Assembly (NCBI GenBank): GCA_035601835.1 | Contig: DATNNM010000010.1 | Location: 62,001-126,000 of the forward strand | DNA length: 64,000 bases | DNA from: Candidatus Tumulicola sp. | GTDB taxonomy: Bacteria > Vulcanimicrobiota > Vulcanimicrobiia > Eremiobacterales > Eremiobacteraceae | Reading direction: 5' to 3' | In this document: positions 1-64,000 of the stretch, piece after piece | Numbering within the stretch: the stretch's first letter is position 1 | Layout of the letters: the number at the start of each line of letters is the position of its first letter | The notes under the pieces: generated by a model | What the model saw: the letters and a program-made list of their open reading frames with translations, nothing else | Databases searched by the model: none | Told to the model about the DNA's origin: nothing | Position numbers and translations under genes: made by a program

Positions 1-1
1 T

Positions 2-457
2 TTGGACGTCGTGCCCATCGCCACGCACAACCAGCGCAGCCGAGGAACGCTTCTCATCGGCGGCGATGCGAGTTTAGACATCCCGGCGATGGTGGAGATC
101 GTGGAGCAATCCATGTCGTCGGAGACCTACGATTTGTTGAAGCGGCCGGATGAGCTCTTCGTGGTCAACAAGGCGCATCGGCAGCCGCGTTTCGTCGAGG
201 ATTGCGTGCGTGAGATGCTGCGCTATTCGCACGACGCGCTCGCCGCAGCGCCGGACGATGCGTTCGTGCTCGCGCGTCAGGTGAATTTCGAGAGCATCCA
301 CAAGCACGACGCCGTGGCGGAATCGTGCGCCATGCTCGGCGAATTGCGCCGCGAACTGCGCGGCGAGACGGGGGTGTCGCACACCACCCTCGAACAATGG
401 TTGCATATCAGCAAGGGCGATGTAGTGTACCGAGCGAGCGAAGCGAGCTCGGACTAG
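2..457 (+). CDS. folE2: GTP cyclohydrolase FolE2 (type IB), C-terminal part, 5' truncated by window edge
   Basis: The visible 151 residues match the C-terminal half of the FolE2/MptA family (COG1469), which turns GTP into 7,8-dihydroneopterin triphosphate for folate-type cofactors. Recognisable family segments are LLKRPDE, the PRFVEDCVREM helix and NFESIHKHDAVAE, which matches the family pattern NFESIHxHxA. The true start lies upstream of the window. The last roughly ten residues (VYRASEASSD) are read through an inverted palindromic repeat at 420-453, so the native C-terminus has probably been replaced by repeat-encoded sequence. The next gene starts 10 bases downstream on the same strand. 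The family assignment is firm; catalytic residues in the missing N-terminal part cannot be checked. Confidence 0.9.
   Translation: MDVVPIATHNQRSRGTLLIGGDASLDIPAMVEIVEQSMSSETYDLLKRPDELFVVNKAHRQPRFVEDCVREMLRYSHDALAAAPDDAFVLARQVNFESIHKHDAVAESCAMLGELRRELRGETGVSHTTLEQWLHISKGDVVYRASEASSD
420..453 (-). repeat. Palindromic element, inverted copy, at folE2 3' end
   Basis: Read on the minus strand it has the stem ccgagc...gctcgg, interrupted by tcgcttcgctc-like loop sequence, followed by the tail acactacat. It belongs to the repeat family found throughout the window and encodes the last residues of the FolE2 frame. It is one of only three copies seen in this orientation. Confidence 0.75.
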
Positions 458-467
458 GACCAAACTT

Positions 468-1712
468 ATGTGGGATTGGGAACGCGCCTCCGTCCCCTTC
501 CAGCCGATCTATCGCCGGCGGCTGTGGCGCCGCCGTCTGCTCGTGTTCTGCTCAGCCCTTGCGATCGTCGTTCCGTACCTGCTCATCCATCATCAACGCG
601 AAACCACGCCGGTCGGTGCGCGCGTTTTTGACGACGTCACGACGGCGATCTCCATGCGCTACTTCGACTGGTCGTATCACGGGCTCGATTGGAACGCCCT
701 GACGCGCCAATATCGTCCGCTTGTCGCCGCCGCCCCCACGGTCGAGCGCCGCTACGCGCTCATGCGGCAAATGCTGCGCCGCTTGGGCGATAGCCATACG
801 CTCGTCTACTCGCCGTCGCAGTTGAAGCCACCCGATCCGCTGCCGCGCCACGGCATCTTCGGCATGACGGCAGGCCGGGCCGGCGATCCCAGCTCGATCG
901 TGGACTGGAAGTCGCTTTCGCGCGACGTCGGATATCTTCGACTCGGCTCGTTCCCCAATGCGATCGAACCCGTGCTCGGCTGGGCCATGGCCGATGTGGG
1001 CCGCAAGTCCAAGCTGATCCTGGATCTGCGCGGCAACCCGGGCGGCTTGGTCGATTCGGTGGACAGCGCCGCCGGCGTTTTCTTGCCGGCCGGCACGTTG
1101 ATCTCGACCGGTCTGCGCCGCTACCACTTCTTCGGCCCGCAGCGCTTTGTCGCATCCGATAGCGTCGGGGCGCGCTACAATGGTCGTCTTGTCGTCTTGG
1201 TGGATAGGGGCAGCCGCAGCGGTGCTGAGTCCCTGGCGCGCGCGCTGCAGTATTATCATCGGGCGACGATCGTCGGAACGCGCACGGCGGGCAAGGTGCT
1301 GGGCGTCGATCTCGAGATCAATCTCGCGGACGGCGGCATGCTGCGCGTGGCCACGCTGGACATGCGCGCGCCGGACGGCCGGCGTTTGGAAGGCCGCGGC
1401 GTCACGCCGGATGTGTTTGTTGCGGCGTCGCGTCGCCGCGACGCGCAGCTCGATAGAGCGTTTCAACTGCTCCAAATGTCACGGCCTCTTTGGAGCGCGT
1501 CACGGGACTCGGCGGGGTCTTTTTCAAGTCGAGAGACCCTAAGCGGCTCTACGCATGGTACGAAAAGCACCTCGGGATCAGGCAGCCGTCCGGCTCGGGT
1601 GCGGAATTTCACTGGCGCGACGCCGAGGATGGATCGCCGGGCACGACGGCTTGGGCGATCTTCGACGAGAGCAGTGATTATTTCGATCCCAGCCGCGCAG
1701 GCTTCATGTTGA
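468..1712 (+). CDS. S41 family C-terminal-processing-like serine peptidase, membrane anchored; 3' end suspect
   Basis: The protein has a short basic N-terminus and one hydrophobic segment (about residues 24-43), then an S41 N-terminal helical domain (about 50-115) and the S41 protease fold. The probable nucleophile is Ser251 in SRSGAE and the general-base Lys is Lys276 in TAGKVLG; the 25-residue spacing is that seen in CtpA/Tsp peptidases. There is little room for a PDZ domain. Homology should end near residue 335 (nt 1475). The frame nevertheless runs on about 220 bases into the next gene, giving a Ser/Arg/Thr-rich tail that looks like out-of-frame translation. A frameshift or lost stop near 1465-1490 is the likely reason. 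The family call is firm; the end coordinate is not. Confidence 0.8.
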   Translation: MWDWERASVPFQPIYRRRLWRRRLLVFCSALAIVVPYLLIHHQRETTPVGARVFDDVTTAISMRYFDWSYHGLDWNALTRQYRPLVAAAPTVERRYALMRQMLRRLGDSHTLVYSPSQLKPPDPLPRHGIFGMTAGRAGDPSSIVDWKSLSRDVGYLRLGSFPNAIEPVLGWAMADVGRKSKLILDLRGNPGGLVDSVDSAAGVFLPAGTLISTGLRRYHFFGPQRFVASDSVGARYNGRLVVLVDRGSRSGAESLARALQYYHRATIVGTRTAGKVLGVDLEINLADGGMLRVATLDMRAPDGRRLEGRGVTPDVFVAASRRRDAQLDRAFQLLQMSRPLWSASRDSAGSFSSRETLSGSTHGTKSTSGSGSRPARVRNFTGATPRMDRRARRLGRSSTRAVIISIPAAQASC

Positions 1713-1873
1713 ACTATCGCGTTGATGATCTCGATGCCGTGCTCGACGCGTTGCGAGCGGAGGGCGTTGAGATCGATCCGAAGCGCGAAGAATACGACTT
1801 CGGGCGCTTCGCGTGGATCATGGATCCGGATGGGAATCGGATCGAGTTGTGGGAGCCGAAAAACCGGGGCTGA
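1490..1873 (+). CDS. VOC (glyoxalase/bleomycin-resistance fold) family protein
   Basis: This 127-residue protein has the beta-alpha-beta-beta-beta pattern of the vicinal oxygen chelate superfamily: GGVFFKSRDPKRLYAWYEKHLG at the N-terminus, a central YRVDDLDAVLDALRAEG and a C-terminal DPDGNRIELWEP strand carrying the usual metal-binding Glu. The start is a TTG, with no ATG or GTG available in frame. The gene overlaps the nominal end of the S41 frame by 223 bases in another frame. Its stop codon (TGA, 1871-1873) lies inside the centre of a palindromic repeat, so the last residues KNRG are partly repeat-derived. The substrate is unknown; the superfamily includes dioxygenases, lyases and isomerases. 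Confidence 0.8.
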   Translation: MERVTGLGGVFFKSRDPKRLYAWYEKHLGIRQPSGSGAEFHWRDAEDGSPGTTAWAIFDESSDYFDPSRAGFMLNYRVDDLDAVLDALRAEGVEIDPKREEYDFGRFAWIMDPDGNRIELWEPKNRG

Positions 1874-1945
1874 AGCCCCGGCACTACATCTCCGAGCTCG
1901 CTTCGCTCGGAACGCTACACCCGAGCTTCGCTCGGGTCGCTACAT
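1864..1945 (+). repeat. Cluster of three palindromic elements in a convergent junction
   Basis: Three hairpins lie end to end: 1864-1889 (stem ccggggc/gccccgg, centre TGAA, tail cactacat), 1892-1919 (stem ccgag/ctcgg around a ctcgcttcg-type loop, tail aacgctaca) and 1920-1945 (stem cccgag/ctcggg, tail tcgctacat). They fill the gap between a plus-strand and a minus-strand gene. The first supplies the stop codon of the VOC gene. Confidence 0.85.
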
Positions 1946-1956
1946 AGATCGCGCGT

Positions 1957-2322
1957 TTATCCCGCGAGGATTTTCAGGTGGCGCTTCACCGCTTCGGCCA
2001 GGCCCTTGCGGTCGATGATCTCCGCTGTCGGCGCGGCCTGCCGGGTCTTGTCGAGATCGCTGGGCGCGACATCCGTGAGGATCGCCGGGATGTTGCGCGT
2101 ATTGAATCCATCCTTAATGTAACGCGCGGCCTCGCGACCGTGGGAGGGCAGGGTGGCGCACGAAATGACGATCACATCAGGCCGCTCTTGCGTCACGACG
2201 TCGAAAAACGTCGGCCAGCGCGGCTCGGCCTCGACCAGCGTCGCACCAAGGTCAGCGAGCAGTTTGCGCCGCTCGTCGCATCCGGGGTCGGTGTGGAATT
2301 GCAAGAGCAATATCTTTGCCAT
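1957..2322 (-). CDS. Response-regulator receiver-like protein lacking the phospho-acceptor Asp
   Basis: This 121-residue single-domain protein has alternating strands and helices like a CheY fold: KILLLQFHTD as strand 1, PDVIVISCATLP as strand 3, PAILTDVAPSD as strand 4 and EIIDRKGLAEAVKRHL at the end. In true receivers the third strand ends in the phosphorylated Asp (pattern LLDxxMP). Here the aligned position in VISCATLP is Cys, so phosphorylation is unlikely. It could instead be another flavodoxin-like domain. It lacks the DxHxxG motif of B12-binding domains. It is divergent from the VOC gene at 2429 and convergent with the one ending at 1873. Its function is unknown. Confidence 0.55.
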   Translation of the reverse strand: MAKILLLQFHTDPGCDERRKLLADLGATLVEAEPRWPTFFDVVTQERPDVIVISCATLPSHGREAARYIKDGFNTRNIPAILTDVAPSDLDKTRQAAPTAEIIDRKGLAEAVKRHLKILAG

Positions 2323-2428
2323 GCCGGCCAGTTCGTCCGGATGGTGGCCGCGCCCCTGGCATGAATCGCCTGGAGTCTGCCGAATGGCTTGAGTTCACAC
2401 TAAAAAGCCGAGAAAGAGGATAATCAGA

Positions 2429-2812
2429 ATGGCCACAGCAGGAGCGACCAAAATCAAGGGCATGGACGCATCGTATTACACGGTCAAAGACCTCGATCGC
2501 GCGACGAAATTCTATAGCGCACTGTTGAGCATGGAGCCGACCCTGAAGTTCGGCGAGAACGTCGTCGAGTACACATTTCCCAGCGGCGAGACGTTCGGCT
2601 TGTACAAGACCGCCGAGGCCGAGTGGACGCAGCACGGCGGCATTCTGTTCGGTGTCGACGACATCAAATCGGCCGTCGCCGAGCACAAGGCGCGCGGCGT
2701 GAAGTTCGACGGGGACGGCCACATCGAAGACACGCCCGTCTGCTTTATGGCGTTTGGTGAAGACAGCGAAGGCAACAACTTCATTCTCCACCAGCACAAG
2801 GCAAGCAACTAA
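2429..2812 (+). CDS. VOC family protein (glyoxalase-like)
   Basis: This is a 127-residue VOC-fold protein. The N-terminal motif MDASYYTVKDLDRATKFYSALL is the typical first beta-alpha unit, GILFGVDDIKSAVAEHKARGV is the second, and FGEDSEGNNFILHQ is the C-terminal strand, in which the usual metal-ligand Glu is replaced by a His/Gln context. An AGAGG-type ribosome site lies in the bases before the ATG. It ends 55 bases before the propionyl-CoA carboxylase operon, on the same strand. Sequence alone does not give a substrate. It is not the methylmalonyl-CoA epimerase, which is encoded at 8060-8941. Confidence 0.75.
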   Translation: MATAGATKIKGMDASYYTVKDLDRATKFYSALLSMEPTLKFGENVVEYTFPSGETFGLYKTAEAEWTQHGGILFGVDDIKSAVAEHKARGVKFDGDGHIEDTPVCFMAFGEDSEGNNFILHQHKASN

Positions 2813-2867
2813 CCCCACGTAGTCCTATAGCGGGTGCGGCCCGGGTCGGCACGGAATCCGGGTCCGC

Positions 2868-4418
<1,551 letters not shown>

Positions 4419-4425
4419 GACTCAT

Positions 4426-4476
4426 CCGGGGCTAAAGCCCCGGCACTACACCCGAGCTTCGTTCGGGTCGCTACAT
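4426..4476 (+). repeat. Two palindromic elements between pccB and the epsilon-like ORF
   Basis: The copy at 4426-4450 has the stem ccggggc/gccccgg around TAAA. The copy at 4451-4476 has the stem cccgagc/gttcggg and the tail tcgctacat. They sit inside the operon, just after the pccB stop and six bases before the next start codon. Confidence 0.85.
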
Positions 4477-4481
4477 CTACC

Positions 4482-4682
4482 GTGATCATCACACCGAGGC
4501 CGACGGCGGAGGAGGCCGCAGCCATCGCGGCGGCGCTCGCGCAACTCGGCGCGGGCGGCACGGACCTAAAGGTCCGTGGCTACAAAAGCAAGTGGAGTCG
4601 ACCGGGGCTAAAGCCCCGGCACTACATACAGTTTGATTGGAAAAAAACGGCTAGGCGCGAGGCGGTCGAGCCGGATGTTTAA
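4482..4682 (+). CDS. Acyl-CoA carboxylase epsilon-like small subunit carrying two in-frame palindromic repeats
   Basis: This 66-residue ORF sits between pccB and pccA and overlaps the pccA start by 8 bases, so it is probably translated and coupled. The N-terminal ITPRPTAEEAAAIAAALAQL resembles the short helical epsilon subunits of actinobacterial acyl-CoA carboxylases (PxxEExAAxxAAL pattern). The C-terminal [13 protein letters not shown] resembles their basic tail. Between them lie two palindromic elements read in frame: 4561-4583 encodes TDLKVRGY and 4602-4627 encodes RPGLKPRHY. The original protein was therefore probably about 45-50 residues. The epsilon assignment rests on position and a weak motif; a short spurious ORF cannot be excluded. 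Confidence 0.5.
   Translation: MIITPRPTAEEAAAIAAALAQLGAGGTDLKVRGYKSKWSRPGLKPRHYIQFDWKKTARREAVEPDV
4561..4583 (+). repeat. Palindromic element inside the epsilon-like ORF (first copy)
   Basis: The stem cggacc/ggtccg surrounds TAAA, with the tail tggctac. It is read in frame within the small ORF. The same stem type recurs at 8946, 42846 and 43319. Confidence 0.85.
4602..4627 (+). repeat. Palindromic element inside the epsilon-like ORF (second copy)
   Basis: The stem ccggggc/gccccgg surrounds TAAA, with the tail cactacat. It is the commonest type in the window and is read in frame as RPGLKPRHY. Confidence 0.85.
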
Positions 4683-6432
4683 GAAAATCCTCGTCGCCAA
4701 CCGCGGCGAGATAGCGCTGCGCGTGATCCGCGCCTGCCGCGAACTCGGCATCGCGGCGGTCGCGGTGTACTCGGACGCCGATCGCGAAGCGCTCCACGTC
4801 AAAGCCGCGGACGAAGCGTACCGCGTGGGTCCGCCGCCGGCCGCGCAATCCTATCTCGACATTGATCGGGTCATGCAGGTCGCCGCGTCCGCGAAGTGCG
4901 ACGCGGTACATCCGGGATATGGTTTCTTGGCGGAGAACGCCGCGTTCGCCCGGCGCTGCACGGCCGAGGGCCTCACGTTCATCGGCCCGTCGGCGCGCGC
5001 CATCGACGCGATGGGCGACAAGATCCGCGCTCGCGGCGCGGCGCGTAAGGCAAAAATGCCCGTCGTGCCGGGAACGCTCGAGCCCGTCCGCGACGCCGCG
5101 GCCGTCCGCGCCCTCGGCAAGAAATTCGGCTACCCGATCGTCGTCAAGGCCGCCGCGGGCGGCGGTGGCAAGGGGCTCAAGGTCGCGTTGCGGGCTCAGG
5201 ACGTCGATCAGGCAGTCGCGCTCGCTTCGAAGGAAGCGTCGACCTACTTCAAAGACGGAACGCTCTACGTTGAAAAATACTTGGCGCGGCCGAAGCACGT
5301 CGAGGTGCAGATCCTCGCCGACAAACACGGCCGCGTCGTGCACCTCGGAGAGCGGGATTGCTCGATGCAGCGCCGCCATCAAAAACTTGTCGAGGAGACG
5401 CCGGCTTGTATCGCCGGCGCGCTGCGCAAGCGCCTGCACGCGGCGGCGGTGAGGCTGGCTGAGTCGATAGGTTATGATAGCGCCGGCACGATCGAGTGTC
5501 TCGTCGAGGACGACGAGTTCTTCTTCCTGGAGATGAACGCGCGCATCCAAGTGGAGCACACGATCACCGAGATGACCTGCGGCGTCGATCTGGTCAAAGC
5601 GCAGATCCGGATTGCGACCGGCGAGAAGCTCTGGTTCGCGCAAGACGAGGTGGATCCGCGCGGACACGCCATCGAGTGCCGCATCAACGCGGAATCGCCG
5701 GCGCGCGATTTCATGCCTTGTGCCGGCACGCTGACGGCCTATCGCGAACCCGGCGGGCCCGGCGTGCGCGTCGACTCGGCCGCGTTCGCGGGTCTGACGA
5801 TCCCTCAAGAGTACGATTCGCTGCTGGGCAAACTCATCGTGTGGGGTCAAGACCGGGAAGAGGCCAGGCGGCGCATGCTGCGCGCGCTTGGCGAATACAC
5901 GATCGAGGGGGTGGATACCACCGTCGCGTTTCTCCAACTGCTCGTGCAATCCGACGAGTTCGCGAGCGGCACGTACGCGACCCCGAGCGTCGACGAATTC
6001 GTGCGCGCTCGTGCGGGCGACCTTAGCGCGCTGTATTCCGGTAACGCCTCCGTCTCGGGGTCGCCGCCGGGACCAGCAGCGGAGCCGATCACCGTCGAGG
6101 TCAACGACAAACGCTTCGTCGTCCGGGTCCACGGGTCGCTGACCGCCGCCGCCGACACGCGTCCGGCCGATCGCCGCCCGCCCGCGTTCAAAGCGCCCAA
6201 GAAGATCGCGCACGACGGCGCAACGGTCGTCTCGCCGATGCACGGCATCGTAGCGGAGATCCGCGTCAAGCCCGGCGACCACGTCGCCGACGGCCAGGTC
6301 GTCGCTATCATCGAGGCGATGAAGATGATGAACGAAGTCGTCGCCCATCGCGCCGGCGCGGTTGCGAGCGTTGCCGCGGAGGTCGGCCAGACCGTCGAGA
6401 CCGGCGCGACGCTGATCTCGTTGCGGAGCTAG
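4675..6432 (+). CDS. pccA: Propionyl/acetyl-CoA carboxylase alpha subunit: biotin carboxylase plus biotin carrier domain
   Basis: This 585-residue protein starts at the ATG encoding [20 protein letters not shown], the standard biotin carboxylase start. Domains in order are biotin carboxylase N-domain (1-115), ATP-grasp (about 116-320, with glycine-rich AAAGGGGKG and the [11 protein letters not shown] substrate loop), biotin carboxylase C-domain (about 335-440), linker, and biotinyl domain (about 515-585) with EAMKMMN, whose first Lys carries biotin. It carboxylates its own biotin with bicarbonate and ATP, and PccB then transfers the CO2 to propionyl-CoA. The longer frame beginning at 4633 starts in repeat sequence and is unlikely. 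The 8-base overlap with the upstream ORF suggests translational coupling. Confidence 0.95.
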
Positions 6433-6466
6433 GCGGCGCGGGCGCGATCGCAGAACGTTGCGGTTG

Positions 6467-8044
6467 ATGGAGGAACGGACCACCGACAGCGGCATTCCAA
6501 TAAAGCCGGTGTACGCGCATGCAGACGTCGCCGATTTGAACCTAGCGCAGCAGCCGCTCGCCGGAGCGTATCCGTACACCCGCGGCATCCAAAAGCTCAT
6601 GTATCGCGGCCGTCTCTGGACGATGCGCCAGTACGCCGGCTTCGCGACCGCCAAAGAATCCAACGCGCGCTATAAGTACCTCTTGGCGCAGGGGCAGTCG
6701 GGACTTTCGGTGGCGTTCGATCTACCGACGCAGATGGGCCTCGACTCGGATGCCGACCAGGCGGCGGGCGAAGTCGGCCGAACCGGCGTCGCGATCAACA
6801 CCGTCGAGGACATGGAGACGCTGTTCGACGGTATCCCGCTGGACAAAATCAGCGTCTCGATGACGATCAACGCTCCCGCCGCATTGCTGCTGGCGCTCTT
6901 CCTCGCCGTCGCCAGGCGACGCGGCATTCCGTCCGATCAGCTCTCCGGCACGTCGCAAAACGATATTCTCAAAGAGTATGCGGCGCGCGGCACGTACATC
7001 TACCCGCCAAAACCCTCGATGCGCCTGGTCACGGACCTGATGGCGTACTGCGCGACCCGCGTGCCCCAATGGAACACCATCAGCGTAAGCGGCTATCACA
7101 TCCGCGAGGCCGGATCTACCGCCGCGCAAGAGCTCGCGTTCACGCTCGCCAACGGCCGTGCGTATCTGCGTGCCGCTGTGGATGCAGGCCTCGACGTCGA
7201 CACCGCCGCGCCGCGCATGTCGTTCTTTTGGAACGCGCACAATAATTTCTTCGAAGAGATCGCGAAGTTCCGCGCGGCACGCGCCATATGGGCGCGCATG
7301 GTGCGCGACGATTTCAAGGCGCAGTCGCCGAAGTCGTGGCTGCTGCGCTTTCACACCCAAACGGGCGGCTCGACGCTCGCGGCTCAGGAACCCGAAAATA
7401 ACGTCGTCCGCGTGACGCTGCAGGCGCTCGCCGCGGTGCTGGGCGGCACGCAGTCGCTTCATACCAACGCGATGGACGAGGCGCTCGCTCTCCCGACGCA
7501 GGCGTCCGCCAAACTCGCTCTGCGCACCCAGCAGATCATCGCGTATGAGAGCGGCGTGCCAGATACGGCTGACCCGTTGGGCGGTTCATATTTCATCGAG
7601 CGCTTGACGACGCAGCTCACGACGATGGCGCGAGCCATCATGGCGGACGTCGCCGGGCGCGGCGGCGCGGTGGCGGCGATCGAAAGCGGGTGGATGCAAG
7701 AACAGATCGCCGACAGCGCTTATCGTGCGCAGGCGCGCATGGAGTCGCACGAGACGGTCGTGGTGGGCGTCAACAAATTCGTCGATCCGGACGTTTCGGC
7801 GCAGGCGCCGCAGTTGCAACGCATCGATCCGGCAACGGAGCGCGAGCAGCGCGAGCGCTTGGCGGCGTTTCGGGCGCGGCGCGATGCGGGTGCGGTGGCC
7901 GAACGGCTTGCGGCCGTCAAATGCGCCGCTTCTTCTTCAGCCCCGCTGATGCCGGAATTCGTCGAGGCGGTCGATCAGGGCTGCACGCTCGGCGAAGTGT
8001 GCGACGCGCTGCGTGAAGTCTTCTCGGTGTATCGAGCGGTCTGA
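6467..8044 (+). CDS. mutB: Methylmalonyl-CoA mutase large (catalytic) subunit, without B12-binding domain
   Basis: This protein of about 525 residues is the TIM-barrel half of a coenzyme-B12 mutase that isomerises (R)-methylmalonyl-CoA to succinyl-CoA. [13 protein letters not shown] retains the Tyr and IYPPKPSMR retains the Arg that distinguish methylmalonyl-CoA mutases from isobutyryl-CoA mutases (Phe/Gln there). SGYHIREAG holds the active-site His. Other family segments are [20 protein letters not shown] and [19 protein letters not shown]. The protein stops after the barrel and lacks the cobalamin domain with DxHxxG, so a separate small subunit must be encoded elsewhere. The ATG at 6467 was chosen; a TTG at 6458 is possible. 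It follows pccA by 34 bases. Confidence 0.93.
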
Positions 8045-8059
8045 GAAGGTCCGATCATC

Positions 8060-8941
8060 ATGTCGATGTGGGAACCGTTCACCGAGCCTGCTCGTCGCAG
8101 CATCGAGTTGGCACAAAACGAGGCGCAACAGCTCGGCAATAACTTCATCGGAACGGAGCATATCCTGCTTGGCGTCATCGGGGAAGGCGAAAACCACGCG
8201 GCTAAGGCCTTGGTATCGATGGGCGTCGATCTGACAAAGGCACGTGCCCGGGTAGAAGCGATTGGCGGAAAGCGCGAACAGGTCGTCCAGCAAGAGATGG
8301 TCTTCACTCCGCGCGCCAAGCGCGTGATCGAACTGGCTTTTGAAGAAGCCCGTCAACTCAAGCACAACTACATCAGTACCGAGCACCTCTTGCTGGGTGT
8401 GATGCGCGACGGCGGATGCGTTGGCGCTCGCGCGCTCGCCGATCTGGGTGTGGAGACCGCAATCCTGCGGCAAAAGATCATCTCGAGCTTGGGCGCGCCG
8501 GCGACCGGGCTTGCAGCAGGTCTGGGGCCTGCCTCTCTTACCGGCCGGCCGATCGATCATGTCGCTCTGGTGGTCGCCGATCTCTTGGCGAGCGAGGCGC
8601 TCTACGCGAGCCTCGGTTTCGTCGTGCGCTACCGCGAGCGCGTAGAGGATCAGGAGGTGGACATCGTCGGCATGAGCGCGGGCGAATCCACGATCGAGTT
8701 GCTCAGACCGCTGCGAGAGGATTCTCCGCTCGTCCGCTTTCTGGGAGACAAGACGTCGAGGCTGCACCATCTCGCCTACCGGGTGGTCAGCATCGTCGAT
8801 GAGCTCGCCAGGCTCAAGGCGCTCGGCTTGCGCCTCATCGATGAAAAGCCTCGGCGCGGCGCGCACGGCAACTTGATCGCCTTCATCCACCCGTCTGCGA
8901 CCGGCGGGGCCCTCATCGAGGTCTGTCAGCCGGCAAGATGA
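8060..8941 (+). CDS. Fusion of Clp N-terminal (ClpC-type) double repeat with methylmalonyl-CoA epimerase
   Basis: This 293-residue two-domain protein ends the propionate operon. Residues 1-145 are a complete Clp_N domain with two repeats (WEPFTEPARRSIELAQNEA...FIGTEHILLGVI and FTPRAKRVIELAFEEA...ISTEHLLLGVM), as at the start of ClpC/ClpA unfoldases but with no AAA+ module. Residues about 160-291 are a VOC-fold methylmalonyl-CoA epimerase: IDHVALVVADL with the first metal His, ESTIELLRPL, LHHLAYRV with the second His, and the hallmark SATGGALIEVCQ with the ligand Glu. The epimerase converts (S)- to (R)-methylmalonyl-CoA between PccAB and the mutase. The role of the Clp_N part is unknown. It begins 15 bases after the mutase. 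Confidence 0.88.
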   Translation: MSMWEPFTEPARRSIELAQNEAQQLGNNFIGTEHILLGVIGEGENHAAKALVSMGVDLTKARARVEAIGGKREQVVQQEMVFTPRAKRVIELAFEEARQLKHNYISTEHLLLGVMRDGGCVGARALADLGVETAILRQKIISSLGAPATGLAAGLGPASLTGRPIDHVALVVADLLASEALYASLGFVVRYRERVEDQEVDIVGMSAGESTIELLRPLREDSPLVRFLGDKTSRLHHLAYRVVSIVDELARLKALGLRLIDEKPRRGAHGNLIAFIHPSATGGALIEVCQPAR

Positions 8942-8945
8942 GAAA

Positions 8946-9064
8946 CACGGACCTAAAGGTCCGTGTCCACAAGGTCCGTGGCTACATCCGAGCTTCGTTT
9001 GGAAGGCTACATCCGAGCTTCGCTCGGAACGCTACATTCCGGGGCTAAAGCCCCGGCACTACAT
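8946..9064 (+). repeat. Cluster of five palindromic elements in a convergent junction
   Basis: The copies are 8946-8970 (stem cacggacc/ggtccgtg), a half copy at 8971-8987 (only the right arm plus tggctacat), 8988-9012 (stem ccgagc with a decayed right arm tttgga), 9013-9037 (stem ccgag/ctcgg, tail aacgctacat) and 9039-9064 (stem ccggggc/gccccgg, tail cactacat). The last tail, read on the minus strand as atgtag, provides the stop codon of the DUF4127 gene. Confidence 0.85.
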
Positions 9065-10591
9065 GCTCCGAGTGAGCGAGGACTCCACCTGCACCTCGAA
9101 CGTCCGCGGCCAGGGAAGATAGAGGTTGAGGCGTCTATTGATCCAGCCGCGCGGCGCGAAGTCTTCATTGAAGATGTCGAGCGCGCGGCGCCATAGCATG
9201 CGTCGCAGTTGCGATTGCGCGAGATCCGTGGCGTCGCCGAGCCCATACGTGTCGAAGCCCCGCCGGATCATATCGTCATTGAGCGCCGGGCGGACGTCGA
9301 GCCTGAACGCGTAGTCATCGACGTAGCGCTCGAAGAGGAACGTTTCGTTGGCGGCGCGAGTATCAAGCCCGAAATGGCGCGCGATCGCGCCACAGCCTGC
9401 TTGAGCGAGCGCAGTTCCGACGGAATTGGCGGTGGTGTTCCAGGAAGCGTACGAGGCCAGATCGGCGCTCAAGCCACGCCGGCGCAGCTCGTCGACCGCT
9501 TGATGTTGCCCGAGAAGATCGCGATCCAGGAACGACAGGTCAACGAGCGCGCTGGACGTACCACCCTGTACTGACGATTGCAACTTGTCGAGGAGCGCGA
9601 GCGATTCCGCCGATGACGTGCCCGGCGTCTGCACGAAGAGGGAGAAGTCCGCGGCGCCCGGCGCATGCGTCATCCGCATCAGTCCTATCAGGTTGTCGAT
9701 GGTCCGCGAGATCGGAAGGTACTCGTACTGGTCTTGCGCCGTCGCGCCGCGCTCTGATGAGAAGATGACGTCGACCGACGGGGTCCAGCCCACCGCATCT
9801 TCGACTGCGCGCGTGACCATGCTCATGCCCATTTCGTCTGTGCCGGGGTTTTGAAAGATCCGCCGGCGCACGCCGAGGGACCCCACCAACGCGTGCAAGC
9901 GAGCTTGTTCGGGAACTTGCAGGCCCGTGTCGACGCCGGCGTCGTCCTGCGTCAACGTCAGGTATGCGATGTCGCCCTGCGCGGTCAGTGCCACCAACTG
10001 CTTGTCGATTTCGAAATCGCGAGCTCGTGCATAGATGTAGCCCTGGAACGCGTCGTCGGGGACGTGCGAGCGCAGCGTGTCGAGCTCGGCGCGCTGCGCG
10101 TCCGTCGGATTCGCCGTTCCGGCGAGCTGCGCGTAGTTCGTGAGCGCTTCGACGTACGATTCGGTCTCCGGAATCTTCGTCGGCGCCAGGCGCATGACCG
10201 TGCCGAACGCGTAGATCGGTACTTCCGGGTGCGCTTCGTGGAAGCGGCTAATGGCACGGAGGTGAAAGTTCGCGTCTCCAAGCGGCATGCGCGGCATGCG
10301 CGATGCCACGAGCCCGCCGTATGCGAGCATGTCGGAAGACAGCACGACCGCGCTCAGTCCACGCGGGTCGAGGCCCGCCAGCCAGCGACCCAAGCCGGCG
10401 GGATCTCCCGGATGCGTGAAATGACCGAGTAACTGCTGCGGCGGCAGTTCGAGCGAAACACCGCAAATCGAAGCGACCTCGCGTGGGAAACGCTCCGTCG
10501 CCGGCCTGTCATCCAACGGGATGAATGCGATCCGGACGTCTGCGGGCAGCGTGAGCAGGAGTGCGATCGCGGCAAAGACAGCCGCCATCAT
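9059..10591 (-). CDS. DUF4127 family protein, exported
   Basis: This 510-residue protein begins with a short hydrophobic signal-like segment (AAVFAAIALLLTLPADV). It then shows the DUF4127 hallmarks: IAFIPLDDRPATERFP near the N-terminus, SSDMLAYGGLVASR, and YEYLPISRTIDNLIGLMRMTHA in the middle. The family is common in Firmicutes and related groups and has no established activity. It follows livF by 13 bases on the same strand and is probably the last gene of that importer's transcript, although a functional link is only inferred. Its stop codon lies in the tail of a palindromic repeat, so the final Met is repeat-encoded. Confidence 0.82.
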   Translation of the reverse strand: MMAAVFAAIALLLTLPADVRIAFIPLDDRPATERFPREVASICGVSLELPPQQLLGHFTHPGDPAGLGRWLAGLDPRGLSAVVLSSDMLAYGGLVASRMPRMPLGDANFHLRAISRFHEAHPEVPIYAFGTVMRLAPTKIPETESYVEALTNYAQLAGTANPTDAQRAELDTLRSHVPDDAFQGYIYARARDFEIDKQLVALTAQGDIAYLTLTQDDAGVDTGLQVPEQARLHALVGSLGVRRRIFQNPGTDEMGMSMVTRAVEDAVGWTPSVDVIFSSERGATAQDQYEYLPISRTIDNLIGLMRMTHAPGAADFSLFVQTPGTSSAESLALLDKLQSSVQGGTSSALVDLSFLDRDLLGQHQAVDELRRRGLSADLASYASWNTTANSVGTALAQAGCGAIARHFGLDTRAANETFLFERYVDDYAFRLDVRPALNDDMIRRGFDTYGLGDATDLAQSQLRRMLWRRALDIFNEDFAPRGWINRRLNLYLPWPRTFEVQVESSLTRSM

Positions 10592-10604
10592 GATGTAATC
10601 TTGA

Positions 10605-11303
10605 TCAGACCGCGAGATACTTGCTGATCAGCGCGTCGTTGCCGCGAAGTTCTGCGGATTTTCCCGAGGCGACCACGCGGCCATCCGATAAGATGTGCGC
10701 GCGGTCGGACACCGCCAGCGAAAAGCGCGCGTTCTGCTCCACGAGCAGCATGGTCGTGCCTTCCGCCTTCATCTGATGGATCGCCGCTTCGATCGCCTGC
10801 TGGATGACGGGTGCCAGCCCTTCGAGCGGTTCGTCGAGCAGCATGATGAGCGGATTTGAGATGAGCGCGCGCGCGATGGTGAGCATCTGCTGCTCGCCTC
10901 CCGACAACGACGCCCCAAGGTTCTGCTTGCGCTCGGCCAAGCGCGGGAAAAAATCGAAGACCTTCTCGTAGTCCCATGCTCCCTTGCGGCCGGCAAGCGT
11001 CGCCAGCTTCAAGTTCTCCAGCACCGTGAGATTGGGAAACACCCGGCGCTCTTCGGGCACGAACGCGATGCCGAGCCGCGCCACCGAATAGGACCGCATC
11101 CCGGTGATGTTCCGCCCGCCGAGCGTGACGCTGCCGCGCCTGGGCGGCACGACGCCCATGATGCTTTTCAAGGTGGTGCTGCGTCCCGAGCCGTTGCGCC
11201 CGAGCAGCGCGACCACCTCGCCGCGATCGACGTCGAGTGACACGTCTTGCAGGATATGGCTTTTGCCGTAGTAGGTGTTGAGGTCGCGCGCTTCGAGCAG
11301 CAT
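10605..11303 (-). CDS. livF: Branched-chain amino acid-type ABC transporter ATPase LivF
   Basis: This 232-residue ABC ATPase is of the LivF/UrtE subfamily and energises uptake through the LivHM permeases. Motifs seen are Walker A GRNGSGRST (about residue 37), Q-loop region GIAFVPEERRVFPNLTV, signature LSGGEQQ, Walker B IMLLDEPLEG and the switch His region, where the family usually has LVEQN (here LLVEQNARF). The Walker A Lys is Arg, which is unusual for an ABC ATPase. The start ATG overlaps the livG stop by one base (TGATG), indicating coupled translation. The longer frame to 11693 is a shadow of livG. Confidence 0.92.
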   Translation of the reverse strand: MLLEARDLNTYYGKSHILQDVSLDVDRGEVVALLGRNGSGRSTTLKSIMGVVPPRRGSVTLGGRNITGMRSYSVARLGIAFVPEERRVFPNLTVLENLKLATLAGRKGAWDYEKVFDFFPRLAERKQNLGASLSGGEQQMLTIARALISNPLIMLLDEPLEGLAPVIQQAIEAAIHQMKAEGTTMLLVEQNARFSLAVSDRAHILSDGRVVASGKSAELRGNDALISKYLAV

Positions 11304-12049
11304 CAGGCTTCCGTTCCAAGGTACGCCTGGCGCACGAGCGCGTTGGCGCGGATGTCCGCCGGCGTCCCCTCGGCGATCTTCTTTCCGTTCTGCATCACCA
11401 TGATCGGGTTGCACAGCGTCATGACCAGATCCATGTCGTGCTCGATCAGCACGATGGTGTGCTGGGTGCTGAGCTCGCGCAACAGCTCTATCGTCTGCCT
11501 GGATTCTTCCGGCGACATGCCCGCGGTCGGCTCGTCGAAGAGCAAGAGCGCAGGATGCGCGGCGAGCACGAGGCCGATCTCGAGCCGCTTCTCGTCGCCG
11601 TGCGAGAGCGTGGCGGCCTGCGCGGCGGCGAATTTCGAAAGACCGACGCGTTCGAGGATCGCCTCGGCTTTGTCGTCGACCTCGCTCAGCCATTTCGGCC
11701 GGACGAGGATGCCCATCGCATCGCCGTACGTCGCCTGCACGGCGACGCGCACATTCTCATACACCGTCAAACCGCCGAAGATGTTGCTGATCTGGAACGA
11801 ACGGCCGATGCCTTTGCGCGTGATCACGTGCGGCGGCAGTCCGGTGATGTCTTCGTCGCGAAATGAGATGCGGCCGCTGGTCGGCCGAAAATTGCCGGTC
11901 AGCATGTTGAAGAACGTGGTCTTGCCGGCGCCGTTGGGCCCGATGATGGCGTGGATCGCGCCTTCTTGGACGGCGTAGTCCACCGCATCGACGGCCCTGA
12001 GCGCGCCGAAGTGCTTGGAGAGTTGTTCGGTGCGGAAAATCGTGCTCAC
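11303..12049 (-). CDS. livG: Branched-chain amino acid-type ABC transporter ATPase LivG
   Basis: This 248-residue partner ATPase of LivF has Walker A GPNGAGKTT, GIGRSFQISNIFGGLTVYENV after the Q-loop, the signature LSHGDEKRLEIG (LSxGxxR variant typical of LivG), Walker B LLLFDEPTAGM and the switch His in VLIEHDMD. The GTG start overlaps the livM stop in a GTGA quartet. Unlike LivF, this subunit keeps the canonical Walker Lys. The substrate is set by the binding protein and is not certain from sequence. Members of this family import branched-chain amino acids, amides or urea. Confidence 0.93.
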   Translation of the reverse strand: MSTIFRTEQLSKHFGALRAVDAVDYAVQEGAIHAIIGPNGAGKTTFFNMLTGNFRPTSGRISFRDEDITGLPPHVITRKGIGRSFQISNIFGGLTVYENVRVAVQATYGDAMGILVRPKWLSEVDDKAEAILERVGLSKFAAAQAATLSHGDEKRLEIGLVLAAHPALLLFDEPTAGMSPEESRQTIELLRELSTQHTIVLIEHDMDLVMTLCNPIMVMQNGKKIAEGTPADIRANALVRQAYLGTEA

Positions 12050-13071
12050 GCGCTGCGCCGCCGCCACGCGCGCCAGCCGCTCTCCGCGAGGCCCCAAATG
12101 CCTTGCGGCGCGAGCAGCACGAACGTCACGAACACGATGCCGATGTAGCCCTCCCAGTATTGCGCGTAGCTGGCCATCCACTGCTGCACCGAGAGATATT
12201 GCTCTAAGAACTTGAACAGCGCGCCGCCGAGAATCGGGCCCCAGAACGTCGGCGCGCCGCCGAGCAGCGTCATCATGACGATGTCACCGGATTGCGTCCA
12301 GCGCAAGTCGCCCGGATTGACGGCGCCGTTGTAGTACGCCAGCAGCACGCCGCCGAAGGCCGGCAACAGCGCGGAGATCACGAACGCATTGATCTTGTAG
12401 CGCACCACGTTGTAGCCGAGGAACTCCGCGCGCTGCCGGTTCTCGCGAATGGCGTGGCAAACGGCTCCGAACGGCGAGTGCACGACGCGCCACATGAACA
12501 GGCACAACACCCACACGATCACCGCGCTCAAGATGTAGAAGTTGACCGAGTTGTTGAAATCGCGGTGGATGGAGGGCAGAATCGTGAGCCGGGAGACGCC
12601 CTGCAGTCCGTCGTCGCCGCCGGTCACCGCATTCCAGCGCTCGCCGACGAAATACAGCACTTGCCCGATGGAGAGCAGAACCATGGAGAAATAGATGCCC
12701 GTGCTTCGCGGCACGACGATACGCGCAGCGATGAACGCCAGCAGCATCGCCAGCGCCACGCCTACCGCCATGCACGGGAAGAAAGCCCAGTGATGGTTGA
12801 GCGCCATGTAAGCCGCGGCGTAGCCCGCCAAACCGACGAAGCCCGCGTGCCCGAACGACAATTCGCCCGTGTGGCCGTACAAGAAATTGAACCCGAGCGC
12901 GATGATGGCGAAAATGATCATGTTGGTGGCGAGCGGGATGTTGCTCTTGAGCACGTGGACCATCACCCATGGCAGCAGGGCCAGGACGATCGCCCACAAG
13001 AGCATCGGGTGCAGCACGATCCCGAGAACGCCGGCCGATTTTGGCCGCACGGACATCGCTTGATCGGCCAT
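12046..13071 (-). CDS. livM: Branched-chain amino acid-type ABC transporter permease LivM
   Basis: This 341-residue inner-membrane permease has about ten hydrophobic segments. The conserved LivM stretch ALGFNFLYGHTGELSFGHAGFVGLAGYAAAY is at residues 58-88, and the late ALLPAFGGVLLAYYNGAVNPGDL region and FGAVCHAIRENRQRAEFLGYN coupling loop are present. It forms the translocation channel with LivH. Its start overlaps the livH stop by one base (TGATG) and its stop overlaps the livG start. The C-terminus ends in a short basic stretch (RAWRRRSA). Confidence 0.93.
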   Translation of the reverse strand: MADQAMSVRPKSAGVLGIVLHPMLLWAIVLALLPWVMVHVLKSNIPLATNMIIFAIIALGFNFLYGHTGELSFGHAGFVGLAGYAAAYMALNHHWAFFPCMAVGVALAMLLAFIAARIVVPRSTGIYFSMVLLSIGQVLYFVGERWNAVTGGDDGLQGVSRLTILPSIHRDFNNSVNFYILSAVIVWVLCLFMWRVVHSPFGAVCHAIRENRQRAEFLGYNVVRYKINAFVISALLPAFGGVLLAYYNGAVNPGDLRWTQSGDIVMMTLLGGAPTFWGPILGGALFKFLEQYLSVQQWMASYAQYWEGYIGIVFVTFVLLAPQGIWGLAESGWRAWRRRSA

Positions 13072-13991
13072 CAGTCGAATAACCCCGCTGTGCCGAAAAG
13101 GCCGCGCGGCCGCACCAGCAAGATCAACAGCATGAAGGCGAACGGCACGATGTCCACTGCCGACGAGCCGCCGGGGATGAGCTCGACTGTCGCTTCCTGC
13201 AATACGCCTATGACCAGTCCGCCGACGATCGCGCCCCAGAACGACCCGATGCCGCCGACGATCACCACCATGAACGCGATGATGACGAAGTTGGCTCCCA
13301 AGTTCGGATCGATGACGTGCAGCGGCGCCTCCAAGCCGCCGGCCAAGCCGCCGAGGAACGAACCGATGCCGAACACCAGCGTGAACGTCGCCGGCATGTT
13401 GATGCCGAGGATGTTGACCATTTCGCTGTCGCGCGTCCCGGCGCGGATCGTGAGGCCAAGGTTGGTGCGCACGAGGAGCAAGTAGACCAGCGCCAAGACC
13501 ACGATGGTGATCACGACGACCAGTAGCCGGAAGCTGGGATACTGCGTGAAACCAAGATTGACCGTGCCGGACAGCGCGGGCGGCAGCGACAGCGGCTGCG
13601 GGTCGTCACCCCATATCCTGCGGATGACCTGCGTGATGACGAGAAACGCTCCGAAGGTGAACATGAGCACGTGTTCGGGAGGGCGCCCATAGAGACGGCG
13701 GATGAACGCGGCCTCGCCCGCCATGCCGAGCAGCGCTGTCAGGAACGCGGCCGCAACGATGGCGGGGAACAGCCCGAGGTGCGTCGACAGCGCGAACGTG
13801 AAGTAGGCGCCCAGCGTGAACAGCGCGCCGTGCGCGAAGTTGATCACGCCCATGAGTCCGAGGATGATGTTGAGGCCCAGCGCCAGCAGCACGTACAGCA
13901 TGCCCAGGCTCAAGCCGTTGAACAGCATCTCGACGATTTGGGCAGGCGCGATCGTAGCGTAGTAGAGCGCCAGCGACCAGCCTACGTGCAC
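13071..13991 (-). CDS. livH: Branched-chain amino acid-type ABC transporter permease LivH
   Basis: This 306-residue inner-membrane permease has about eight hydrophobic segments. Family segments are NGLSLGMLYVLLALGLNIILGLMGVINFAHGAL at the N-terminus, the coupling loop GLTIRAGTRDSEMVNILGIN and the late GGIGSFWGAIVGGLVIG. It pairs with LivM. It lies 89 bases downstream of the substrate-binding protein gene, in a gap that contains a strong hairpin, and is coupled tightly to livM. It is therefore likely transcribed from the promoter upstream of the binding protein. Confidence 0.93.
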   Translation of the reverse strand: MHVGWSLALYYATIAPAQIVEMLFNGLSLGMLYVLLALGLNIILGLMGVINFAHGALFTLGAYFTFALSTHLGLFPAIVAAAFLTALLGMAGEAAFIRRLYGRPPEHVLMFTFGAFLVITQVIRRIWGDDPQPLSLPPALSGTVNLGFTQYPSFRLLVVVITIVVLALVYLLLVRTNLGLTIRAGTRDSEMVNILGINMPATFTLVFGIGSFLGGLAGGLEAPLHVIDPNLGANFVIIAFMVVIVGGIGSFWGAIVGGLVIGVLQEATVELIPGGSSAVDIVPFAFMLLILLVRPRGLFGTAGLFD

Positions 13992-14036
13992 GAGTAGCGG
14001 GATGGAATGCGCCTCCTCGCCGACACCCTACATCGA

Positions 14037-14057
14037 GGGGCGCCTTGACGGCGCCCC
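14037..14057 (-). terminator. Strong hairpin between the binding-protein gene and livH
   Basis: An 8-bp perfect GC stem (ggggcgcc/ggcgcccc) surrounds a five-base loop, 24 bases after the binding-protein stop on the minus strand. No T-run follows, so it is more likely a partial terminator or mRNA-stabilising stem than a full intrinsic terminator. Such stems often keep binding-protein mRNA above permease mRNA; that role is inferred here. Confidence 0.4.
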
Positions 14058-14080
14058 CAAACGCAGCGTGCTGCGACGCG

Positions 14081-15412
14081 TTATGTCTTGGGCGTGTAGC
14101 TCTCGCGTGATACGATCGACTGCCTGCTCAGAACCGCCGGCGCGTCGCTCTTGTCGCACGATATCAGCGTTTCGCTCGCGGGCACGATCTTGAGGATCTT
14201 GAAGAACTGATTGGGGATCTTCCATTGCGACTTCGGAATCGCTTGCGTTACGAGCACGTCGAGTTCGTTCTGATGATCGCAGGCTCGGATGTGGCAGAAC
14301 TTGCGCTGCAAGCCGTTGAACGTGAGGCCTTCCATCGCGCGCACCAGCTTGGAGGCATCGGTGCTCTTCGCGCGCAGGATGCCCGTGATCGCCGCTTCGG
14401 CCGCGAGCCATCCGAGATACATGCGCCAATCGACGTACTTACCGCCGGCGGCCAGGAGCTTCTTGCCGAGTTCCTTTGAACCGTCGCTCGGATAGTCCGG
14501 CGCCCAGGGAGCGCCCCAGATGCCGACGTTGTTCTCGGCCCCGATGCCGATGACGACTTCCACGCCGTTGAGGGGACCGGCGATCTGCTTGAAATGCTTA
14601 TGGAGGCCGGCCTGAACCAACTGTTTCAGGCAGTTCGACAGGTCAGCGCCATACAAGCTCAAGATGAGCACGTCGGCGTCGCTGTTCTTCGCCTTGGTCA
14701 GTTGCGGCGTGAAGTCGCCCGATGCGTTCGGGAAAGGCGTGAGCTCGTTGTCCACGGCCGTGCCGCCGTTCGCCATGAGCACGTTCTGGAAACCTTGCTG
14801 CGCTGAGTGGCCGTACGCGTAGTCGGGCGTGATGAAGAACCACTTCTTGCCGTATGGCAGCACGTAGTTGGCCACGGCATTGGCGAGCATGGCGTTCGCG
14901 GCGGTCGTCCGGAAGCAGGCCAAGTTCGCCTTGCTGCCGGTGATCGTCGTGTCGTGCGTACCCGAGGCGACGAACACAATGCCTGCGCTTTGCGCGTACG
15001 AGGATAGCGCAAGGCCGACGTTCGAGGACACCTCGCCGACGAGCACGTCGACTTTATCTTGTTCCACAAGTTTTCTGGCCGCCGGAATCGCGATGTCAGT
15101 TTTGGCCGCCGTGTCCGCGTGGATCATCTGGATCTTGCGCCCGAGCACGCCGCCGCGCGCGTTCCAGTCGTCGATGGCGACCTTCTTGCCGAGCGATTGG
15201 CTGCTGCCCGACACCGCGTATACGCCGCTGCTCTCGTCAACGTCGCCGATGACGATCGGGGCGTTGTCGGCGACGGCAGCCGGGGCGTAGCCAAGAGAGG
15301 TCGCTAAACCGGCGCCGAGGCCCGCGCTGGCAGCGGCGCCGAGGCCGACGCCGGCGATGAATTCCTTGCGCGAGATGCTGGGGCGCTCTTCGTCTTTGCC
15401 GGGGACTGACAT
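14081..15412 (-). CDS. livK: Branched-chain amino acid-type ABC transporter substrate-binding protein
   Basis: This 443-residue type I periplasmic binding protein starts at an ATG about nine bases after GGGAGG. The N-terminus ISRKEFIAGVGLGAAASAGLGAGL looks like a Tat-type signal with Arg-Lys in place of Arg-Arg. The mature part begins APIVIGDVDESSGVYAVSGSSQSLG and has the family's AIDDWNARGGVLGRKIQ and VDVLVGEVSSNVGLALSSYA. It supplies LivHMGF with ligand; the family binds leucine, isoleucine, valine, amides, urea or aromatic acids, and the ligand cannot be read here. Residues CFRTTAAN and the long Gly-rich loop match amide/urea-type members loosely. The frame extending to 15556 is not supported by a ribosome site. 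Confidence 0.9.
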   Translation of the reverse strand: MSVPGKDEERPSISRKEFIAGVGLGAAASAGLGAGLATSLGYAPAAVADNAPIVIGDVDESSGVYAVSGSSQSLGKKVAIDDWNARGGVLGRKIQMIHADTAAKTDIAIPAARKLVEQDKVDVLVGEVSSNVGLALSSYAQSAGIVFVASGTHDTTITGSKANLACFRTTAANAMLANAVANYVLPYGKKWFFITPDYAYGHSAQQGFQNVLMANGGTAVDNELTPFPNASGDFTPQLTKAKNSDADVLILSLYGADLSNCLKQLVQAGLHKHFKQIAGPLNGVEVVIGIGAENNVGIWGAPWAPDYPSDGSKELGKKLLAAGGKYVDWRMYLGWLAAEAAITGILRAKSTDASKLVRAMEGLTFNGLQRKFCHIRACDHQNELDVLVTQAIPKSQWKIPNQFFKILKIVPASETLISCDKSDAPAVLSRQSIVSRESYTPKT

Positions 15413-15493
15413 GACAGGATACCTCCCAAAAAATCGAGCGGCCGGGCCAGTGTTATTCTGCCCGAGGCGCGCTGGATGTCCGGCGGATATTTG

Positions 15494-15505
15494 CCCCTTG
15501 CGGGG
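15494..15505 (-). terminator. Small hairpin after the esterase gene
   Basis: On the minus strand, 16 bases after the esterase stop, four C-G pairs close a GCAA tetraloop, followed by an A/T-containing stretch. It is short and has no T-run, so it is at best a weak terminator before the livK promoter region. Confidence 0.25.
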
Positions 15506-15521
15506 GGTCTCCTGGTTAGTC

Positions 15522-16568
15522 TTAGTCGGGGCGGACCGGTTGCACGGGCATTGCAAGCGGCGCAGGCCTTGTGCCCTGGCCTCGCACGCCGCCGAGCATG
15601 TCCATCCAAGCCTTGACGATCGCCGGGTAGATGCTCTGCAGGTGGTGGAGTCCGTTGGGTTGCTCGTAGTAGCGTGCCTCGATGCCCCCGTCTTGGAGCC
15701 ACTGGACCGTCAGGCGAGCATACGCGTTGGGCACGTTGTCGTCGAGTTGGCCCGACACCACGTAGACCGGCTTGCCGACGAAGCGATTGAGCACATCGGC
15801 CCTGTCTGCGTTGGTCATGCTGCCCGCGATCGAGAGGAAGCCGGCCCACACCTCGGGGTGCGCCGGGCCGACCTCGAACACGCCGAAACCGCCCATCGAG
15901 TAACCCGACAGATAGACCCGTTTCGGATCGATCGCGAACGCGGAGCGCGCTTGCTCGACCGCGCGATAGATCTCGGCGGGCGCCGGATCCGCATACTGGA
16001 TGTCGCCGCGCGCGAACGGCGCGAGGATGATAGCTCCCGTGCGCTCGGCGAGATCGCGGAAGATCGGATAGGCGAGCATGTCTTCTTCAGTCTGCGTCCG
16101 GCCGTGGAGCAGCACGACAAGCGGCACCGGTTTCTTGCCGTCGTACGTCGCGGGCACGTAGAGCCCGACTGGCTGTTTTGTGCCGTCGGCCGGCGAGGTG
16201 ACGAAGACCTCTGCTGCGCCGCGCACGTTCGACCAGTCGCGACCTTGCGGCGTGAGCGCTGCGTCGACGAGCGACGCGTCGAGGGTCGCGACGACGCGTG
16301 CCATCGTCATGAACTCATCGACCGTCCAGTTCTTCGGTATGTCCTCCGGGTACAGCGCGGAGAGATCGCCGTCGAGGCGCTCTTGGATCTCAACTGCGAG
16401 GCCTGAGTTCTTCTGGATGTCCTTGAAGTGCGCGAGCAGCACTTCGCGGGCCCTGGAGATCTGAGCCCGGAGCGGAGCCAGCGCGTCGGATGCGTTAGCG
16501 GCCTGCGAAGCGGCCGGAGCCGCAAGCGAAACGAGCGCCGCCGCGACGACGGCTACGGCGGTGAGCAT
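15522..16568 (-). CDS. Secreted alpha/beta-hydrolase, esterase/PHB-depolymerase-like
   Basis: This 348-residue protein has a Sec signal peptide (LTAVAVVAAALVSLAAPAASQA). An N-terminal helical region (about 30-115) precedes an alpha/beta-hydrolase domain of the esterase/LpqC type. VPLVVLLHGRTQTEED is the oxyanion loop, YLSGYSMGGFG carries the nucleophile Ser (GxSxG), SGQLDDNVP the likely catalytic Asp, and QPNGLHHLQ the His. This architecture is seen in feruloyl esterases and extracellular PHB depolymerases. With a PHA synthesis cluster 22 kb away, a polyester substrate is possible but unproven. The ATG at 16568 was chosen because it leaves a clean signal peptide. It is divergent from the gene at 16705. 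Confidence 0.75.
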   Translation of the reverse strand: MLTAVAVVAAALVSLAAPAASQAANASDALAPLRAQISRAREVLLAHFKDIQKNSGLAVEIQERLDGDLSALYPEDIPKNWTVDEFMTMARVVATLDASLVDAALTPQGRDWSNVRGAAEVFVTSPADGTKQPVGLYVPATYDGKKPVPLVVLLHGRTQTEEDMLAYPIFRDLAERTGAIILAPFARGDIQYADPAPAEIYRAVEQARSAFAIDPKRVYLSGYSMGGFGVFEVGPAHPEVWAGFLSIAGSMTNADRADVLNRFVGKPVYVVSGQLDDNVPNAYARLTVQWLQDGGIEARYYEQPNGLHHLQSIYPAIVKAWMDMLGGVRGQGTRPAPLAMPVQPVRPD

Positions 16569-16615
16569 GCTCTCATTTTCGCCGCGCTGCGGGATCCTTC
16601 CGTGCCAACATTGAT

Positions 16616-16631
16616 GTTTCATTAATGAAAC
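16616..16631. promoter_or_regulatory. Perfect 16-bp palindrome in a divergent promoter region
   Basis: GTTTCATTAATGAAAC is identical to its reverse complement and AT-rich in a GC-rich window. It lies between the divergent esterase gene (start 16568) and the secreted cysteine-rich gene (start 16705), and overlaps a possible plus-strand -35 (ttcacc) with -10 (tatgag) 16 bases on. The position and symmetry fit an operator for a dimeric repressor such as a TetR- or MarR-type protein. No such regulator gene is adjacent. Confidence 0.5.
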
Positions 16632-16704
16632 TTTCACCATAGCGAGCAGTAGAATATGAGTGGTCAGCACAGGGTAGACAAACGTGGTGAAAGGAGCTCC
16701 TCCT

Positions 16705-17187
16705 ATGTCCATAGCGCAAGTGCGCTTGGGTGCCGCGAGCGCGGCGGCCGCGCTCGCCGTGTGTTCCCTTGCAGCTTTCAGCGGGCTGCCCTCACGAGCA
16801 GCTGACGTGTCGGGAGACGGCACGTGCGGCAGCGTTCGAATCGGCCTGCAGGCAACGACAAGCAAAGACGCCTGGGCGGCGCAAACCTGCTTCTCCAAGG
16901 CGTTCGCCAAATGCGATCCTGCGACGCTGTTCGTCAGTTTCGGCGGCGTGGATTCCGGCGTGCGGCGCACGTTTACAACGCTCACGAGCAACTTCGACGG
17001 CACCTGCCAAGTCGTCGACGTGGTCGAGCACTATCGCGTGCCCAACTATAGCCAGAGCGACACGTACCTGTGCTCTAGCGTCTCGCAGACGAGCGACGGT
17101 TTGATCTTCACCAGATGCGGCGCCGACGGCGACGTGATGGTGCCGACCGATCCGTCGTCGCCGAAGGCAGCGGCCTTCAATCACTAG
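16705..17187 (+). CDS. Small secreted cysteine-containing protein of unknown function
   Basis: This 160-residue protein has a signal peptide (VRLGAASAAAALAVCSLAAFSGLPSRAADV) with likely cleavage after SRA. The mature part contains six Cys (DGTCGS, QTCFSKAF, AKCDP, DGTCQV, YLCSSV, TRCGAD), an even number that fits three disulfides. I do not recognise a family. AAGGAG lies eight bases before the ATG, so the start is well supported. It is read divergently from the esterase across a region with a perfect palindrome, and an inverted palindromic repeat follows eight bases after the stop. Confidence 0.7.
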   Translation: MSIAQVRLGAASAAAALAVCSLAAFSGLPSRAADVSGDGTCGSVRIGLQATTSKDAWAAQTCFSKAFAKCDPATLFVSFGGVDSGVRRTFTTLTSNFDGTCQVVDVVEHYRVPNYSQSDTYLCSSVSQTSDGLIFTRCGADGDVMVPTDPSSPKAAAFNH

Positions 17188-17194
17188 CACCCCA

Positions 17195-17220
17195 ATGTAG
17201 TGCCGGGGCTTTAGCCCCGG
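17195..17220 (-). repeat. Palindromic element, inverted copy
   Basis: On the minus strand it has the stem ccggggc/gccccgg around TAAA and the tail cactacat. It lies between two plus-strand genes and is one of three copies in this orientation. Confidence 0.85.
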
Positions 17221-17268
17221 TCAGGCGCGGCCGAAGGTCGCGCCTTTTTCCTGCGCTAAGCCCTGCGG

Positions 17269-18189
17269 ATGCGCATCGTGAGCCTGCTTCCCAGTGCCAC
17301 GGAGATTCTCTACGCGATCGGCGCCGGCGACCAGGTCGTCGGCGTCACCCACGAGTGCGACTTTCCGATAGAGACGCGCGGCAAGCCGCACCTGACATCG
17401 AGCTCGCTTCCGCAGGTCGCGCGCTCGGCCGACATCGACCGGCATGTCCGCGCCCATCTGCATGTGGGTTCGAGCATCTACGCGCTGGACGGCGCGTTGC
17501 TGGAACGGCTCGAGCCCGATCTCATCGTCACCCAAGAGCTGTGTCCGGTGTGCGCCGTGTCGTACGAGATCGTCAGCGCGGCGACGAAACGGCTCAAGGG
17601 TGATCCTCGGATCGTGTCGCTCGAACCGTCGAGTTTGGAAGACGTCTACGACAACATCCTCGCGGTCGGCGAGCTCGTGAGCCATTCCGAGCGGGCCAAG
17701 AAGTTTGTCGACGGACTGCGTCTTCGCGAACGGAATCTTCGCGCGCTTGTGGCCGGACGATCTACACCTCGTGCGCTCGTGCTCGAGTGGACCGATCCGC
17801 CGATGAGCGGCGGTCATTGGACGCCGGAAATCGTCGAACTCGCCGGCGGGGTTCCCGTGCTCGGCAATCCGCGCAAGGATTCGCAACGCTTGGAATGGAG
17901 CGCGATCGCGCTGGCCGATCCCGACTTCATCATCGTGGCGCCGTGCGGCTTCGATCTCACCACGACGGAGCGTGAGACGCGGGCACTAGAAGGCAACCAG
18001 ATCTGGCGAGAGTTACGCGCCGTGAATTCCGGCGCGCTGGCGCTCGTCGACGGCAATGCCTATCTCAATAGGCCGGGACCGCGCTTGCTTGATACCGCGG
18101 AGATCTTCGCGGTCGCGCTGCACCCGGAAGTCGCCGACCAGCTTCCGCGGTATCCGGACGGGTGGAAAATCGCGGACCGGAAGATGTAG
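17269..18189 (+). CDS. BtuF-like cobalamin-binding protein without signal peptide
   Basis: This 306-residue protein is of the BtuF/FepB-type helical-backbone binding fold. It starts MRIVSLLPSATEILYAIGAGDQVVGVTHECDFP, continues DLIVTQELCPVCAVSYE, has the long backbone helix near residues 140-160 and ends LDTAEIFAVALHP. BtuF proteins deliver vitamin B12 to BtuCD, but this one begins directly with the mature fold and has no signal peptide or lipobox, so it may act in the cytoplasm or be wrongly started. No BtuC or BtuD lies nearby. A B12 role would fit the mutase at 6467. Its last codon and stop (atg tag) come from the tail of an inverted repeat. Confidence 0.75.
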   Translation: MRIVSLLPSATEILYAIGAGDQVVGVTHECDFPIETRGKPHLTSSSLPQVARSADIDRHVRAHLHVGSSIYALDGALLERLEPDLIVTQELCPVCAVSYEIVSAATKRLKGDPRIVSLEPSSLEDVYDNILAVGELVSHSERAKKFVDGLRLRERNLRALVAGRSTPRALVLEWTDPPMSGGHWTPEIVELAGGVPVLGNPRKDSQRLEWSAIALADPDFIIVAPCGFDLTTTERETRALEGNQIWRELRAVNSGALALVDGNAYLNRPGPRLLDTAEIFAVALHPEVADQLPRYPDGWKIADRKM

Positions 18190-18395
18190 TGCCGGGCCTT
18201 TAGGCCCGGAAGAAAAAGGCCGGAGCTAAAGCTCCGGCACTACAACGTAGGGTTAGCGGGATCTAAAGATCCCGCTCCACAACGTCCAGGAAAACATTCC
18301 GGGGCTAAAGCCCCGGCACTACATTTCCGAGCTTCGCTCGGAACGCTACATTCAGGCGCAAGAAAAAGGCCGGGGCTAAAGCCCCGGCACTACAT
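18184..18395. repeat. Cluster of six palindromic elements with five different stems in a convergent junction
   Basis: Copies are 18184-18209 (minus orientation, stem ccgggcc/ggcccgg), 18220-18245 (stem ccggagc/gctccgg), 18256-18282 (stem gcgggatc/gatcccgc), 18299-18324 and 18370-18395 (stem ccggggc/gccccgg), and 18327-18351 (stem ccgag/ctcgg). Two copies are preceded by the same agaaaaagg. The cluster fills the 230-base gap between the BtuF-like gene and TonB receptor 1, with no coding capacity otherwise seen. Confidence 0.88.
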
Positions 18396-18419
18396 TTTGG
18401 TGGTTAGGTTGTTAGATTG

Positions 18420-21236
18420 TTAGTAGCCCATAGTGCGGCGCAACGTGAATCGATACGTGCGCGGGCCGACGACATTGCCGTTCGTCAGGCCGAAGGCGAC
18501 CGGGGCGCCGCTGCTGGTACGGGCGCCGTTGACGAAGGCGACCGGAACCCCCTGGAACGCGTCGATATAGCTCGAGCCGTAGATGTTGGTGAGATTGTCG
18601 ACCGACATCTGGATCGTCGTCATGCGATCGATGGGGTAGCGCACGCTCGTGTTCCAGACCAGAAATGCGGGCCGATTGTACGAGTTATTATTACCGTAGT
18701 ACGTCGTGCCGAGCTCGTAGAAGTAGTTGGTCCGGCCGCGGTAGTTCAACGCCGCAAATCCCGACGAGTACGGAATGCTCTGGTTGGACACCGCGTTGAA
18801 ACTGCCCGGCGATCCGGAACTGCCGCTCGATTGGAAGTTGATGCCGTTGACGATCGCGAGGTTGGTCGTGAACGGTCCGGCCGTCGTCGAATAGAAGCTG
18901 GGCGAAAGGCCATACGGGTACGCCTTTATCAACGCGCCTTGGAGCTGGAATCCGAGGCCGACCGGCGGCTGCCGCTGCACCGATGCCTCCAACCCCTCGT
19001 ATCGCGCGCTTCCCAAGTTCTGGTTCTGCGTCGTGAAGATCGGGCACGGACCGCCTGAGCACGCGCCGTTGTTGCCGCTCACGAAGACGGAGGTCAGGAA
19101 CTGGTTGTGCAGGTTCGTGGAATAGAAATCCCACGAGATAAGATTGAGGCCGTCGCCGTAGCGCACGTCTTCCCCAACATCATAGCCGAACGAGGTCTCG
19201 GGCAAGAGGCCGCCGTTGTTGAGCGTGGCTGTGCAAAACGTCGCGCCGGTGCGGCAGAACGGCGCCGTCGTCGCCTGGCTGACAAGAAACAGGTAGGGCG
19301 GCGCCACAGCCGAGCCTATGGCAAAACGGTACGACACGTTAGACGTCGGCTGCCACGCCATGCCGAAGCGCGCATCGTAATGATGCCGTGTGATGGTTTG
19401 GAAAGTCGTGCCTCTGTCCGCTGAAAAGCGCGTGTTGTACGTGTTGAGGTAGTTGCTCAGCGTGCCTTGGACTCTATCGCCCATCGGGAAGCTGGCGCGC
19501 AGCAGCAGGGTTCCGAAACGCTGGTTCGAGCCGGCCGGGATCGTCGAAGAGAAGAACACGTTGCTCGCCTGAGGGACGCCTAACGCCGGCTGGTTGCCGA
19601 ACAGCGAGTACGTATTCGAAGCTGCGGTCCACTGATCGTATGCCAGCGTGAGCTGCGTCTGTCCGGCGAGATGATCGTATTCCACCGACCCGCCGTGCAG
19701 CTTGTCCTCTTCAGTACTTCGGAAGTATGCGCCGTTGATCGTCACCGCGGCGGTCTGCCCGTTGAAGGTCAGCAGACCCGGCGCCTTGACGGTGCCGTAG
19801 AGCTGCATGAAAGCGGTCACGGGAGAGTTGTCGTTGAGCGCGTTGTACTGCAGGCGATTGATGGAAGCCGAGTACCAGCGAGCGAGGATGGTATCTTTGC
19901 GGAGCGTTGTGCGCACGTCGGCCTGGAAAATGGGCTCGTTATTGACTTCCCACTCGCCGTCGGGGAAGAAAGTGCCCTGTAGCGTCGGCACAGATCCGGT
20001 GACTTTACCGATGTAGTTGCCGGACGCGCTTGGCGTGAGGAGGGTCGGCAGAATGCTGACGTGGTTGCCGTTCTGGTCGCTCCACGTCTGGCTGCCGAGG
20101 TAGCTAACGGTCGCCACGGTGCTGCTCGAGAACGTGTAGCGGATCTTGGCGAGTTCGGCCTTGTTGACGTAGGTGGTGCTCACGGGGAAGCAGCACGCGA
20201 CGATCGTGCTGGTCGCGTTGAACGGATTGTTGATGTTGGCCGGGTTGTTGACGGCGTTGGTCGGAAAGCCGACGACGGGTTGGCCATTGATCAGGTTTCC
20301 GCTCGACAACGTGATGAAGGAGTTGGTGTGATTGAGCGGACCCGGCTCATCCCACACGGCATAGTCAAGCGCGTAGCCCCACTTGGTGCCCGGCAGCGTG
20401 CCGGTGCCCAACAGGTTGAGGAGGCTGCCGCCTTGGCTATCGTAGCCCAAGTCCAACGCCTCGCGGCGCGCCTGCGTCGGATCCTTGGTCCTGAAATTGA
20501 TAGTGCCGCCGATCGCGTAGTTGATCTCTGGCGCCGCGGCGCCTGGCCCCTTGATCAATTCGGTATCGGCGAGCGCGTACGTGTTCAGAAATGTCGTGAC
20601 GTAGTCCCCGAAGGCTCCGTTGGACACCGGATGGCCGTCGATGAGCGTCGCGGTCTCAAATCCAAGTCCGCCGCGGATGTTCGCAAAGGTGATGGCTCCG
20701 GGCGACGCGTTGTTGGCGGTTGAGCCCGGATGTGCGATGACGATGCCCGGCGTTTGGTCGAGCACGCGCATGACCTGGGTCTGGCCCTGATCCAAATAGG
20801 TCGTCGGGGCGACCACCGCCACGGAGGCCTGCGTCTTGTTGAATCTCGCGCGGCGCGCGGAGATCACTTCGCGGCCGAGCACGCGCAGCGACGTCAACGA
20901 TTGAGCCGTCATCGTCAGGGTCACTTGCGTTTTGCTGCCTGCCAGCACGCTTACGTCGGTCAGGGTGGTCGAAATGTATCCGGTCTTCACGGCGCTGACC
21001 GCGTAGCTCCCCGCTGCGACCGAGTCAAATGAAAAGTTCCCGGCGCCGTTGCTCGTCGTGGCAGCCGCGGTCGGACCTTCGAGCAAGACCTGAACGTTGG
21101 CGAGCGGCGTGCCGTTCGTATCGACGGTCTTGCCGGCGATAGAACCCGGGTCGGCTGCCAAGGCGCGCGTCGCGCCGAAGTACATGACAAGCCCCGTTGT
21201 GACGAGCGCAATCAGCGCGCGAGTATGCGTGCGCAC
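18420..21236 (-). CDS. TonB-dependent outer-membrane receptor with N-terminal carboxypeptidase-regulatory-like domain (paralogue 1)
   Basis: This 938-residue protein has a signal peptide (ALIALVTTGLVMYFGATRALA), a carboxypeptidase-regulatory-like beta domain (about residues 30-115, GSIAGKTVDTNGTPLANVQV), a plug domain (about 140-270, DQTPGIVIAH, NIRGGLGFETATLIDGHPV) and a long beta-barrel ending in RYTFRLTLRRTMGY-like aromatic sequence. The GTG start at 21236 follows AAGGAGGA by about six bases, a strong reason to reject the upstream ATG. It is about as long as the adjacent receptor and alike throughout, so the two are tandem paralogues. The family imports large or scarce nutrients with TonB energy; the substrate is unknown. 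Confidence 0.9.
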   Translation of the reverse strand: MRTHTRALIALVTTGLVMYFGATRALAADPGSIAGKTVDTNGTPLANVQVLLEGPTAAATTSNGAGNFSFDSVAAGSYAVSAVKTGYISTTLTDVSVLAGSKTQVTLTMTAQSLTSLRVLGREVISARRARFNKTQASVAVVAPTTYLDQGQTQVMRVLDQTPGIVIAHPGSTANNASPGAITFANIRGGLGFETATLIDGHPVSNGAFGDYVTTFLNTYALADTELIKGPGAAAPEINYAIGGTINFRTKDPTQARREALDLGYDSQGGSLLNLLGTGTLPGTKWGYALDYAVWDEPGPLNHTNSFITLSSGNLINGQPVVGFPTNAVNNPANINNPFNATSTIVACCFPVSTTYVNKAELAKIRYTFSSSTVATVSYLGSQTWSDQNGNHVSILPTLLTPSASGNYIGKVTGSVPTLQGTFFPDGEWEVNNEPIFQADVRTTLRKDTILARWYSASINRLQYNALNDNSPVTAFMQLYGTVKAPGLLTFNGQTAAVTINGAYFRSTEEDKLHGGSVEYDHLAGQTQLTLAYDQWTAASNTYSLFGNQPALGVPQASNVFFSSTIPAGSNQRFGTLLLRASFPMGDRVQGTLSNYLNTYNTRFSADRGTTFQTITRHHYDARFGMAWQPTSNVSYRFAIGSAVAPPYLFLVSQATTAPFCRTGATFCTATLNNGGLLPETSFGYDVGEDVRYGDGLNLISWDFYSTNLHNQFLTSVFVSGNNGACSGGPCPIFTTQNQNLGSARYEGLEASVQRQPPVGLGFQLQGALIKAYPYGLSPSFYSTTAGPFTTNLAIVNGINFQSSGSSGSPGSFNAVSNQSIPYSSGFAALNYRGRTNYFYELGTTYYGNNNSYNRPAFLVWNTSVRYPIDRMTTIQMSVDNLTNIYGSSYIDAFQGVPVAFVNGARTSSGAPVAFGLTNGNVVGPRTYRFTLRRTMGY

Positions 21237-21307
21237 GGTCTCCTCCTTAGGATAAGAAAAATGCAGTGGCGCAAGTAGGAGCATACTGCCTGGAAATTAT
21301 GGCCTTG

Positions 21308-24043
21308 TCAAGGATGCCCCTCCGCGCCAAAACCCCTATGCAAAATAAACCGGACTACGCGCGGCCCGATCACGTTTCCGTTCGTCAGCCCCAGCCTGCC
21401 GTTCGCCAGGGGCACAGGGACCCCGCCGTACTGGTCGATGGCCGTTCCGCCATACGCACCGCTCAAGTTATCCACAGATACCTGAAACGTCGTGGTCCGG
21501 TCGAGGGCGAACCGGGCCGTCGCATTCCAAACCGCGAAAGCGGGCCGGTTGAACGAGTTGTTCGGACCGTATAGCGTGACACCGATCGAGTAATAGTAGT
21601 TCGTCGTCCCGCGATAGCTCAACTCGCCGTATGCCTGCGAGTACGGAATGCCCTGATTCGTGAGCGAGTTGAACGTGCCGGGCACGCCCGGACTTCCGCT
21701 CGTCTGGTAGTTGGCGCCCTCGATGACCCCAAGGTTCGTCGTGAACGGTCCGGCCGACGAGGCGTACACGCCGGGCCCGACTCGAACCGGGTAGGCCTTG
21801 AGCAGCGCGCCTTGCAGGAGGTAGCCAAGCCCCGCATCCGGCACGCGCCGAAGCGCAAGTTCGAGCCCTTGGTAGCGCGCGTTGCCGAGATTGCCGTTGA
21901 CGCTCGTGAACAACGGCAGCGTCAACGAGCACGGCGTATTGGGCGGCGACCCGAACGGCGCGACGCACGCGGTCCCATTGCCAAACGTCGACGTGATGAA
22001 TTGGTTTTGCAGCGCCGTCGTGTACGCATCCCAGACGAATGCGTTGCGGCCATCGCCGTATTGGACGTCCGAGCCGACGTCGAACCCGAAGGCCGTTTCG
22101 GGCAGCAGCGAGCCGTTGTTGAGCGTCGACGTCGCGAAGAGGTTGCCGCGAGCGGCTTGCGGCGATGTGGTCGAGACATCGAGCAGGTTCAGAAAAGGCG
22201 GCGCCACCGCCGAGCCGAGCGAGACGCGCCACGCTACGTTTTGCGCGGGCCGCCATACCATGCCGAAGCGTCCGTCGTAGCGCGAACGTAGCGAACGCTG
22301 AAATGTCGCGCCCACGTCTTTGGTGAAGCGCGTGTCGTACCAGTCGAAATAGTTCGCCAGCGTGCCTCGAACCCGATCGCCCATCGGGAACTCGCCGCGG
22401 AGCAGCAGCGTCGTGAAGCGCTGGCTGGATCCGGCCGGGATCGAGACAAGGGTTTGCGCCCCGCTGACATCCGATGCGAACGAATCCGCTTGCGTGCGCT
22501 CGAGCGCCAGCGACAAGGACGTGGCGCCGGCTGGGTGATCGAGCTCGAGCGACGCGCCGCGCAGCAGGTCTTCTTTCGTCGAGCGCACGTAAGCTCCGGG
22601 AAAGGTGACATTCGCTTGCTGGCCGTTGAAGACGAGTTCTCCCGGCGCGTTCACCGTGCCGTAGAGCGCGAGGCTCGCGCTGGCCGGCGCGTTGGATTCG
22701 AGGGCGTTGTATTGCAATCTGTTGATGGACGCGGAGTACGCGCGCGCGAGGATGGTGTCGGTGCGCCACGTGCTACGGACTTCGGCCTGTAAGATCGGCT
22801 CGTTGTTCACTTCCCAACCGCCCTCGGGGAAGAACACGCTTTGGAACGTGGCCAGCGGGCCGCTGCGCACGAGGCCGATGTAGCCGGCTGTCGGGTCCGG
22901 CCTGAAATTCGTCTGCAGCTGCGCGAGGTTCTTGCCGTTCTGATCGGTCCATGTCTGGCTGCCGAAGTACGCCGCGGTTGCGACGGTCGCGCTTGATAAT
23001 TTGTAGCGCAGTTTGAGGAGTTCGGTCTTGTCGTCGAACGTGGAGCTGACGCGAAGGCAGCAGGCGATGAGCGTGCTGTTGCCGGCCTGCGGGTTGTTCT
23101 GCACGCCGGGATTGACCGTGGCAAACGTCGTCGACCCGTTCTGCGGCTGTCCGTTGATGAGCGCAGTCGCAGGCAACGTGATGAAGCCGGCGGCGCGGTT
23201 CATCGGACCAGGCGAGCCATTCACCGCGTAGTCGAGAACGTATCCGAGCCGATCGCCGGGCAGCGTGCCGCTGGCGAGGAAATTGGAGAACTGGCCTCCG
23301 TAGCTGTCGTAGCCGAGGTCCAGCGCGCCGCTGCGCGCTTGCGTCGGGTCGCGGGTGCGAAAGTTGACGGTGCCTCCGATCGCGTAGTTGACCTCGGGTG
23401 CCGAAGCCCCCGGTCCCTTGACGATCTCGACGTCTTGCAGCACGAACGCGTTGATGAACGTCGTGTTATGCGCGCCGAAGCGGCCGACCGCGACCGGGTG
23501 GCCGTCGATCAAGGATGCGGTTTCATACGAGAGGCCGCCGCGCACATCGGGCGTGGTCAGCGCGCCCGGGCTGCCGCCGTTCGCGCTGGCAAGGGCATGC
23601 CCGGATACCACGCCCGGCGTCTGATCGAGAATGCGTGCGACCTGCAGTTGTCCTTGGTCGGCAAAAGTCTGCGGCGTGATGACGGCGATCGACGCGGGAG
23701 TCGTGTTGAATCCGCCGCGCCTTCCATAGATGACGGTGCTGCCGAGCACGCGCAGCGACGAAAGCGTGACGACCGGCATGATCAGCGCGATGCGCGTTGT
23801 GCCGCCCGCGGCGATCGCGATGCCGGTTTGCTCGGCGTCGACATAGCCGGGCTTGCTCGCGCGCGCCCGGTACAAGCCTTCCTTCACACGTTCGAAGACG
23901 AAGCTTCCGTGTTCGTCCGTCGTCGATGATTGTGGCGGTGACTTCAGTCCGGCAATGCTTATCCGCGCGGCCGGAATCGGGGCACCCGCGTCGTCAGTCA
24001 CCGTGCCCGCGAGCACGCCGAACGCGATCAGCGCCGCGATCAT
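21308..24043 (-). CDS. TonB-dependent outer-membrane receptor with N-terminal carboxypeptidase-regulatory-like domain (paralogue 2)
   Basis: This 911-residue protein has the same architecture as its neighbour: a very short signal-like N-terminus (IAALIAFGVLAGTVTD), a regulatory-like domain with AGAPIPAARISIAGLK, a plug with RILDQTPGVVSGH and DVRGGLSYETASLIDGHPV, and a barrel ending VVRFILHRGF. Its ATG overlaps the murQ stop in an ATGA quartet, so it is translationally coupled to N-acetylmuramate-6-phosphate etherase. That link suggests a cell-wall sugar or muropeptide as cargo, an inference from context. The N-terminus is short for a signal peptide; the start is nevertheless fixed by the overlap and the absence of earlier in-frame sites outside murQ. 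Confidence 0.88.
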   Translation of the reverse strand: MIAALIAFGVLAGTVTDDAGAPIPAARISIAGLKSPPQSSTTDEHGSFVFERVKEGLYRARASKPGYVDAEQTGIAIAAGGTTRIALIMPVVTLSSLRVLGSTVIYGRRGGFNTTPASIAVITPQTFADQGQLQVARILDQTPGVVSGHALASANGGSPGALTTPDVRGGLSYETASLIDGHPVAVGRFGAHNTTFINAFVLQDVEIVKGPGASAPEVNYAIGGTVNFRTRDPTQARSGALDLGYDSYGGQFSNFLASGTLPGDRLGYVLDYAVNGSPGPMNRAAGFITLPATALINGQPQNGSTTFATVNPGVQNNPQAGNSTLIACCLRVSSTFDDKTELLKLRYKLSSATVATAAYFGSQTWTDQNGKNLAQLQTNFRPDPTAGYIGLVRSGPLATFQSVFFPEGGWEVNNEPILQAEVRSTWRTDTILARAYSASINRLQYNALESNAPASASLALYGTVNAPGELVFNGQQANVTFPGAYVRSTKEDLLRGASLELDHPAGATSLSLALERTQADSFASDVSGAQTLVSIPAGSSQRFTTLLLRGEFPMGDRVRGTLANYFDWYDTRFTKDVGATFQRSLRSRYDGRFGMVWRPAQNVAWRVSLGSAVAPPFLNLLDVSTTSPQAARGNLFATSTLNNGSLLPETAFGFDVGSDVQYGDGRNAFVWDAYTTALQNQFITSTFGNGTACVAPFGSPPNTPCSLTLPLFTSVNGNLGNARYQGLELALRRVPDAGLGYLLQGALLKAYPVRVGPGVYASSAGPFTTNLGVIEGANYQTSGSPGVPGTFNSLTNQGIPYSQAYGELSYRGTTNYYYSIGVTLYGPNNSFNRPAFAVWNATARFALDRTTTFQVSVDNLSGAYGGTAIDQYGGVPVPLANGRLGLTNGNVIGPRVVRFILHRGFGAEGHP

Positions 24044-24960
24044 TTCGGGGCAGCGAGCGCTTTGCGAAGCGAGCCGCCGGCCGCGGCGAGCCTGCTGCGC
24101 GCTTCTTCAACCCCGCAGTTGCTCGCGAGCATGACGCAGGCTTCCCTGACCCGCTGGCCGCTGGCTTCAAGCGCCGCAGTCACGCGTTCGTCCGGCGCTG
24201 AGGTCAATTGTTTGACGACCCGGCGAGCCCGCGCGCGAAGTTTTTCGTTCGAGGCGTCCACGTCGACCATGAGGTTGCCGTGCACCCGGCCGAGTTTGAC
24301 CATCACCGCGGTGCTGATGGTGGTCAGCGCCATCTTCTGAGCCGACGCCGCCTTCATCCGCGTGGAGCCGGCGATGACCTCCGGTCCGGTGAGCAGCGCG
24401 ATGGGGATCTCGACGTCGCGCAAGAGCTCGGTGCCCGGACTATTCGCGATGCCGATGGTGAGGGCGCCGGCGCTGCGGGCGGCGCGCATAGCGCCAAGCA
24501 CGTACGGTGCGCCGCCGCTGGCCGAGAGCCCGATAGCCACGTCGTGCGCGTCGATCTTCGCCAAAGCGGCCTCGGCGGCTCCAGCCTGTTCATCGTCCTC
24601 TGCCGCTTCAACCGATGCCGTCATCGCGTGGGCGCCGCCGGCGATGTGCGCGCACACGAGGTCTTTCGGCGTCGAAAAAGTCGGTGGGATCTCGGCCGCG
24701 TCCATCACTGCGACGCGCCCGCTCGTTCCCGCTCCGAAGTAATGAAGGCGGCCGCCTTCGGACAGCCGCTTCGCGATGGCGTCGACCGCGGTCCCGATGA
24801 CGTCGAGTTCGCGTTCCACGGCCCACACGCAGCGGCGATCCTCGTCGTTGATACGGTGCAGCAGCTCGTGCGTGTCGAGAAGGTCGAGATCGGCAGTCGA
24901 AGGATTCTGCTCTTCCGTGAGGGGCAGCGGCGCGGCCGGGCGATGCTTCACGCCGTCCAT
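24040..24960 (-). CDS. murQ: N-acetylmuramic acid 6-phosphate etherase
   Basis: This 306-residue SIS-domain enzyme cleaves the lactyl ether of MurNAc-6-phosphate to give GlcNAc-6-phosphate and D-lactate in peptidoglycan recycling. MurQ hallmarks are TEEQNPSTADLDLLDTHELL near the start, LHYFGAGTSGRVAVMDAAEIPPTF, GGAHAMTASVEAAEDD with the catalytic Glu, and EVIAGSTRMKAASAQKMALTTIST. The ATG at 24960 gives the usual family length; the frame extends to 25812 only as a shadow. It is coupled to TonB receptor 2 by ATGA overlap and lies close to the other recycling genes anmK, nagZ and a GlcNAc kinase. Confidence 0.95.
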   Translation of the reverse strand: MDGVKHRPAAPLPLTEEQNPSTADLDLLDTHELLHRINDEDRRCVWAVERELDVIGTAVDAIAKRLSEGGRLHYFGAGTSGRVAVMDAAEIPPTFSTPKDLVCAHIAGGAHAMTASVEAAEDDEQAGAAEAALAKIDAHDVAIGLSASGGAPYVLGAMRAARSAGALTIGIANSPGTELLRDVEIPIALLTGPEVIAGSTRMKAASAQKMALTTISTAVMVKLGRVHGNLMVDVDASNEKLRARARRVVKQLTSAPDERVTAALEASGQRVREACVMLASNCGVEEARSRLAAAGGSLRKALAAPK

Positions 24961-25050
24961 TTTGAATGAAATGGCGCTTGGCACCTTGGATGTTGCGGCG
25001 AGCGGCGGGATATCGTAGAATATTTGGACCGACTGATAAGGAGTATTTCG

Positions 25051-26010
25051 ATGATGCGTGGGACCCTGCCGGCCATTCTTACCGCCCTTGCGACGGCTGC
25101 GCTGGTCGCAGGCTGCAACAGCAGCAGCTCGCCGGTGCCGCCGTCGTTCATCCCGTTTTCGACGATCTACGTGGCGAACAATACCGCCGTTACGAGCTAC
25201 CCGCTTTCGGGAACCGGCAATATCCTTCCGAGCACCAACATAACCGGCGGCTCGACAACGTTTAACCACCCGTGGGGCATCAGCGTTGACGCGGCCGGCA
25301 ATATTTTCGTCGCCGACGAAAATGCAAACGCCGTCGACAAATTCGCGGCAGGCGCCAACGGAAACGTCGCACCGATAGGAAGGATAACCGGTCTCAGCAC
25401 GTCGCTCAACAACCCCCTCGGCGTCTGGGTCGACGGTGCCGGCAAGATCTACGTCGCCAATGAGCTCGAACCTGGTGTCCTGGTTTTCGCCGCAGGCGCC
25501 AATGGCAACGTCGCGCCCATTCAAAACATCACCGGCGCTGCGACGCAGATCGTCGATCCAACCGGCATCGTCGTCGACGCGGCCGGCAACATCTTCGTCG
25601 GCGATTGCACCTCCGGCGTCCTTGAATTTTCGGCCGGCGCCAACGGCAACGCCACGCCCGCCGCGCACATCGCCGGCGCGAGCACCATGCTTAGCTGCCC
25701 CGAGCAAATCGCGCTCGATGCCAGCGGCAAGTTGTATGTGGCCGAACGCAACAACAATAAGGTGCTTGTTTTTGCGGCGGGTGCCAACGGCAACGCCACG
25801 CCGGCGGCTCAAATCACCAACGCGACGACGGCTTTCGGAAGTGTGGCAGGTATCGCAGTCGATCAGTCAGGCAAGATCTACGTGAGCGACTTCACCCGCG
25901 CGAGCGTGATCGTCTTCGCGGCGGGCGCCAACGGCTCAACTGTTCCGATCCAAACGATCTCGGGAGGCAACACCGCTCTGTCCGGCAACGAGTATCTCGC
26001 GCTGCACTGA
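25051..26010 (+). CDS. Lipoprotein with NHL-type beta-propeller repeats
   Basis: This 319-residue protein starts at an ATG preceded by AAGGAG. A lipoprotein signal peptide ends in LVAGC, so the Cys at about residue 21 is likely lipidated. The rest is six or more repeats of about 40-45 residues with the pattern GIxVDAAGNIFVADxxxNxVxxFAAGANGNVxPxxxITG, which fits an NHL/SMP-30-like beta-propeller. Such propellers bind ligands or partner proteins. It stands alone on the plus strand between murQ and an orphan secreted protein. Its function is unknown. Confidence 0.8.
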   Translation: MMRGTLPAILTALATAALVAGCNSSSSPVPPSFIPFSTIYVANNTAVTSYPLSGTGNILPSTNITGGSTTFNHPWGISVDAAGNIFVADENANAVDKFAAGANGNVAPIGRITGLSTSLNNPLGVWVDGAGKIYVANELEPGVLVFAAGANGNVAPIQNITGAATQIVDPTGIVVDAAGNIFVGDCTSGVLEFSAGANGNATPAAHIAGASTMLSCPEQIALDASGKLYVAERNNNKVLVFAAGANGNATPAAQITNATTAFGSVAGIAVDQSGKIYVSDFTRASVIVFAAGANGSTVPIQTISGGNTALSGNEYLALH

Positions 26011-26018
26011 ATGAAAAA

Positions 26019-26049
26019 TATGCCGGACTAAAAGTCCGGCATACCACAT
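26019..26049 (+). repeat. Palindromic element in a convergent junction
   Basis: The extended stem tatgccggac/gtccggcata surrounds an A-rich centre, with the tail ccacat. It separates the NHL lipoprotein from the minus-strand gene ending at 26066. The ataccacat-type tail recurs at 44548, 51973 and 61225. Confidence 0.85.
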
Positions 26050-26065
26050 ACGAGTCTGCTTCGGG

Positions 26066-26716
26066 TTAGTGGAGCGGCGCCAGCTTGACGCTCGTCGCGC
26101 CGAGAGCTTGCGCCAGATCGTAGAACGCCTGGTTGCTGATGAGGTGGTACCAGAGATCGGCGGATTTGCCGAAGGCGGGATTCTTGTCGATGTCGTTCAT
26201 GACCGCGACATGGATCTTGTGCGACACGGCTTTGTCGAGCAGGTACTCGATCTGAAATGCGCCGCCCTTATCCAGACCCGCCTTGACGAGAGCAACTGCG
26301 AGATCTTTGCCCTTGAGCGGAGCCGGTGCCGGCAGTTTGACGCCTGCGGCCGTCGCGATCTTGAGCGCATCGGTGACCGCGAAGTCGAACGTCTTGAGCC
26401 ACTGCGTGACCTTGGCCTGACCGTATTGCTTGCTGAGCTTGGCGACTTCCTGACCCACCAGATCTTTGCCGACCATGTTGGTGAGCGCGGTGGCCGTCGA
26501 GTAGTTGGACGCGCCGCCGCCGGCAGCGACCAGCGCCGCGGTCACGTCGAGCGCCGGCGGACCACTGTACACGGGACCGCCGAAGCGCCCATGCATCGCG
26601 CCCATCGCCATGTAGTCTTTGCCGCTGTCTGACATCGAATCGGCGAGTGCGATGGCGCCGTTCGCGGCGATCGCCGCCGCGACGAGCGCAGCGGCAAGGG
26701 GATGAATCGATTTCAT
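26066..26716 (-). CDS. Secreted alpha-helical protein of unknown function
   Basis: This 216-residue protein has a signal peptide (IHPLAAALVAAAIAANGAIALA). After a Gly/Met-rich linker (YMAMGAMHGRFGG) the mature part is mostly helical, with the repeated themes ALVAAGGGASNYS and ALVKAGLDKGGAFQIE and a C-terminal NDIDKNPAFGKSADLWYHL. I do not recognise a family; parts read like a haem-free cytochrome- or DUF4142-like helical bundle, but no motif supports this. AGGAG lies six bases before the ATG. It is the last gene of the minus-strand recycling block, 104 bases after the GlcNAc kinase. Confidence 0.65.
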   Translation of the reverse strand: MKSIHPLAAALVAAAIAANGAIALADSMSDSGKDYMAMGAMHGRFGGPVYSGPPALDVTAALVAAGGGASNYSTATALTNMVGKDLVGQEVAKLSKQYGQAKVTQWLKTFDFAVTDALKIATAAGVKLPAPAPLKGKDLAVALVKAGLDKGGAFQIEYLLDKAVSHKIHVAVMNDIDKNPAFGKSADLWYHLISNQAFYDLAQALGATSVKLAPLH

Positions 26717-26820
26717 TGATGACTCCTGATTTTGAGAAGAGTGATTTTTTGGGAAAACCCGATAGCATTACGGCGCAAGTGCGCGGTCGGATGTATCAAT
26801 CCAAAGAGCGGTGTCGTTCG

Positions 26821-27723
26821 TTATTCTTTGAGTCTCTCGAGCGCGATCAGCGCAGCGCCGATGGCTGCATCGATGGTCGGCCGAACGATCTCGCAGGGGC
26901 CGGTGCTCTCCACCGCGCGCTGCACCGCTTCGGCAAGTGCGGGCACAGCATCAAACGCGCCGCCGGCTAGGACGACCGGCAAAGGCGTGCCGTCTCTCAC
27001 GGCGTTCGCTACGCGGCCAGCCATAGCGCCAAGGGCACCCGCCTGATGTTCGAGGACTTGCCGTGCGACCTGGTCGCCCGCTTCGCTCGCTTGCGCCACC
27101 AGCGGCGCGAGAGCCGCGACTTCCGCCGCGTCGCGGTTCGCGAACCCCATGACTTCCGCGAGGCTCGTCGCGCCGAGCGCGGCAAGAACGCTTTCGACGA
27201 GCGCACCCCGAGGCTCAAGGCCGTCGAGCGCGTGCGCCGCGCTGCGCAGCGCGCCCAGGCCGATCGCGTAACCGCTGCCTGCATCGCCGAGCGCCGCGCC
27301 ATAGCCTCCGGCACGAATGGAGCTTCCGTCGGCGCGCTCTCCGTACGCGATGCTGCCGGTTCCGGCCGCGACGACCGCTGCCGGCCGCGCCTTGGTTCCG
27401 GCGCGCAGCCAGGCTTGTGCGTCGTGGCAGATCGTCACCTGGACGTCCGGCGCAAGGAGCACGCGCACGACTTGTTCCAGCGCCTCGGCGTCGGCGGGCC
27501 TGCCGCTCCCGGCAGCGGCGAGGCAGGCTGTACGCAACACGGCGCCGTGCGCGAGCGATTCGATCACCTGGCGTAGGTTTGCCGCCACCGCGAGCGGGTC
27601 GTTGACGCGGATGTTCGCGCCGCCGGCCGTCTCGCGCTTGAGGACCTGTCCGTCAGCCGACACCAGCACGCCGGTGGTCTTGCTTGCGCCGGCGTCGACG
27701 CCGATCGCGATGCCTTCTTTCAT
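26821..27723 (-). CDS. N-acetylglucosamine kinase-like ATPase (BadF/BadG/BcrA family)
   Basis: This 300-residue sugar kinase of the ASKHA fold has phosphate-1 loop IGVDAGASKTTGVL, AGTGSIAYGERADG, GGYGAALGDAGSGYAIGLGALR with the family's glycine pair, and adenosine motif VVLAGGAF. Relatives phosphorylate GlcNAc, MurNAc or glucosamine. The position next to anmK, nagZ and murQ points to GlcNAc or MurNAc from cell-wall turnover. It follows anmK by about 40 bases, with two palindromic elements between them. Confidence 0.85.
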   Translation of the reverse strand: MKEGIAIGVDAGASKTTGVLVSADGQVLKRETAGGANIRVNDPLAVAANLRQVIESLAHGAVLRTACLAAAGSGRPADAEALEQVVRVLLAPDVQVTICHDAQAWLRAGTKARPAAVVAAGTGSIAYGERADGSSIRAGGYGAALGDAGSGYAIGLGALRSAAHALDGLEPRGALVESVLAALGATSLAEVMGFANRDAAEVAALAPLVAQASEAGDQVARQVLEHQAGALGAMAGRVANAVRDGTPLPVVLAGGAFDAVPALAEAVQRAVESTGPCEIVRPTIDAAIGAALIALERLKE

Positions 27724-27734
27724 GATTTCTTTCT

Positions 27735-27785
27735 CCGAGCTTCGCTCGGAACGTTACATCCGGGGCTAAAGCCCCGGCACAACAT
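27735..27785 (+). repeat. Two palindromic elements between anmK and the GlcNAc kinase gene
   Basis: The copy at 27735-27759 has the stem ccgag/ctcgg and the tail aacgttacat. The copy at 27760-27785 has the stem ccggggc/gccccgg and the tail cacaacat. The second supplies the anmK stop codon and its last residues. Confidence 0.85.
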
Positions 27786-28947
27786 TTTTTGGTTTAAGTG
27801 TCGCGTAGTTTTTGGCGGGGTAGATCGCGCCCAAGACCACACGCTTACGCGCTCCCGTGACCGCTGGGATATTCGCCGGCTCTATTCGCACCGTCGCGCG
27901 CGCCAGCAACGCGAATGCGATGGCCTCCTTCGCGTCGACGGGCAACCCGAACGCGTCGGAGTCGTCGACGGATACCGCGACGCCGTCTCGCGCCGCCAAC
28001 GCTTGGACCAAGAAGCGGCGCAGCGTCGCGTTGTGCGCTCCTCCGCCGCTGATGATCACTCGAGAAAAGTCGTGCGGCACGGCTTTGGCGATCGTGACGG
28101 CGGTGAGTTTGGTCACGGTCGCCACGATGTCGGCCTCGGGGATGCTCCTTGAAGCTGCGCGCTCCCACACAACGCGGGCATAATCGCTGCCAAAATCCTC
28201 GCGTCCGCTCGATTTCGGCGGTGACAATGCGAAGAACGGATGCTGGAGCAACCACTCGAGCAATGCATCGGACACGCGCCCGCGACCGGCCAGCGCACCG
28301 TCGACGTCCATAGAGTCTTTCCCATGCGTCGCGAGCCGCACGCATTCGTCGATGAGCATGTTGCCCGGCCCGGTGTCGTATCCGCGGATCGCTTCGACAC
28401 CGCATTTCGCCGGCAATAGCGTGACGTTGGCGATGCCGCCGACGTTGACCACCGCGCGAGACTCCGCGTCGTCACGCAGCAAGAGATGATCCACGTACGG
28501 CACGAGCGGCGCGCCCTGTCCGCCAGCGGCGATATCGGCAGCGCGAAAATCTCCGACGGTCGTGACGCCGGTGCGGGCGGCTATGATCGCCGGCGCGCCG
28601 ATCTGCAACGTCGAGGGCTGCGGACCTCGACCGTCGTGGAACAAGGTGTGGCCGTGCGAGCCGATGAGCTGGACCGAGCGCGTGGCAAAGCCGGCGTGGT
28701 CGGCGAGCGCAAGCGCCGCCGAGGCGAACGCTTCGCCGACGGATGCGTGCAGCCGGCTCACCTCCGCCGTGCTGCCCGGCGCCGGCGGCATCGCGGCGCG
28801 CAATTGAGCGTGCAGCGCGGGCGCATAAGGCGTGGTGGCGAAAGCGACCAGCTTGAGATCGAGCCGTCCATCCCGTTCGTCGACGTCGATCGCCGCCGCG
28901 TCGATACCGTCGAGCGAGGTTCCCGACATCAATCCGATGATGCGCAT
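27766..28947 (-). CDS. anmK: Anhydro-N-acetylmuramic acid kinase
   Basis: This enzyme of about 393 residues opens the 1,6-anhydro ring of anhydro-MurNAc and phosphorylates it to MurNAc-6-phosphate, the substrate of MurQ. AnmK motifs are RIIGLMSGTSLDGIDA at the start, IGSHGHTLFHDG, VGDFRAADIAAGGQGAPLVPYVD, RGYDTGPGNMLID and ISGGGAHN. The ATG at 28947 matches the family start; a GTG at 28962 lies in a repeat. The last residues NVVPGL and the TAG stop come from a palindromic repeat read on the minus strand, so the original C-terminus has been altered. Confidence 0.94.
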   Translation of the reverse strand: MRIIGLMSGTSLDGIDAAAIDVDERDGRLDLKLVAFATTPYAPALHAQLRAAMPPAPGSTAEVSRLHASVGEAFASAALALADHAGFATRSVQLIGSHGHTLFHDGRGPQPSTLQIGAPAIIAARTGVTTVGDFRAADIAAGGQGAPLVPYVDHLLLRDDAESRAVVNVGGIANVTLLPAKCGVEAIRGYDTGPGNMLIDECVRLATHGKDSMDVDGALAGRGRVSDALLEWLLQHPFFALSPPKSSGREDFGSDYARVVWERAASRSIPEADIVATVTKLTAVTIAKAVPHDFSRVIISGGGAHNATLRRFLVQALAARDGVAVSVDDSDAFGLPVDAKEAIAFALLARATVRIEPANIPAVTGARKRVVLGAIYPAKNYATLKPKNVVPGL

Positions 28948-28959
28948 GCTGGAGGAACT

Positions 28960-28985
28960 CACGGAGCTAAAGCTCCGTGGCTACG
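28960..28985 (+). repeat. Palindromic element between the serine hydrolase gene and anmK
   Basis: The stem cacggagc/gctccgtg surrounds TAAA, with the tail gctacg. It lies in the short gap before the anmK start. Confidence 0.85.
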
Positions 28986-29006
28986 TGGGCGTGGGTACAA
29001 GGGCGT

Positions 29007-30101
29007 TCACGATGCGAGGCCGAGGTCGCGGATGACCGCGTCATGCACGGCGACGCGCAGCGCTCCTATGGGTTCCGGGTCGCGGCTCACGTGCACGCGG
29101 TTGGTGAACAGCGCGATCGTCAGCGCGCGCTCGGGATCGACAAACACCGAAGTCCCGGTGTAGCCCGTGTGGCCGAACGACGACTCCGAGAGCATCGGCC
29201 CGCACGGCCTGCCTTCGCCGGCTTTGAGCGCCCAGGCGAGTCCGCGGCGCTCGTCCCCGCTGCGGGCGTGTTCCTTGACCGCCGCCGCTGCCGTCGGCCG
29301 CATCAGCACCCGGCGCAGATCGCATGCGCCGCCTTGTCTGAACATCTCGGCGATCTCCGCGGCCGCGCTCGCCGTTCCGAACATTCCCGCGTGACCCGCG
29401 ATGCCGTTCATGGACCAGCACGTTTCGTCGTGCACCTCGCCCCGCAGCAGGCGGCCGCGCCACGGATCGTTTTCCGTGCAGACCGTGCGCTCGATCAGCG
29501 CGCCCTGCGGTCGAAAGCCCAGCTCCGCGATGCCGAGCGGATCGACGACCAACGTTCGCACCGCATCCGCCAGCGGCATCTGCGCGAGCCGGGCGACGGC
29601 TTGCCCCACGAGAATGAATCCGCAATCGCTGTAGACCACGCGCTCGCCGGGTGCAGAGCGCAGCGGCATGGCGCAGATGCGCGCGATGATCGGCTCGGCG
29701 CCGACCTCGTCGCGGGCGTTGATGCTCGGCGGCAAGCCCGACGTGTGCGTGAGCAGATGACGGAACGTCACGGTCGAGCGCCGCGGATCGCGCCCAGTGA
29801 ACTCGGGGATCGCGCGCACGATCGGATCGTCCAACGCGCCTTCGCGCCGGTCGATGAGCGCCAACAGCGCCGCGCCCACCACGACCTTGGTGAGCGAAGC
29901 GAGGTCGAAGATCGCGTCCGGCCGCGCCGCAGCGCCGCCGGGAAACAATTCGCCGAAAGCGATGTCGCACACGGTCTCGCCGCGATGGCGCACGTGCAGC
30001 GCCGCGCAGGTGTAAACGGTGCCCAACGCGTCGGCGATGGCCGCGACTGCGCGTGGAAGTCTCTCGGCGCCGTCGCTCACGACGGATCTCGTCACTGCCA
30101 T
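29007..30101 (-). CDS. Beta-lactamase-related serine hydrolase (class C / penicillin-binding fold)
   Basis: This 364-residue serine hydrolase has the SxxK nucleophile motif SLTK (FDLASLTKVV, about residue 69), YSDCGF in the place of YxN and HTGYTG as the third (KTG-like) box. No signal peptide is visible, so it is probably cytoplasmic. Such proteins sit beside anmK and nagZ in several genomes, where they may act on muropeptides or esters. The activity here is inferred. It overlaps the nagZ end by 10 bases. Confidence 0.85.
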   Translation of the reverse strand: MAVTRSVVSDGAERLPRAVAAIADALGTVYTCAALHVRHRGETVCDIAFGELFPGGAAARPDAIFDLASLTKVVVGAALLALIDRREGALDDPIVRAIPEFTGRDPRRSTVTFRHLLTHTSGLPPSINARDEVGAEPIIARICAMPLRSAPGERVVYSDCGFILVGQAVARLAQMPLADAVRTLVVDPLGIAELGFRPQGALIERTVCTENDPWRGRLLRGEVHDETCWSMNGIAGHAGMFGTASAAAEIAEMFRQGGACDLRRVLMRPTAAAAVKEHARSGDERRGLAWALKAGEGRPCGPMLSESSFGHTGYTGTSVFVDPERALTIALFTNRVHVSRDPEPIGALRVAVHDAVIRDLGLAS

Positions 30102-31675
30102 TGCGACGTCACCGCCGCTTGTAATTGCGGCACGCGAACCGGCAGCTTACCGCTTGCGGTAAACGTTCCCATCAGCGTTTCCGCAGCGGCGACCAGCGCA
30201 TCGTCGCCGTCTCCGTAGGTCGCGATGACCGCGATGCTCTGCGGCAGGACGCCGGCATCGTACGGCTCAAGCGCGGCGATCGCCACAATCGGCTTGCCGA
30301 ACATGGCGAGATCCGCAACGGCTTGCACTTGCAGCGGATGTGCGGCAGCGCGCCGCGTGACGGCGATGAACATGCTCGCCGCGCCCGCCGCCATCAGCAA
30401 TTGCTTGTACTCTTGTCCGGCAGGATCGAGCGAGCGTATCTGTTCTTGCACGCGCGCCGGACCGCGCGCGAGGGCAGCGCCAAGTACCGATGTGACGCGG
30501 CCGGTTGAACTTTTCGTTCCCGCTTCGGTAGGCATGAAGTTCACGATGAGGATGCGATCCGTGGCTGACGGCTTGAGCGGCAGCACCGCGTTCGGGTCGC
30601 GCACGAGCGTGATGGCGCGGCGCGCCGCGGCCGCTGCGAGGCGGCGATGCGCGCTGGATCCGATGCCGGTCGAATCAGCCGGAGGCGAAGACGCTGCCAG
30701 CTTCGTGCGCAGCGCGTCGACGCGCGCCAAGCTCTTCTCGACCAAACCCGGATCGAGCGTGCCGGCGCGCACTGCATCGCGCAGCGCCGCAGCCGCGCGA
30801 GCCGCGTTGTCCACGCGCTCGAACAGGACAAGATCGGCGCCGGCTGCGACCGCGCGCACCGAAGCATCGCCGGGCTCGTAGGTATCGGCGATCGCCTTCA
30901 TATCCATCGCGTCCGTACAGATCACGCCGTCAAACCCAAGCTCTTCTCGCAAGAGCCCGGTGAGGATCGCTCGCGAGAGCGTGGCCGGAACGCCGGTCGG
31001 TTCGAGCGCGGGGAAAGCAACATGCGCGCTCATCAGGATGTCGACACCCGCCGCAATCGCCGCGCGAAAGGGCACCAGCTCACGCGCGCTCAGACGCGCC
31101 AGGGCATGCTCGACGACGGGCAGCGTCTTGTGCGAGTCGAGCGCGGTGTCGCCGTGGCCCGGAAAATGCTTAGCGGCAGCCGCGATGCCGGCGCTGTGCA
31201 GGCCGCGGATCGCCGCCGACACGTGACGCGCGACGCGTTGCGGATCATCCCCGAACGAGCGCAAGCCGATCACCGGATTGCTCGAGTTGGTGTTCAAGTC
31301 CGCTACCGGCGCGAGATCGAGGTTGATGCCAAGCGCCGCGAGTTCGGCGCCGATCAGAGCATAGATGTCGTGCGTCAGCGCTTCGTCATCGGCGGCGCCG
31401 AGCGCCATCGCCGACGGCGTGCCGGTGCCGATCGCCCTGAGTCGCGCTATCGGACCGCCCTCTTGATCGACGGCGATGAGCCGCGGCGGCCGGCTCGAAC
31501 CGCGCAGCCTCGCCAAGAGACCTTGCGCCGCAGCGACGCTTTGCAGATCGCGTTCAAAAAGGATGGCTCCGGCCGTTTCGGCAATATCCGGCGGCGCGTT
31601 CGGGGCGGCGTCGGCCCCGGGGGAACCCACAAGCAGCAGGTCGCCAACGCGGTCTGCGAGTGCGTTCAATTGCAC
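30092..31675 (-). CDS. nagZ: Beta-N-acetylhexosaminidase NagZ (GH3) with C-terminal domain
   Basis: This 527-residue GH3 enzyme releases GlcNAc from muropeptides. The N-terminal TIM barrel has LIAVDQEGGPIARL, NLDLAPVADLN, the NagZ histidine loop KHFPGHGDTALDSH and the nucleophile Asp in VICTDAMDMKAI. A C-terminal GH3_C-type domain (about 345-527) makes it longer than E. coli NagZ and similar to two-domain bacterial forms. No signal peptide is visible, so it is likely cytoplasmic. It heads the minus-strand block with the serine hydrolase, anmK and GlcNAc kinase, and starts 36 bases from the divergent M16 peptidase gene. Confidence 0.93.
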   Translation of the reverse strand: MQLNALADRVGDLLLVGSPGADAAPNAPPDIAETAGAILFERDLQSVAAAQGLLARLRGSSRPPRLIAVDQEGGPIARLRAIGTGTPSAMALGAADDEALTHDIYALIGAELAALGINLDLAPVADLNTNSSNPVIGLRSFGDDPQRVARHVSAAIRGLHSAGIAAAAKHFPGHGDTALDSHKTLPVVEHALARLSARELVPFRAAIAAGVDILMSAHVAFPALEPTGVPATLSRAILTGLLREELGFDGVICTDAMDMKAIADTYEPGDASVRAVAAGADLVLFERVDNAARAAAALRDAVRAGTLDPGLVEKSLARVDALRTKLAASSPPADSTGIGSSAHRRLAAAAARRAITLVRDPNAVLPLKPSATDRILIVNFMPTEAGTKSSTGRVTSVLGAALARGPARVQEQIRSLDPAGQEYKQLLMAAGAASMFIAVTRRAAAHPLQVQAVADLAMFGKPIVAIAALEPYDAGVLPQSIAVIATYGDGDDALVAAAETLMGTFTASGKLPVRVPQLQAAVTSQWQ

Positions 31676-31711
31676 CGATTCCCGCTTCTTCGCTCTGTGA
31701 GGAGAATCTTC

Positions 31712-34381
31712 GTGAAGTCAGTTGCTCCAAGCTGCGTCGCGATCGCCGCCATTGCCATCTTGCTCGCCGGCGGCGCAGGACCATCCAGAGCAGCCTCTGA
31801 CGTCACGCGCGCCACGCTGCCCAACGGTCTGCGCGTCGTCATCGTACGCGATGGCATCGCGCCGGTCGTCACCACCGAACTGACCTATCTGGCCGGCGCA
31901 GACGAGACGCCGCCCGGATTCCCGGGCATGGCGCACGCACAGGAGCACATGATGTTCCGGGGCTCCAACGGTCTGACGTCCACGCAGCTCTCGGCCATCT
32001 CGTCCTCGCTCGGCGGCGACTTCAACGCCGATACCGAGCAGACCGTCACGAACTACTACTTCACGATACCGGCTGAGGATCTGGAACTGGCGCTGCACAT
32101 CGAAGCGATCCGCATGCGCGGCGTGCACGACGCGCAGTCGGAATGGAACGAAGAGCGGGGCGCGATCGAGCAAGAAGTGGCGATGGATCTTTCCAACACG
32201 CTCTATCGCTATTTCTCGACCGCGCAGGCGACCTTGTTCAAAGGCACGCCTTACGACCACGACGCGCTTGGAACCCGGCCGTCTTTTGACAAGACGACGG
32301 GTGCCATGCTCAAGAAATTCTACGATACGTGGTACTGGCCGAACAACGCCGTGCTCACCATCGCCGGCGACGTCGACCCTGCGCAAACGCTCGCCATCGT
32401 CAAAAGGCTGTTCGGCCCGATCCCGCGCCACACGGTTCCTTCACGGCCGCTCGTGAAGCTGCGGCCTCCTTTAGCCCAGACGTTGACGCTCGACAGCGAC
32501 CAGCCGGTAGCCCTCACCTTGCTCACCTATCGGATGCCCGGCATCGAGAGCGCCGATCATGCCGCCGCGCAGATCCTCGGCTCAGTCCTCGCGAGCCAGC
32601 GCGGCGATCTTTATGCGCTGGGACCGCAGGGCAAGGCCCTCGCCGCCGGTTTCGCTCCATTCGCGCAATATCCCAAAGCGGGAGCGGGCATCGTCTACGC
32701 GGTGCTGGTGCCCGGCAGCGACACAAAAACTATGATCGGCACGCTCGAAAGCATCCTTGACAACTATAAGAAGAACGGCGTGCCCGCCGAGCTCGTGGAT
32801 GCCGCCAAGCGCAGTGCCGTCGCCAACGCCGAGTTTCAGAAGAACTCGATCGAGGGCTTGGCAAACGCATGGGCTCATGCGGTCGCGGTTGAGGGCCATA
32901 ACTCTCCCGACGACGACATCGAGGCGATCAAACGCGTCAGCGTCGCCGACGTCAACCGCGTGCTGCGCGCGTATTTCGACAAATCCAGCGCGGTCGTCGG
33001 CATCCTGAATCCGAAGCCCGCGGGCAAACCATCGACGGCTGCCGGTTTCGGCGGCGCCGAGTCGTTTGCGCCGAAGAACCCGGTGGAGGTGTCGCTTCCG
33101 GCATGGGCGCAAAGCGCGCTCGCCTCGGTGCAGGTGCCGAAGTCGACCCTTAATCCCACGTCGACGATCCTCCCCAACGGCTTGCGCTTGATCGTGCAGC
33201 GCGAGAGCGTGAGCCCGACCGTGAGCGTCTTCGGTGAGATCAAGAACAATTCCGATCTCGAGGCGCCGCCCGGCAAGGAGGGCGTGGACCAAGTGCTCGG
33301 CGGCATGTTCGAATACGGCACGACGACGCGCGACAGGCTCGCGTACCGCAAGGCCTTGGATGATATCGCCGCCGATGCGTCCGCCGGACCAAGCTTCTCT
33401 CTCACCGTGCTGTCGCCAAGCTTCGACCGGGGTATGGAGTTGATCGCCGACGGCGTGCTGCATCCGGCGATGCCCGACCAAGCCTTCGCGATCGTGCAAA
33501 AACAAACGGCCGGAACTGTCGCAGGCGAGCAGCAAAGCCCGGACTATCAGTCGCAGCAAGCGCTCGTCAAAGCGCTGTATCCCGCAGACGATCCGCAGCA
33601 GCGCTGGTCGACGCCGCAGTCCGTGTCCGCACTGAGCCTCGACGACGTCAAAGCCTATTACGCCAAGACGTTCAGGCCGGACCTCACGACCATCGTCGTC
33701 GTGGGGGACATCACGCCCGAGCAAGCACAAGCCTCGGTTCAAAAATGGTTCGGGGCTTGGAGTGCGACGGGCGCCAAGCCGCAGACGGACTACCCGGCGG
33801 CGGCCGACAACAAAGCCTCGGCGGCGCTTGTGCCGGCGACGGGGCGCGTGCAGGACATGGTCTCGCTCACGGAAACGACCGGCGTCACGCGCGGCGACGC
33901 GGACTACTATGCGCTGCAACTCGGCGCCAATGTGCTGGGCGGCGGCGGTTACGCGTCGCGCTTGACGCGAGACGTCCGCCAAAAGGCCGGCCTCGTGTAC
34001 TTCGTCAGCCAGACCTTCGACATCGGCAAGACGCGCAGCATGGTGAACGTCGAATACGGCTGCGACCCGGGCAAAGTGTCTGCCGCGCGGGCGCTCATCG
34101 AGAAGAACCTCCACGACATGCAGACCTCGCTCGTGACGCCCGACGAATTGCTGCGGGCGAAAGCCGCGCTGATCAGGCGCTTGCCGTTGGGCGAATCGAG
34201 CGAAGGCACGATCGCGCGGGGGCTCTTGGGCCGATCCGTGCTCGACCTGCCGTTGGACGAGCCGGTGCGCGCCGCCAATCGCTACCTGACGACCACGGCG
34301 CCACAGATCCGCGACGCGTACGCCAAGTGGGTGCGCGTGAGCGATTTCGTCCAGATCGTGGTGGGCCCGCCGCCAGGCTAA
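31712..34381 (+). CDS. Secreted M16 family zinc peptidase, two-domain (pitrilysin/PqqL type)
   Basis: This 889-residue protein starts at GTG after a GAGGAG ribosome site, with the signal peptide SCVAIAAIAILLAGGAGPSRA. The first M16 domain has the inverted zinc motif HAQEH (HxxEH) with the distal Glu in the EERGAIEQEV region. The second (about 480-889) lacks it, as usual for the inactive half. The long frame back to 30647 is antisense to nagZ and not real. M16 enzymes degrade small peptides in the periplasm or process secreted peptides; the target is unknown. Confidence 0.9.
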   Translation: MKSVAPSCVAIAAIAILLAGGAGPSRAASDVTRATLPNGLRVVIVRDGIAPVVTTELTYLAGADETPPGFPGMAHAQEHMMFRGSNGLTSTQLSAISSSLGGDFNADTEQTVTNYYFTIPAEDLELALHIEAIRMRGVHDAQSEWNEERGAIEQEVAMDLSNTLYRYFSTAQATLFKGTPYDHDALGTRPSFDKTTGAMLKKFYDTWYWPNNAVLTIAGDVDPAQTLAIVKRLFGPIPRHTVPSRPLVKLRPPLAQTLTLDSDQPVALTLLTYRMPGIESADHAAAQILGSVLASQRGDLYALGPQGKALAAGFAPFAQYPKAGAGIVYAVLVPGSDTKTMIGTLESILDNYKKNGVPAELVDAAKRSAVANAEFQKNSIEGLANAWAHAVAVEGHNSPDDDIEAIKRVSVADVNRVLRAYFDKSSAVVGILNPKPAGKPSTAAGFGGAESFAPKNPVEVSLPAWAQSALASVQVPKSTLNPTSTILPNGLRLIVQRESVSPTVSVFGEIKNNSDLEAPPGKEGVDQVLGGMFEYGTTTRDRLAYRKALDDIAADASAGPSFSLTVLSPSFDRGMELIADGVLHPAMPDQAFAIVQKQTAGTVAGEQQSPDYQSQQALVKALYPADDPQQRWSTPQSVSALSLDDVKAYYAKTFRPDLTTIVVVGDITPEQAQASVQKWFGAWSATGAKPQTDYPAAADNKASAALVPATGRVQDMVSLTETTGVTRGDADYYALQLGANVLGGGGYASRLTRDVRQKAGLVYFVSQTFDIGKTRSMVNVEYGCDPGKVSAARALIEKNLHDMQTSLVTPDELLRAKAALIRRLPLGESSEGTIARGLLGRSVLDLPLDEPVRAANRYLTTTAPQIRDAYAKWVRVSDFVQIVVGPPPG

Positions 34382-34488
34382 GCGAGCCGGCCGCGGGGGC
34401 CTGAATTTCGGCTGAAAGGCCTAAGAAACTTTTCCGGTGGTCCGGCGTATATAGCTTTGTCGTCAGCACCGACCGGAGAAACCTCTTC

Positions 34489-36708
34489 ATGCATCAGAAG
34501 CGATGGCTCTCGGCCTGCGTTGCAATTTTGGTTATTTTCGCCCTTGCTCCATCCCTAGCCCGGGCGACGGCAAGCAAAGATCAGAAATTCCCCGCCGTGC
34601 GCGCCCCGCACGCGATGCCGCTCGACGCGTCGCTCTCCGATCCGGCCTGGAAGACCGGCTTGGTCGCGAACGACTTCATCAATTTCACGGCCAAGGTGCC
34701 CCCGAAAATGGACACCGTCGCTTATCTCTTGTACGACGATCAGAATCTATACGTCGCGTTTCATTGCGAACAGGCCGGCACGCAAGTCGTCGCCACCCAG
34801 AGCACCGACAACCTAGGCTTTGGACTTGACGATTACGTGGCGGTCGGCTTCGACACGAGCGGCAACGGCACCCAAGTCTACGATTTCGAGGCGACGCCGC
34901 GCGGCGTGCGCTACCAGCACTCCACCGAGAACGTCAAGTACCAGCCGCCGTGGCAGGTCGCGGTGAGCAACGTGGGCACCGGTTGGAACGCCGTCATGGT
35001 GATCCCGCTCAAGAATCTGCGCGCGCAGTCGGCGAAGGAGCAGTCGTGGCGGATAAGTTTTCAGCGCCACCTCGCGTCCAGCAGCGAAGACTACTCGTGG
35101 GCCTACTCACGCCAGATGGGTTACATCGGGGACTCGACGTATTGGCCCACCTTGTCCGGGCTGCAGTTGTCCGGCGCGCTGACGCGGCCAAAACCGCGCG
35201 CGGAGTTCTACGGCCTTTCGAGCTCCGGCAGCGACCGCAATCGTTTTCCGCAGCTCAACGGCACTGCAGGGCCGGCGAGCGCGCGCCATGTCGGGCTGGA
35301 CGCGACCTATCCTTTCACCAGCTCGCTGGCCTTTGTCGGCACGCTGAACCCGGATTTTTCCAACGTCGAGTCCGACCAGCAGGTCATCACGCCGCAGCAG
35401 TTCCAACGCGCGCTCACGGAGTACCGTCCCTTTTTCGCCCAGGGGCAGAACTTCCTGACGCCGACGATCCACTTGGGCATCAATTACCCGGCCAACGAGA
35501 TCCTTTATACTCCCTCCTTCGGGTCATTTGGCCACGGTGAAAAAGTGGAGGGGACCGTCGGTCTGAACGCCGTGGGCGCGCTCGCCGTGAAAGGCCCCGG
35601 TTTCTCGGATCAGGCTTTCGGCATTAATCACATCACGGCGGACCACGCCGACCGGTATTTCGTCGCCGGCGTGATGGCGCATCACACGGGGGACGGCTCG
35701 AGCGTGATCCCGTGCCCGGTGTTGAATTCGGTGCAGTTGCCGTCGTGCCGCGACTCGGTGCTCACCGCCGGGTTTCGCATCTCCAGCCTCAAGACGGGGG
35801 CTGAGGCCGCGTTCGAGTACGGCGGCGAGTCCGGCGACTACGTGCCAAACTCGACGCAAGCGCGCAACTTCATCACGATCGAAAGCGTCAACCGCGCCAA
35901 CTACGACGGGCATCTCGCGTATCGCGACGTCGGGCCGTACTACAGCCCGGTCGACGGATTCACGCTGATCAACGACATCCGCGGACCCGCAGTGACGATC
36001 AACGGGCAAGGCTCAGGCAGCCCCAATTCGGCGATCAAGCGCTACGACGGCGGCGTGAGCGCGGAGCGCTACGTCGATCGCAGCGGCGCTGCGCGTTTCG
36101 CTCAGGACGGCGGCTATTTCGATCTCGTGTTCAAGAATCTGCTCGACTTGAACGGTGCGCTATTCGACTCGGAGCAGCGTCAATACGACATCGGCTTTCC
36201 GGTGTACTCAAACGGTCAGACGTTCTCGTCGCACACGCAGGACTTGGCGCTCAACTATCGGGATGGCACGCCGAAGTCGGTGGACGGCTATTACCTCTGG
36301 GGTCCGAGCGCGGGCTTCCTCCCAAGCCGCGCCGGCCTCTCCTCATTCTATTTCCAGGAGTGGGGCGCCAGCAGCAGCTATCAGTTGGGCACGCGTTACA
36401 GCGTTGCAGGCAACTTCGTGATGGACCGTTTGCGCTGCTTTGACGCATCGTGCAACGGGCATACGTATCTGCGTCGCGTGAACATCGGCGAGACGTTCGG
36501 TCCCAACTCGAATATCTCGCTCGGCGTGCGCGGCATCTCCGGCACGCTGCTCTCCCCGTCGGCGACCAACTTCGTGGCCGCGTTCCATCGGAAGTTCGCG
36601 ACCGGCAGCGAGCTGTTCGTGGATTACGGCGCGCCTTCGACGACGTATCAGCTCAATCGGCTTGTGGTCAAGTACGTCTTACATTTGGGCGGCGGTACGG
36701 GAACGTAA
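34489..36708 (+). CDS. CBM9-like/DUF5916 outer-membrane beta-barrel protein
   Basis: This 739-residue protein has a signal peptide (WLSACVAILVIFALAPSLARA). A carbohydrate-binding-family-9-like beta-sandwich (about 40-215, LDASLSDPAWKTG, VAYLLYDDQNLYVAFHCEQ) precedes a DUF5916 barrel (about 240-739) with the signature LNPDFSNVESDQQVITPQQF and EYRPFFAQGQNFL. The family is common in Bacteroidota and related diderms and is of unknown function. It may bind glycans or peptides at the outer membrane. It follows the M16 peptidase on the same strand; a GGAGAAA site precedes the ATG. Confidence 0.85.
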   Translation: MHQKRWLSACVAILVIFALAPSLARATASKDQKFPAVRAPHAMPLDASLSDPAWKTGLVANDFINFTAKVPPKMDTVAYLLYDDQNLYVAFHCEQAGTQVVATQSTDNLGFGLDDYVAVGFDTSGNGTQVYDFEATPRGVRYQHSTENVKYQPPWQVAVSNVGTGWNAVMVIPLKNLRAQSAKEQSWRISFQRHLASSSEDYSWAYSRQMGYIGDSTYWPTLSGLQLSGALTRPKPRAEFYGLSSSGSDRNRFPQLNGTAGPASARHVGLDATYPFTSSLAFVGTLNPDFSNVESDQQVITPQQFQRALTEYRPFFAQGQNFLTPTIHLGINYPANEILYTPSFGSFGHGEKVEGTVGLNAVGALAVKGPGFSDQAFGINHITADHADRYFVAGVMAHHTGDGSSVIPCPVLNSVQLPSCRDSVLTAGFRISSLKTGAEAAFEYGGESGDYVPNSTQARNFITIESVNRANYDGHLAYRDVGPYYSPVDGFTLINDIRGPAVTINGQGSGSPNSAIKRYDGGVSAERYVDRSGAARFAQDGGYFDLVFKNLLDLNGALFDSEQRQYDIGFPVYSNGQTFSSHTQDLALNYRDGTPKSVDGYYLWGPSAGFLPSRAGLSSFYFQEWGASSSYQLGTRYSVAGNFVMDRLRCFDASCNGHTYLRRVNIGETFGPNSNISLGVRGISGTLLSPSATNFVAAFHRKFATGSELFVDYGAPSTTYQLNRLVVKYVLHLGGGTGT

Positions 36709-36711
36709 GAT

Positions 36712-36751
36712 CCGGGGCTAAAGCCCCGGCACTACATTAGGGCACTACATT
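36712..36751 (+). repeat. Palindromic element plus truncated copy in a convergent junction
   Basis: The copy at 36712-36737 has the stem ccggggc/gccccgg and the tail cactacat. A second copy at 36740-36751 keeps only ggcactacat. The junction supplies the stop and the final NVVP residues of the minus-strand gene. Confidence 0.85.
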
Positions 36752-37693
36752 TAGGGCTCGGTCGTAGACGAGGGCGGCGCAGGCGATGTCTTCGATGGCG
36801 ATGCCGAGCGACTTGAAGACCGTGATCTCCTCGCGGGAAGTGCGACCCGGGGACTTGCCCGCGACCGCGTCGGCGAGCAGCGTGAGGCGCGGCTCCTCGG
36901 GCAATGCACCCTCGGCGATCGCCTGGATGATGTCGGCGGCCTCGTGCATCGCCCCCTCGATCGAGTCCACGAAGATGCGCGCGCGTGACATCAGCGCGCC
37001 CGGCAGCTCGCGCATGGCCGGCGTTGAGGCGCCCACGGCGTTGACATGCGCCCCCATGCTTATCGCGTCTGCGGCGAAGAGCACTTCGGATGCGGCAGTC
37101 GTCGTGCATACCACGGTGGCGCCGCGACATGCCTCATCCGCCGAAGCCGCGGCGCGCGCCGGTATTTTCCGCGCGGCTGCCACCCAGCTCGCGAGCGCGT
37201 CTGCCTTTGCCTTGGTCCTTCCCCATACGCGCAGCTCTTCAATGCGCATCACCCGCGACAACGCATCGATGTGAGAACGCGCTTGCACGCCGGTGCCAAG
37301 AACAGCGAGCACGCCTGCGCTTGAAGCTGCCAGCGTTCGCGTGGCGACAGCCGAGGTGGCTGCAGTGCGGATTTCGGTGATGTAGCGGCCGTCCATCAGC
37401 GCCAGCGGTTCGCCCGTGCTCGGGTCGAAGAGCGCGATCACCGCGTTGTGGGTGTGCATCCCCCGCGCTGCATTGCCGAGGAAGAACGTGACGAGTTTGG
37501 CGCCGAGCGCCGGCTGCGCCCCCGTGATGACGCCGGGCATCGCGCCGAGGATTCCGCCCGGCGCCTTTAAAGCCTGGCGCAGCGGAAAGTTCGTTTCGCC
37601 CGCGGATTGCGCGCGCAACGCGCCGTCCACGGCCGCGATCGCGTCGTCCATGTCGAGCAGGCGCGTGACCTGCGCTTCGTCGAGGACGAGCAT
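36737..37693 (-). CDS. Ornithine cyclodeaminase / mu-crystallin family NAD(P)-dependent protein
   Basis: This 318-residue protein is of the OCD/alanine-dehydrogenase/ketimine-reductase family. LVLDEAQVTRLLDMDDAIAAV at the start and LMDGRYITEIRTAATSAVATRTLA form the substrate side. LAVLGTGVQARSHIDAL is the Rossmann GxGxQ loop and VWGRTKAKADA the second nucleotide-binding strand. Members deaminate or reduce amino or imino acids; the substrate is not clear. It starts 5 bases after phaC and is the last gene of the PHA transcript. The ATG at 37693 gives normal family length. Its final residues and stop are from a repeat remnant. Confidence 0.85.
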   Translation of the reverse strand: MLVLDEAQVTRLLDMDDAIAAVDGALRAQSAGETNFPLRQALKAPGGILGAMPGVITGAQPALGAKLVTFFLGNAARGMHTHNAVIALFDPSTGEPLALMDGRYITEIRTAATSAVATRTLAASSAGVLAVLGTGVQARSHIDALSRVMRIEELRVWGRTKAKADALASWVAAARKIPARAAASADEACRGATVVCTTTAASEVLFAADAISMGAHVNAVGASTPAMRELPGALMSRARIFVDSIEGAMHEAADIIQAIAEGALPEEPRLTLLADAVAGKSPGRTSREEITVFKSLGIAIEDIACAALVYDRALNVVP

Positions 37694-37698
37694 CGGCG

Positions 37699-38790
37699 CT
37701 AGCGCGCTTTGAGCCAATCCGCGATGAGCGGAGGCAAGTCGCGCTGCACTTTTCCGCTCACGTACATGCCGATGTGCCCGACGGGAAACGACTTGGCCGT
37801 GTAGTCGCTCGAGCCGACGTAGTCCTTCAGCGCGGTGGTCGATGCGGGAGGCACAAGCGTATCCTCTTCGCCGTAGATGTTGAGCACCGGCATGCTTATG
37901 CGATGCAGGTCCACGCGCGCGCCGCCGAGTTCCACTTCGCCCTTGATCAGCTTGTTGTGCTGGTAGAAATCCTTGATGAATTGACGCCATGCCTCGCCGG
38001 CCTGATCCGGACTGTCGAAGATCCAGCGTTCCATGCGCAAGAAATTGACGAGCTTTTCACGGTCATCGAGGATGTCGACCAGGTCGGTGTACTTGCCGAG
38101 TCCTAGCGCGAACGGGCGCAGCAGCAAGAAGCCGAAATTCATGAAGTCGCCGGGGATGTTCCCCAACGCCTGGACCATCAGGTCGGCGTCGAGCGCGTCC
38201 GCATCGCCGTTGCAGCCCGCCCATGTGTTGAGCAGTCCTGCGGGGACGTTGAAGTCGACCGGCGTGACCATCGTGATGAAGTTCTTGATGCGCTCCGGAT
38301 GCAGCGCCGCATAGCACAGGCTGAACGTGCCGCCCTGGCAGATGCCGAGCACGTTGATCTGCTCGAGCTTGTGCCGCTTGAGCACGGCGTCGACGCAGTT
38401 GTGGATGTAGCCGTTGACGTAGTCGTCAATCGTCAGCCAGCGGTCCGCGCGCCCGGGGTAGCCCCAATCGATGAGATACACGTCGATGCCGCGCGTCAGC
38501 AAGCCGTGCACAAGCGAGCGATCCTGCTGGAGATCGACCATGTACGGCCGGTTGACCAGCGCGTACGAAACGAGCAGCGGCACCGGATGCAGCTGGCTCG
38601 CGATCGGCGTGTAACGGTAGAGCGTGACGCCGTCCTCGCGATAGATCTCCTGCTTCGGCGATGCGCCGACGATGGTGTCAGCGTCCTTGATCCCGCCGAG
38701 CACCTCCATGCCGCGCACGATCTTGCGGTTGAACTCGATGAGTTCGTGAAGAGCGCTGTCGGGCGTGATGTCGATGGGCAGCGGCGGCAC
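37699..38790 (-). CDS. phaC: Class III poly(R)-hydroxyalkanoate synthase, PhaC subunit
   Basis: This 363-residue alpha/beta-hydrolase-fold synthase is the length typical of class III enzymes, which act with PhaE. The lipase-like box is GICQGG with the catalytic Cys (about residue 151); EEDTLVPP contains the catalytic Asp and FPVGHIGMYVSG the catalytic His. It polymerises (R)-3-hydroxyacyl-CoA from PhaB and PhaJ. It lies two bases downstream of phaE on the minus strand, in a complete PHA block. Confidence 0.96.
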   Translation of the reverse strand: MPPLPIDITPDSALHELIEFNRKIVRGMEVLGGIKDADTIVGASPKQEIYREDGVTLYRYTPIASQLHPVPLLVSYALVNRPYMVDLQQDRSLVHGLLTRGIDVYLIDWGYPGRADRWLTIDDYVNGYIHNCVDAVLKRHKLEQINVLGICQGGTFSLCYAALHPERIKNFITMVTPVDFNVPAGLLNTWAGCNGDADALDADLMVQALGNIPGDFMNFGFLLLRPFALGLGKYTDLVDILDDREKLVNFLRMERWIFDSPDQAGEAWRQFIKDFYQHNKLIKGEVELGGARVDLHRISMPVLNIYGEEDTLVPPASTTALKDYVGSSDYTAKSFPVGHIGMYVSGKVQRDLPPLIADWLKAR

Positions 38791-38792
38791 GG

Positions 38793-39827
38793 CTAGCTGC
38801 CCTCGCGTTCTTCGAGTTTCTTCTGCAGCGCTTTGACCATCTTGCCGAGCTCGTAGATGCGGCGGTTGGCTTCGTCGATATCGGTGGGCGTCGGCAAGCC
38901 GCGCATCTTCATATACGCTTCGAGCACCTCGCGCTCGCGGATGCGCTGCGTCATCGACGCCTTGACCAGCCTGCTCTGTGCGGCGATGTACGGCTCCGAA
39001 CGGAAGAACTGCATGAACTCATCGTCGAATTCGTCGATCCACAGCGTGAAGAGCTCGCGCAGACTCGTGACGCTCTCGTGTTTTTCCCCTTTGGCGACGA
39101 GCGTTCGCACGAAGCGTTCGTACGCGCGCACCCAGGCGTCCGCCATGAGGCTTTGATAGTCGAGCGTAGCGCGCCGCAGCGCCATCCACGCGTCGAACGC
39201 GCGCACTTGTTTGTCGTGGGATTCGCGCGACAGCCCGAGCGACGGCATGTCGATGAGCTTGCCCAACGTGCGCTCGTACGCGCTCCAAAAAAGGCCGCTC
39301 ATCTCCGATGCAGCGGCTGAGCTGTCCCCCTTCGCGACGTCCTTGAGCGAGCGTTGTGATTGGGTGAACGAATCCATCCACGGTTTGCTGAAATGTCCGA
39401 ATTGTTCGAGGTACAGTCGCCACAGCTCGGCGGCGTCGGTGCCGGCGTGCGCGAACTGCTCGGGAGACTGCATGAACTGCTTGCGCGCTTGCTCTGCGTG
39501 ACGCGCGAGCGCCGCGCTCCAATCCTCGCCCGCTTCGACGCGCGGCGCGACATCTTTCCAGGTGTCGGCGAAGAGCGCGGCCAGCCGGGTCATCGCTTCC
39601 TGTCCTGCTAGCGCGCGCTTGGCGACTTCTTGCACGAACGGAGCGCTGCCGGCGGTCAACTGCTCGACGCTTTTGGCGGCGAGATCGCGCCATTGCTCGA
39701 ACGCGCCGTTGGTCGAAGGCGATGCCGCGCGAGTGGCCGTCGGCATGTCAACCCAGCTCTGCAGTATCTCCTTTTGCGCTTGCACCCACGCGTCGGCGAG
39801 GGCCTGCGAGTCTTCGATCCAGCTCAC
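38793..39827 (-). CDS. phaE: Class III PHA synthase subunit PhaE
   Basis: This 344-residue mainly helical protein has the PhaE features: a Trp-rich N-terminus (WIEDSQALADAWVQAQKEILQSW), a central LSRESHDKQVRAFDAWMALRRATLDYQ and a C-terminal coiled-coil-like segment (RRIYELGKMVKALQKKLEEREG). PhaE activates and stabilises PhaC. It sits directly before phaC, and the adjacent phasin-like gene ends three bases before it starts. Confidence 0.9.
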   Translation of the reverse strand: MSWIEDSQALADAWVQAQKEILQSWVDMPTATRAASPSTNGAFEQWRDLAAKSVEQLTAGSAPFVQEVAKRALAGQEAMTRLAALFADTWKDVAPRVEAGEDWSAALARHAEQARKQFMQSPEQFAHAGTDAAELWRLYLEQFGHFSKPWMDSFTQSQRSLKDVAKGDSSAAASEMSGLFWSAYERTLGKLIDMPSLGLSRESHDKQVRAFDAWMALRRATLDYQSLMADAWVRAYERFVRTLVAKGEKHESVTSLRELFTLWIDEFDDEFMQFFRSEPYIAAQSRLVKASMTQRIREREVLEAYMKMRGLPTPTDIDEANRRIYELGKMVKALQKKLEEREGS

Positions 39828-39830
39828 TTG

Positions 39831-40331
39831 TTACGATTTCGCGCTTTTTTCGGAGGATTTCTTTTTCTGACTCAGCGTTTCGGTCCAGCGCTTCGCCCAG
39901 TCGCGCTGAGCCTCGAGCGCTTTGTCCGCCACCTCTTGCCACTTGCGCATGAACGATTCGACGTCGCTTTCCCACGCGCCGCCGGTTTTCGCCGTGTTCA
40001 GCCTGCTCACGACGCGGATCCATTCCGACCAAAGGCGAGCTTGGGTGTCGGCGAGGGTCTTCATCATGTCGCGCGCCTGGCCCGCCCACTCGCGCAAGCC
40101 TTCCGGCGCGTTTGCGGAGCTCAGCTGCTCGGCCCACATCTTGGTCCACTGCGCCTGCATCTCGAGCGCCTTCTTGATCGATTCTTCCAGCGCTTGCATG
40201 CTCTTCTCCCACATCTCGCCGGCCTGCGAGCCGCCCAGGCCTTTGGAAGCGGAGAGCATCGTATCCCACGCCCGCTTTTGGGCGTCGGTCCACATCTTGA
40301 TCATGTCTTCTGCTTGCTTGGTGTAATCCAT
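39831..40331 (-). CDS. Phasin-like PHA granule-associated protein
   Basis: This 166-residue all-helical amphipathic protein has many Trp, Met and Gln residues (WTDAQKRAWDTML, ALEMQAQWTKMWAEQL) and a basic Ser/Lys tail (QKKKSSEKSAKS). The composition, size and position between phaB and phaE fit phasins, which coat PHA granules. It also shares sequence character with the N-terminal part of the adjacent PhaE, so it could be a PhaE-like fragment derived by duplication. No signal peptide or enzyme motif is seen. Confidence 0.7.
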   Translation of the reverse strand: MDYTKQAEDMIKMWTDAQKRAWDTMLSASKGLGGSQAGEMWEKSMQALEESIKKALEMQAQWTKMWAEQLSSANAPEGLREWAGQARDMMKTLADTQARLWSEWIRVVSRLNTAKTGGAWESDVESFMRKWQEVADKALEAQRDWAKRWTETLSQKKKSSEKSAKS

Positions 40332-40352
40332 GACGATTCGTCTCCTGACTAT

Positions 40353-41072
40353 TTACATGTGGTGGCCGCCGTTGATGCGCAAGACCGCTCCCGTTATGTA
40401 GCTCGATGCCACGGGCGAGAGCAGTATCGCGCATCCCCAGCCGATCTCGTCCGGCTTGCCGAAACGCCGGAACGGGATCTCCATCAAGATCTTCTCCTTC
40501 ACTTTGTCCGGCACGGGCTTGAGCATATCGGTGTCGATGAATCCCGGCGTGATGACGTTCACCCGCACGTTGTTCCGGGCTCCCTCGCGCGCAAGCGTTT
40601 TGGCGAAGCCGACCAGTCCGGCTTTCGACGCTGCGTAATTCGCTTGCCCCATGTTGCCGCGCTCGCCGACGATCGAGCTGATGAACACGATCGAGCCGCC
40701 TTTGCGTTCGTAGAGCTTGCCAACGAGCGGGTGGGTCAGGTTGTACGCGCCGGTGAGATTGGTGTGGATGACTTTCGTCCAATCCTCGGGTGTGATGTTC
40801 AAGAACGAGTTGTCGCGCGTGATGCCCGCGTTGGACACCGCGCCCCAGATCGGGCCGAGTTCGTTCTCGACGCGATCCACGGCTTTTTGCATCTCGTCCG
40901 CGCTGGCGATGTCGGCTTTTATGGCCAGCGCGCCGCGCTGCCCCGGCGCCGTCTGGTAGGTGTACGCGACCTTGCAGCCCATGTCTTCGAGCAGGCCCAC
41001 AAGCGCAGCACCGATGCCGCGGCTGCCGCCCGTCACAAAGATCACTTTGCCTTCAAGGCCCAGCGTGATCAT
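40353..41072 (-). CDS. phaB: Acetoacetyl-CoA reductase / SDR family oxidoreductase
   Basis: This 239-residue short-chain dehydrogenase has the cofactor loop VTGGSRGIGAAL, NAGITRDNSFLN, the catalytic Ser in FISSIVGERGNMGQ and YxxxK in NYAASKAG, and the PGFIDTDML loop. PhaB reduces acetoacetyl-CoA to (R)-3-hydroxybutyryl-CoA with NADPH. The gene order with phaA, phaJ, phaE and phaC supports that over the FabG fatty-acid role, which sequence alone cannot rule out. Confidence 0.88.
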   Translation of the reverse strand: MITLGLEGKVIFVTGGSRGIGAALVGLLEDMGCKVAYTYQTAPGQRGALAIKADIASADEMQKAVDRVENELGPIWGAVSNAGITRDNSFLNITPEDWTKVIHTNLTGAYNLTHPLVGKLYERKGGSIVFISSIVGERGNMGQANYAASKAGLVGFAKTLAREGARNNVRVNVITPGFIDTDMLKPVPDKVKEKILMEIPFRRFGKPDEIGWGCAILLSPVASSYITGAVLRINGGHHM

Positions 41073-41085
41073 TTGCCTTCCTAGT

Positions 41086-41110
41086 CCGAGCTTCGCTCGG
41101 AACGCTACAT
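41086..41110 (+). repeat. Palindromic element between phaJ and phaB
   Basis: The stem ccgag/ctcgg surrounds a cttcg loop, with the tail aacgctacat. It lies in the 50-base gap inside the pha block. Confidence 0.85.
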
Positions 41111-41122
41111 CGAGAGAGTCTG

Positions 41123-41548
41123 TTATGCGATCTGCTTGCGCAACGCATTCGCCTCATCGAGCAGCATGACCGCTTCCCCGTCCAGGACCGCCTCCCCATG
41201 CTGATTGACGCAGCGGGTGTGCAGGGTGATGATCGGCTTGCTTTCGTGGATCGAGGTCACCGTGGCCGATGCGGTGATCGTGTCGCCGATGAACACGGGC
41301 TTCAGGAACATCAGCGACTGCGAAAGATAAATGGCTCCGGGTCCCGGCAGCTTGGTTCCCAGCACCGCCGAGATGAGGCTGGCGGTGAGGATGCCGTGGA
41401 CGATCTGTTTGCCGAAGCGAGTCCCTTTGGCGAACTCGGCGCTGAGGTGCATCGGATTGTCGTCACCCGACACGCCGGCGAACGTCTTCAGGTCTGCTTC
41501 GGTGAAGGTCTTGGTCACCGACGCGGTGACTCCGGGAGCAAGCGTCAA
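41123..41548 (-). CDS. phaJ: (R)-specific enoyl-CoA hydratase PhaJ-like (MaoC family)
   Basis: This 141-residue hot-dog-fold protein has the MaoC hydratase motif FAGVSGDDNPMHLSAEFA, containing the catalytic Asp and His, and the GKQIVHGILTASLISAVLG helix. It hydrates trans-enoyl-CoA from beta-oxidation to (R)-3-hydroxyacyl-CoA for PHA synthesis. It lies 12 bases after phaA, on the same transcript. Confidence 0.9.
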   Translation of the reverse strand: MTLAPGVTASVTKTFTEADLKTFAGVSGDDNPMHLSAEFAKGTRFGKQIVHGILTASLISAVLGTKLPGPGAIYLSQSLMFLKPVFIGDTITASATVTSIHESKPIITLHTRCVNQHGEAVLDGEAVMLLDEANALRKQIA

Positions 41549-41560
41549 ATGATCCTCCTC

Positions 41561-42757
41561 TTATTTCGCGACGAGTTCGATCGCCAGCGCCGTGGCGCCG
41601 CCGGTTCCGTGGCAGATGGCGGCGAGCCCGCGACGGCCGCCGTGGGTTTCCAGCGCATTGAGCAGGGTGACGACGAGGCGCGCGCCGCTCGCGCCGATCG
41701 GGTGGCCGAGCGCGATCGCGCCGCCATGCACGTTGAGTTTTTCGTACGGCACATCGAGGAGCTGGTGGAAGAGCGCGTTGTTGAGCGCAAACGCTTCGTT
41801 GTTCTCGAACAGATCAAAATCCGCGATGCTCATGCCAAGCTTGGCGAGCAGTTTTTTGACCGCCGGGATCGGCGCCTCGGGGAAGCGCCAGGTCTCGCCT
41901 GCCGCCCACGCCCCGCCGAGGATGCGGGCGCGCGGTTTCAGGCCCCGTTTCGAAGCGGCTTCCCCGCTCGCCAGCAACAGCGCCGCCGCGCCGTCCGATA
42001 GCTGGCTCGCGTTGCCCGCGGTCAAGACGCCGTCTTTTCGAAATGCAGGGCGAAGCGCGGCCAGCGACTCGCGCGTCGTATCGCCGCGGATGCCTTCGTC
42101 GTGCTCGAAGACGGTTGGGGCTTTCTTGCCGTTGAGTTTGATCGGCGCGATCTCACGCGCGAACGTTCCCGTCTCGGTCGCTGCTCGAGCGCGTTGCTGC
42201 GACATCAGCGCGATCTCGTCGAGCTCGCTGCGCTCGACTTCGTATTCGCGCGCGAGGCGCTCCGTCTGTTCGCCCATGCCCTCGCCGGTGATGGGATCGG
42301 TAAGCCCGTCGACGACCATCAGATCCTTGATCTCTTCAGGCGCGCCGAGCAGCATCTTGTAGCCCCAGCGCGCGCGATGCGAAATGCCGAAGCCGGCCTG
42401 CGACATCGATTCGAATCCGCCGGCGAGCACGAGGTCGGCGTCGCCGACGCGGATCATGTTGTGCGCGTTCATGACGCTCATCATGCCCGATGCGCAGACC
42501 ATGTCGATTGCATAGCCGTCGATGGACTCCGGGATGCCGGCCTTGATGGCGGCCTGGCGCGGCAGCAGTTGCCCGTGACCGCCGCGCAGCACATTGCCGA
42601 AGACGAAAAGATCCAGGTCGCCGCCCGGCACGGCAGCCCGCTCGAGAGCGGCTTTCATGGCGTGCGCGCAGAGGTCGGCGGGTGAGAAGTCTTTGAGCGC
42701 GCCGCCGAACTTGCCGATGGGCGTGCGGGCAGCGGAGACGAGATAGACGTCGGACAT
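41561..42757 (-). CDS. phaA: Acetyl-CoA C-acetyltransferase (thiolase)
   Basis: This 398-residue thiolase joins two acetyl-CoA to acetoacetyl-CoA. The nucleophile Cys is in DMVCASGMMSVM (about residue 90), and family segments are NGGHP-like VHGGAIALGHPIGASGAR with the His, GNASQLSDGAAALLL, and the C-terminal AICHGTGGATALAIEL with the second Cys. The ATG before SDVYLVSAARTPIGKFGG at 42757 is the standard thiolase start; the frame back to 42841 has no support. It is the first gene of the PHA block. Confidence 0.93.
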   Translation of the reverse strand: MSDVYLVSAARTPIGKFGGALKDFSPADLCAHAMKAALERAAVPGGDLDLFVFGNVLRGGHGQLLPRQAAIKAGIPESIDGYAIDMVCASGMMSVMNAHNMIRVGDADLVLAGGFESMSQAGFGISHRARWGYKMLLGAPEEIKDLMVVDGLTDPITGEGMGEQTERLAREYEVERSELDEIALMSQQRARAATETGTFAREIAPIKLNGKKAPTVFEHDEGIRGDTTRESLAALRPAFRKDGVLTAGNASQLSDGAAALLLASGEAASKRGLKPRARILGGAWAAGETWRFPEAPIPAVKKLLAKLGMSIADFDLFENNEAFALNNALFHQLLDVPYEKLNVHGGAIALGHPIGASGARLVVTLLNALETHGGRRGLAAICHGTGGATALAIELVAK

Positions 42758-42845
42758 AGCAGTTGAGACTTTGCCGAGCGAGCGAGCACAGTCCTGGGAA
42801 ACGAGCCTGGAACAAGCGACTTTCGCGGCAGGAACGGACATAAAA

Positions 42846-42871
42846 AACGGACCTAAAGGTCCGTTGCTACG
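42846..42871 (+). repeat. Palindromic element upstream of phaA
   Basis: The stem aacggacc/ggtccgtt surrounds TAAA, with the tail gctacg. It lies between the small secreted protein gene and phaA, both on the minus strand. Confidence 0.85.
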
Positions 42872-42892
42872 TAGAGGGGTTGTCTGTGAGGG

Positions 42893-43270
42893 CTAGTTGA
42901 TGGCGATGGAGACGGCGATACGCTCGCCGTTGCGCATCACGCCGGTGATCGTCAGCTTCTGGTTCTGACGGATGTCGGCGATGGAGCCGGTTTCGCCTTT
43001 GCGCGCGATCGATGTGGTGGGGGTGACGTGAATCGTAACCCTCGCGCCGCCGGTCTGCAGCTCGATCGTGTTCTGACTGTAGTGCACGGCCATCACGACG
43101 CCGCTCATCGTGAAGCTGGTCTCGGCGACTAGCGCTTCCTCAGAGATGCTGTATGCGGCATCGAAATAGGCCGCCTGCGCAGTGCTTCCCGTCAGGACAA
43201 ACGCCAATACCAGGGCCGCGCTGAGGCGCCCCGCAGCGTTGACCACTGCCCCCGACTTCTTGTTCATCAT
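42893..43270 (-). CDS. Small secreted beta-rich protein (DUF5666-like)
   Basis: This 125-residue protein has the signal peptide RLSAALVLAFVLTGSTAQA. The mature domain of about 85 residues is beta-rich: FTMSGVVMAVHYSQNTIELQTGGARVTIHVTPTTSI followed by RQNQKLTITGVMRNGERIAVSI. This pattern is that of DUF5666/OB-like secreted domains. The function is unknown. Repeat elements with the same cggacc stem flank it on both sides. Confidence 0.7.
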   Translation of the reverse strand: MMNKKSGAVVNAAGRLSAALVLAFVLTGSTAQAAYFDAAYSISEEALVAETSFTMSGVVMAVHYSQNTIELQTGGARVTIHVTPTTSIARKGETGSIADIRQNQKLTITGVMRNGERIAVSIAIN

Positions 43271-43318
43271 TAATCTAACGAAAGTTTGCGCCTGGTCGTT
43301 TCGAGCCCCTGCCGGCGG

Positions 43319-43345
43319 AACGGACCTGAGGGTCCGTTGCTACGT
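43319..43345 (+). repeat. Palindromic element between Lrp-like and secreted-protein genes
   Basis: The stem aacggacc/ggtccgtt surrounds TGAG instead of TAAA, with the tail gctacg. It is a close relative of the copy at 42846. Confidence 0.8.
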
Positions 43346-43351
43346 TAAAGG

Positions 43352-43630
43352 TCAATCGAGTCCGATATCCCACATGGCTTGGACGTCTTTGCGACTAAAA
43401 CAGCGGAAAGCGACCAGCGTCATGGTCGCTCGTATGCCCTCGACAGCGGACAAGCGCTCCGTGACCAAGTCATTGAGCTGGTCGTGGTGTTTGACGCGGA
43501 TGATGGCGACCAGATCGTAGGCGCCGGCCACGCTGTAGACCTCGGTCACCGCCGGTATTTCGAGCAGCGACGACGAGACCGCAGGCACTTTGCCTCGCTC
43601 GATGTTCATGAGGACGATCGCGGTGACCAA
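43352..43630 (-). CDS. Stand-alone Lrp/AsnC ligand-binding (RAM/SIAM) domain protein
   Basis: This protein of about 92 residues has only the effector-binding half of an Lrp/AsnC regulator: VTAIVLMNIERGKVP, ALLEIP-like LEIPAVTEVYSVAGAYDLVAIIRV, and the C-terminal RCFSRKDVQAMWDIG. It has no helix-turn-helix, so it probably binds amino acids and oligomerises without binding DNA, or pairs with a full Lrp. A TTG at 43630 after a GAGAGG-like site gives the standard domain start; the longer frame to 43798 runs antisense to the next gene. Confidence 0.8.
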   Translation of the reverse strand: MVTAIVLMNIERGKVPAVSSSLLEIPAVTEVYSVAGAYDLVAIIRVKHHDQLNDLVTERLSAVEGIRATMTLVAFRCFSRKDVQAMWDIGLD

Positions 43631-43687
43631 AGCCTCTCGTGCCTCCCATGCTAGGCGCCCCGTTGTGCGAACGCGAACCCGCCCGCC

Positions 43688-44545
43688 ATGAACAGTACGG
43701 AACTGCCATCTCGACTCCTGGGCAAGACCGGGCAGCGGGTCAGCATTTTCGGCCTCGGCGGCGAGGGCGTTTTGCGCACCTTTGGTTACGATGCTCAAGC
43801 GAGGGCGATGATCGACGCGGCGCTGGAGGCGGGCGTCACGTATTGCGACAGCGCGCGTGCGTACGCGGGCAGCGAGCAGTATTACGGCGCGGCGTTAGGC
43901 CCCCGCCGCGAGCGGATCTTTCTGACCTCGAAAGCGCACGAACGCAGCAAGCGCGGAGCGCTTGCGATGCTCGATGAAACGCTGCGCAACATGCGCACGG
44001 ATCATCTCGACCTCTGGCAGCTGCACGACGTGCGCACGTGGGATGAGATCGAGATGATGGGCGATCCCGAGGGCACCTATGCCGCGTTCGAGCAGGCCAA
44101 GCGCGAAGGCAAGACGCGCTTCATCGGCGTGACGGGGCATCACGACGTCGAGGTGCTGCTCGCCGCGATCAAGCAGTTCGATTTCGACACGGTTTTGCTG
44201 CCGATCAATCCGTGCGAGCCGGCGGCCGAGGCGTTTGCCGACGCGGTCGTGCCCGAGGCGAACGCGCGCGGCATGGGCGTGATCGCGATGAAGGTGCTGT
44301 GCAGAGGTCTTCTTCTGCAGACGCAGGAGCCGCCCAGCGTGCAGCAACTGTTCGACTACGCCTTGAGCCAAGCGGTGTCGCTGGCGATCATCGGCTGCGA
44401 CGATGTATTGCAGGTGCGCGAAAACGCGGCGGCCGCGCGTGCTTTCAAGCCGATGGCGCAAGCGGACCAGCGCGCGCTCGAAGCGCGCGTGCGCCCATGG
44501 GCCGAGCGCATGCTCTACTATCGGCCTGCGGCAGCTCCCAGATAA
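43688..44545 (+). CDS. Aldo/keto reductase
   Basis: This 285-residue TIM-barrel oxidoreductase has an aldo/keto reductase tetrad: Asp and Tyr in YCDSARAYAGSE, Lys in LTSKAHE, and His in WQLHDV. Family features include the N-terminal LGKTGQRVSIFGLGGEG and the FIGVTGH strand. The Cys-rich Fe-S extension of some members is absent. The substrate is unknown. It is read divergently from the Lrp-like gene and ends just before a repeat pair. Confidence 0.87.
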   Translation: MNSTELPSRLLGKTGQRVSIFGLGGEGVLRTFGYDAQARAMIDAALEAGVTYCDSARAYAGSEQYYGAALGPRRERIFLTSKAHERSKRGALAMLDETLRNMRTDHLDLWQLHDVRTWDEIEMMGDPEGTYAAFEQAKREGKTRFIGVTGHHDVEVLLAAIKQFDFDTVLLPINPCEPAAEAFADAVVPEANARGMGVIAMKVLCRGLLLQTQEPPSVQQLFDYALSQAVSLAIIGCDDVLQVRENAAAARAFKPMAQADQRALEARVRPWAERMLYYRPAAAPR

Positions 44546-44547
44546 AA

Positions 44548-44600
44548 GCCGGACTAAAGTCCGGCATACCACATCCGGGGCTAAAGCCCCGGCACTACAT
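44548..44600 (+). repeat. Two palindromic elements in a convergent junction
   Basis: The copy at 44548-44574 has the stem gccggac/gtccggc around TAAA and the tail ataccacat. The copy at 44575-44600 has the stem ccggggc/gccccgg and the tail cactacat. They lie between the aldo/keto reductase and mqnD. Confidence 0.87.
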
Positions 44601-44615
44601 TTAGTCGAGGATATT

Positions 44616-45482
44616 TCAGTCGACGAAGTCGATTTTTTCCACCGCGGGGACGATGCCCCGTTCGGCGCCGCGTTCGAGGAAGAGCCGGATGCTCGTCCGC
44701 GCATCCTCGCCGAGATCGATGGTGCGCCGGTTGACGTACATGCCCACAAAGGCGTCGGCGGTCTCCTTCTCCATGCCGCGCGCGTAGCGCAGCGCCCACT
44801 CCAATGCTTCGGGTCGGTGCGCCAGTCCGTACTCGATGCTGGCCTTGAGATCTTGCGAAGCCTGGCGCTGGACATCCTCGGGCAAGGAGCGCTTGATCGC
44901 GTTGACGCCGAGCGGCAGCGGCAGGCCGGTTTCGTCATGCCACCACGAACCGAGATTGACGATCGAATGCAGGCCGAGCTTCGCATGCGTGAGCTGGCCC
45001 TCGTGGATGAGCAAGCCGTATTTCACGCTGCCGTCCGCCACGGCTTCCATGATCTTGTCGAACGGCATGACCACCGGGATGAACTCCTTGATGCACAGAT
45101 GCAGCGCGAGGTACGCGCTGGTCATGAGGCCCGGTACTGCGATCGCCGCGCCGCGCAGCTCCTCGACCTTTGCCGGTTCGCGCGCCACGACCATCGGGCC
45201 GTAATCTTTCTCCCCCATGGACGCGCCGTGGTTGAGGATCGCATATTTGTCGGCCACGTACGCGTACGCGTGCACGGAGATCGCGGTGGTGTCGAGCTTG
45301 CTCTCTTTGGCCCACTCGTTGAGAGTCTGGATGTCTTCGAGGATGTACTCGTACTTCAAAGCGCTTTTCACGGCGCCCGACGCCAGACCGAAAAACATGA
45401 ATGCGTCGTCCGAATCCGGCGAGTGACCGAGCGTGAGCGTGTGTGTGGGCGTCATCGTGCGCCGCTTCGCGCAGGACTCCAT
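44616..45482 (-). CDS. mqnD: Menaquinone biosynthesis protein MqnD family (1,4-dihydroxy-6-naphthoate synthase)
   Basis: This protein of about 288 residues has the MqnD/MqnA fold, which resembles a periplasmic binding protein but is cytoplasmic. LTLGHSPDSDDAFMFFGL at the N-terminus is the family signature, with VHAYAYVADKYAILNHGASMG and YGLLIHEGQLTH holding active-site residues. MqnD converts cyclic dehypoxanthine futalosine to 1,4-dihydroxy-6-naphthoate. GGCGGAG four bases before the ATG at 45482 supports that start; an ATG at 45455 would remove nine residues. It is divergent from the DUF59 gene. Confidence 0.85.
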   Translation of the reverse strand: MESCAKRRTMTPTHTLTLGHSPDSDDAFMFFGLASGAVKSALKYEYILEDIQTLNEWAKESKLDTTAISVHAYAYVADKYAILNHGASMGEKDYGPMVVAREPAKVEELRGAAIAVPGLMTSAYLALHLCIKEFIPVVMPFDKIMEAVADGSVKYGLLIHEGQLTHAKLGLHSIVNLGSWWHDETGLPLPLGVNAIKRSLPEDVQRQASQDLKASIEYGLAHRPEALEWALRYARGMEKETADAFVGMYVNRRTIDLGEDARTSIRLFLERGAERGIVPAVEKIDFVD

Positions 45483-45509
45483 TTTCTCCGCCCCTAAACA
45501 AGCAAGGCC

Positions 45510-45875
45510 ATGAATGACGAAACGACTTCTCCCACGACCACCGGGCCAGCGACCGAAGCCGCTGAAACGCCGGTCACCGAAGAGCGCGTGCGCGAAGAGC
45601 TCAAAAATGTCGTCGATCCCGAGATCGGCCTCGACATGGTCAGCCTCGGGCTGCTGTACGGCGTGACCGTCGAAGGCAGCGACGTCAAAGTGCTCATGAC
45701 GCTGACCACGCCCGCGTGTCCGGTCGGACCGATGTTCGTGAACGCGGTGCATACCGCGGTGATGGCGATGCCCGGCGTGAAGTCGTGCAGCGTCGACCTG
45801 ACGTTCTCGCCGCCGTGGGATCCGCGCACGATGGCCAGCGACGACGTCAAACTTCAAATGGGGTTCTATTATTGA
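45510..45875 (+). CDS. DUF59 / MIP18 family iron-sulfur assembly factor
   Basis: This 121-residue protein has a Ser/Thr-rich N-terminal tail. The DUF59 domain follows, EERVREELKNVVDPEIGLDMVSLGLLYGVTV, with the conserved Cys motif MTLTTPACPVGPM and SVDLTFSPPWDPRTMASDD. Relatives (SufT, PaaD, the N-domain of ApbC) help build or insert Fe-S clusters. The stop overlaps the ABC ATPase start in a TTGA quartet, so the genes are coupled although no direct functional link is known. Confidence 0.87.
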   Translation: MNDETTSPTTTGPATEAAETPVTEERVREELKNVVDPEIGLDMVSLGLLYGVTVEGSDVKVLMTLTTPACPVGPMFVNAVHTAVMAMPGVKSCSVDLTFSPPWDPRTMASDDVKLQMGFYY

Positions 45876-46651
45876 GCGGCGCGCCGCCCGCGTCCGCGAC
45901 GCCGAACGGCGCCCTTGACGGCGCCGTTTCCATTCGCCATCTCACCAAGCGCTACGGTGAGGTGCTGGCCGTGGACGATCTCTCGTTCGACGTCGCGCCC
46001 GGCGAGTTTTTCGGTTTCCTCGGTCCCAACGGCGCCGGCAAGACGACGACCATCAACGCGATCGTCGGCCTCGCCACGTATCAATCGGGCAACATCAAGA
46101 TCTTCGGGGCGGACGCGGTGTCGGAATATCGGCGCGCGCGCTCGTACGTCGGGTTGTCGCCGCAGGAGTTCAACTTCGATCGCTACCTGACGGCCGAGGA
46201 GATCCTTGAGTTTCAGGCCGGCTATTACGGCATCCCGCGCGCGCAGGCGCGCGCGCGGGCCAAGGAGCTGCTCGATCAATTCGAGCTGACCGACAAACGT
46301 CGGAGTTTGTTTATGCAGTTGTCCGGCGGCATGAAGCGGCGCTTGTCGCTGGCCCGCGCGCTCATCCACCAACCGCGCCTGCTCATCCTCGACGAGCCCA
46401 CCGCCGGCATGGACGTCGAGCTGCGCTTGGAGCTATGGGAGTTCTTGCGCGGCATCAACGCCGGCGGCATGACCGTGCTCATGACCTCGCACTATCTCGA
46501 AGAGGTCGAGCAGCTGTGCAATCGCATCGGCATCGTCAACTATGGCAAGCTCGTGGCGCTTGAGGACAAGGCCGCGCTCATGGCCAAGCACGGCACGAGT
46601 TCGCTGCAAGACATCTTCCTCGATCTCGTCGGGCGGCGCGCGCGTGCCTAA
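45872..46651 (+). CDS. ABC-2 type exporter ATPase
   Basis: This ABC ATPase of about 259 residues has Walker A GPNGAGKTT, the Q-loop in VGLSPQEFNFD, signature LSGGMKRR, Walker B LLILDEPTAGMD and the switch His in MTSHYLEE. The pattern is that of the DrrA/CcmA/YadG exporters. The TTG start overlaps the previous stop; no better start precedes IRHLTKRYG. It partners with the permease that follows and could export a lipid, polysaccharide or drug. Confidence 0.9.
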   Translation: MSGAPPASATPNGALDGAVSIRHLTKRYGEVLAVDDLSFDVAPGEFFGFLGPNGAGKTTTINAIVGLATYQSGNIKIFGADAVSEYRRARSYVGLSPQEFNFDRYLTAEEILEFQAGYYGIPRAQARARAKELLDQFELTDKRRSLFMQLSGGMKRRLSLARALIHQPRLLILDEPTAGMDVELRLELWEFLRGINAGGMTVLMTSHYLEEVEQLCNRIGIVNYGKLVALEDKAALMAKHGTSSLQDIFLDLVGRRARA

Positions 46652-47408
46652 CTACATCGGGCTCAGCACGCTCGTGCGCCGGGAATTCAAGCGCACGGCG
46701 ATGACGATCAATCAGGTCGTGTGGCCGCCGATCATCACGACGCTGCTCTTCTTGTTCATCTTCGGGGTCGGTTTGAGCGCGCGCATCAAGACGCTCAACG
46801 GCGTGCCGTACCTGGAGTTCCTGCTGCCCGGACTCGTCATGATGAACGTCATCTCCTCGAGTTATGACGAATCGTCATCCTCGTTGTTCCAGCAGCGCTT
46901 CATGATGTCGATCCAGGAAGTGCTCATCGCGCCGCTTTCTTATTTCGAGATGCTCATCGGTTTTCTCACCGGCAGCCTGCTGCGCGGGGTCGTCATCGGA
47001 TGCCTGGTCATGGGCATCGGCCTCATCGTCGTGCATGCCGGGCCGAGCAACATCCCGGTCTTCAGCTTCTTCATGTTCGTGACCGCGCTTTTGTTCTCGT
47101 CGATCGGCATGATCGGCGGTTTGATCGCGAAGACGTTCGACAACCTCGCCATCGTGACGACGTTCATCATCACGCCGCTCACCTACGTCGGCGGCGTGTT
47201 CTCGAGCATCCATCTGCTGCCGCCCCTCCTGCAGCAGATCTCGCTCTTCAATCCTATGCTTTATATGGTGGACGGCTTGCGCTACTCATACACCGGGGTT
47301 GCCGACATCAGTCCCGGCATCGACGCCGTCGTCGTCAGCGTGCTCGCGGTCATCGCGTTTAGCGTCGCTTATTGGATGACCAAAAAGGGCGTCAATTTGC
47401 GCGTGTAA
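46644..47408 (+). CDS. ABC-2 type exporter permease
   Basis: This membrane protein of about 254 residues has six hydrophobic segments. It is of the ABC-2 permease family (YadH/DrrB type): LVRREFKRTAMTINQVVWPPIIT at the start, FLLPGLVMMNVISSSYDESSSSLFQQRFM in the middle, and the late TPLTYVGGVFSSIHLLPPLLQQISLFNPMLYMVDGLRY. The GTG start overlaps the ATPase stop by eight bases, and the longer frame from 46542 is a shadow. It ends one base before the convergent diguanylate cyclase gene. Confidence 0.9.
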   Translation: MPNYIGLSTLVRREFKRTAMTINQVVWPPIITTLLFLFIFGVGLSARIKTLNGVPYLEFLLPGLVMMNVISSSYDESSSSLFQQRFMMSIQEVLIAPLSYFEMLIGFLTGSLLRGVVIGCLVMGIGLIVVHAGPSNIPVFSFFMFVTALLFSSIGMIGGLIAKTFDNLAIVTTFIITPLTYVGGVFSSIHLLPPLLQQISLFNPMLYMVDGLRYSYTGVADISPGIDAVVVSVLAVIAFSVAYWMTKKGVNLRV

Positions 47409-47409
47409 C

Positions 47410-48903
47410 TCAGGCGCCGGGGGGAGATTCGCGCAGGTACTCTCCGTAGCGTGCGTAGTTGTTGCCGCCCGAGCGCTTCGCGGAGTACATCGCGCTATCG
47501 GCGGAGGCGATCAACTCATTCGCGGTGGTCCCGTCTTTCGGAAAACCCGCGACGCCCATGCTGATCCCGACCGATCGCGTCTCGTCGCCGACCTTGATCT
47601 TGTCGCGCGCCGCTTCCACGATTTTCTCCGCCATCGATTCGATGTCTCGCGGCAGCGTGATCGGCGGCGTGAGGATGGCGAACTCGTCTCCACCGACTCG
47701 CGCGAAGAGGTCGCTTTCGCGCAATCGCCCGGCGATGCTCGTGACGACTCCGCGCAGCGCGTCGTCGCCGGCCGCATGGCCCTTCCTATCGTTGATCTCC
47801 TTCAACCCGTCGAGATCGAAATACAAGACCGCGAACGAAAGCTGGTGGCGTTGCGCGATATTGATCGACCGGTTCAGCTCCTGGATGAAATGCCGCCGGT
47901 TCGGCAAGCCGGTGAGGTGATCGTTGTTGGACAGCTGCGCGAGCTGCGTCTCGGTGCGCACGTGATCCGTCTCGTCGCGCGCGGCGACGTAGATCAGGCG
48001 CCGGCTCGGATCGGGCACGGCGTTCCAGACCAGCCAATGATAGGAGCCGTCTTTGGCGCGGTAGCGGTTGCGGAAGCCGCGCACGCGCTCGTTGCGGCTG
48101 AGGCGCAGCATTTGGTAGGCGGTCGGGGCACGATCCGTCGGGTACACGAAATCGGTGAACGGCCGCGATTTCATATCTTTGGGCATGTGACCAAGCACGC
48201 GCTGCCACGCCAGATTCGTCCATAAGAAGTAGCCTTGATAGTTGACCACCGCCACGAGGTCGTCCACGGCCTCGACGAAGTGCATGCCCTCCGACTCCAA
48301 TATCTCGCGGCGGCCTTCCGAGAGCAGCGCGATGATCATGAAAGCAAGGACGGCCAGCACCGCGGTCGCTGCCGCCGCACCGGCGAGTTCCTCGCCGCGC
48401 TTGAGTTCCGCCGTGGCCGCGTCGTCCGCCATGCTCAGCATGGCGGACAGGTCCGCGCGCATGCCGCGCATCAAACGCGCCCCGCGCGAGCGGATCGCGA
48501 CGAGCTCCGCCGTCGCCGGTTTGGTCTCGATCGACGGCCGGGCGACGCCGCTCAGCCAGCGATGATAGCCGCGGTAGAACCGGTTGAACGTGGCTGCCGA
48601 AGAGGAGGGCAGGGCGGCGACTTCAAGTCCGGCCTTGCGCATGGTTCCGTCAAACGTGTTGCGATCCGTCAAGTACGAGCGCAGGTCGCGCTGGTCGTGC
48701 CAGACGGAGAAGCCGCGCACGCTGGCGTCCTGGTCGAGCAGGTTTGCCTCAAGGGCTAGAATGCTGGAGCGGGCCGCCTGGATGCGTTCTGCGCGATTGA
48801 ATGAAGGTTCGATCTGCCATTGGACCAGCCAGATGAACAGGAGCGCCGCCCCGAAGACGATCGCAATAGCGATTATACCGAGCCGCTTACCGCTTGTCCG
48901 CAC
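47410..48903 (-). CDS. Membrane-bound PAS-GGDEF diguanylate cyclase
   Basis: This 497-residue sensor has a transmembrane segment at about 10-32, a helical extracytoplasmic region, a second transmembrane segment at about 172-195, a PAS domain (about 205-325, LVAVVNYQGYFLWTNLAWQRVLG) and a GGDEF domain (about 330-490). The catalytic GGDEF is intact in ARVGGDEFAIL. RESD lies exactly five residues upstream, matching the inhibitory I-site RxxD. It should make cyclic di-GMP from two GTP in response to an external or PAS-bound signal. No EAL domain is present. Confidence 0.92.
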   Translation of the reverse strand: MRTSGKRLGIIAIAIVFGAALLFIWLVQWQIEPSFNRAERIQAARSSILALEANLLDQDASVRGFSVWHDQRDLRSYLTDRNTFDGTMRKAGLEVAALPSSSAATFNRFYRGYHRWLSGVARPSIETKPATAELVAIRSRGARLMRGMRADLSAMLSMADDAATAELKRGEELAGAAAATAVLAVLAFMIIALLSEGRREILESEGMHFVEAVDDLVAVVNYQGYFLWTNLAWQRVLGHMPKDMKSRPFTDFVYPTDRAPTAYQMLRLSRNERVRGFRNRYRAKDGSYHWLVWNAVPDPSRRLIYVAARDETDHVRTETQLAQLSNNDHLTGLPNRRHFIQELNRSINIAQRHQLSFAVLYFDLDGLKEINDRKGHAAGDDALRGVVTSIAGRLRESDLFARVGGDEFAILTPPITLPRDIESMAEKIVEAARDKIKVGDETRSVGISMGVAGFPKDGTTANELIASADSAMYSAKRSGGNNYARYGEYLRESPPGA

Positions 48904-48955
48904 GGTGCTCCACGGGGCCAGTGTTTACCAAGTACTCGGCGGCATCCTAGGCCTT

Positions 48956-49007
48956 CCGGGGCTAAAGCCCCGGCACTACATCCGAGCTAGCGCTCGGGTC
49001 GCTACGT
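48956..49007 (+). repeat. Two palindromic elements between the thioesterase and cyclase genes
   Basis: The copy at 48956-48981 has the stem ccggggc/gccccgg and the tail cactacat. The copy at 48982-49007 has the stem ccgagc/gctcgg around a ta-g centre and the tail gtcgctacgt. Both flanking genes are on the minus strand. Confidence 0.85.
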
Positions 49008-49011
49008 TCGA

Positions 49012-49494
49012 TTACGCTCCTTTGGACCTGGTCCGCACGAGTTTCTTCGGGGCGCTGGTGAGCGATTTGCCCTCGAATGCCTCGATTTGGTGCCGGCGTT
49101 TATCCGAGATAGCGACCGACTTGCCGGTGGCGTAGTCGTACATCACCTGCACGGAGTTCACCTCGCATACCAGCTGGCCGGTCACGACGTTGCTGATCTC
49201 GGCCTCGCACAGGAACGACGAGCGGCGCAACTCGGTGATCCGCACGCCCACGAGCAGTTCGTCGCCGAGTTTGGCCGGCGCGTGGTAGCGCGCGGTCACT
49301 TCGGCGAGGACGAAATCGAACTCCGACACATCTTGCAGCTCGCACACCTTCATCCAGTACTCGTTGCGCGCGGTCTCGCAGTAGGTCAAGTACACGGCAT
49401 GGTTCACGTGGCGCATGCCGTCGATGTCGCGGAACGCCACCTTGATCGGACGCGCGAACTTGAAGCGGTTTTCGCGAGGACCCTGGTCGCTCAT
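49012..49494 (-). CDS. Acyl-CoA thioesterase, 4HBT hot-dog fold
   Basis: This 160-residue hot-dog-fold thioesterase has the 4-hydroxybenzoyl-CoA thioesterase-like active-site stretch FRDIDGMRHVNHAVYLTYCETARNEYW, with the catalytic Asp, followed by RYHAPAKLGDELLVGVRI and RSSFLCEAEI. The C-terminal tail is basic (APKKLVRTRSKG). It probably hydrolyses acyl-CoA. Its start overlaps the aminopeptidase stop by four bases (49491-49494). Confidence 0.85.
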   Translation of the reverse strand: MSDQGPRENRFKFARPIKVAFRDIDGMRHVNHAVYLTYCETARNEYWMKVCELQDVSEFDFVLAEVTARYHAPAKLGDELLVGVRITELRRSSFLCEAEISNVVTGQLVCEVNSVQVMYDYATGKSVAISDKRRHQIEAFEGKSLTSAPKKLVRTRSKGA

Positions 49495-51992
49495 GGATTC
49501 CTCGGCGCGCGCGGCGCCTTGCCCTCGATCACCGCGATGGCTTCGAGCGCAGCGCGGTGTTGGAACGAGGTTTTCGCGCTCTGCGCATAGCGCTGAAGGT
49601 ACGGGATGGCCGCGCGATCCCCCAGGCCGGTAAGAGCGCTCACGATCGCCCTATTCGTGCGCGCGTTAGGGTCGCCGAGCAGGCCGCCGAGGAATTGCGT
49701 CACCTGCGCGTTGCCCTTGCCGATCTCCCCAAGCGCGTCGATCGCGGCATTTCGCGTGTCCAGTGGAGCCCCGTAACGCGCATACTGTTCCTCGAGCGGG
49801 ATGACGTCCGCACCCTTGAGCTTTGCGTAACCTCGCAGCGCCGCCGAGGCGATCACTCCCTTGTCGGATGGTTGCTGCAGCGCCTTGGCCAGCACGGCGT
49901 CCGCACCCGCAGCCTTCGAGGCTGCGAGCGACTCGACCGAGTTCGCGATGACGGCGTAGGACGGATCGTACGTGGCGTGCAGATTCAACGCCGCGACCGA
50001 CGAGATGTCGCTGCCGAAGAGAGCCAGCGACTTCGCCGCCGCCGCTCGCACGTGGGCGCTCGGATCGCCCATCGCTTGACGCAGCGCCGAGGCGGCCCGC
50101 GGATCCGGCGCGAATTTCGCAAAGCCCGCCGCCGCGTAGGCGCGGGCGTCGGCCACCGGATCGTGCGCCAGGAACGTCTCGGCCGCAGCGAACCGCTGGA
50201 CATCCGGTTTCGCCGGCGCGATCAGCGCGTCGAACGCATCGAGGCGATCGAACACCGATGGCGCCTTGCGCGCGATGAAGGCCAGCTCGTCGTCGCTGCG
50301 CGGGAAGCGCACCTTCGAAACGATGGTGTGGCCCGGGTCGAAGAGCAGCGCCACCGGTTTGGCCGGCGCGGCGATCGTGAACACCTGACGGCGCTTGTCG
50401 TTTTGGATCAGCGTCGGGTGCGGCGTTCCGTCGCCGTCGAGCAGCGCGATCGTGATCGGCATGACGAACACGGCAGGCGTGTTCCATGCGGTTTTTTGCG
50501 TCTGATCGACCGCCACTCTGATGGTGTTCGTGGTCGCATCATATCTGTACGAGACGCTGTATTCGGGGAAGCCCGCCTTGTACAGCCACTCGATCGTGAA
50601 CCAACCGAGGTCTTTACCCGAGGCTTGCTCCATCGCGGCTTGCCATTGCGCGGTGTCGACGGACTTTTCGCGGTACTGCGTGAGGAACGCCGTCTGCGCC
50701 TTCTGGTAGCTGTCGGTGCCGACCACCGTGCGCAGCATATGCAGCACCAGCGCGCCTTTACCGTACGTCGTGTCGTCTGCCATATCGAACGGATCGCCGT
50801 ACATCTGCGTCACGACCGGCCTGCGGTAGGTCGCATCGTTGCTGAAGTATTCCGCCTGCGTGTTTCGCCGCTCGATGTCGAATCCATCGATGCCGTGCGC
50901 ATGTTCGGCGTACAGCATCGTATAATACTCCGCGTAGCCTTCATTCAGCCAGAACTGGCCCCAATCCGCGCCGGTCACGAGATCGCCCCACCACTGGTGC
51001 GCAAGCTCGTGCGCCAGCAGGCCTTCGCCGTCGGCGTCGAGCTCGCTGCGCCGGTCGTGCAGGGAGCGACTGGTGAGCGTCACCGCTGAGACGTTTTCCA
51101 TCCCGCCGTACAGGAAATTGGTGACGACGGTTTGCGCGAACTTCTCGTAGGGATACGGCACGCCGTTGAAGTCGGAGAAGAACTTGATCATATCCGGAGT
51201 CGCGCGGAACGTGAACGCCGCCTCGGCGATGGCGTCCGCCGGCGCGTCATACGTCACCGGGATCGGGCCGGCGTGGCTGGAGGCCTGGGCGAACGCGCCC
51301 GCGATGATCGAGATGAGATAGGTCGAGTGCGGCACGCTCTCGACCCAATCGAAGGTGGCGGTCCTGCGAGCGCGATCGTGCGTCACCTTGGCCAGCGAAC
51401 CGTTGCTGATGACCACCTGACCCTCGGGGACGGTGATGACCGTTTCGCTTGGGGCCTTGCGGTCGGGGTTATCGTAGGTGGGGAACCAATAGTGGTTGTC
51501 CTCGGGCTCGCCTTGCGACCAGACCTCGCGCGGCAGTCTGGGGTAGAACTTGTCGGGGCCTTCGAAGTACAGACCTTTGATCGGCCGCGCTTGATAGCGC
51601 GTTTCGATCGCGTAGGTCTGACCCGAGACGGCAGCCTGCGGCAGGTAAACGCGCACGTAGTCGGCGTGCGTCTCGTAGCGCAGCGACGAGCCGCCTGCGA
51701 GCGCAACGCGTGTGAATCGCAAGCCGGATGCGTCGAGGTCGATGGAGCGCCCGCCCGCCTGCACCATGCGAATCGTATTCGTGACGTCGCCGTCGACGGA
51801 GCGATTCGCTTCGTCGAGCGTCGCAAGGATTTTCACGTTGACGAGATCGTAGACGTGGGGGCGCGCGACGTGACGATGCGCGCGGCCGGCGGCGAAGAGA
51901 ACGCGGTGGTCGCCGTCAGCGTTCGCGATCGCGGGAAGCGACAATACCGCGCAGAGGATACCACCTACTACGGCCAGACTAAAGTCTGGCAT
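49491..51992 (-). CDS. Secreted M1 family zinc aminopeptidase with C-terminal HEAT-like repeats
   Basis: This protein of about 833 residues has an N-terminal beta domain, then a catalytic domain with the exopeptidase motif GGMEN, the zinc motif HELAHQWWGD (HExxH) and the distal Glu in WLNEGYAEY. A C-terminal helical region (about 640-833) looks like HEAT/armadillo repeats (HVRAAAAKSLALFG, NAAIDALGEIGKG). The signal peptide is VVGGILCAVLSLPAIANA. The start is odd: the ATG at 51992 and the first residues PDFSLA are encoded by a palindromic repeat, and a GTG at 52007, overlapping the previous stop (TAGTG), is an alternative start. It cleaves N-terminal residues from peptides. Confidence 0.9.
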   Translation of the reverse strand: MPDFSLAVVGGILCAVLSLPAIANADGDHRVLFAAGRAHRHVARPHVYDLVNVKILATLDEANRSVDGDVTNTIRMVQAGGRSIDLDASGLRFTRVALAGGSSLRYETHADYVRVYLPQAAVSGQTYAIETRYQARPIKGLYFEGPDKFYPRLPREVWSQGEPEDNHYWFPTYDNPDRKAPSETVITVPEGQVVISNGSLAKVTHDRARRTATFDWVESVPHSTYLISIIAGAFAQASSHAGPIPVTYDAPADAIAEAAFTFRATPDMIKFFSDFNGVPYPYEKFAQTVVTNFLYGGMENVSAVTLTSRSLHDRRSELDADGEGLLAHELAHQWWGDLVTGADWGQFWLNEGYAEYYTMLYAEHAHGIDGFDIERRNTQAEYFSNDATYRRPVVTQMYGDPFDMADDTTYGKGALVLHMLRTVVGTDSYQKAQTAFLTQYREKSVDTAQWQAAMEQASGKDLGWFTIEWLYKAGFPEYSVSYRYDATTNTIRVAVDQTQKTAWNTPAVFVMPITIALLDGDGTPHPTLIQNDKRRQVFTIAAPAKPVALLFDPGHTIVSKVRFPRSDDELAFIARKAPSVFDRLDAFDALIAPAKPDVQRFAAAETFLAHDPVADARAYAAAGFAKFAPDPRAASALRQAMGDPSAHVRAAAAKSLALFGSDISSVAALNLHATYDPSYAVIANSVESLAASKAAGADAVLAKALQQPSDKGVIASAALRGYAKLKGADVIPLEEQYARYGAPLDTRNAAIDALGEIGKGNAQVTQFLGGLLGDPNARTNRAIVSALTGLGDRAAIPYLQRYAQSAKTSFQHRAALEAIAVIEGKAPRAPRNP

Positions 51993-51999
51993 ACCACAT
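51973..51999 (+). repeat. Palindromic element overlapping the aminopeptidase start
   Basis: The stem gccagac/gtctggc surrounds TAAA, with the tail ataccacat; it is 27 bases long, a multiple of three. It is identical to the copy inside the glucosidase gene at 61225. Its minus strand encodes the first residues of the aminopeptidase. Confidence 0.9.
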
Positions 52000-52006
52000 G
52001 CTTTCA

Positions 52007-52354
52007 CTAGTCTTTCACGACCGCTGGACGGCGCGCCGCCAAGCGCATGAAAACGCCTAGGTACGTCCCGACGAACGCCGGCACGAACGCCAGCAGCGGC
52101 GACAAAAGGTAGTCGGGGGTCAGCGGCCTGGTCCCATCCATGAGCCGCGACGTGATCTGCGCGATGGGCACCCAAACGCCGAGAATGGCGGCCCAGCGCC
52201 ATGCCCTGTTCGGCTGCGCGAAGCCCAGGATGAAGCCGAAGACGAGCAACAACGACACGGTGACCTGCACCTCAGCGGTGTTCAGATCGACGTATGCCGC
52301 TATGAAACCGAATACGATGGCAAGCGCAGACAGCCATACGGTGAGCGTCCGCAT
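52007..52354 (-). CDS. Small integral membrane protein
   Basis: This 115-residue protein has about four hydrophobic segments (LTVWLSALAIVFGFIAAYVD, VSLLLVFGFILGFA, WAAILGVWVPIAQI, LLAFVPAFVGTYLGVFM). I do not recognise a family. The ATG at 52354 was chosen because it begins the first membrane segment; the frame back to 52501 is a shadow of the RidA gene. Its stop overlaps the possible GTG start of the aminopeptidase gene by one base. Confidence 0.65.
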   Translation of the reverse strand: MRTLTVWLSALAIVFGFIAAYVDLNTAEVQVTVSLLLVFGFILGFAQPNRAWRWAAILGVWVPIAQITSRLMDGTRPLTPDYLLSPLLAFVPAFVGTYLGVFMRLAARRPAVVKD

Positions 52355-52385
52355 TGCCGCCCCATTCCATGCGCGCCGGGGACAG

Positions 52386-52778
52386 TCATTCAGCGCCGAC
52401 GACGGCGTCGACCTCGATCTCCACCAGCATCGCCGGATCCAGAAGCTGACGCACCTCGACCATCGTGGATGCGGGCCGGACATCGCGGAAGTACTCGGCA
52501 TGCGCTTCCCCGATGCGCCGCCATTGTGAGATGTCCGTCACGAACATGCGGGTGCGCACCACGTCGTTCATGCTCGCGCCTGCAGCCTCGAGCGCCCGGC
52601 GGATCTTCTCGAGCGCGTGTGAAGCTTGTGCGCGGGCGTCGGCGCCGCCCACGACGTCGCCGTTCTCGTCGCTGGCCGTCGTGCCCGCGACGAAGACGTG
52701 CGCGCCGGCGCGCACCGCGCGCGAATAGCCGACCACCGATTCCCACGGCGAGCCGCTCGACACTCGATCGCGTTTCAA
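52386..52778 (-). CDS. RidA/YjgF/YER057c/UK114 family protein
   Basis: This 130-residue protein is of the trimeric RidA family: VGYSRAVRAGAHVFVAGTTASDENG, the helix ALEKIRRALEAAGASMNDVVRTRMFVTDI with the conserved Arg of the imine site, and STMVEVRQLLDPAMLVEIEVDAVV. Members hydrolyse reactive enamines/imines or act as related ketide enzymes. The start is TTG, with AAGGAGG eight bases upstream, so it is well supported. It is divergent from the glucan phosphorylase gene. Confidence 0.87.
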   Translation of the reverse strand: MKRDRVSSGSPWESVVGYSRAVRAGAHVFVAGTTASDENGDVVGGADARAQASHALEKIRRALEAAGASMNDVVRTRMFVTDISQWRRIGEAHAEYFRDVRPASTMVEVRQLLDPAMLVEIEVDAVVGAE

Positions 52779-52832
52779 TTGCAGGTCCTCCTTAGATGGA
52801 ATGGGCGCGACGACCGCGTACCTCGACGCGTA

Positions 52833-55046
52833 ATGCTCGCGACTCAGTTCGGCATGTCTTATCACGATCTCGTCGCGTATTTCTCCGCCGAGTTCGGTTT
52901 GCACAAAGGCTTCCCCATCTATTCAGGTGGTCTCGGCATTTTGGCCGGCGACCACTGCAAGGCGGCCAGCGATCTCGGCCTGCCCTTGGTGGCGGTCGGG
53001 CTGCTGTACCACCAGGGCTACTTCACGCAGACCATCGACGCGGACGGCGCGCAGCACGCCGCCTATATGCCCTCGGATTTCACCGAGCTGCCGGTCTCGC
53101 CCGCGCTGGACCCGGGTGGCCGAGAACTGCGCGTGGTCGTGCCGATCGCGGAGCGCCTGGTGTCTGCGCGGGTCTGGAACGCCCGCGCGGAGCGCGTTCG
53201 CGTGCTGCTGCTGGATACCGACGTCGCAGAAAACTCGGAGCACGACCGGCGCATCACCTATCAACTCTACGGCGGCGACGTCGAGATGCGCATCAAGCAG
53301 GAGCTGGTGCTCGGCGTCGGCGGCGTACGCGCGCTGCGCGCCGCGGACTTGCATCCCACCGCCTGGCATATCAATGAAGGCCACGCGGCGTTTTCCACGC
53401 TCGAGCGCTGTCGCGAGTTGGTCGCCGGCGGTCTGGATTTTCCGAGCGCGCTCGAGGCGTGCGCTGCGTCATGCGTCTTCACCACGCACACGGCGGTGCC
53501 GGCCGGCCATGACGTCTTTCCGCCCGCGCTCATCGAGCGTTACCTCAGCCACTTCTGCGGCGCGCTGGGCTTGGCGGCGGCAGACCTGCACGCGCTCGGG
53601 CTCAAGCCGGATCAGGGCGACGGCTTCAATCAGACCGCGCTTGCCATCCGGGGCTCGCGTTTTCAAAATGGCGTGAGCCGCATCCACCGCGACGTGTCGG
53701 CGCAGCTGTGCCGGTCGTTGTGGCCACAGGTGCCGCCGCTGGAAAACCCCGTTTCGTACGTGACCAACGGCGTGCACGTCGGAACTTTCTTGGCCCCGGA
53801 GTGGGCGACGCTCTTCGACGCTCAGTTCGGGAGCGAGTGGCGCGGCCAACTCACGGCCGTCGACTTCTGGGACCGCATCGAGCGCATTCCCGACGAGCTT
53901 TTCTGGAACACCCGGCAATGGATCAAAGCGCGCTTGCTCGCCGACCTGCGCCGGCGCTTGACGCAGCAGTACACGCGCAACGGCATGGACGCGGGTCGTC
54001 TCGAACGCGCGCTGCGTCATCTGGATCCGGGCGATCCCAATGTTCTGCTCATCGGCTTCGCGCGACGCTTCGCCACGTACAAGCGCGCCGGACTTCTGTT
54101 CGAGGACCCGGCGCGAGCCGCCGCGTTGTGCAACGCGGCGGATCGTCCGGTGGTGTTCGTCTTCGCCGGCAAGGCGCATCCAGCCGATCTGCCGGCGCAA
54201 GCGCTGATACAGTCGATTTGGCGATGGTCTCAAAGTCCGCAGTTCGAAGGCAAGGTGCTCCTCGTCGAAGGCTATGACATGGCGCTGGCGCGCAGCATGG
54301 TGCGCGGCGCGGATGCATGGCTCAACACGCCCGAGTATCCGTTCGAAGCCAGCGGCACCTCGGGCCAAAAGGCGGGCATGAACGCCGGCATCAATGTCAG
54401 CGTGCTCGACGGTTGGTGGGGTGAGGGCTTCGACGGCTCAAACGGCTGGGCGATCAAACCCGTTGCGCCCATCGGCGATTCCGCGCGGCGCGATCGCGCG
54501 GAGGCGGCTCAGCTCTACGACATCCTGGAAAAAGAAGTCGTGCCGCTGTACTACGAGCGTACGGCGTCCGGTTTCTCGCGAGGCTGGCTTGAAAAAGCGA
54601 AGCGCTCGATGAAGACGCTGCTGCCGCGCTTTTCCGCGGCGCGCATGGTCGAGCAGTACGTGACCGGCTTCTACCGGCCGGCTTCGGTCCACGGCAGGCA
54701 GCTGGCACAGGACGGTTTCCAGCCCGCGCGATCGCTGGCTCGATGGAAGGCGCTCGTGCGCGAACGCTGGCCCGGCGTGGCGATCCGCCGCATCAGCGAT
54801 CAGCCGTTCGAGGTCGCGCTGACGCTCAACGGCCTTTCGCCCGCCGACGTTCGCGTGGACGGTTTGGTCGGCGAGCGCAGCATCACGCTCGACGACGCGG
54901 GCGCTGTGGACGGCGGTGACGAGCGCCGCTTCGCGCTCAGCCTGCGCCCGGACGAATTTGGCGCTGCGCCGCTGCGGGTGCGCGCGTATCCGTACTCCAA
55001 GCTGCTCGCCCACCGCTTCGAGCTCGGCTTGATGCTGTGGCTTTGA
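52833..55046 (+). CDS. glgP: Alpha-glucan family phosphorylase
   Basis: This protein of about 737 residues is the shorter alpha-glucan phosphorylase type, which releases glucose-1-phosphate from glycogen or maltodextrin. The N-terminus has YFSAEFGLHKGFPIYSGGLGILAGDH and the active-site WHINEGHAAFSTLE. The phosphate/PLP region has GFARRFATYKRAGLL, VEGYDMALARSMVRGADAWLNTP and ASGTSGQKAGMNAGINVSVLDGWWGEGFDGSNGWAI, whose Lys should bind PLP. Family members often read GMK where this has GQK. The start ATG was chosen at 52833; another lies at 52854. Its 3' end overlaps the convergent GH57 gene by 110 bases. Confidence 0.92.
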   Translation: MLATQFGMSYHDLVAYFSAEFGLHKGFPIYSGGLGILAGDHCKAASDLGLPLVAVGLLYHQGYFTQTIDADGAQHAAYMPSDFTELPVSPALDPGGRELRVVVPIAERLVSARVWNARAERVRVLLLDTDVAENSEHDRRITYQLYGGDVEMRIKQELVLGVGGVRALRAADLHPTAWHINEGHAAFSTLERCRELVAGGLDFPSALEACAASCVFTTHTAVPAGHDVFPPALIERYLSHFCGALGLAAADLHALGLKPDQGDGFNQTALAIRGSRFQNGVSRIHRDVSAQLCRSLWPQVPPLENPVSYVTNGVHVGTFLAPEWATLFDAQFGSEWRGQLTAVDFWDRIERIPDELFWNTRQWIKARLLADLRRRLTQQYTRNGMDAGRLERALRHLDPGDPNVLLIGFARRFATYKRAGLLFEDPARAAALCNAADRPVVFVFAGKAHPADLPAQALIQSIWRWSQSPQFEGKVLLVEGYDMALARSMVRGADAWLNTPEYPFEASGTSGQKAGMNAGINVSVLDGWWGEGFDGSNGWAIKPVAPIGDSARRDRAEAAQLYDILEKEVVPLYYERTASGFSRGWLEKAKRSMKTLLPRFSAARMVEQYVTGFYRPASVHGRQLAQDGFQPARSLARWKALVRERWPGVAIRRISDQPFEVALTLNGLSPADVRVDGLVGERSITLDDAGAVDGGDERRFALSLRPDEFGAAPLRVRAYPYSKLLAHRFELGLMLWL

Positions 55047-57081
55047 CGAATCGCAACACCGTCTCGATCTGCAAGCGATCGCCGGCTTCCAGCGCCAGGG
55101 GCCACGTGAGCGTCAGCGTCACCGCCTGCATGACCTTCTCGAAGCCGCCTTCGGATTGCGATACGGTGTACAGCGGCGCGACGTGGAGATCGCATGCCGG
55201 CGATATTTCGATCGCGGCCGCGGCGCCGAGTTCAGCGTCGTGGAGCTGCAGCGACGTGGCACTGCCCCACGCGTGGGTCGCGCCGAACCCGCCAAAGAAC
55301 TCTCCGTCTCGAACGAAGGTGCCGCCGGGCCCTGCGCCGCTCGGCATGGCGAGGTTGATCTCGACTGAAAAACGTCCGGCGGCTGACGCCGTCGCTGCAA
55401 GGTCGTAACGCACCCGCAACACCGCTTGCTCGACCCTATACGCCTTCGTCACTTCAAACGATGCGCCGATGGCGCGGCATTGTGCCGACGCGCCGCGTTC
55501 GTCGCAGGCGACCGTGTACGCGATGACCTCCGGCCGCTTGCTGCGCAGCGCCTGCCAGCGGTCCAGGAATAGCGCGCGCGGGGCGTCGTCGACCGCGAGA
55601 TCGGATGGTTCGATCTTCTCCTTGAACGCCACGCGGCCGTGGATCGTAGCGATGCCGCGGTCGCGGCGCGGAACCCGCGGGGCGCTGTGCTGCGGAGCGC
55701 CGCCGCGCCGGATGCGATCGTAATAGGTCTCATCGCGCCGCGTGAGCGCATCGCCGAAGTTGTGCCGCAGCCCATAGTCCGTCAGCTCGCACAGACTCGC
55801 ACCGGCGGAGGGGCGCAGCACGGCCTGAAGCCGGCGGCTGCGCAGCGCGACTTCCATTTCTCCGTCGAGATCCACGTCGGAGACTTCCGCGCGCGCGCGG
55901 GGCGCCACGCCTTCTAGGCGCGCTTCGAGCCCCGCGAGATTTGCATACACCGCATGGCGCAAATGCGGAAGATACAGGCCGCCGAAGAGCCCGTGCCAGT
56001 ACGCGTCGTTGGCTTGCGCGCGATGCAGGTATGCGAACATCTCGGGCGTGCGCTTTTTCGCGGGGAGCGCGTGCAGCCGCCGCGACGCCTGCAGCACTCG
56101 CTTGTGCATCCAATTCGCCTCCGGGTATTTACAGAAGAAATTCTTCCACACGCCGCCGCGCAGGAACGGCTTGTCCTCGTCTAAGGTCCCCTCGGCGCGG
56201 GCGCGGCGCGTCAGCCGCTCCCAACGGCGCGCGCTGCGCGGCGGCAGCGTCCACTCATTCATCTCGGCGTAAGCCGTGGCCGGCAGATAGATGACGCCGC
56301 GCGCAGGATACTGCCGGTGATAATCGCCATAACGAAGCAGCTCCAAGCGCGGCGAAGCTTGCAGCGCGCTGAGGAACTCGACAAGCCAGCCGCTCTCGTA
56401 TACCCATTGGTAGGTGTCGGGCCACACGCCGAACTTTTCGATGTCATCGAAATAGACGGCGGCCCAGCCGTCCGGCAGGTTTTCGAGATAGGCGATCGTG
56501 TCGCGCACGGGCTCGAACGGAATGCGGTAGCGCAGCGCTTCGGAGATCGGGAACAGATCGAGCCGCGCGCCGCCCTCTTCCGTCGCGAAGTAGCCGCCCA
56601 GGTCGTTCGCCGTTTTGCCGGTGCAAAGGAAATGATAATCGTCGACCGCCGTGTAGCGTATTCCGCTCCCCGCAAGCGGCGGGATGACGGTGGACTCCCA
56701 CACGCGCTCGGCTAGCCACGCGCCGCGGGGTTGGGAACCGAACATCGACTGCACGCGGCTCGACATCGCTTTTATCTGGCCGCGCCGGTCGAGTTCGGGG
56801 ATCGCGGCGAGCACCGGCTCCATGTCGCCGCCGCCGAACATCTCGACCTGCCCGCGAGCGACCATGCGGCGCAGACGCGCGACGTCGGACGGATGACGCC
56901 GCCGCAGCTCGCTTAAGAGCCAACCGCTGACGTGCAGCGTGAACGGCACGCCCGGATGGCGCTCGAGCGTTTCGAGAAACGGCCGATAGCAGCGCTGCAG
57001 CGCATCGTCGATGACGAAGGGAAAATTGCCGACCGGCTGGTGCGCGTGCAGGCCCAGCAAGAGTTTGACCGGGCCGCTCAC
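54937..57081 (-). CDS. GH57 family glucanotransferase/amylase with C-terminal beta-sandwich (DUF1926 type)
   Basis: This protein of about 714 residues has motif 1 HAHQPVGNF, LSELRRRHP, MFGGGDMEPVL, the catalytic Glu in WLAERVWES and the Asp in YFDDIEKFG, as in 4-alpha-glucanotransferases of GH57. The C-terminal half (about 400-680) is beta-rich, like DUF1926. The last 37 residues, after VLRFVK, are a low-complexity Arg/Ala/Ser tail that lies antisense to the end of glgP. The GTG start overlaps the stop of the upstream GH57 gene in a GTGA quartet. It probably rearranges or trims alpha-glucans. Confidence 0.87.
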   Translation of the reverse strand: MSGPVKLLLGLHAHQPVGNFPFVIDDALQRCYRPFLETLERHPGVPFTLHVSGWLLSELRRRHPSDVARLRRMVARGQVEMFGGGDMEPVLAAIPELDRRGQIKAMSSRVQSMFGSQPRGAWLAERVWESTVIPPLAGSGIRYTAVDDYHFLCTGKTANDLGGYFATEEGGARLDLFPISEALRYRIPFEPVRDTIAYLENLPDGWAAVYFDDIEKFGVWPDTYQWVYESGWLVEFLSALQASPRLELLRYGDYHRQYPARGVIYLPATAYAEMNEWTLPPRSARRWERLTRRARAEGTLDEDKPFLRGGVWKNFFCKYPEANWMHKRVLQASRRLHALPAKKRTPEMFAYLHRAQANDAYWHGLFGGLYLPHLRHAVYANLAGLEARLEGVAPRARAEVSDVDLDGEMEVALRSRRLQAVLRPSAGASLCELTDYGLRHNFGDALTRRDETYYDRIRRGGAPQHSAPRVPRRDRGIATIHGRVAFKEKIEPSDLAVDDAPRALFLDRWQALRSKRPEVIAYTVACDERGASAQCRAIGASFEVTKAYRVEQAVLRVRYDLAATASAAGRFSVEINLAMPSGAGPGGTFVRDGEFFGGFGATHAWGSATSLQLHDAELGAAAAIEISPACDLHVAPLYTVSQSEGGFEKVMQAVTLTLTWPLALEAGDRLQIETVLRFVKATASSRARSGGRAAWSTDTRAPAAAQRQIRPGAG

Positions 57082-58748
57082 GATGTACGCCGCATGGTGC
57101 CGCCGTGCGCCGGGTCGCCGTGGCCTTCGCTGATGACCCGCTCCAGCAGTGCCGGCGCCGGCTTGCCCAACATCGCGTACAAATCGTGCAGATGCGCGCG
57201 ATACAGCACGTCGAATTCGCGCACGGATTGCGCCGGATTGTAGTCGCCGAACCACCAGAACCAATCGGAACCTTCGCAGGCGCGCAAATGCGCTTCGATG
57301 CGGTTTGCAAGCGCGGGTTCGATGTTCGGCACCATTTCGTCATACGTGCGCTTTGCGTCGATCAGTTCATCCCAACCGAGATTCTTGTCCGGGTTGCCGA
57401 TCCACGTCGACAGCGTGCCGTACACCCAGCTTCCTGCGACGATGTGATCTAATTGGCTTACGGGCGGGTTGGCCTTGAGGTGGTCCGAGAAGGTCGTCAT
57501 GCGAAGATGCGGGTGGGTTGCGAGCTTTTCGTATAGCGCTCTTAGGAAATAGCGCGCGTTTTCGGGATAGTGCTCCCACGCGTTTTCGCCGTCGAGGATG
57601 ATGCTGACCACGGGGGATTCCTGCTCGGCGGTCTGCTCGCGGATATGCTCGAGATCCACGAGGAGATTGTTGGTCGCGTCGTCGGCATGCCAGGTGGAGT
57701 AAACGAATCCGATCTTGTCCGACAGCTGGTCATCGCGGAAAAAACAGGCGATGCGCCCGCCGGCAGTGTGGATGTCGTAGGGCCGATACAAATACGCGTG
57801 TCGCGCGGCGGGCGTATCGTTCTGAGCGCCGAGCGTGTGCGAGAGGACGCCTTCGCCGGTTGCTGTCCAGGCAAAGCCGGCCTGGGCCAACATGGCGGCG
57901 GCGGCATCCGATATGCCCCCCTCAGACGGCCAGCAGCCGCGCGCGGCAACCCCGAAGTTGTCCACATGATAGCGCTTGGCGGCTTCGAGATGAACGCGCA
58001 CGCGTTCGGCGCCGCCGGGATATTTCGGCGCCCGCGGAAGCGGCGCATCCGGCATGGCCTCGAGCGCGCAGCGCAGATCGATCAGCAACGGCATCATCGG
58101 GTGCGCGTACGGCGACGTCGACAGTTCGACTTGACCGCGCTCCGCAAGGCGGCGATAGCGGGGCACGATGCCGCGGATCGTCTCTTCGATGAGCGCGAGC
58201 ACCTTGAGGCGGTCCTCAGCGGTGAACGCCTCGCCCTTTTGCGCCAGCTCGCCGACCACCGGGTGATGCTGGCGCACGGACTCGCCGAACCACGCGAGAT
58301 GATACCACACCAGCAGATCGGCGATATATTGGTCGGAAAAGTCAGGCTTGCCGGTGCTGGCGGCTGCGTTGTAACTCGCCTGCAGAGCCGCATACGGAGC
58401 GAAGCGGTCGATCACGCGCTCTTGATTGGAGCGGAACAGCGACTCGACGAGCTCGCGCCGTTCCTGCGACGTGCCGAAATCCATAGTTGCGAGCGCGCGC
58501 AGGATCGGATCGCGATGCTCCCCCGCTGCGAATTGCGCGCAGTAGTCGTCGAGCTGTTCGACCAAGATCGGCGTCAAGTTGACGACGGCGCGCGCGGCCG
58601 GCACCTGCTCGAGGTGCCACGCCATGTCGCAGTAATCTTTGATCGCGTGCAGATACGCCCATGGCTGATGATAGCGGCCGGTCAGCGGCGAGCGGTACTG
58701 CGGCTGATGCATGTGCCAGCAGAGAATGACGTCGAGTTTATCGGCCAC
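57078..58748 (-). CDS. GH57 family alpha-amylase/pullulanase-like glycoside hydrolase
   Basis: This 556-residue GH57 enzyme has motif 1 CWHMHQPQYR at residues 10-19, SPYAHPMMPLL (motif 2), GCWPSEGG with the catalytic Glu (motif 3) and SIILDGENAWEHY with the Asp (motif 4). The C-terminal helical region contains SDWFWWFGDYN. Relatives hydrolyse alpha-1,4 or alpha-1,6 glucan bonds. No signal peptide is seen, so it acts in the cytoplasm. It is coupled to the second GH57 gene by GTGA and lies 148 bases from glgC across a repeat cluster. Confidence 0.9.
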   Translation of the reverse strand: MADKLDVILCWHMHQPQYRSPLTGRYHQPWAYLHAIKDYCDMAWHLEQVPAARAVVNLTPILVEQLDDYCAQFAAGEHRDPILRALATMDFGTSQERRELVESLFRSNQERVIDRFAPYAALQASYNAAASTGKPDFSDQYIADLLVWYHLAWFGESVRQHHPVVGELAQKGEAFTAEDRLKVLALIEETIRGIVPRYRRLAERGQVELSTSPYAHPMMPLLIDLRCALEAMPDAPLPRAPKYPGGAERVRVHLEAAKRYHVDNFGVAARGCWPSEGGISDAAAAMLAQAGFAWTATGEGVLSHTLGAQNDTPAARHAYLYRPYDIHTAGGRIACFFRDDQLSDKIGFVYSTWHADDATNNLLVDLEHIREQTAEQESPVVSIILDGENAWEHYPENARYFLRALYEKLATHPHLRMTTFSDHLKANPPVSQLDHIVAGSWVYGTLSTWIGNPDKNLGWDELIDAKRTYDEMVPNIEPALANRIEAHLRACEGSDWFWWFGDYNPAQSVREFDVLYRAHLHDLYAMLGKPAPALLERVISEGHGDPAHGGTMRRTS

Positions 58749-58791
58749 GCGGCTCCGCGTTCAACACGTCAACGAAGCGTTCCGCTCCGCT

Positions 58792-58894
58792 CCGAGCTCG
58801 CTTCGCTCGCTCGGAACACTACATTTTCGCTCGCTCGGAACACCGGGGCTAAAGCCCCGGCACTACATCCGAGCTAGCGCTCGGAACAGTGCAT
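58792..58894 (+). repeat. Cluster of four palindromic elements between glgC and the GH57 gene
   Basis: Copies are 58792-58824 (long ccgagc...gctcgg stem, tail aacactacat), a half copy at 58826-58842, 58843-58868 (stem ccggggc/gccccgg, tail cactacat) and 58869-58894 (stem ccgagc/gctcgg, tail aacagtgcat). The cluster fills most of the 148-base gap; I see nothing else in it. Confidence 0.85.
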
Positions 58895-58896
58895 CG

Positions 58897-60177
58897 TCAG
58901 CCGGCGTGGTGGACTCTCTGGCCCAGCATCTCGGGCGTGATCAGCGTGATGCCCCGCTCCGTCCTATAGAAGCGCCGCGCGTCGGCTTCTGCATCCTCCC
59001 CGACCACGAGGCCCTCGGGCAGATCGCAGCTCTTGTCGATGACGACGCGCTTCAGCCTGCAATGCCTGCGGATGCTGACGTCGGGCAGTATGACCGCGTC
59101 GTTGATCGAGCAAAACGAGTTGACGCGCACGTTGCTGAAGAGCAGCGACGAATGGACCGGCGAGCCCGAGACGATTGAGCCGCCCGAGACGAGCGAGTCC
59201 ACTGCCATGCCGCGCCGGTTCTCCTCGTCGAACACGAACTTCGCCGGCGGCACTTGTTCCTGATACGTCCAGATGGGCCACTGGTTGTCGTAGAGGTTGA
59301 GAGCGGGCGTGACCTTGGTGAGTTCCATGTTGGCTTCCCAATACGCGTCCACGGTTCCGACGTCGCGCCAGTACGGACCTGACTCGTTGGCTCCTACGCA
59401 ACTTTCGCTGAAGCGATGCGCCATCACCCGATAACGCGGCACCATGTACGGTATAAGGTCGCGCCCGAAGTCGTGCGTCGAGTCGTGCGCATCCACGTCG
59501 CGTGCCAGCTGCTCGTACAAGAACTCGGTGTTGAACACGTAAATGCCCATGCTCGCCATCGCGGTGCCCGGCGAGCCGGGAACCGCGTGCGGCTCCGGCG
59601 ACTTCTCCGAAAACGCAACGATGCGATCGTTGGCGTCGAGCGCCATCGTGCCGAGTTCAGCGGCCGACTCGGCCGGCGCTTCGATGCATCCGACCGTGAC
59701 GTCGGCGCCGCTTGCGACGTGCCGCACCAGCATGCGGCCGTAATCCATCTTATAGATGTGATCTCCCGCGAGCACCAATACGAATTCAGGGTTGTGAGCC
59801 CGCAAGATGTCGAGGTTCTGGTATACCGAGTCGGCTGTGCCTTTGTACCACGACTCTTCGACTCGCTGCGAAGCGGGCATCAACTCGACGCATTCGTTGA
59901 ATTCGCCGCGCAAGAATCCCCAGCCACGCTGGATGTGCCGGATCAGGGAGTGCGCTTTGTACTGGGTGACGACGCCGATGCGTCTGATGCCCGAGTTGAT
60001 GCAGTTGGAGAGGGGGAAGTCGATGATGCGGAACTTGCCGCCGAAGGGGACGGCCGGCTTCGCGCGCCACTCGGTTAGGTGCATCAAGCGCGAGCCGCGC
60101 CCGCCCGCCAGGATGAGGGCGAACGTCGCTTTGGTGAGTAGGCTGACGAAACGCGGTTGAGCGGCGGGCGTTGCCAT
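58897..60177 (-). CDS. glgC: Glucose-1-phosphate adenylyltransferase (ADP-glucose pyrophosphorylase)
   Basis: This 426-residue enzyme makes ADP-glucose for glycogen synthesis. The nucleotidyltransferase domain has [47 protein letters not shown] and [12 protein letters not shown]. The C-terminal left-handed beta-helix (from about residue 325) has [29 protein letters not shown]. The N-terminal extension before [10 protein letters not shown] is about 17 residues and contains no targeting signal. It is divergent from the glucosidase gene. With glgP and the GH57 enzymes it forms a storage-glucan block. Confidence 0.95.
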
Positions 60178-60194
60178 GCGAATAATATTGGATG

Positions 60195-60220
60195 AACGGA
60201 GCTAAAGGTCCGTTGCTGCA
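60195..60220 (+). repeat. Degenerate palindromic element in the divergent glgC/glucosidase gap
   Basis: The arms aacggagc and ggtccgtt surround TAAA with mismatches in the stem; the tail reads gctgc rather than gctac. It is the only copy seen in a divergent gap. Confidence 0.65.
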
Positions 60221-60239
60221 ACGTCCGAAAGGCGGCGCG

Positions 60240-62927
<2,688 letters not shown>

Positions 62928-62929
62928 AC

Positions 62930-64000
62930 ATGGAACAGGCAGACCTCATCGTCATCGGCGGCGGTCAGAGCGGCGTGCCGCTGGCGCTCGACTTCGCGAA
63001 AGCGGGCAAACGCGTCGTGCTGTTCGAGCGCGACAAACTTGGCGGCAGTTGCGCGAACTACGGCTGCACGCCGTCGAAGGCGTTTTTGGGTTCGGCGCAC
63101 GCGGCGGGGCGCGCGCGGCGCGCTGCGAGTCTTTGCGTCCAAGCCGACGTCAGGGTCGATTTCCCCGCGGTGATGAAGCGCACGCGCCGCATTCGCGACG
63201 AGTTTCATGATGGGACTGAAAAGAAAGTCGCCGAGTCAGGCATACGGTTGGTGCGGGCCGAGGCAGCCTTTGCCGGAACGCGCGTGGTCGAGGGCGGCGG
63301 GGTGAAGGTCGAAGCGCCGCTGGTCGTCATCGACACGGGCACGTCGGCGACGATCCCAGACGTGCCCGGCCTCGCCGGCACGCCCTATCTCACCAATGTC
63401 AGTTTCTTCGAGCAGACCGAGCTGCCGGCGCGCTTTGTCGTCATGGGCGGAGGCTACATCGGTTTGGAGCTTGGTCAGGGCATGGCTCGTTGCGGCGCCG
63501 AGGTCCACGTCGTCGACCATCACGCGCACGTGCTCGCGCGTGAAGAGCCGGATGCGGCGGCCGCGCTGGAGACGTCGCTGCTGCAAGACGGCGTGAAGCT
63601 CCATCTCAACGCGAAGACCGCAAAGGTCGAGCACGGCGCAAGCGGCTTCGCCGTGACGCTTGTCGACGGAACGCGCGTCGCCGGCGACGCGCTTTTGGTC
63701 GCCACCGGACGCACGCCCAACACGCAGGCGCTCGCCGCTGCTAAGAGCGGGATCGAGCTCGATGCGCGCGGCTACGTGAAGATCGACGACCAGTTCCACA
63801 CGACATGCGAAGGCGTCTACGCGGTCGGCGATGTCGCCGGCCAGCCCGCATTCACGCACGTGTCGTGGGAGGACTATCGCCGGCTCACGGGCATTCTCGC
63901 GGGCAAGGCGCGCTCGCGAAGCGACCGCGTTCTCGGCTACACGACGTTCACCGAGCCGCAGGTGGCGCGCGCGGGCTTGACGCTCGATGAGGCGCAGAAA
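62930..64000 (+). CDS. FAD-dependent pyridine nucleotide-disulfide oxidoreductase, 3' truncated by window edge
   Basis: The first 357 residues of a mercuric-reductase/dihydrolipoamide-dehydrogenase-like flavoenzyme are visible and the frame is open to the window edge. They contain the FAD-binding GGGQSGVPLALDFAKAGKRVVLFE, the redox-active disulfide in GGSCANYGCTPSK, the second Rossmann motif VVMGGGYIGLELGQGMARCGAEV and the FAD motif GVYAVGDVAG. The dimerisation domain lies beyond position 64000. It starts two bases after the glucosidase stop. The substrate is unknown; mercuric resistance is not implied because no MerA N-terminal domain or mer genes are present. Confidence 0.88.
   Translation, partial: MEQADLIVIGGGQSGVPLALDFAKAGKRVVLFERDKLGGSCANYGCTPSKAFLGSAHAAGRARRAASLCVQADVRVDFPAVMKRTRRIRDEFHDGTEKKVAESGIRLVRAEAAFAGTRVVEGGGVKVEAPLVVIDTGTSATIPDVPGLAGTPYLTNVSFFEQTELPARFVVMGGGYIGLELGQGMARCGAEVHVVDHHAHVLAREEPDAAAALETSLLQDGVKLHLNAKTAKVEHGASGFAVTLVDGTRVAGDALLVATGRTPNTQALAAAKSGIELDARGYVKIDDQFHTTCEGVYAVGDVAGQPAFTHVSWEDYRRLTGILAGKARSRSDRVLGYTTFTEPQVARAGLTLDEAQK

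Follow-up and report, generated by a model that had tools for sequence, protein, structure and literature searches.

Palindromic elements of GTAG-tagged REP type lie in frame in the linker of a small carboxylase epsilon-like open reading frame of Candidatus Tumulicola

GTAG REPs, as treated in those parts of Di Nocera, De Gregorio and Rocco (2013, PMC3733652) that deal with their structure and placement, are palindromes of 20 to 40 bp that occur in many copies, mostly in intergenic positions, with some lying wholly within open reading frames (ORFs) and adding residues to the products. The same parts describe several REP types per genome, GTAG REPs lying within ORFs in several species, and different REPs in recB of X. 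campestris and X. oryzae, at nearly the same position. Hypothetical proteins shorter than 120 aa were excluded from that survey, and its discussion takes up the survival of intragenic REPs in linkers or loops and a leaning of such copies to DNA repair genes (PMC3733652). The arrangement of a RAYT gene with flanking REPs is also published, as far as the relevant passages describe it (PMC3733652 and PMC8266576). Our search of the literature on palindromic repeats in Eremiobacterota returned no article that was about REPs by title or abstract.

The locus described here lies in a 64,000-nucleotide stretch of a Candidatus Tumulicola contig (the window, i.e., the whole stretch of DNA that was analyzed). 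It resembles the GTAG REPs in genes of the 2013 survey, in the parts consulted, in palindrome size, tag, copy number, the existence of intragenic copies, and the presence of several types, whereas the host gene here is a 66-aa carboxylase subunit-like ORF, below the survey's limit of 120 aa (PMC3733652). As in the REPtron, in the sections of PMC8266576 that describe it, there is one RAYT with an upstream REP and inverted downstream main-type REPs, here read from sequence alone; the difference is that several stem types here have one tag, with a single RAYT match. Rickettsia palindromic elements (RPEs), in the account given of them in PMC3733652, are likewise palindromic repeats that lie in frame in genes probably staying functional, but their tag is CGTC and the tag here is GTAG, so the present elements are not RPEs in that sense. 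In comparison with actinobacterial-type acyl-CoA carboxylase epsilon subunits (PF13822), as PMC13118682 presents them in the portion used, the small ORF similarly lies beside the alpha and beta genes and has a similar N-terminal segment; the window ORF differs in scoring below the family cut-off and in having REP-coded residues in its linker.

With a probability of roughly 80%, we read the locus as a probably living epsilon-like gene whose tolerant linker received REPs spread by the RAYT. The resident RAYT would spread GTAG-tagged REPs through the genome, and several copies would have landed around accE, the small gene between pccB and pccA. Two REPs at the pccB/accE junction would have parted an ancestral start/stop overlap, and two others would have entered accE, in whose linker insertions would persist only if the frame was kept and stops were avoided. 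Independent parallel events with other REP types would have taken place in at least two related genera.

An earlier note on this DNA had described, between pccB and pccA, a small ORF at 4482-4682 with the recognizable ends ITPRPTAEEAAAIAAAL and WKKTARREAVE, overlapping the pccA start by eight bases and carrying two palindromes of different stem type in frame. The coordinates and both termini were borne out, as was the overlap (pccA ATG at 4675; ORF stop ending at 4682), and the two palindromes (4559-4584 and 4602-4626) are both open in the ORF frame. This inner pair is real, but the gap holds four elements rather than the two that were noted, the others lying at 4426-4450 and 4451-4475 (Table 1). 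Each element is 25 to 26 nt long, within the 20- to 40-bp range of REP palindromes, and all four carry a CTACA tail, which reads as TGTAG followed by the palindrome on the opposite strand. The element at 4426-4450 is identical to that at 4602-4626. The inner two have perfect arms (8 and 9 bp) and different stems, with the AA loop and the tail common to both. An Rfam scan of the window at the gathering threshold gave no match, nor did a distant DNA search of a plasmid collection with positions 4420-4640.

Table 1. Coordinates and putative identities of the features at the carboxylase locus and of two genes elsewhere in the genome (window positions unless a locus is named).
Feature	Position	Strand	Details
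pccB-like carboxyltransferase gene	2868..4418	+	516 aa; stop TAG 4416-4418; Pfam Carboxyl_trans E=1.4e-202
REP element, main type CCGGGGCTAAAGCCCCGG-CACTACA	4426..4450	+	Between pccB stop and accE-like ORF; 185 genome matches of core plus tail
REP element, other stem type (CCCGA..TCGGG-TCGCTACA)	4451..4475	+	Between pccB stop and accE-like ORF
accE-like ORF (acyl-CoA carboxylase epsilon subunit-like)	4482..4682	+	66 aa, GTG start; ends and position conserved in 12/12 family relatives with pccB; Pfam ACC_epsilon E=0.0076, below cut-off
In-frame REP element, stem CACGGACCTAAAGGTCCGTG-GCTACA	4559..4584	+	Product residues 26-35; its 13-mers multicopy in sampled genome
In-frame REP element, main type CCGGGGCTAAAGCCCCGG-CACTACA	4602..4626	+	Product residues 41-49
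pccA-like biotin carboxylase/biotin carrier gene	4675..6432	+	585 aa; Pfam Biotin_carb_N, CPSase_L_D2, Biotin_carb_C, Biotin_lipoyl (scan begun at second codon)
RAYT gene with REPs on both sides	L067 9587-10198 (G000:C16)		NF047646 match plus flanking copies
Seventh REP-bearing gene	L078:5828-7198		

Among the 80 named pccB relatives listed, identities of 71 to 75% were reached by records labeled Candidatus Eremiobacterota (five loci) and also by Chloroflexota and other records. Farther along the window, just after a mutase gene, the ORF at 8060-8941 fuses a Clp_N domain (about residues 1 to 155) to a glyoxalase-type domain that is probably a methylmalonyl-CoA epimerase. The Clp_N part is 67% identical to a match in an 834-aa frame about 10 kb away on the same contig (G000:C10:60060-60527), and none of the matches listed for 20 relatives covered the Clp_N and glyoxalase-type parts together.

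We checked whether a homologous short ORF was absent from relatives or stop-ridden in them. Our family set comprised 13 other genomes, 12 of which have pccB (E ≤ 1e-100), and an open short ORF fills the pccB-to-pccA gap in all 12. In these relatives, pccA follows pccB by 144 to 210 bases (147 to 213 with the second pccA codon as the end point). Carboxylase alpha and beta genes adjoin the short ORF in 13 of 13 family genomes with pccB, the window included. In 10 of the 12 relatives, as in the window, the end of the ORF lies 8 bases past the first pccA codon as aligned; in G011 and G013 it lies 2 bases short of that codon. In 11 relatives the start codon begins one base ahead of the pccB stop codon, and in the remaining one it begins two bases past the first base of the stop; thus, it is never more than 2 bases from the pccB stop, compared with 66 bases past the first base of the stop in the window. 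The products share an N-terminal segment around E-A-A-A-I and a C-terminal W...AR.E, with a variable linker between them, and A14, W53, A57, R58, and E60, besides M1, are invariant in the 13 sequences. For G013, an ORF of 56 aa with a TTG start, chosen from three printed frames, was used for the comparisons of start position, invariant residues, and codons.

The name of the ORF depends on its relatives. Against Pfam ACC_epsilon (PF13822), the window ORF scored 17.3 bits (E=0.0076), below the family's own membership cut-off of 25, and we therefore call it accE-like. Matches at E ≤ 1 were obtained in 6 of 13 family members, with 0.0076 as the best value, and such weak matches are unspecific (E ≤ 10 in 9 of 14 control genomes, above the cut-off in 1). 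No NCBIfam family matched the window ORF at E ≤ 0.1, and a direct protein search with it found few strong relatives (best E outside its own genome, 5.9e-4). The class relatives G031 and G024 each have one ORF above the Pfam cut-off. That of G031 encodes 47 aa and ends at its own pccA start, with its own pccB about 1.5 kb upstream; in its alignment with the window ORF (E=3e-6), a gap of 17 residues faces residues 36-52 and spans the whole second element (41-49). The earlier description as carboxylase epsilon-like is supported by this 47-aa class relative, above the Pfam cut-off beside pccA, and by the short ORF of the 12 family relatives. Given this bridge through relatives, the ORF appears epsilon-like, and epsilon is the best name for it. 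A single-sequence AlphaFold model of the product is too weak for use (mean pLDDT, 63.9; pTM, 0.30); it places residues 9-23 in a helix and residues 30-37 and 46-52 in strands, which lie partly over the REP-coded residues 26-35 and 41-49.

The repeats belong to a family that is abundant in this genome. In the 2.57-Mb genome, the main-type pattern (GGGGCTAAAGCCCCGGCNCTACA, one base being free) matches 185 times (119 forward, 66 reverse); the same pattern read backwards has no match in this genome, and the main-type pattern has none in 20 relatives. A hairpin is closed by CTACA at 21 of its 63 sites in the window, including at least one with an unrelated stem (at 38406); in the reversed window, the corresponding figure is 7 of 172. 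Further stem types are multicopy in the sampled stretches, and the types in the genome include the main type and a CACGGACC type. The reading that the hairpins arose at random in GC-rich DNA and that the ORF is open by chance, with which an ACC_epsilon score below the Pfam cut-off would agree, is ruled out by the 185 versus 0 backwards matches and by the ORF in 12 of 12 relatives.

Y1_Tnp has one match in the whole genome, to a protein that is the NCBIfam REP-associated tyrosine transposase NF047646 (109.7 bits; cut-off, 80). A main-type element lies 44 bases before the ATG of its gene in one orientation, and just past the stop lie a near-identical copy (CA instead of the AA loop) and an exact copy, both in the opposite orientation. 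The protein contains HIH within a DHIHM stretch, which we take to be the HUH motif. Judged on these grounds, the palindromes are this genome's GTAG-tagged REP elements, linked to its resident RAYT, and the flanking copies suggest that the RAYT moved them. Several stem types have one tag in common, with the single RAYT match in the genome.

REPs also cluster elsewhere in the window. Five elements of several stem types lie within 210 bases at 18185-18394, and in the clusters at 1864-1944 and 9012-9063, elements of the main or a near-main type have the same orientation as accompanying ones of a TCCGAGC..GCTCGGA type. The 19-mer TAAAGTCCGGCATACCACA, with 7 copies in a 390-kb sample (G000, L067-L086), carries another repeated tail, CCACA (on the opposite strand, GTGG), and is possibly a GTGG-tagged REP type.

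We surveyed 453,631 bases (the window plus 20 stretches) for element placement and found 125 elements, i.e., 101 between called genes, 10 partly overlapping them, and 14 inside; these fractions are not genome-wide rates, because the gene caller was crude (it did not call accE itself) and the 20 stretches were chosen around known matches or the RAYT. Nine of the 14 inside elements, in seven genes, have the genome's REP stems, 2 of these 9 lying within 10 bases of the gene's 3' end, and the other five, with stems unlike the genome's REP types, are probably chance hairpins. Pfam matches were clear for penicillin amidase, FGAM synthase (PurL), QueA, an IMS-type polymerase, and a RecA-like protein; a sixth gene has FAD-binding matches, and the seventh is listed in Table 1.

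REPs are also read in frame in the purL, queA, and penicillin-amidase genes. The amidase gene (L070 9639-12035) has two adjacent in-frame REPs of different stem types. Among the matches listed, the insert (residues 235-253) lies between the alpha-chain matches (ending by 217) and the beta-chain matches (most starting at 269-272), which places it in the spacer region. The penicillin-amidase spacer is cut out on maturation. In PurL, the REP stretch (residues 422-439) lies in a weakly aligned part after the first AIRS_C match (229-391), and would be a linker joining the two halves. In QueA, the REP stretch covers residues 142-150; its alignment to a solved QueA is weak there but free of gaps, and so this REP may have replaced rather than lengthened the sequence. 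In L068 7768-9845, a REP lies 7 bases from the 3' end of a RecA-like gene and another lies inside the adjacent IMS-type polymerase gene, in line with the leaning of intragenic REPs to DNA repair genes that the 2013 survey describes.

In the window ORF, the two inner elements (26 + 25 = 51 nt) correspond to 17 codons' worth of 66; they make up 26% of the product and would lengthen one of 49 residues by about 35%. The enlargement in frame of a subunit of about 50 residues thus stands, on a base of 49 residues; the earlier figure of nearly half does not, being about 35% by element length, and relatives in which no repeats were detected reach 73 aa. The short ORF encodes 51 to 73 aa in the ten family relatives without a detected multicopy repeat, so the total length of the window product is within the normal range. 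The linker between the conserved blocks is 31 residues long in the window, 23 in G004, and 33 in G007, compared with 14 to 42 in the nine relatives that were parsed and had no detected repeats. So the insertion would lie in a length range that the family tolerates by other means.

In the window the start of accE does not overlap the pccB stop and has two hairpins ahead of it, and no ribosome-binding site was visible by eye before it. Given that the start lies 66 bases past the stop with both outer elements between, and that the genes overlap or touch in relatives, the outer REPs would have parted the start/stop overlap. Because the overlap is lost, two hairpins precede the start, and no ribosome-binding site is visible, accE expression may be reduced. 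The ORF could even be a decaying remnant, in which the REPs at the start ended coupled translation, the open frame is luck, and the elements are mere RNA hairpins. The start/stop overlap or near-contact of 12 of 12 relatives is indeed missing here only, and the folding energy of the 301-base segment 4400-4700 (-133.9 kcal/mol) is lower than that of any of 100 shuffles (z = -4.1). The open frame is also not very unlikely, a single forward main-type element being open, by eye, in two of three frames. However, the family-invariant residues are kept at both ends, the 8-base overlap with pccA is intact, the differences from relatives fall mostly at third codon positions, and two other genera keep the frame across different REPs; we regard decay as distinctly unlikely.

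The codon comparison covered 11 of the 12 relatives (G009, which was not parsed, was left out of this and of the linker comparison). Over 24 anchored codons, the window differs at positions 1/2/3 by 9/4/13 from G011, 7/4/14 from G013, and 9/5/12 from G004, these being the three genomes of genus g5. In all 11 comparisons the third position was the most divergent, the pattern that selection on the protein would produce; versus G007, G008, and G006, positions 1 and 2 were about equally divergent. The accE-like gene most likely still makes a working subunit.

The hairpins might instead be kept to tune the operon, for example by shielding pccB mRNA from 3' exonucleases or by lowering accE/pccA translation. 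Four hairpin elements are packed into about 200 bases of one operon, and REPs between codirectional genes have been proposed as RNA elements in the pertinent part of PMC3733652. Against such a role, the junction pair is missing from 12 of 12 relatives, whose genes overlap or touch, and multicopy repeats, the kind of element searched for, were seen inside the ORF in just 3 of 13 genomes. Moreover, 101 of 125 elements in 454 kb lie between called genes anyway, so no special placement is needed. We consider retention for tuning improbable.

The REPs in the accE linker have counterparts in other genera. We counted 13-mers of the short ORF that occur at least 4 times in a sample of the same genome, and these were present in 3 of 13 genomes, i.e., that of the window, G004, and G007. 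None was found in the other ten family genomes, in samples of relatives of 28 to 80 kb from which rarer repeats could escape. The G007 linker element (GCGAATAAATTCGC then GCCCGCTACA) has 58 copies in G007 and none in six other genomes searched; the G004 linker element (GGTCGAATAAATTCGACC then GCTCCA) likewise has 58 copies in G004 and none in six others. Among those six are the G004 congeners G011 and G013, which are without the G004 element and without detected repeats in the ORF. Both linker repeats are read in frame. Y1_Tnp had no match in G004, and its REPs are thus without a visible mobilizer there. Taken together, these look like three separate REP acquisitions in one linker, each in frame.

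By a hand estimate, a 70-base linker in a genome of about 2.5 Mb with 58 copies would be expected to receive about 0.002 of them, or about 0.015 if insertion is confined to the 10 to 12% outside called genes. Linker REPs in 2 of 12 other genomes exceed this estimate, the count being post hoc and of exact copies only, with clustering ignored. On the one strand scanned, the G004 and G007 elements numbered 16, of which 15 lay between called genes, 1 partly overlapped a gene, and none lay inside; the accE copy of G004 falls in the between-genes class here, since accE is missed by the caller. We suggest tentatively, while thinking it rather doubtful, that the accE linker is a recurrent REP landing place in the family, where insertion may favor the site or the carboxylase complex may benefit from the extra residues.

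Given that intragenic GTAG REPs are already published, the window case is another instance of an established kind. It extends the in-frame decoration of proteins by REPs to a little-studied lineage and to small genes of the size omitted from the 2013 survey. The three parallel cases at one linker can be used to ask whether transposase site choice is at work or selective filtering alone, and they also bear on the tolerance of REP-coded peptides in enzyme subunits.

Follow-up and report, generated by a model that had tools for sequence, protein, structure and literature searches.

A REP family in frame in predicted export signals of a Candidatus Tumulicola genome, including the front of an M1 aminopeptidase gene

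At the front of a gene for a secreted M1 aminopeptidase, a short palindrome contributes an ATG in the reading frame of the enzyme, raising the question of whether the element created the start of the protein or entered an export signal that already existed. The gene lies on the minus strand of the window, the whole 64,000-nucleotide stretch of Candidatus Tumulicola sp. DNA that was analyzed, and its open reading frame (ORF) contains domains PF17900 and PF01433 plus HEAT repeats. Positions 51973 to 51999 form a perfect palindrome with 8-bp arms that reads atGTGGTATGCCAGACTTTAGTCTGGC on the minus strand, and the minus strand from 52009 to 51973 reads TAGTGAAAGC ATGTGGTATGCCAGACTTTAGTCTGGC, i.e., TAG-TG AAA GC and then ATGTGGTATGCCAGACTTTAGTCTGGC. 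RNA folding of the 25-nt core gave -10.9 kcal/mol (z score, -3.6). A preliminary description of the locus had stated that the minus strand of the palindrome supplies an in-frame ATG and the residues PDFSLA and that the stop of the previous gene overlaps (TAGTG) with a GTG located 15 nt upstream of the element's ATG. Reading the sequence confirmed both statements: the ATG (minus strand, 51992 to 51990) is in the M1 frame and gives MPDFSLA, and the GTG is in the same frame. The features considered here are as follows.

51973 to 51997, minus strand: REP element of family F2, with tag GTGG, spacer TAT, stem GCCAGACT, loop TT, and stem AGTCTGGC
51998 to 51999, minus strand: AT dinucleotide ahead of the REP tag
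51990 to 51992, minus strand: in-frame ATG within the element, probably an internal Met codon
52005 to 52007, minus strand: GTG, most likely the start codon of the M1 aminopeptidase
52007 to 52009, minus strand: TAG, stop of the upstream ORF, whose G is common to TAG and GTG
49491 to 52007, minus strand: secreted peptidase M1 with C-terminal HEAT repeats, 838 aa from the GTG
51918 to 52007, minus strand: predicted signal peptide (crude rule and sequence reading), MKA[CGMPDFSLA]VVGGILCAVLSLPAIANA, in which the bracketed part is REP encoded
52010 to 52501, minus strand: small membrane-protein ORF upstream, whose stop overlaps the M1 GTG
44548 to 44572, minus strand: further F2 REP copy, GTGGTATGCCGGACTTTAGTCCGGC
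61225 to 61249, minus strand: F2 REP copy identical to the M1 copy, inside a plus-strand 911-aa ORF, where it encodes SQTKVWHTT

The window holds two identical 27-nt copies of the element, that at 51973 to 51999 included, and two variants, while a shuffled window had 0 copies even when up to 8 mismatches were allowed. Across the whole 2.57-Mb genome, a draft that is 98% complete, the F2 core GTGGTATGCCRGACTTTAGTCYGGC was found in 57 copies at up to 3 mismatches (38 exact-tail copies), and a backward-read control of the core had 0 matches genome-wide. The recurrence of F2 is not due to chance. The core was not found in 60 relatives searched with up to 2 mismatches. F2 consists of a GTAG-like tag, a spacer, a perfect stem, and a 2-nt loop; the tag is GTGG in nearly all copies genome-wide, and T stands ahead of it in all 28 near-exact sampled copies, with A ahead of that T in 75%. 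Three sister families are built on the same plan, F1 (GTAGTGCCGGGGCTTTAGCCCCGG), F3 (GTAGCCACGGACCTTTAGGTCCGTG), and F4 (GTAGCGTTCCGAGCGAAGCTCGGA). A sample of 1.264 Mb, about half of the genome (stretches totaling 1.2 Mb plus the window), contained 145 copies of F1, 36 of F2, 40 of F3, and 65 of F4 and 0 matches to the reversed consensus sequences. REPs of all families located no more than 60 bp upstream of gene starts had the same orientation as the gene in 62 cases and the opposite orientation in 23 (61 sampled stretches).

The features of F2 were compared with those of known mobile palindromes. Like the GTAG-type REPs that together with RAYT genes form REPtrons, F2 is a multicopy palindrome of 20 to 40 nt with a GTAG-like tag at one end, a short perfect stem, and a 2-nt loop, and GTAG-20 REPs of O. 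terrae are mostly GTGG tagged (Di Nocera et al. 2013, PMC3733652). As in those systems (PMC3733652), this genome contains many copies, several families, intragenic copies, which are already known, and a REP-flanked RAYT. One PF01797 (Y1 transposase) gene was found, which matches the NCBIfam equivalog for REP-associated tyrosine transposases (RAYTs), NF047646, at 109.5 bits (cutoff, 80). This gene (L039 1280-2000, G000:C16) is flanked by three copies of F1 and none of F2, the nearest F2 copy being about 1.4 kb away, so the same-family flanking of GTAG-type REPs is absent for F2, which could be mobilized in trans or by a RAYT that has since been lost. F2 also resembles the perfect-palindrome REPs of group 3 TnpA-REP in Stenotrophomonas and Marinomonas (PMC8266576) in its perfect stem, minimal loop, and tetranucleotide 5' of the stem; however, (A)T precedes F2 rather than the reported CT or CA cleavage dinucleotides, and it is a sister GTAG family, not F2, that flanks the RAYT here. 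By these sequence features, the element at 51973 to 51999 is classified as a REP.

Of the 36 F2 copies in the 1.264-Mb sample, 8, or 7 loci at 35 sites once a dimer was merged, lay in signal peptides according to a crude, home-made rule applied to home-made gene calls. M1 fails the strict charge rule, and counting it gives 8 of 35 sites. Random positions scored as signal peptide by the same rule at a rate of 2.3% (n = 6000), against which the binomial P value is 1.2e-5 (7/35) or 1.0e-6 (8/35). The sister families F1, F3, and F4 gave 0/250 with one F4 copy in the L158 signal set aside (Fisher test against F2, 2.4e-7); all these P values are descriptive only, since the hypothesis arose from the data tested. 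Leaving aside the second unit of the dimer in L162, the F2 copies in signal peptides were all in the coding orientation. Within the sampled half of the genome, at least eight secreted proteins that are unrelated to one another, M1 included, thus have F2 in frame in their predicted export signals, which agrees with the earlier proposal that the palindrome lies within an export signal. This concentration of coding-strand copies in sequence that encodes signal peptides distinguishes F2 from the GTAG-type REPs of PMC3733652, and no such clustering of REPs in signal peptides was described in the open-license papers that we searched.

The individual genes show how the element is read. Three have the REP in the same frame as M1 (CGMPDFS), after MVKSK in L155, MKKRH in L160, and MKHVLVCFLLV in L167, and in each a Lys-bearing start with ATG lies upstream of the REP. 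The other F2 frame (VVCRTLVRL) occurs after MKAVASRTD, where the REP gives no ATG. Without the REP, the signal peptides of L155, L160, L165, and L167 still pass the crude rule; those of L158 (S13 carboxypeptidase) and L162 (polysaccharide deacetylase) owe their hydrophobic core to the REPs and fail the rule without them. The S13 signal peptide consists largely of two adjacent REPs, F4 and then F2 (L158 431-482), in a region shared with a divergent gene. A permease, L071, is an additional N-terminal F2 case from outside the 1.264-Mb sample.

Orthologues were compared in relatives. In genome G004, from another genus, the L155 orthologue (69% identical) keeps the start MVKS and overlaps the upstream gene in the same way. 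G004 has its own REP, GGAGCGGTCGARNTYNYTCGACCG, in 184 copies, and one of these, belonging to a REP family different from F2 (L200, L199), has a position in the L155 orthologue that matches that of F2 to within 2 nt. Because the orthologue has its own REP there, the comparison shows the start and not an empty site; the coincidence may reflect independent insertion at a hot spot or replacement of one REP by another. The deacetylase orthologue has another G004 REP in its signal peptide, oppositely oriented, and 3 of the 37 G004 copies read were in predicted signal peptides. Orthologues of the L165 lipoprotein had no palindrome at that place in seven relatives.

We consider it probable that a mobile GTGG-tagged REP lengthened an export signal that M1 already had, with the GTG still serving as the start and the ATG as an internal Met codon. 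F2 would be a nonautonomous palindrome that moves as a single strand, presumably through the action of a RAYT, and a copy would have inserted 11 nt downstream of a preexisting GTG that overlaps the upstream stop. Such an insertion would have lengthened the existing signal peptide by nine in-frame codons (CGMPDFSLA), placed after its first residues and ahead of its hydrophobic core. It may have been accepted because the n-region and core tolerate changes in length and sequence, and the extra peptide would be removed on export, which presumably continues. By the same route, F2 would have reached the export signals of seven or more further genes in the half of the genome that was sampled.

Insertions of F2 could instead have been positively selected, not merely tolerated, with F2 acting as a mobile hydrophobic cassette whose coding strand helps to build signal peptides. 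One orientation is common to all seven sampled loci (to eight when M1 is counted), the sister families are not enriched, and the L158 and L162 cores are supplied by REPs and fail the crude rule once these are removed. We nevertheless regard this reading as unlikely, since the signal peptides of M1, L155, L160, L165, and L167 pass without the REP and an orientation bias is also seen in REPs upstream of starts. In addition, when 27-nt insertions were simulated in 237 signal-peptide genes, F2 in the sense orientation showed no higher tolerance than the other families (retention of 0.49 versus 0.24 to 0.60 for F1, F3, and F4 in the sense orientation and 0.64 for random 27-mers). This simulation also led us to reject a uniquely tolerated peptide as the cause of the F2 bias, which may stem from how targets are chosen, from recent bursts, or from selection for the peptide that F2 encodes.

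The reading in which a REP lengthened an existing signal predicts a particular start codon, and the preliminary description had proposed that the element creates the start of M1. Under that proposal, translation from the REP ATG (MPDFSLAVVGG..) would replace or supplement initiation at the GTG. ATG is usually the stronger start codon, and its computed RNA opening energy is slightly lower (11.7 versus 12.9 kcal/mol for the GTG; 17.9 with the insert removed). These energies do not separate the two starts and give no sign that the insert represses; as they are alike, occlusion of the ATG by the hairpin was dropped as evidence. Against a start at the REP ATG, its G is the first base to pair in the hairpin. 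The n-region MPDFS has no Lys or Arg and one Asp, and M1 read from the REP ATG fails the crude rule even with the charge requirement relaxed. From the GTG with the REP in place, the n-region has a net charge of 0 and fails the strict rule; with the 27 nt taken out, the GTG opens MKAVVGGILCAVLSLPAIANA, which passes. Three other genes of the four in this frame have an upstream ATG with Lys, and that of L155 is conserved in another genus. From the REP-free signal peptide, the failure of the ATG start, and the conserved L155 start, initiation of M1 at the GTG is therefore judged most likely, and a start made by the REP appears improbable.

Comparison of the M1 N terminus with homologues points the same way. 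The orthologues in G003 and G010 (54 and 53% identical) do not share PDFSLA; their openings, of the MKIR.. type, read MKIRVIILAAACISASVATSAYA (MKIRVIILAAAC..), with an ordinary signal peptide and no insert. A contig scan for M1 homologues found distant relatives only, and because no M1 relative is closer than 54% identity, an empty M1 site is not directly visible. The suggestion that the GTG is the ancestral start holds as a probability: Lys2 is kept as in the orthologues (ATG AAA).

Start donation as a general rule was rejected. The ACAD, HMG-CoA lyase, SDR, LigA, and CobA-like genes have a normal start downstream of the REP, and these REPs were counted as noncoding because they lie just upstream of that start. 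Elsewhere, start donation may occur: for a lipoprotein-like signal peptide at L180:745, no in-frame start other than the GTG of a REP tag was found within 25 codons. It is very unlikely that the M1 element is a regulatory hairpin for posttranscriptional or translational-coupling control with incidental coding content: the stem folds stably at a stop-start overlap, and many REPs at the 5' ends of ORFs were suggested to be control elements rather than coding (Di Nocera 2013, PMC3733652), but this copy lies in frame downstream of the likely start, its family recurs in other signal peptides, and computed accessibility is no lower with the REP present.

F2 and F1 also occur in frame in the interiors of protein genes. 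In purD (L072 1109-2467), an in-frame F2+F1 dimer, AGLKSGIPHPGLKPRHY, falls in a gap relative to solved homologues (PDB 2yw2). In-frame insertion into unrelated protein genes with absence from homologues, as in purD and M1, recalls the Rickettsia palindromic elements (Ogata et al. 2000, 2002, as summarized in PMC10969869 and PMC3733652), although those are described there as up to about 150 bp long and in diverse proteins, whereas the units here are 25 to 27 nt and lie in cleaved export signals. The different sequence and the length of 25 to 27 nt rule out the M1 element as a Rickettsia palindromic element proper. In the 911-aa ORF of the window (60192 to 62927), the listed ATG falls in an F3 REP at 60195 to 60219, and the real start may therefore be the later MNASAEHH. 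N-terminal REP copies are treated in PMC3733652 as often being misannotated starts; we argue here for in-frame insertion.

One tentative possibility is that a REP family serves as a mobile supply of export-signal sequence, repeatedly lengthening and sometimes supplying (L158, L162, and L180) the start or hydrophobic core of a signal peptide, with genera using different REP families, once within 2 nt in the same gene. Most descriptions of REPs place them outside genes, and copies at N termini have been dismissed as misannotated starts. The conserved upstream starts and orthologue comparisons indicate real in-frame insertion of REPs into signal peptides, by one family and at far above the random rate. 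Annotators should be aware that an ATG within a REP may mimic a start. Signal peptides would thus be a measurable landing zone for mobile palindromes, offering a testable route by which export signals may change or arise.
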